Origin: Myxococcales bacterium
GTDB lineage: Bacteria; Myxococcota; Polyangia; Fen-1088
Assembly (NCBI GenBank): GCA_003153875.1
Contig: PMBY01000085.1
Coordinates: 1 to 8,515, forward strand
Direction: 5' to 3'
Length of the DNA stretch: 8,515 bases
The translations under genes were made by a program, and so were the position numbers. This document shows, in pieces, positions 1-8,515 of the stretch (position 1 is the stretch's first letter; every line of letters begins with the position of its first letter). The notes under the pieces are model-generated. The model saw only the letters and a list, made by a program, of their open reading frames with translations. It searched no databases and was not told where the DNA came from.

Positions 1-482
1 TTGCCCATGCCGCCGGTTCCACCAGCAGCAGCCATGTTGGCAGAAGCAGCGCCCAGCTCCTTGAAGGCCGCGACAACGCCGAGCACGGTGCCGAACAAAC
101 CCACGAAGGGGGCGTTGTTGCCCAGAGTCCCGAGAAACAAGAGGCCACTCTCGAAGACCTTGCGGCGTTGGCGAACGCCCTTCTGCACGATTTCTTGCAA
201 GGAATCGGGCCCGTCGGCGTAGTAGTCCAAGGCGTCGCGAAGAATCTCCGCCTCAACCGCATGCAGTTCTTCCAGGTCCCGCTTGGCGCCGGACAGATCC
301 CCGGCGCGCAGCCGCTTGGCCAGCGCATTGCCGGTCGCGATCAGGTCCAGTCGCCGCTTGCGGAAGTACCACCAGCGCTCGAGCACCACGCCGACCGAAT
401 AGACGGACAGCAGGAGCAAGATGTAGAGAACCGCCGCAGCCCCAGTTTGGGCAACGAACACCAGTTTGTGCATCAGCAGCAT
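1..482 (-). CDS. MotA/TolQ/ExbB-type proton channel subunit (3' end outside window)
   Basis: The visible 160 residues match the N-terminal part of the ExbB/TolQ/MotA family, the inner-membrane proton-channel subunits that energise TonB- or Tol-type systems. A first membrane segment covers about residues 8-34. It is followed by a basic, helical cytoplasmic stretch (RKRRLDLIATGNALAKRL) and the family's hallmark second helix at 113-140 (LGNNAPFVGLFGTVLGVV), where AP..GL.GTV.G is the diagnostic motif. A Gly/Ala-rich loop then begins at 145 and the gene leaves the window before the third helix. The ATG at 482 is preceded by GGAAAGG with a 6-base spacer. An ATG at 473 is possible but worse placed. 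It starts 16 bases after the YfaP-like lipoprotein gene and is the last visible gene of the operon. Which subtype it is (ExbB, TolQ or an orphan) cannot be told; an ExbD/TolR partner would be expected beyond the left edge. Confidence 0.9.
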   Translation of the reverse strand, partial: MLLMHKLVFVAQTGAAAVLYILLLLSVYSVGVVLERWWYFRKRRLDLIATGNALAKRLRAGDLSGAKRDLEELHAVEAEILRDALDYYADGPDSLQEIVQKGVRQRRKVFESGLLFLGTLGNNAPFVGLFGTVLGVVAAFKELGAASANMAAAGGTGGMG

Positions 483-498
483 GGGTCACCTTTCCTTT

Positions 499-1407
499 TT
501 AGTAATCAAAAACGAGGGCCTGTAGTCCCGCTCCCTGGCCGTGAGGAAAACGCGTATCGATGTCGGTCGACTGTCCGCAAGCCTCAAAGACTTGGTTGTT
601 AGCAAGCGCGCGAACACACCAGCGCGCCGTGGTCTCAGCACACAGCGAGAAGGTGTCAACGCGCACGACGTAACGTCCGCTCGGTGGCGTGGAAGGGAGG
701 ATCACGTTCTCGGCCCGGCGACCGTCGATCACGCACATGCTGTTGGAGTCGAAGTCGAGATAGCCGGACTGGAGTCCGGCGTCGACGGTCGCGCCGACTG
801 TCCCGAGCGGCAGCCCTGATGGTTTGCGCGACCAGATCTCGTTGACGCCCGCGTCGCCGTCGCTGGGCAAGTCCACATGCAGGTCGAGGTCGGCTTCGGT
901 GTCCCAGGCTAGGCTGATGACCAAGGCGCCCTGGATCTGAGGCGTGTCCATGGTCATGGGCAGCGCCAGCGCCGGCCCTATCTTGCCGTCGCGCGTGGTG
1001 GCCCGAAAGACCACGGACAGGACGCCGCCATCTCCAGCGGGCGTCAGAGGAGAAAACGAGGCCGAAAAGGAGAAGGTGTATCTGCCAACAGTGTTCACGT
1101 CGGGATCCTGCACCGGCACGACCCAGTGCCCAACGTCGCCCTGCAACCCGACCAGCACGGCTGTGGAGTTGGGGCCTGCGCTGCCCGACATCTTCTTGTT
1201 TGCGACCCCTGGGAAAAGCTCGAGGGTGGCGGCCGATGGAGCTGAAACTGTTGGAGCGGGATCGTGAGCGGTGATGTCAATGGGCCCGGGAATGTATTGC
1301 GCGCCCTGGACTGTGAAATACGCCTGCTGTCCGGAACTCGGGTCAGCGCCCGAGCAGGCGCCGCACAGCAATCCACCAGCGACCAAGCCAAGCGCGAGGG
1401 GGCGCAT
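499..1407 (-). CDS. Putative lipoprotein with YfaP/DUF2135-like beta domain
   Basis: This 302-residue exported protein starts with a short hydrophobic signal and Cys18 in the context L-C-G-A-C. That is a near-consensus lipobox with an unusual Cys at -3, so lipidation is likely but not certain. Residues 160-260 carry the pattern I associate with YfaP/DUF2135-type domains: a W-D-T-E-ADLDLHV strand (168-178), a GYLDFDSN turn (215-222), AENVIL (232-237) and GRYVVRVD (244-251). The Asp-rich turns could bind calcium. About 140 residues before it form a less recognisable beta-rich region. Four Cys after residue 220 may form disulphides. The start ATG shares one base with the porin stop (TGATG) and has GGAGG 10 bases upstream inside the porin gene, which suggests translational coupling. 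Its role is not known. The context suggests an accessory to the porin or to the ExbB-type motor. Confidence 0.82.
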   Translation of the reverse strand: MRPLALGLVAGGLLCGACSGADPSSGQQAYFTVQGAQYIPGPIDITAHDPAPTVSAPSAATLELFPGVANKKMSGSAGPNSTAVLVGLQGDVGHWVVPVQDPDVNTVGRYTFSFSASFSPLTPAGDGGVLSVVFRATTRDGKIGPALALPMTMDTPQIQGALVISLAWDTEADLDLHVDLPSDGDAGVNEIWSRKPSGLPLGTVGATVDAGLQSGYLDFDSNSMCVIDGRRAENVILPSTPPSGRYVVRVDTFSLCAETTARWCVRALANNQVFEACGQSTDIDTRFPHGQGAGLQALVFDY

Positions 1408-2975
1408 CAGAAAGCGACCTCCGAACGGAGGGTGAACACGTTGTTCTTCAAGTCAGTGGGTATTCCGCTGATATTCCGGCCCTGGTGGTCGGCGATCCAG
1501 TCGTACTCGACAATGAGTCGGCCTGACAGTGCGCCGACCTTGCCGACCGCCGCGATCGCAAACGACACCGTCGAGATATCCTGACTGGAGGGAACGGCCA
1601 CCGCAGCCTGGCGGTCGGCGCTGTCCAGGTCGGGGTTGTAGTAGTCGTAGCGCAGGCCCGCCTTGAAGTGCGTGCCCAGACTCTGAACAACCGCCACATA
1701 GTAGCCCCACTCGCGCAGATCCCGACCGAGCGGGCCGTAGGGATCGGCAATCAGAAAGCCCCGATCCAGATTCTTGCCGCGGGCAAACTCGCCGTAAATC
1801 GTCGTGCCGGCGTTCTTGAAGTACTCCACTGAAACCAGCGCGTCCGCGCCAACCGCATAGCGGCTGAAGTTCTGCGATGGCTGGCCCGATGTCCCTGGGG
1901 ACACGATAAGCTCAAGGGGGTCGTACCGGCCGTTCTCGTTGAGGTCCTGCCAGATCAGGGTCGGCTTGGTGGGCGGCACTCCTTTGTGAAAGCCTTTGCC
2001 CGCCAGGGTCGAGAATCCGGCCTGAACCGCCACCATTTCCGCAACTTGAGACACAATGCCCAGACGCCCGGTGATGTCCTTGGCCTGGTTGGGATCGCGC
2101 AGGGAGAAGGTGCTCTCGCCCAACGGCTCGCCGTTTTGCACGGCCAGGGCATAGCGAACGAAGCGCCAGCCCCCGGCCAGTCGCATACCCAGGTCGTATT
2201 CTCCCGGGAACAGCGCCCTGACAAAGGTGCTGCGCTCGGCAAAAAGCCTGTCGCGGTCGCTCTGCAGCACCTCGAAGCCGAATGGAATCTTGAAGAGTCC
2301 TGCGGTCAGAGCTGCCAGCGGGACGCCCTCGCTGGGCCATTTAAGTGTGGCCTCCACGTTGAGGGGGCGCACCTGTGCTCCGTTGACTGTGTTGGCGTCG
2401 AGTTCGAAGGCGCCAGCGAAGTAACCTTGGTCCACGGCGGCTCGCAGTCGCGCGCGACGGATGAGAAATCGGTTGTCGTTGAGCGGAACACCAGTGGAGG
2501 CATTGAGCTGGTCCTGCGAGGTCTGCTTGACGTTGAGATCGGCCTGCACGAAACCGGAGATACTGAGCCCCTCAACTCCAGCCACGCGTGGATTGGCTTT
2601 CAGGACAGCCTCGACTTCGGCTCGCGCTTTCGTCTGAACCTTTGCCTCCCCCGCCTCTCGCGCTGTCTTCTCCTCGGCCAGTTTGCGCTGCAATTCCTCA
2701 CGCAGGCTGGCCAACTCCGCGCGTTGCTGCGCCAATTGGGCAGAAAGTTCGGCCATCTCTTTGCGCGCGTCGTCTCCCGACACGGGAGCATTGTCGGCTG
2801 GAGCAGAATCCGGCACCTGGGCAGAGGGGAGGGTCTGCCCAAGTGCCGTGTCGGGGATCGCAAACGGTGCAGTCGCGCAAAGCAGGCCCCAGATCAAGGC
2901 TTGCCGTCTCGGCCGTCCGGCCCCGGATCGGACGTGGATGGCGGTGGCCGCTCTGCGGAAGATAGGGGACTGCAC
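1407..2975 (-). CDS. Phosphate-selective porin O/P (OprO/OprP) family outer-membrane protein
   Basis: A 522-residue outer-membrane beta-barrel precursor. The start is GTG with a weak GAGAG 8 bases upstream, 16 bases after the preceding stop; no other in-frame start lies upstream. The Arg-rich N-region (RRAATAIHVRSGAGRPRR) is long for a signal peptide. A hydrophobic core at 26-46 ends at ALGQ. Residues 68-125 form a charged, heptad-like coiled coil, as in many OprO/P proteins, probably periplasmic. The barrel begins near 136 (LSISGFVQADLN) and carries family landmarks: NRFLIRRARLRAAVDQGYFA (168-187), LFKIPFGFEV and a following ER.T.V segment, and a C-terminal aromatic residue (VAF), the usual Bam signal. 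Residues 344-355 (DLNENGRYDPLE) match a 12-residue EF-hand-type calcium loop in a probable external loop. OprP members conduct phosphate or polyphosphate; phosphate specificity here rests on the neighbouring PstS-like gene. Confidence 0.9.
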   Translation of the reverse strand: MQSPIFRRAATAIHVRSGAGRPRRQALIWGLLCATAPFAIPDTALGQTLPSAQVPDSAPADNAPVSGDDARKEMAELSAQLAQQRAELASLREELQRKLAEEKTAREAGEAKVQTKARAEVEAVLKANPRVAGVEGLSISGFVQADLNVKQTSQDQLNASTGVPLNDNRFLIRRARLRAAVDQGYFAGAFELDANTVNGAQVRPLNVEATLKWPSEGVPLAALTAGLFKIPFGFEVLQSDRDRLFAERSTFVRALFPGEYDLGMRLAGGWRFVRYALAVQNGEPLGESTFSLRDPNQAKDITGRLGIVSQVAEMVAVQAGFSTLAGKGFHKGVPPTKPTLIWQDLNENGRYDPLELIVSPGTSGQPSQNFSRYAVGADALVSVEYFKNAGTTIYGEFARGKNLDRGFLIADPYGPLGRDLREWGYYVAVVQSLGTHFKAGLRYDYYNPDLDSADRQAAVAVPSSQDISTVSFAIAAVGKVGALSGRLIVEYDWIADHQGRNISGIPTDLKNNVFTLRSEVAF

Positions 2976-2991
2976 CGTTGTTTCTCTCGTG

Positions 2992-3504
2992 CTACTGAGC
3001 TGAGCAGGTTGGGTACAGGACAGGCGGATTGGGGCCCGGATCCAGAGCGGACACGGTGGGATCCGCAGTCGCGCCGATAATGGCCAGATGGCATTGAGTT
3101 GCAGTTAGGCCCGTGCAGATATCGGGCGGCGTCACAGAGCCGACTTCTCCGTCGGAGCCACCATCGCCTGCGTCGGCATCAGCGGCAACATCGGCTGGAA
3201 CGTCAGGACCGGGAATCGGGGCGTCCACCCCGGCATCGGGCACCGTGCCAGTTGCCCCGCCCATTGCGGTGCTGCCACCAACCGCGGTGACTCCGCCACT
3301 GCCCGTGACGCCACCAGTGTCAGTCGCTCCACCACTGCCCATAGCGCCACCCGCGCCCGTGGCTCCGCCGCTGCTCACAGTACCGCCAGCGCCGCCAGAG
3401 CCGAGATGCCCAACGTCTGGATTGCTTTGGCTGCTGCTGCCGCAAGCAGCCCAGCCCATCAGAACCAGTGCGAGTCCAACTGTCGAAATCTTAAAGAGAT
3501 TCAT
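2992..3504 (-). CDS. Gly-rich lipoprotein of unknown function
   Basis: I do not recognise a family. The 170-residue product has a signal peptide (MNLFKISTVGLALVLMGWAAC) with a lipobox-like W-A-A-C at Cys21. A Gly-rich spacer follows at about 35-86, built from loose GG-x-T/M-G-x-GG units, then an Asp/Ala/Pro-rich acidic linker at 90-123, and a compact C-terminal segment (124-170) with Cys130, Cys138 and Cys167 and the stretch QCHLAIIGAT. The layout suggests a lipid-anchored, extended tether presenting a small disulphide-bonded head. The ATG at 3504 was chosen because GGAGG lies 9 bases upstream, in the 20-base gap after the PstS-like gene. A longer reading from 3573 would overlap that gene and lose the N-terminal signal. 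It is sandwiched between the binding protein and the porin, so a role linking the two is plausible but unproven. Confidence 0.85.
   Translation of the reverse strand: MNLFKISTVGLALVLMGWAACGSSSQSNPDVGHLGSGGAGGTVSSGGATGAGGAMGSGGATDTGGVTGSGGVTAVGGSTAMGGATGTVPDAGVDAPIPGPDVPADVAADADAGDGGSDGEVGSVTPPDICTGLTATQCHLAIIGATADPTVSALDPGPNPPVLYPTCSAQ
3247..3402 (-). repeat. Low-complexity Gly-rich coding repeat
   Basis: Imperfect short units of the form GGATGxGG / GGVTGSGG encode residues about 35-86 of the Gly-rich lipoprotein. The complementary strand reads as a Pro-rich open frame, which is only the shadow of this composition. Such spacers are frequent in myxobacterial lipoproteins and are prone to length changes between strains. 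Confidence 0.7.
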
Positions 3505-3524
3505 TGTGCATTTCCTCCGATGAG

Positions 3525-4760
3525 TTACTCGCAATAGCCAGTCTGGCAGCGGGTGCCAGGCAACTTGCCGCAATCAGCGTCGCTGGTGCAGTGTGTGGTG
3601 CAGGTGCCAGCCGCCGACGTGACCAACTTGGCAGCCTCGAAGGCGCAGGTGCAGGAAACCGGCGGGTGGTACGGCGAGAACTGGCCGCCATCCTTGTCAA
3701 TCTTGACCTTCATGGCGCACTGAGGGACATCGCCGCCGACCGCGACCGTATTGACGTAGCCGGAGGGGTTGGCGGGGTCGATGGGCACGGCGCCAGTCAG
3801 CCAGTCCAGCACCAACTTCGCGTTGGCCACTGGCTGACCTGCGGTGAGCGGGCTGAAGAAGTGAAGGGGGCCCTGGATCATGTAGTGGCCGTCACGCACG
3901 TTCTTCAGATCGGTGGCAGTGGCAGTCGAGTCGGCGTAGTAGGCTTTGGTTTGCCCGATACCGCGGAAAGCCACTGAGCTGATCTGGGCCCTTCTGCTCG
4001 CATAGAAATCGGCGGCAACGAATCCGATTGCTTTTTGCCGATCGGGAACGGCAATCAAGGATGTCAACAAGGCGCCACTTGACCCGTTGGGAACACCCTT
4101 AAAGGCGCTCTCCGGTACGCCGATGTTCTTGGCGATGAGAATCTGAGTACCTGAGGTCTGGCTGCGCTGCTGGATGGCGGTCTCGTCGGTGAAGTTGCCG
4201 ACCCCGCTCTTCTGGCCACAGCCCCAGATGGCAGCCGCCTGCTGCGACGACATCGACGTCGTGGTATAGTTGTCCTTGGGCACGATGATGAGCATCGACT
4301 GCACCGGGCCGGCCCATTCCCCGATGGTGGCCGGCTTGGACAGGCCCTGGCAGGAATCGAAGGCGACATCGGAAATTCCGACGCTGGCCATGGTGTTGCC
4401 TGAGAGATTGCAAGAATTGATGACGGTCTTGCTGCTGTCGGTGGGATCGGCCGTGTAGTAGTGGGCCGTGCCAGTCAGCGGCTGCGGGACAGGATTGTCG
4501 GCCGGGGGCGAAACCGAGGACACACCGAGGCACGAGGAAATCGGGTCATATATAATTGAGATGCCCTGCTTGGCCTTTATCTGCACAGCGAGCTGGCTGA
4601 GAATGGGTTCGAACGCGCTGCTGCCCGCCATAAATATGGGGTTGGGAAGCACCGAGGTGTCGTTGCAAGCCACGGTGGTGGCCTGGGCGAGGGCCGTTGA
4701 TGCGCTGAGCACCATCCCCGCCGCGCCCGTCAAAGCTACGATCTGTTTTCTATAGGTCAT
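3525..4760 (-). CDS. PstS-like phosphate-binding periplasmic protein with Cys-rich C-terminal tail
   Basis: This 411-residue secreted protein resembles the PstS/PBP-like-2 family that binds phosphate in the periplasm. A Sec signal (residues 1-25, ALA|Q) precedes the mature part. Family landmarks are AGSSAFEP (45-52), which matches the N-terminal ligand loop, RSQTSGTQ (199-206), equivalent to the RxxxSGT anion-binding loop, and VRDGHYMIQGPLHFF (288-302), matching the DGxYPxxxPLY segment. Six Cys within the main domain and about seven more after residue 369 set it apart from E. coli PstS. The tail ends in C-T-S-D-A-D-C...C-x-x-G-Y-C, a pattern common in secreted myxobacterial proteins. The ATG at 4760 follows GGAGGCAGGA, giving good ribosome binding. 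It is the first gene of the operon, behind a Pho-box-like array. No PstCAB genes are visible. Oxyanion specificity is inferred from sequence only; sulfate or another anion remains possible. Confidence 0.88.
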   Translation of the reverse strand: MTYRKQIVALTGAAGMVLSASTALAQATTVACNDTSVLPNPIFMAGSSAFEPILSQLAVQIKAKQGISIIYDPISSCLGVSSVSPPADNPVPQPLTGTAHYYTADPTDSSKTVINSCNLSGNTMASVGISDVAFDSCQGLSKPATIGEWAGPVQSMLIIVPKDNYTTTSMSSQQAAAIWGCGQKSGVGNFTDETAIQQRSQTSGTQILIAKNIGVPESAFKGVPNGSSGALLTSLIAVPDRQKAIGFVAADFYASRRAQISSVAFRGIGQTKAYYADSTATATDLKNVRDGHYMIQGPLHFFSPLTAGQPVANAKLVLDWLTGAVPIDPANPSGYVNTVAVGGDVPQCAMKVKIDKDGGQFSPYHPPVSCTCAFEAAKLVTSAAGTCTTHCTSDADCGKLPGTRCQTGYCE

Positions 4761-4808
4761 GGCAATCCTGCCTCCATTTCAGGCCCGGTAAACCCGGACC
4801 GCGGCGGA

Positions 4809-4814
4809 ACCATA
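4809..4814 (-). promoter_or_regulatory. Candidate -10 element of the operon promoter
   Basis: TATGGT on the minus strand matches four of six bases of TATAAT. It lies between the Pho-box-like array and the start codon at 4760. No good -35 hexamer is seen at the expected spacing, which is usual for PhoB-activated promoters where the box replaces the -35. The implied leader is about 40 bases. Confidence 0.35.
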
Positions 4815-4832
4815 GCGAGATGCCCGAAGAGC

Positions 4833-4877
4833 CGTTGCGACGGATTTGCTGCGGATTTGTTACAGGATTGCAACGGA
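4833..4877 (-). promoter_or_regulatory. Pho-box-like direct repeats (candidate PhoB/PhoP-type site)
   Basis: On the plus strand four consecutive blocks start at 4833, 4844, 4855 and 4867: CGTTGCGACGG, ATTTGCTGCGG, ATTTGTTACAGG and ATTGCAACGGA. Each block contains a TTGC/TTGT core and a terminal GG or GGA. Read on the minus strand they give CTGTAAC-AAAT-CCGCAGC-AAAT-CCGTCGC, that is 7-base units separated by a 4-base A/T-rich spacer. This is the 11-base architecture of PhoB boxes, whose E. coli half-site is CTGTCAT. The array ends about 73 bases before the PstS-like start codon. A candidate -10 element (TATGGT, minus strand, 4814-4809) lies 18 bases downstream. Confidence 0.6.
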
Positions 4878-4999
4878 CACTTGCCAACAGAGGAACTCCG
4901 AGATTTGCCGATTCGTGGACTCTCGCGAGCCGAAGGGTTTGCAGCCTCCAAGCACGGCTGGCCGGGGTCTTTTGCGCGCGCTCGCGAAAGTCGCCATTA
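4878..4999. other. Intergenic region between the operon promoter and the truncated duplicate
   Basis: About 120 bases with no coding region I can support. An open frame running through it on the plus strand (from 4820) becomes recognisable only after the duplicate begins at about 5000, so its first 60 codons look non-coding. No terminator hairpin was seen. Confidence 0.5.
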
Positions 5000-5125
5000 G
5001 CGGGGATTCAGGCCTGCCACGCTGAATATCACTCGACACAGGTCGAGGATGCCTTGCGATTGCTCCTGCTTGGGGGCGACCTCTATCGACGGGCATGGCC
5101 TCACAAGGCCCTCCTCCCGCCATGA
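5000..5125 (+). pseudogene. Truncated copy of the small NTase-partner gene (3' part only)
   Basis: The sequence aligns to 5695-5820 with a constant 695-base offset and few mismatches, and encodes the last 41 residues of the partner protein (AGIQACHAEYHSTQVEDALR through KALLPP). The homology stops sharply at about 5000. Upstream there is no matching N-terminal half, no matching ribosome binding site and no matching start. Substitutions relative to the intact copy include R-to-C, D-to-H and R-to-H changes, consistent with relaxed selection. It still ends in the ATGA overlap with the nucleotidyltransferase remnant. Confidence 0.8.
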
Positions 5126-5306
5126 GTACCCCAGCCGGAGCTGCCGGTGACATTCTGGCCAGGATGGCGCAGAAGCTTGCCGCCGCCGGCATTCCCTACA
5201 TGGTGGTGGGTTCCTTCGCGATCCACGGCGTGCCCCGAATCACCCAGGATCTTGACATTGTCATCGATCAAAACGAGTTGGCTCTGCGCACGCGCGTGCA
5301 AAGCCT
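5000..5306 (+). repeat. Direct repeat copy 1 (matches 5695-6007)
   Basis: By eye, about 16 mismatches and one 6-base gap over about 307 bases, roughly 95% identity. The repeat spans the end of the small gene and the start of the nucleotidyltransferase gene. The two copies are in the same orientation and separated by 388 unrelated bases. No insertion sequence ends or target-site duplications were seen at the junctions. Confidence 0.85.
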
Positions 5307-5313
5307 TTTGTGA
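5122..5313 (+). pseudogene. Truncated copy of the nucleotidyltransferase gene (N-terminal 63 codons)
   Basis: The first about 61 codons match the intact gene at 5817 closely. The frame then runs into TGA at 5311 because homology is lost after about 5306. It keeps the GS...DxD start of the active site but lacks the third carboxylate (VDLV) and the whole C-terminal domain. A 6-base in-frame deletion replaces Ser-Ser-Leu by Ile in the segment between GS and DxD, shortening the catalytic loop by two residues. I treat it as a non-functional remnant. A 63-residue product could in principle be translated from the ATG at 5122. Confidence 0.8.
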
Positions 5314-5568
5314 CATCCTGGACGACCGGTTGCGGCGAAAGGCGGTCCTGCGCGGATAGTGCGTGACTGGTCAAGGTGGGCCAGGGGCGTATAATCCGTT
5401 CATGGCCGACGTTGCCAGGAAGATCGGCACTTTGCAGGATCTGCTTTCCGCGCTCGCGGTCGCGTGTTCGCGAAGCGTTTCCCGGACACTGCGGCCGCAC
5501 GGTAGACGGCGCTGCTTTTCAGGTTTCCACTCGGACCAAGAGCAGCTTTCATGGACCGGAGGAAGCCC
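5314..5568 (+). other. Unique spacer and leader between the two copies
   Basis: No protein I recognise is encoded in these 255 bases. A frame from an ATG at 5402 gives about 56 residues beginning MADVARKIGTLQDLLSAL, but it has no ribosome binding site and falls to Arg-rich, low-information sequence. The region carries the candidate promoter of the intact pair. The implied untranslated leader is about 165 bases, which is long for such a gene pair. Confidence 0.45.
5368..5395 (+). promoter_or_regulatory. Candidate sigma-70 promoter of the small-protein/NTase pair
   Basis: A perfect TATAAT at 5390-5395 is preceded after 16 bases by TGGTCA (5368-5373), which matches TTGACA in four of six positions. 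In this GC-rich sequence a perfect -10 is uncommon. Transcription would start near 5402, about 167 bases before the GTG start of the first gene. Confidence 0.5.
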
Positions 5569-5820
5569 GTGAACCACGCCGACACACACCCCGAAGCCGC
5601 AGCAGTGCAGCTGACGATCTATCGGAGAATGACGCCCGCCCAGCGGGTCTTTCTCGCCGCCCAGATGTCGGACGACGCAAGGGCAATCACTCGTGCGGGG
5701 ATCCAGGCCCGCCACGCTGAATATGACTCCACACAGGTCGAGGATGCCTTGCGATTGCTCCTGCTTGGGGGCGACCTCTATCGACGGGCGTGGCCTCGCA
5801 AGGCCCTCCTCCCGCCATGA
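5569..5820 (+). CDS. Small partner protein of a nucleotidyltransferase gene pair
   Basis: An 83-residue, mostly helical, soluble protein. The core (MTPAQRVFLAAQMSDDARA, then GIQARHAEYDSTQVEDALR, then LLGGDLYRRAWP) matches the type of short protein often encoded directly upstream of minimal nucleotidyltransferases in bacteria. I know the arrangement but no established function. I chose GTG at 5569 because GGAGG sits 6 bases upstream; an in-frame ATG at 5551 lacks such a site. The stop overlaps the nucleotidyltransferase start as ATGA, so the two are almost certainly co-translated. By analogy with toxin-antitoxin pairs it would be the candidate antitoxin or a specificity subunit, but nothing in the sequence shows DNA binding. 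Confidence 0.8.
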   Translation: MNHADTHPEAAAVQLTIYRRMTPAQRVFLAAQMSDDARAITRAGIQARHAEYDSTQVEDALRLLLLGGDLYRRAWPRKALLPP

Positions 5821-6007
5821 GTACCCCAGCCGGAGCTGCCGGTGACATCTTGGCCAGGATGGCGCAGAAGCTTGCCGCCGCCGGCATTCCCTACATGGTG
5901 GTGGGTTCCTTCGCGAGTTCCTTGCACGGCGTGCCCCGAACCACCCAGGATCTTGATATTGTCATCGATCCAAACGACTTCGGTCTGCGCACGCTCGTGC
6001 AAAGCCT
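5695..6007 (+). repeat. Direct repeat copy 2 (within the intact gene pair)
   Basis: This is the intact counterpart of the copy at 5000-5306. It lies entirely inside the two functional genes, so the upstream copy is the derived, broken one. Confidence 0.85.
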
Positions 6008-6401
6008 GCCCGAGCTTGAGTACTACGTCGACCTGAACACAGCCCTCGACGCACTCAGAAGACGCACACTTTTCAACGTGATCGACATGAAGACCGGATG
6101 GAAGGTCGACCTCGTCATCAGGAAAGCGCGGTCCTTCTCGGTGGAAGAGCTGAAGCGCCGCACAGCGGTGGCACTGCTCGGGGCAGATACCTTCGTCTCG
6201 ACCCCGGAAGATACCATCATCGCGAAGCTCGAATGGGCCAAGGTCGGATGCTCCGAAATGCAGCTGCGAGACGCCGCCGGGATCATCGAAGTGCGCGGCT
6301 CCGGCCTGGACACCGAGTATATCGAGCATTGGACGGCTGCCCTCAATCTGCAGGAACAGTGGCTGAAGGCACAGGAGCTGGCGCGTCCGAAACGGGCGTA
6401 G
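5817..6401 (+). CDS. Minimal nucleotidyltransferase (AbiEii/DUF6036-like)
   Basis: A 194-residue protein with a minimal nucleotidyltransferase fold, which transfers an NMP to a target that cannot be predicted here. Residues 24-51 hold the signature: IPYMVVGSFASSLHG followed by TQDLDIVID, giving G30-S31 and the metal-binding pair D45-x-D47. WKVDLVI supplies the third carboxylate, D98. A C-terminal helical block with STPEDTIIAKLEWAK (128-142) and QLRDAAGII (149-157) is typical of the AbiEii/DUF6036-type group. The ATG at 5817 was chosen because of the ATGA overlap with the partner gene; a GTG at 5790 would overlap by 31 bases. The active-site residues are intact, unlike the upstream remnant. 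A toxin or tRNA-modifying role is possible by analogy with AbiEii and MenT proteins. The family call is sure at fold level and weaker at subfamily level. Confidence 0.87.
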   Translation: MSTPAGAAGDILARMAQKLAAAGIPYMVVGSFASSLHGVPRTTQDLDIVIDPNDFGLRTLVQSLPELEYYVDLNTALDALRRRTLFNVIDMKTGWKVDLVIRKARSFSVEELKRRTAVALLGADTFVSTPEDTIIAKLEWAKVGCSEMQLRDAAGIIEVRGSGLDTEYIEHWTAALNLQEQWLKAQELARPKRA

Positions 6402-6545
6402 CGTCGAGCCCGCCCCGGTCAAGTAGTGGCCGTGGCCATGAAGTGGAGCGATGGTTGCTGCGCCCCGGGGAACCAAGCCTCCCATGCGAAGGATTAGCAA
6501 GGAGTTCACTAGGCGGCCGGCGCCGTGATGCTACGGTTCTCGGCC

Positions 6546-7097
6546 ATGACCCGCCTGAGAAGTTTTGCTCTTGGCCTGACAGCTTTGCTTGTGCCGTCGC
6601 TGGCAGCCGGCTCGTTGGTCCAGTCACTCGACCTTGCCGAACTGACCGCCCGGGCCGAACGCATCGTGGTTGCCCAGGTCTTGTCGTCCAAGAGCGATTG
6701 GGATTCCGCCCACCGGACCATTCACACGCGCATCGAGATCAAGGTCGAGGAGGCGTGGAAAGGGGCGGTCGCTCCTGGCGAGCGCATCGTCATCGTGCAG
6801 CCGGGGGGCAGCGTGGGCAACATCGAGATGCGCGTGCACGGCATGCCTGGCTTCGTGGTCGGCGAGAAGGCGGTGCTGTTTCTCGCCGGCGAAGCCGCGG
6901 CTCGCGTGGTGGGCATGAGTCAGGGCAAGCGCTCTGTGCGCTGGGACGGCACGGCCAAGCGCTGGGTCGCCGAAGCGGCAGAGCATTCTGCGGTGGTGCG
7001 CCGCGATTCGCAGGGCCAGGTGCAGCCAGCCCTGCCTCAGCCTGCGGCTGGGCTGGATGAGCTTCGCGAGCAGGTGCGCGCGCTGGTCAGGCCGTAG
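6546..7097 (+). CDS. Secreted protein of unknown function upstream of matrixin
   Basis: The product has about 183 residues from the ATG at 6546 and a clear Sec signal (MTRLRSFALGLTALLVPSLAAG). The mature part opens with LDLAELTARAERIVVAQVLS, continues with TRIEIKVEEAWKGAVAPGERIVIV and a GGSVGNIEMRVHGMPGFVVGEKAVLFL block. This looks like a compact beta domain, and I associate the pattern with secreted proteins found beside matrixins in myxobacteria. No catalytic motif or Cys is seen. The start is uncertain: GTG 6525 and ATG 6528 are in frame, a TAG at 6510 blocks anything longer, and none has a well-spaced ribosome binding site. The nearest AAGGAG, at 6498, is too far away. It ends 19 bases before the protease start, so the two are probably co-transcribed. 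A chaperone, inhibitor or export partner of the protease is a guess from context. Confidence 0.8.
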   Translation: MTRLRSFALGLTALLVPSLAAGSLVQSLDLAELTARAERIVVAQVLSSKSDWDSAHRTIHTRIEIKVEEAWKGAVAPGERIVIVQPGGSVGNIEMRVHGMPGFVVGEKAVLFLAGEAAARVVGMSQGKRSVRWDGTAKRWVAEAAEHSAVVRRDSQGQVQPALPQPAAGLDELREQVRALVRP

Positions 7098-7116
7098 AAA
7101 CTCCGAGATCACCTTG

Positions 7117-8097
7117 ATGAAAGACCGAACCATTCTAGTGACAGTCCTGCTTGTGGCGGGCGTGGCGACCCTGCCCATGCCTGCCGCGGCCTACGTCCGC
7201 ACCATGACCGAGTCAGGCGTGGCCACGGCATGGAAGACGCCCTGTGTGACCATGGAGTTTTCCTTGGGTGCCCCTCCGCCCGAATTGGATGCTCAGGGAT
7301 ACTTCAGTGCAGCTCAAGCAGCGGGCGCGGCCTGGAGTCAGGCCTCGCTCGACGGGATCAACCGATGCACCAACGTGATCTTCGCCGTGGTGTCGGTCCC
7401 TGATGTCGCTGGCAAGGTCGGCCTCGACCACCACAATCGATTGATTTTCCGCCAGGGCCAGTGGTGCAGCGATCCCCTACCCAAAGACGGCAGTTGCTAT
7501 GACCCCAGCGCCTTGGCTCTTACTTCGGTCTTCGAGGACATCAACACAGGCGAAATCCTGGACGCTGACTTGGAGGTGAACGCCATCGACTACACCTGGG
7601 GCGATTTCGTGGCCCATCCCGAGCAAACCGACATCCAGGATTTCCAGGGGACGATCACGCACGAGTTCGGACATGTCATCGGCTTGAGCCACACCTGCTT
7701 CAGCCCGGGCGGGACATTCGCTGACGGCACGCTCATTCCGCGGCCAACGGACAACAATGGCAACCTGGTGCCCGATTGCGCTGTCGGCAACCTGCCTGCC
7801 ATCATCACGCAGGCCACAATGTACGTCTCGGTCTCAGCCTCCACGCCCAGCGCAGAGGTCGACCTGCGCAGCTTGTCGCCCGACGACGTGCAAGCCGCGT
7901 GCGACATCTATCCCTTCACGACCAGCTTCGTGTGTCTCGCGCCGTCGAGCACCGGGTCTGCATCATCGAGAGGGGGCTGTTCCTACCCGGAACAGAGAGG
8001 GCGCGATTCTCTCACGAGCGCGCTGGCGATCCTTGCGCTGGCCCTGGCGTTTCGCCGTCGGCCCACGGCCAGCGAGTCCGATTGCACGCGCCGATGA
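7117..8097 (+). CDS. Matrixin-like zinc metallopeptidase with MYXO-CTERM-like anchor
   Basis: A 326-residue exported metzincin protease. After a signal peptide (MKDRTILVTVLLVAG to about AAA, residue 25) the mature N-terminus YVRTMTESG leads into the catalytic domain. The zinc site HEFGHVIGLSH is at residues 182-192, with E183 as the general base. The Met-turn is ATMY, Met235, followed by EVDLRSLSPDDVQAACDIYP, the usual end of matrixin domains. A Ser/Gly linker, Gly-Cys at 287-288, a hydrophobic helix (about 299-313) and RRR form a MYXO-CTERM-like sorting tail. Unusually, about 12 residues including another Cys follow the Arg cluster. ATG 7117 begins a proper signal peptide; a longer reading from 7057 would overlap the upstream gene and has no merit. 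Only GAG (in CCGAGATC) resembles a ribosome binding site. No obvious cysteine-switch pro-segment is seen, so how latency is kept is unclear. Confidence 0.9.
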   Translation: MKDRTILVTVLLVAGVATLPMPAAAYVRTMTESGVATAWKTPCVTMEFSLGAPPPELDAQGYFSAAQAAGAAWSQASLDGINRCTNVIFAVVSVPDVAGKVGLDHHNRLIFRQGQWCSDPLPKDGSCYDPSALALTSVFEDINTGEILDADLEVNAIDYTWGDFVAHPEQTDIQDFQGTITHEFGHVIGLSHTCFSPGGTFADGTLIPRPTDNNGNLVPDCAVGNLPAIITQATMYVSVSASTPSAEVDLRSLSPDDVQAACDIYPFTTSFVCLAPSSTGSASSRGGCSYPEQRGRDSLTSALAILALALAFRRRPTASESDCTRR

Positions 8098-8303
8098 GCG
8101 TGAGCATCCGCCGCGTGAAGAAGAACACAAAGAGGCCGCGCGCCAACCCGAGTTTCCTGTGGTCCTTTGCGCCAAGGGTGACCTGTCACGTGCCAGTCAC
8201 CAAGTTGTCGCGAATCCCTCACTGAACCCGGCTGGCAAACGCGCGTAGAAAGCAGCCGCACAAGGCGGGCCGGTTGGCCCACTTTCTTCGTGGCCAATAA
8301 TTC
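8098..8303 (+). other. Intergenic region with a possible terminator
   Basis: About 200 bases with no supported gene. It holds the hairpin described separately and, at 8187-8208, a GTGAC...GTCAC inverted pair around CACGTG. No strong promoter was identified for the gene at 8304, although CCAATAATT just upstream of its ATG is unusually A/T-rich for this region. Confidence 0.4.
8267..8287 (+). terminator. Weak candidate rho-independent terminator
   Basis: GGGCC-GGTT-GGCCC forms a perfect 5-bp stem with a 4-base loop at 8267-8280, followed by ACTTTCT. It lies between the protease stop and the next start, as expected. The stem is short and the T-tract poor, so this is only a candidate. Confidence 0.3.
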
Positions 8304-8515
8304 ATGACTCCGACGCTCTTTCAGTATGCAAGAATCTGCGCGACAGTCGCCGCGGTTGTGTGCGGTCTTGGGGGCTGCGGCAGTAGCGTCAAGACACCCA
8401 TCGTCGACGCGAGTGGTTCCGCTGCCGAAGCGGGAGCTGATAGCGGCGCCCTGGATGCCCCGACGGCGGACGTCCCAGCGTGCCCAGCATCCTGCGACGA
8501 CAAGAACGACTGCAC
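8304..8515 (+). CDS. Putative lipoprotein, N-terminal part (runs off window)
   Basis: An open frame from ATG 8304 continues to the window end (70 full codons) with no stop. It begins MTPTLFQYARICATVAAVVC and reaches a good lipobox, LGGC, with Cys25 followed by GSS. An Asp/Ala/Ser-rich linker comes next (VDASGSAAEAGADSGALDAP), then a Cys-rich start (CPASCDDKNDC) resembling the C-x-x-C-x-x-x-x-x-C repeats of myxobacterial secreted proteins. The layout of signal, Cys, disordered linker and Cys-rich domain parallels the lipoprotein of the left-hand operon. No clear Shine-Dalgarno sequence precedes the ATG. Function cannot be predicted from this fragment. Confidence 0.75.
   Translation, partial: MTPTLFQYARICATVAAVVCGLGGCGSSVKTPIVDASGSAAEAGADSGALDAPTADVPACPASCDDKNDC

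Follow-up and report, generated by a model that had tools for sequence, protein, structure and literature searches.

This locus raises the question of why a phosphate-type binding protein and porin should be encoded together with a proton-channel subunit. Small nutrient anions are generally held to cross the outer membrane by porin diffusion. The preliminary description of the 8,515-nucleotide window (the whole stretch of DNA analysed here) proposed an oxyanion acquisition system powered by the proton motive force and distinct from Pst, a proposal supported by the gene content, including the ExbD and TonB genes of relatives. From this gene content we predict a nine-gene operon that probably acquires phosphate across the outer membrane with TonB as its energy source; the five genes of the window would be its first. 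A phosphate-type porin and binding protein conserved alongside an entire TonB system provide a defined gene set with which active entry can be tested.

Genes and upstream region of the window

Five minus-strand genes, described at first as a five-gene operon, are tightly packed with gaps of 20, 16 and 16 bases and a 1-base overlap, as the open reading frames confirm; the genes and their spacing stand, but the window shows only part of the operon, and the idea that these five make up the whole of it was ruled out by relatives in which the operon runs on past ExbB. The order PstS-like gene, porin, Lp2 and ExbB is retained down to 28-42% identity (L010, L012), and thus the arrangement is not a chance one.

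The PstS-like binding protein (3525..4760, minus strand, 411 aa, ATG start) has a signal-peptide-like start and a Cys-rich C-terminal tail; its fold is that of the type II periplasmic-binding proteins, with PstS as the nearest match. The PstS family model TIGR02136 matches it with E 2e-6 and 27.1 bits, far below the curated cut-off of 206.6. The phosphate-site residues are Asp131 and Arg199-x3-Ser203-Gly204-Thr205, of which the Arg and SGT align with solved PstS chains; Asp131 we take to be the counterpart of E. coli PstS Asp56, matched by motif rather than by structural alignment.

The OprO/OprP-like porin (1407..2975, minus strand, 522 aa, GTG start) is a marginal match to Porin_O_P (PF07396, E 2e-5, 24.4 bits vs cut-off 20.9) with 714 homologues at E 1e-3; the L010 and L071 porins had no family match. 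Upstream of it lies Lp1, a small low-complexity lipoprotein-like gene (2992..3504, minus strand, 170 aa counted from ATG, the mechanical ORF beginning further upstream at TTG), which among relatives retains its position and little of its sequence. The second lipoprotein, Lp2 (499..1407, minus strand, 302 aa), has a Cys18 that is invariant in a 36-sequence alignment and is modelled as two beta-sandwich parts (pLDDT 90). No Pfam family matched Lp1 or Lp2 of the window, and weak Pfam matches occur in a few members of the Lp2 family only. The SusD Pfam was unmatched in both and in the third lipoprotein, Lp3, of L005 and L010. The fifth gene encodes the ExbB/TolQ-type proton-channel subunit (1..482, minus strand, 160 aa, cut by the window edge), matching MotA_ExbB (PF01618) with E 6e-14 and 52.3 bits vs cut-off 22.9.

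Ahead of the PstS-like gene, a repeat scan located four direct-repeat units of 11 bp (4831..4874, minus strand). This Pho-box-like block, a putative PhoB-type site, is conserved in the window, L001, L002, L004, L005 and L006, and the DNA further upstream diverges.

Continuation of the operon in Myxococcota relatives

In close relatives (ExbB 99% identical) the order is ExbB-ExbD-TonB-TonB-dependent receptor-lipoprotein (Lp3), followed by PhoB-like regulators that score below the PhoB equivalog cut-off. ExbD and TonB genes had been named in the preliminary description as the support to look for, and both were found directly after ExbB; the protein after ExbD carries a TonB_C domain. The L005 ExbB is full-length with 248 aa (99% identical across the shared part), then come ExbD, TonB and the TonB-dependent receptor. 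ExbB, ExbD, TonB and the receptor are all present in L004-L006, L008, L010 and L012; the window shows part of ExbB only. The lipoproteins had been proposed to bridge porin, binding protein and motor; a receptor follows TonB, and the bridge is therefore unnecessary, the lipoprotein role itself being neither supported nor excluded.

A partly seen ordinary Pst operon or Tol-Pal-type envelope cluster is scarcely credible as an explanation of these genes. The best score of the ExbB-like protein is with TolQ (61 bits for the window, 115 for L005), as a Tol-Pal cluster would have it, but both values are far under the cut-off of 221, and the next genes in relatives encode ExbD, a TonB_C-domain protein and a TonB-dependent receptor. 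The Tol-Pal cluster was rejected on these low scores and TonB-type genes, and the ordinary Pst operon on the absence of pstCAB inside the module in the relatives examined, including the place directly beyond ExbB where pstCAB would have argued for Pst. The pstC gene was located elsewhere in 10/11 genomes tested; as a point against the proposed phosphate system, pstC over the cut-off was not found in 26 of the 54 module-family genomes. At L063, a Pst operon lies ~13-17 kb from the PstS-like gene.

The neighbourhood analysis across Myxococcota detected a conserved block, with ExbB linked to the porin in relatives. The PstS-like family occurs in 54/377 Myxococcota genomes; of 78 matches, 70 places were examined, the other 8 being fragments or weak. 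The porin adjoins the PstS-like gene at 45 of the 70, and Lp2 and the receptor as well at 39. ExbB/ExbD are optional, being absent from the piece examined in 15 of the 39 modules with a visible receptor; L110 has ExbB/ExbD only upstream, apart from the module. Upstream flanks were extended at some of the loci. Protein kinase genes often adjoin the solitary PstS-like genes.

Under phosphate limitation, a PhoB-type regulator would bind the Pho-box-like repeats. The OprP-like porin, the TonB-dependent receptor (seen in relatives only) and the three lipoproteins may form an outer-membrane entry complex, and ExbB-ExbD-TonB would energise the receptor from the proton motive force, a coupling established for this family. 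The PstS-like protein, to judge by fold and motif, probably binds phosphate via its Asp/Arg/Ser-Gly-Thr pocket outside the inner membrane, and would hand it on to PstSCAB, an importer with a locus of its own that most relatives tested possess.

The PstS-like protein and the receptor could instead be mainly anion sensors signalling to the PhoB-like regulators, with uptake secondary, which we consider very unlikely. Regulator genes adjoin the module and kinase genes the solitary PstS-like genes, as sensing would predict, but a sigma/anti-sigma pair or STN signalling domain was not found (two receptors scanned), the porin is retained in the modules, and importers lie alongside.

Relation to known phosphate-regulated systems

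The predicted TonB-energised module has the binding-protein fold and the porin family in common with the PstSCAB importer plus OprP; unlike them, it has a TonB motor and receptor in place of an ABC permease, and a Cys-rich tail on its PstS-like protein. TonB-receptor loci under phosphate control have already been described in Flavobacterium and Caulobacter; none for sulfate or molybdate was found in the literature searched. The Flavobacterium johnsoniae phoBR locus likewise combines OprP, PhoR, PhoB, a TonB-dependent transporter and lipoproteins, and low phosphate strongly induces the transporter and lipoproteins of the phoBR operon/Pus loci (PMC8115612). In contrast to the module, the table rows for that locus list no PstS-like protein or ExbBD-TonB, and it is read as organic-phosphorus uptake, without sulfate/molybdate versions (the word sulfate is absent from the main text).

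The Caulobacter ElpS is a secreted lipoprotein produced at low phosphate, with a phosphate-uptake role suggested by its authors, and the ElpS/Cc0171 gene adjoins a TonB-dependent receptor, as in the module; ElpS differs in being tied to a type II secretion system, with the lipobox as its only recognised feature and no porin or motor genes named in that account (PMC2996285). In the Pseudomonas aeruginosa PUMA3/sigma-VreI system, exbB2D2 and tonB4 are similarly transcribed via PhoB at phosphate limitation, but VreA is without a barrel, and the locus, as described there, serves signalling and secretion, with no porin named (PMC4971064). Outer-membrane phosphate entry in marine bacteria is reported to need the proton motive force, as in the function proposed here; that periplasmic accumulation concerns other organisms and an ion-pairing model, TonB and ExbB being absent from the main text (PMC7250820).

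Neighbouring importers and anion specificity

The ABC importers neighbouring the modules are of the inorganic phosphate, sulfate and molybdate types, and besides the PstS-like protein of the modules there are distinct PstS, Sbp or ModA proteins. PhnW/PhnX are encoded near L109 and a PafA-like phosphatase near the L123 module. Module versions for sulfate, molybdate and phosphonates appear to exist, and sister sets beside such genes suggest a single, adaptable machinery for taking up several anions that are scarce. That Myxococcota possess one modular TonB-energised outer-membrane oxyanion importer, its binding protein evolutionarily retargeted among phosphate, sulfate, molybdate and phosphonates and each version paired with a matching inner-membrane ABC importer, we regard as evenly balanced. 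If true, it would be the genetic basis for active, not diffusive, outer-membrane entry of small inorganic anions.

Larger ligands are the usual cargo of TonB receptors. The receptor could import larger compounds, organic or chelated (such as phosphate esters, phosphonates, organosulfates and metal complexes), and the porin the free anion; the operon would then be a locus for scavenging organic phosphorus, comparable to the Pus loci of Flavobacterium. The PafA-like phosphatase and PhnW/PhnX fit this reading, as do the phosphate-regulated Flavobacterium receptors, interpreted by their authors as organic-phosphorus transporters (PMC8115612), but the adjacent importers for inorganic phosphate, sulfate and molybdate and the phosphate-binding fold and motif of the binding protein make it unlikely.

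Pocket motifs were compared between neighbour groups that had been set after the motifs were seen, using reference proteins drawn from the same loci and named from curated models where scanned (not PstA, PhnD, PhnE, CysW/CysA of L130); generic ATPase/regulator matches were disregarded (e.g. L092, L093, L099, L109). Eight loci were classed as phosphorus loci, with neighbours over curated cut-offs only at L005, L063, L107 and L109; the softer ones are L055 (Ppx and PhoB) and L115 and L116 (PhnC), all with scores below cut-off, and L117, which has a Ppx-like neighbour at 36% identity. Restricted to the former four, the comparison gives 4/4 vs 0/14 (p about 3e-4).

Sulfur-transport genes resembling YeeE/YedE occur near L065, L083, L101 and L108 (Pfam-checked for L083 only) and were not counted as sulfate neighbours; Asp131 is present in L065 and L101 and absent in L083 and L108. 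With these loci counted, the comparison gives 8/8 vs 2/17 (p about 4e-5). The natural switches of neighbour type (phosphate, sulfate, molybdate, phosphonate) go with changes in the pocket and offer a comparison for how oxyanion specificity is set; only three switches are independent (p 0.25). L086 and L114, without an informative neighbour, carry Asp and SGT within the molybdate clade and, like L065 and L101, count against the phosphate reading.

The operon in the window and its continuation in relatives

The five-gene layout of the preliminary description (minus strand, 1..4760) is correct: the genes for a PstS-like protein, a small lipoprotein, a porin, a second lipoprotein and ExbB lie on one strand, with gaps of 20, 16 and 16 bases and a 1-base overlap. 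Family searches detected an ExbB/TolQ channel subunit, a marginal OprO/P porin and a distant PstS relative, and matched no Pfam family for the two lipoproteins. The ExbB gene runs past the left window edge, so the operon is cut. An alignment scan for the PstS-like protein (one genome per species, 84,980 species), based on two short peptide patterns and not exhaustive, detected at least 13 loci, all in records titled Myxococcales, Polyangiaceae or Sandaracinaceae.

The order PstS-like, lipoprotein, porin, lipoprotein, ExbB is kept in loci L003-L006 and in L009, where the contig ends within the PstS-like gene. L008, L010 and L012 retain the PstS-like, porin, second lipoprotein and ExbB genes at 28-58% identity, and no BLAST match to the small lipoprotein was found in these three. 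ExbD and TonB, which had been sought beyond ExbB, are present after it in relatives, followed by a TonB-dependent receptor (about 880-910 aa, N-terminal TonB_C domain and plug) and a further lipoprotein. Gene order in the relatives thus indicates that the full unit would comprise nine genes; the five-gene set stands as seen, while the unit is longer and its receptor was out of sight in the window. A response regulator follows the further lipoprotein in L004-L006, L008 and L010, and none directly follows it in L012; the two regulators scanned (L005, L010) fit PhoB best, below the PhoB cut-off.

We consider an energised outer-membrane phosphate acquisition operon the best reading and a fairly probable one; we are less sure of passage of the free anion itself through the receptor. 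The available portion of a Flavobacterium johnsoniae study places OprP, PhoR and PhoB in a single locus with a TonB-dependent transporter and lipoproteins, the transporter and lipoproteins being strongly induced by low phosphate (PMC8115612). Caulobacter ElpS/Cc0171 (PMC2996285) and P. aeruginosa PUMA3 (PMC4971064), as presented in the accessible parts of those papers, are further analogues. The accessible part of a survey of Myxococcus transporters makes no mention of TonB or OprP (PMC3924187), and a mostly superficial search of the largely open literature turned up neither this gene set nor any version for sulfate or molybdate.

Binding pocket, neighbour genes and substrate

The window PstS-like protein carries Asp131 and Arg199-x3-Ser-Gly-Thr (SGT), the layout of the phosphate site of PstS; its Arg and SGT were aligned to solved PstS chains. 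Asp131 was detected in 8/8 loci with phosphorus neighbours and in 0/14 whose neighbours are of the sulfate or molybdate kind (Fisher p 3e-6, inflated by relatedness and with groups drawn after the motifs were seen), and SGT in 5/8 and 0/14, respectively. The tree contains only three independent switches, all concordant (3/3, p 0.25). L107 and L109 are the telling case: both are nested in the sulfate-type clade (SH-aLRT 100) but carry Asp and SGT, and the genes around them encode polyphosphate kinase and phosphonate enzymes (at L109 PhnW and PhnX, each over cut-off). The pocket appears to follow the neighbour genes, with exceptions, namely Asp131 in L065 and L101, both near YeeE-like sulfur genes (2/4 YeeE/YedE loci). 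Asp131 and SGT were also observed in L086 and L114, nested in the molybdate-type clade; no informative neighbour was seen at L086.

Two of the genes on the L005 contig beyond the module score over cut-off, namely polyphosphate kinase 1 and PhoU; below their cut-offs are PhoB-like regulators, a PafA-like phosphatase and an exopolyphosphatase-like gene. In genome G305 a PhoB-like regulator comes after the L063 module, then a kinase resembling PnpS/PhoR (below cut-off), and then PstB, PhoU, PstS and PstC (over cut-off), together with another permease at the place of PstA. Phosphonate genes, PhnDCE-like, lie at L115 and L116. Sulfate importers neighbour other modules: L075, L076, L081, L083, L103 and L111 have Sbp over cut-off, between 0.5 and 16.5 kb away from the PstS-like gene (CysT, CysW or CysA checked for some loci). 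ModB over cut-off adjoins L096 (with ModA) and L098, and a PBP_like regulator lies directly upstream of L069, L071, L073, L088, L090 and L099, and ahead of ModABC at L096. TauD-family dioxygenase genes lie near sulfate-type L062, L067, L075, L076 and L083 (Pfam check: L075), and YeeE/YedE-like sulfur-transport gene pairs near the PstS-like genes of L065, L083, L101 and L108 (Pfam check: L083).

One module with several oxyanion partners across the family is a more interesting result than the phosphate reading. The molybdate label forms one group in the porin tree (support 96) and the receptor tree (support 87). The sulfate label needs 3 changes in the porin tree and 2 in the receptor tree, and the test of a single sulfate clade rejects it in the receptor tree (p 8e-11) but not in the porin tree (p 0.09); therefore, one simple split by substrate label does not describe the whole module.

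Upstream repeats and inner-membrane partners

In six loci a block containing 11-bp direct repeats, some 70-115 bases ahead of the PstS-like start, is conserved, and the DNA further upstream diverges. Across 1.77 Mb of fetched loci the three-unit repeat pattern was counted 16 times, compared with an average of 0.4 over five shuffles, and none of the 16 lies inside called genes. Merging overlaps and double registers leaves 9 distinct sites (hand count): four precede the PstS-like gene (window, L002, L005, L006), one the regulator in L006, one lies 64 bases ahead of a pstC gene (genome G001, contig C1) and three are without a clear phosphate link (L002, L080, L094). A spacing of 11 bp is also that of the E. 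coli Pho box, and we regard the repeats as candidate rather than proven Pho-box-like elements.

The inner-membrane partners are encoded away from the module: pstC was over the curated cut-off in 10/11 relative genomes, and in none of these was it inside the module. Among the 54 genomes with the PstS-like family, it was over cut-off in 28 and not found so in 26, which limits the claim of Pst as a constant partner.

Spread across Myxococcota and other features

A profile search detected the PstS-like family in 54/377 genomes of the phylum (78 matches), and 70 places were examined (68 fetched from the matches, plus L005 and L008). The porin adjoins the PstS-like gene at 45 places in 42 genomes (including L055, whose contig ends ahead of the receptor), and porin, second lipoprotein and receptor occur together at 39 places in 37 genomes. 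ExbB and ExbD are in the fetched piece for 24/39 modules, counting L110, where they are only upstream, and are missing there in 15. At the other 25 places the PstS-like gene is solitary, lies near a contig end or has a porin that was not recognised; one of them, L069, has the receptor and further lipoprotein.

Eight molybdate-type modules with Gly-Asp-Thr in the first loop (L071, L073, L088, L090, L092, L093, L096, L099) have receptor and porin. Because ExbB/ExbD are absent from their fetched pieces, they possibly rely on a shared TonB motor whose genes lie elsewhere. G001 has three modules, phosphate-type L005, molybdate-type L096 and L094 of unassigned type, and a solitary PstS-like gene, L113. 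A protein-kinase-like cluster shares the fetched piece with mostly solitary PstS-like genes at 14 loci, among them L056, L059, L060, L064-L066, L068, L070, L072, L105, L110, L117 and L119, with the Pkinase domain confirmed at L060, L064 and L070; here the PstS-like protein is possibly an anion sensor paired with the kinase.

Elsewhere in the window, 5000-5306 and 5695-6007 are near-duplicates (96% over 222 bases, 92% over 83 bases), a partial copy of a nucleotidyltransferase-like gene (5790-6401) and its upstream DNA. A metalloprotease-like protein with a JDVT/MYXO-CTERM-type tail (7057-8097; below curated cut-offs) has relatives near the operon in L001, L005 and L006.
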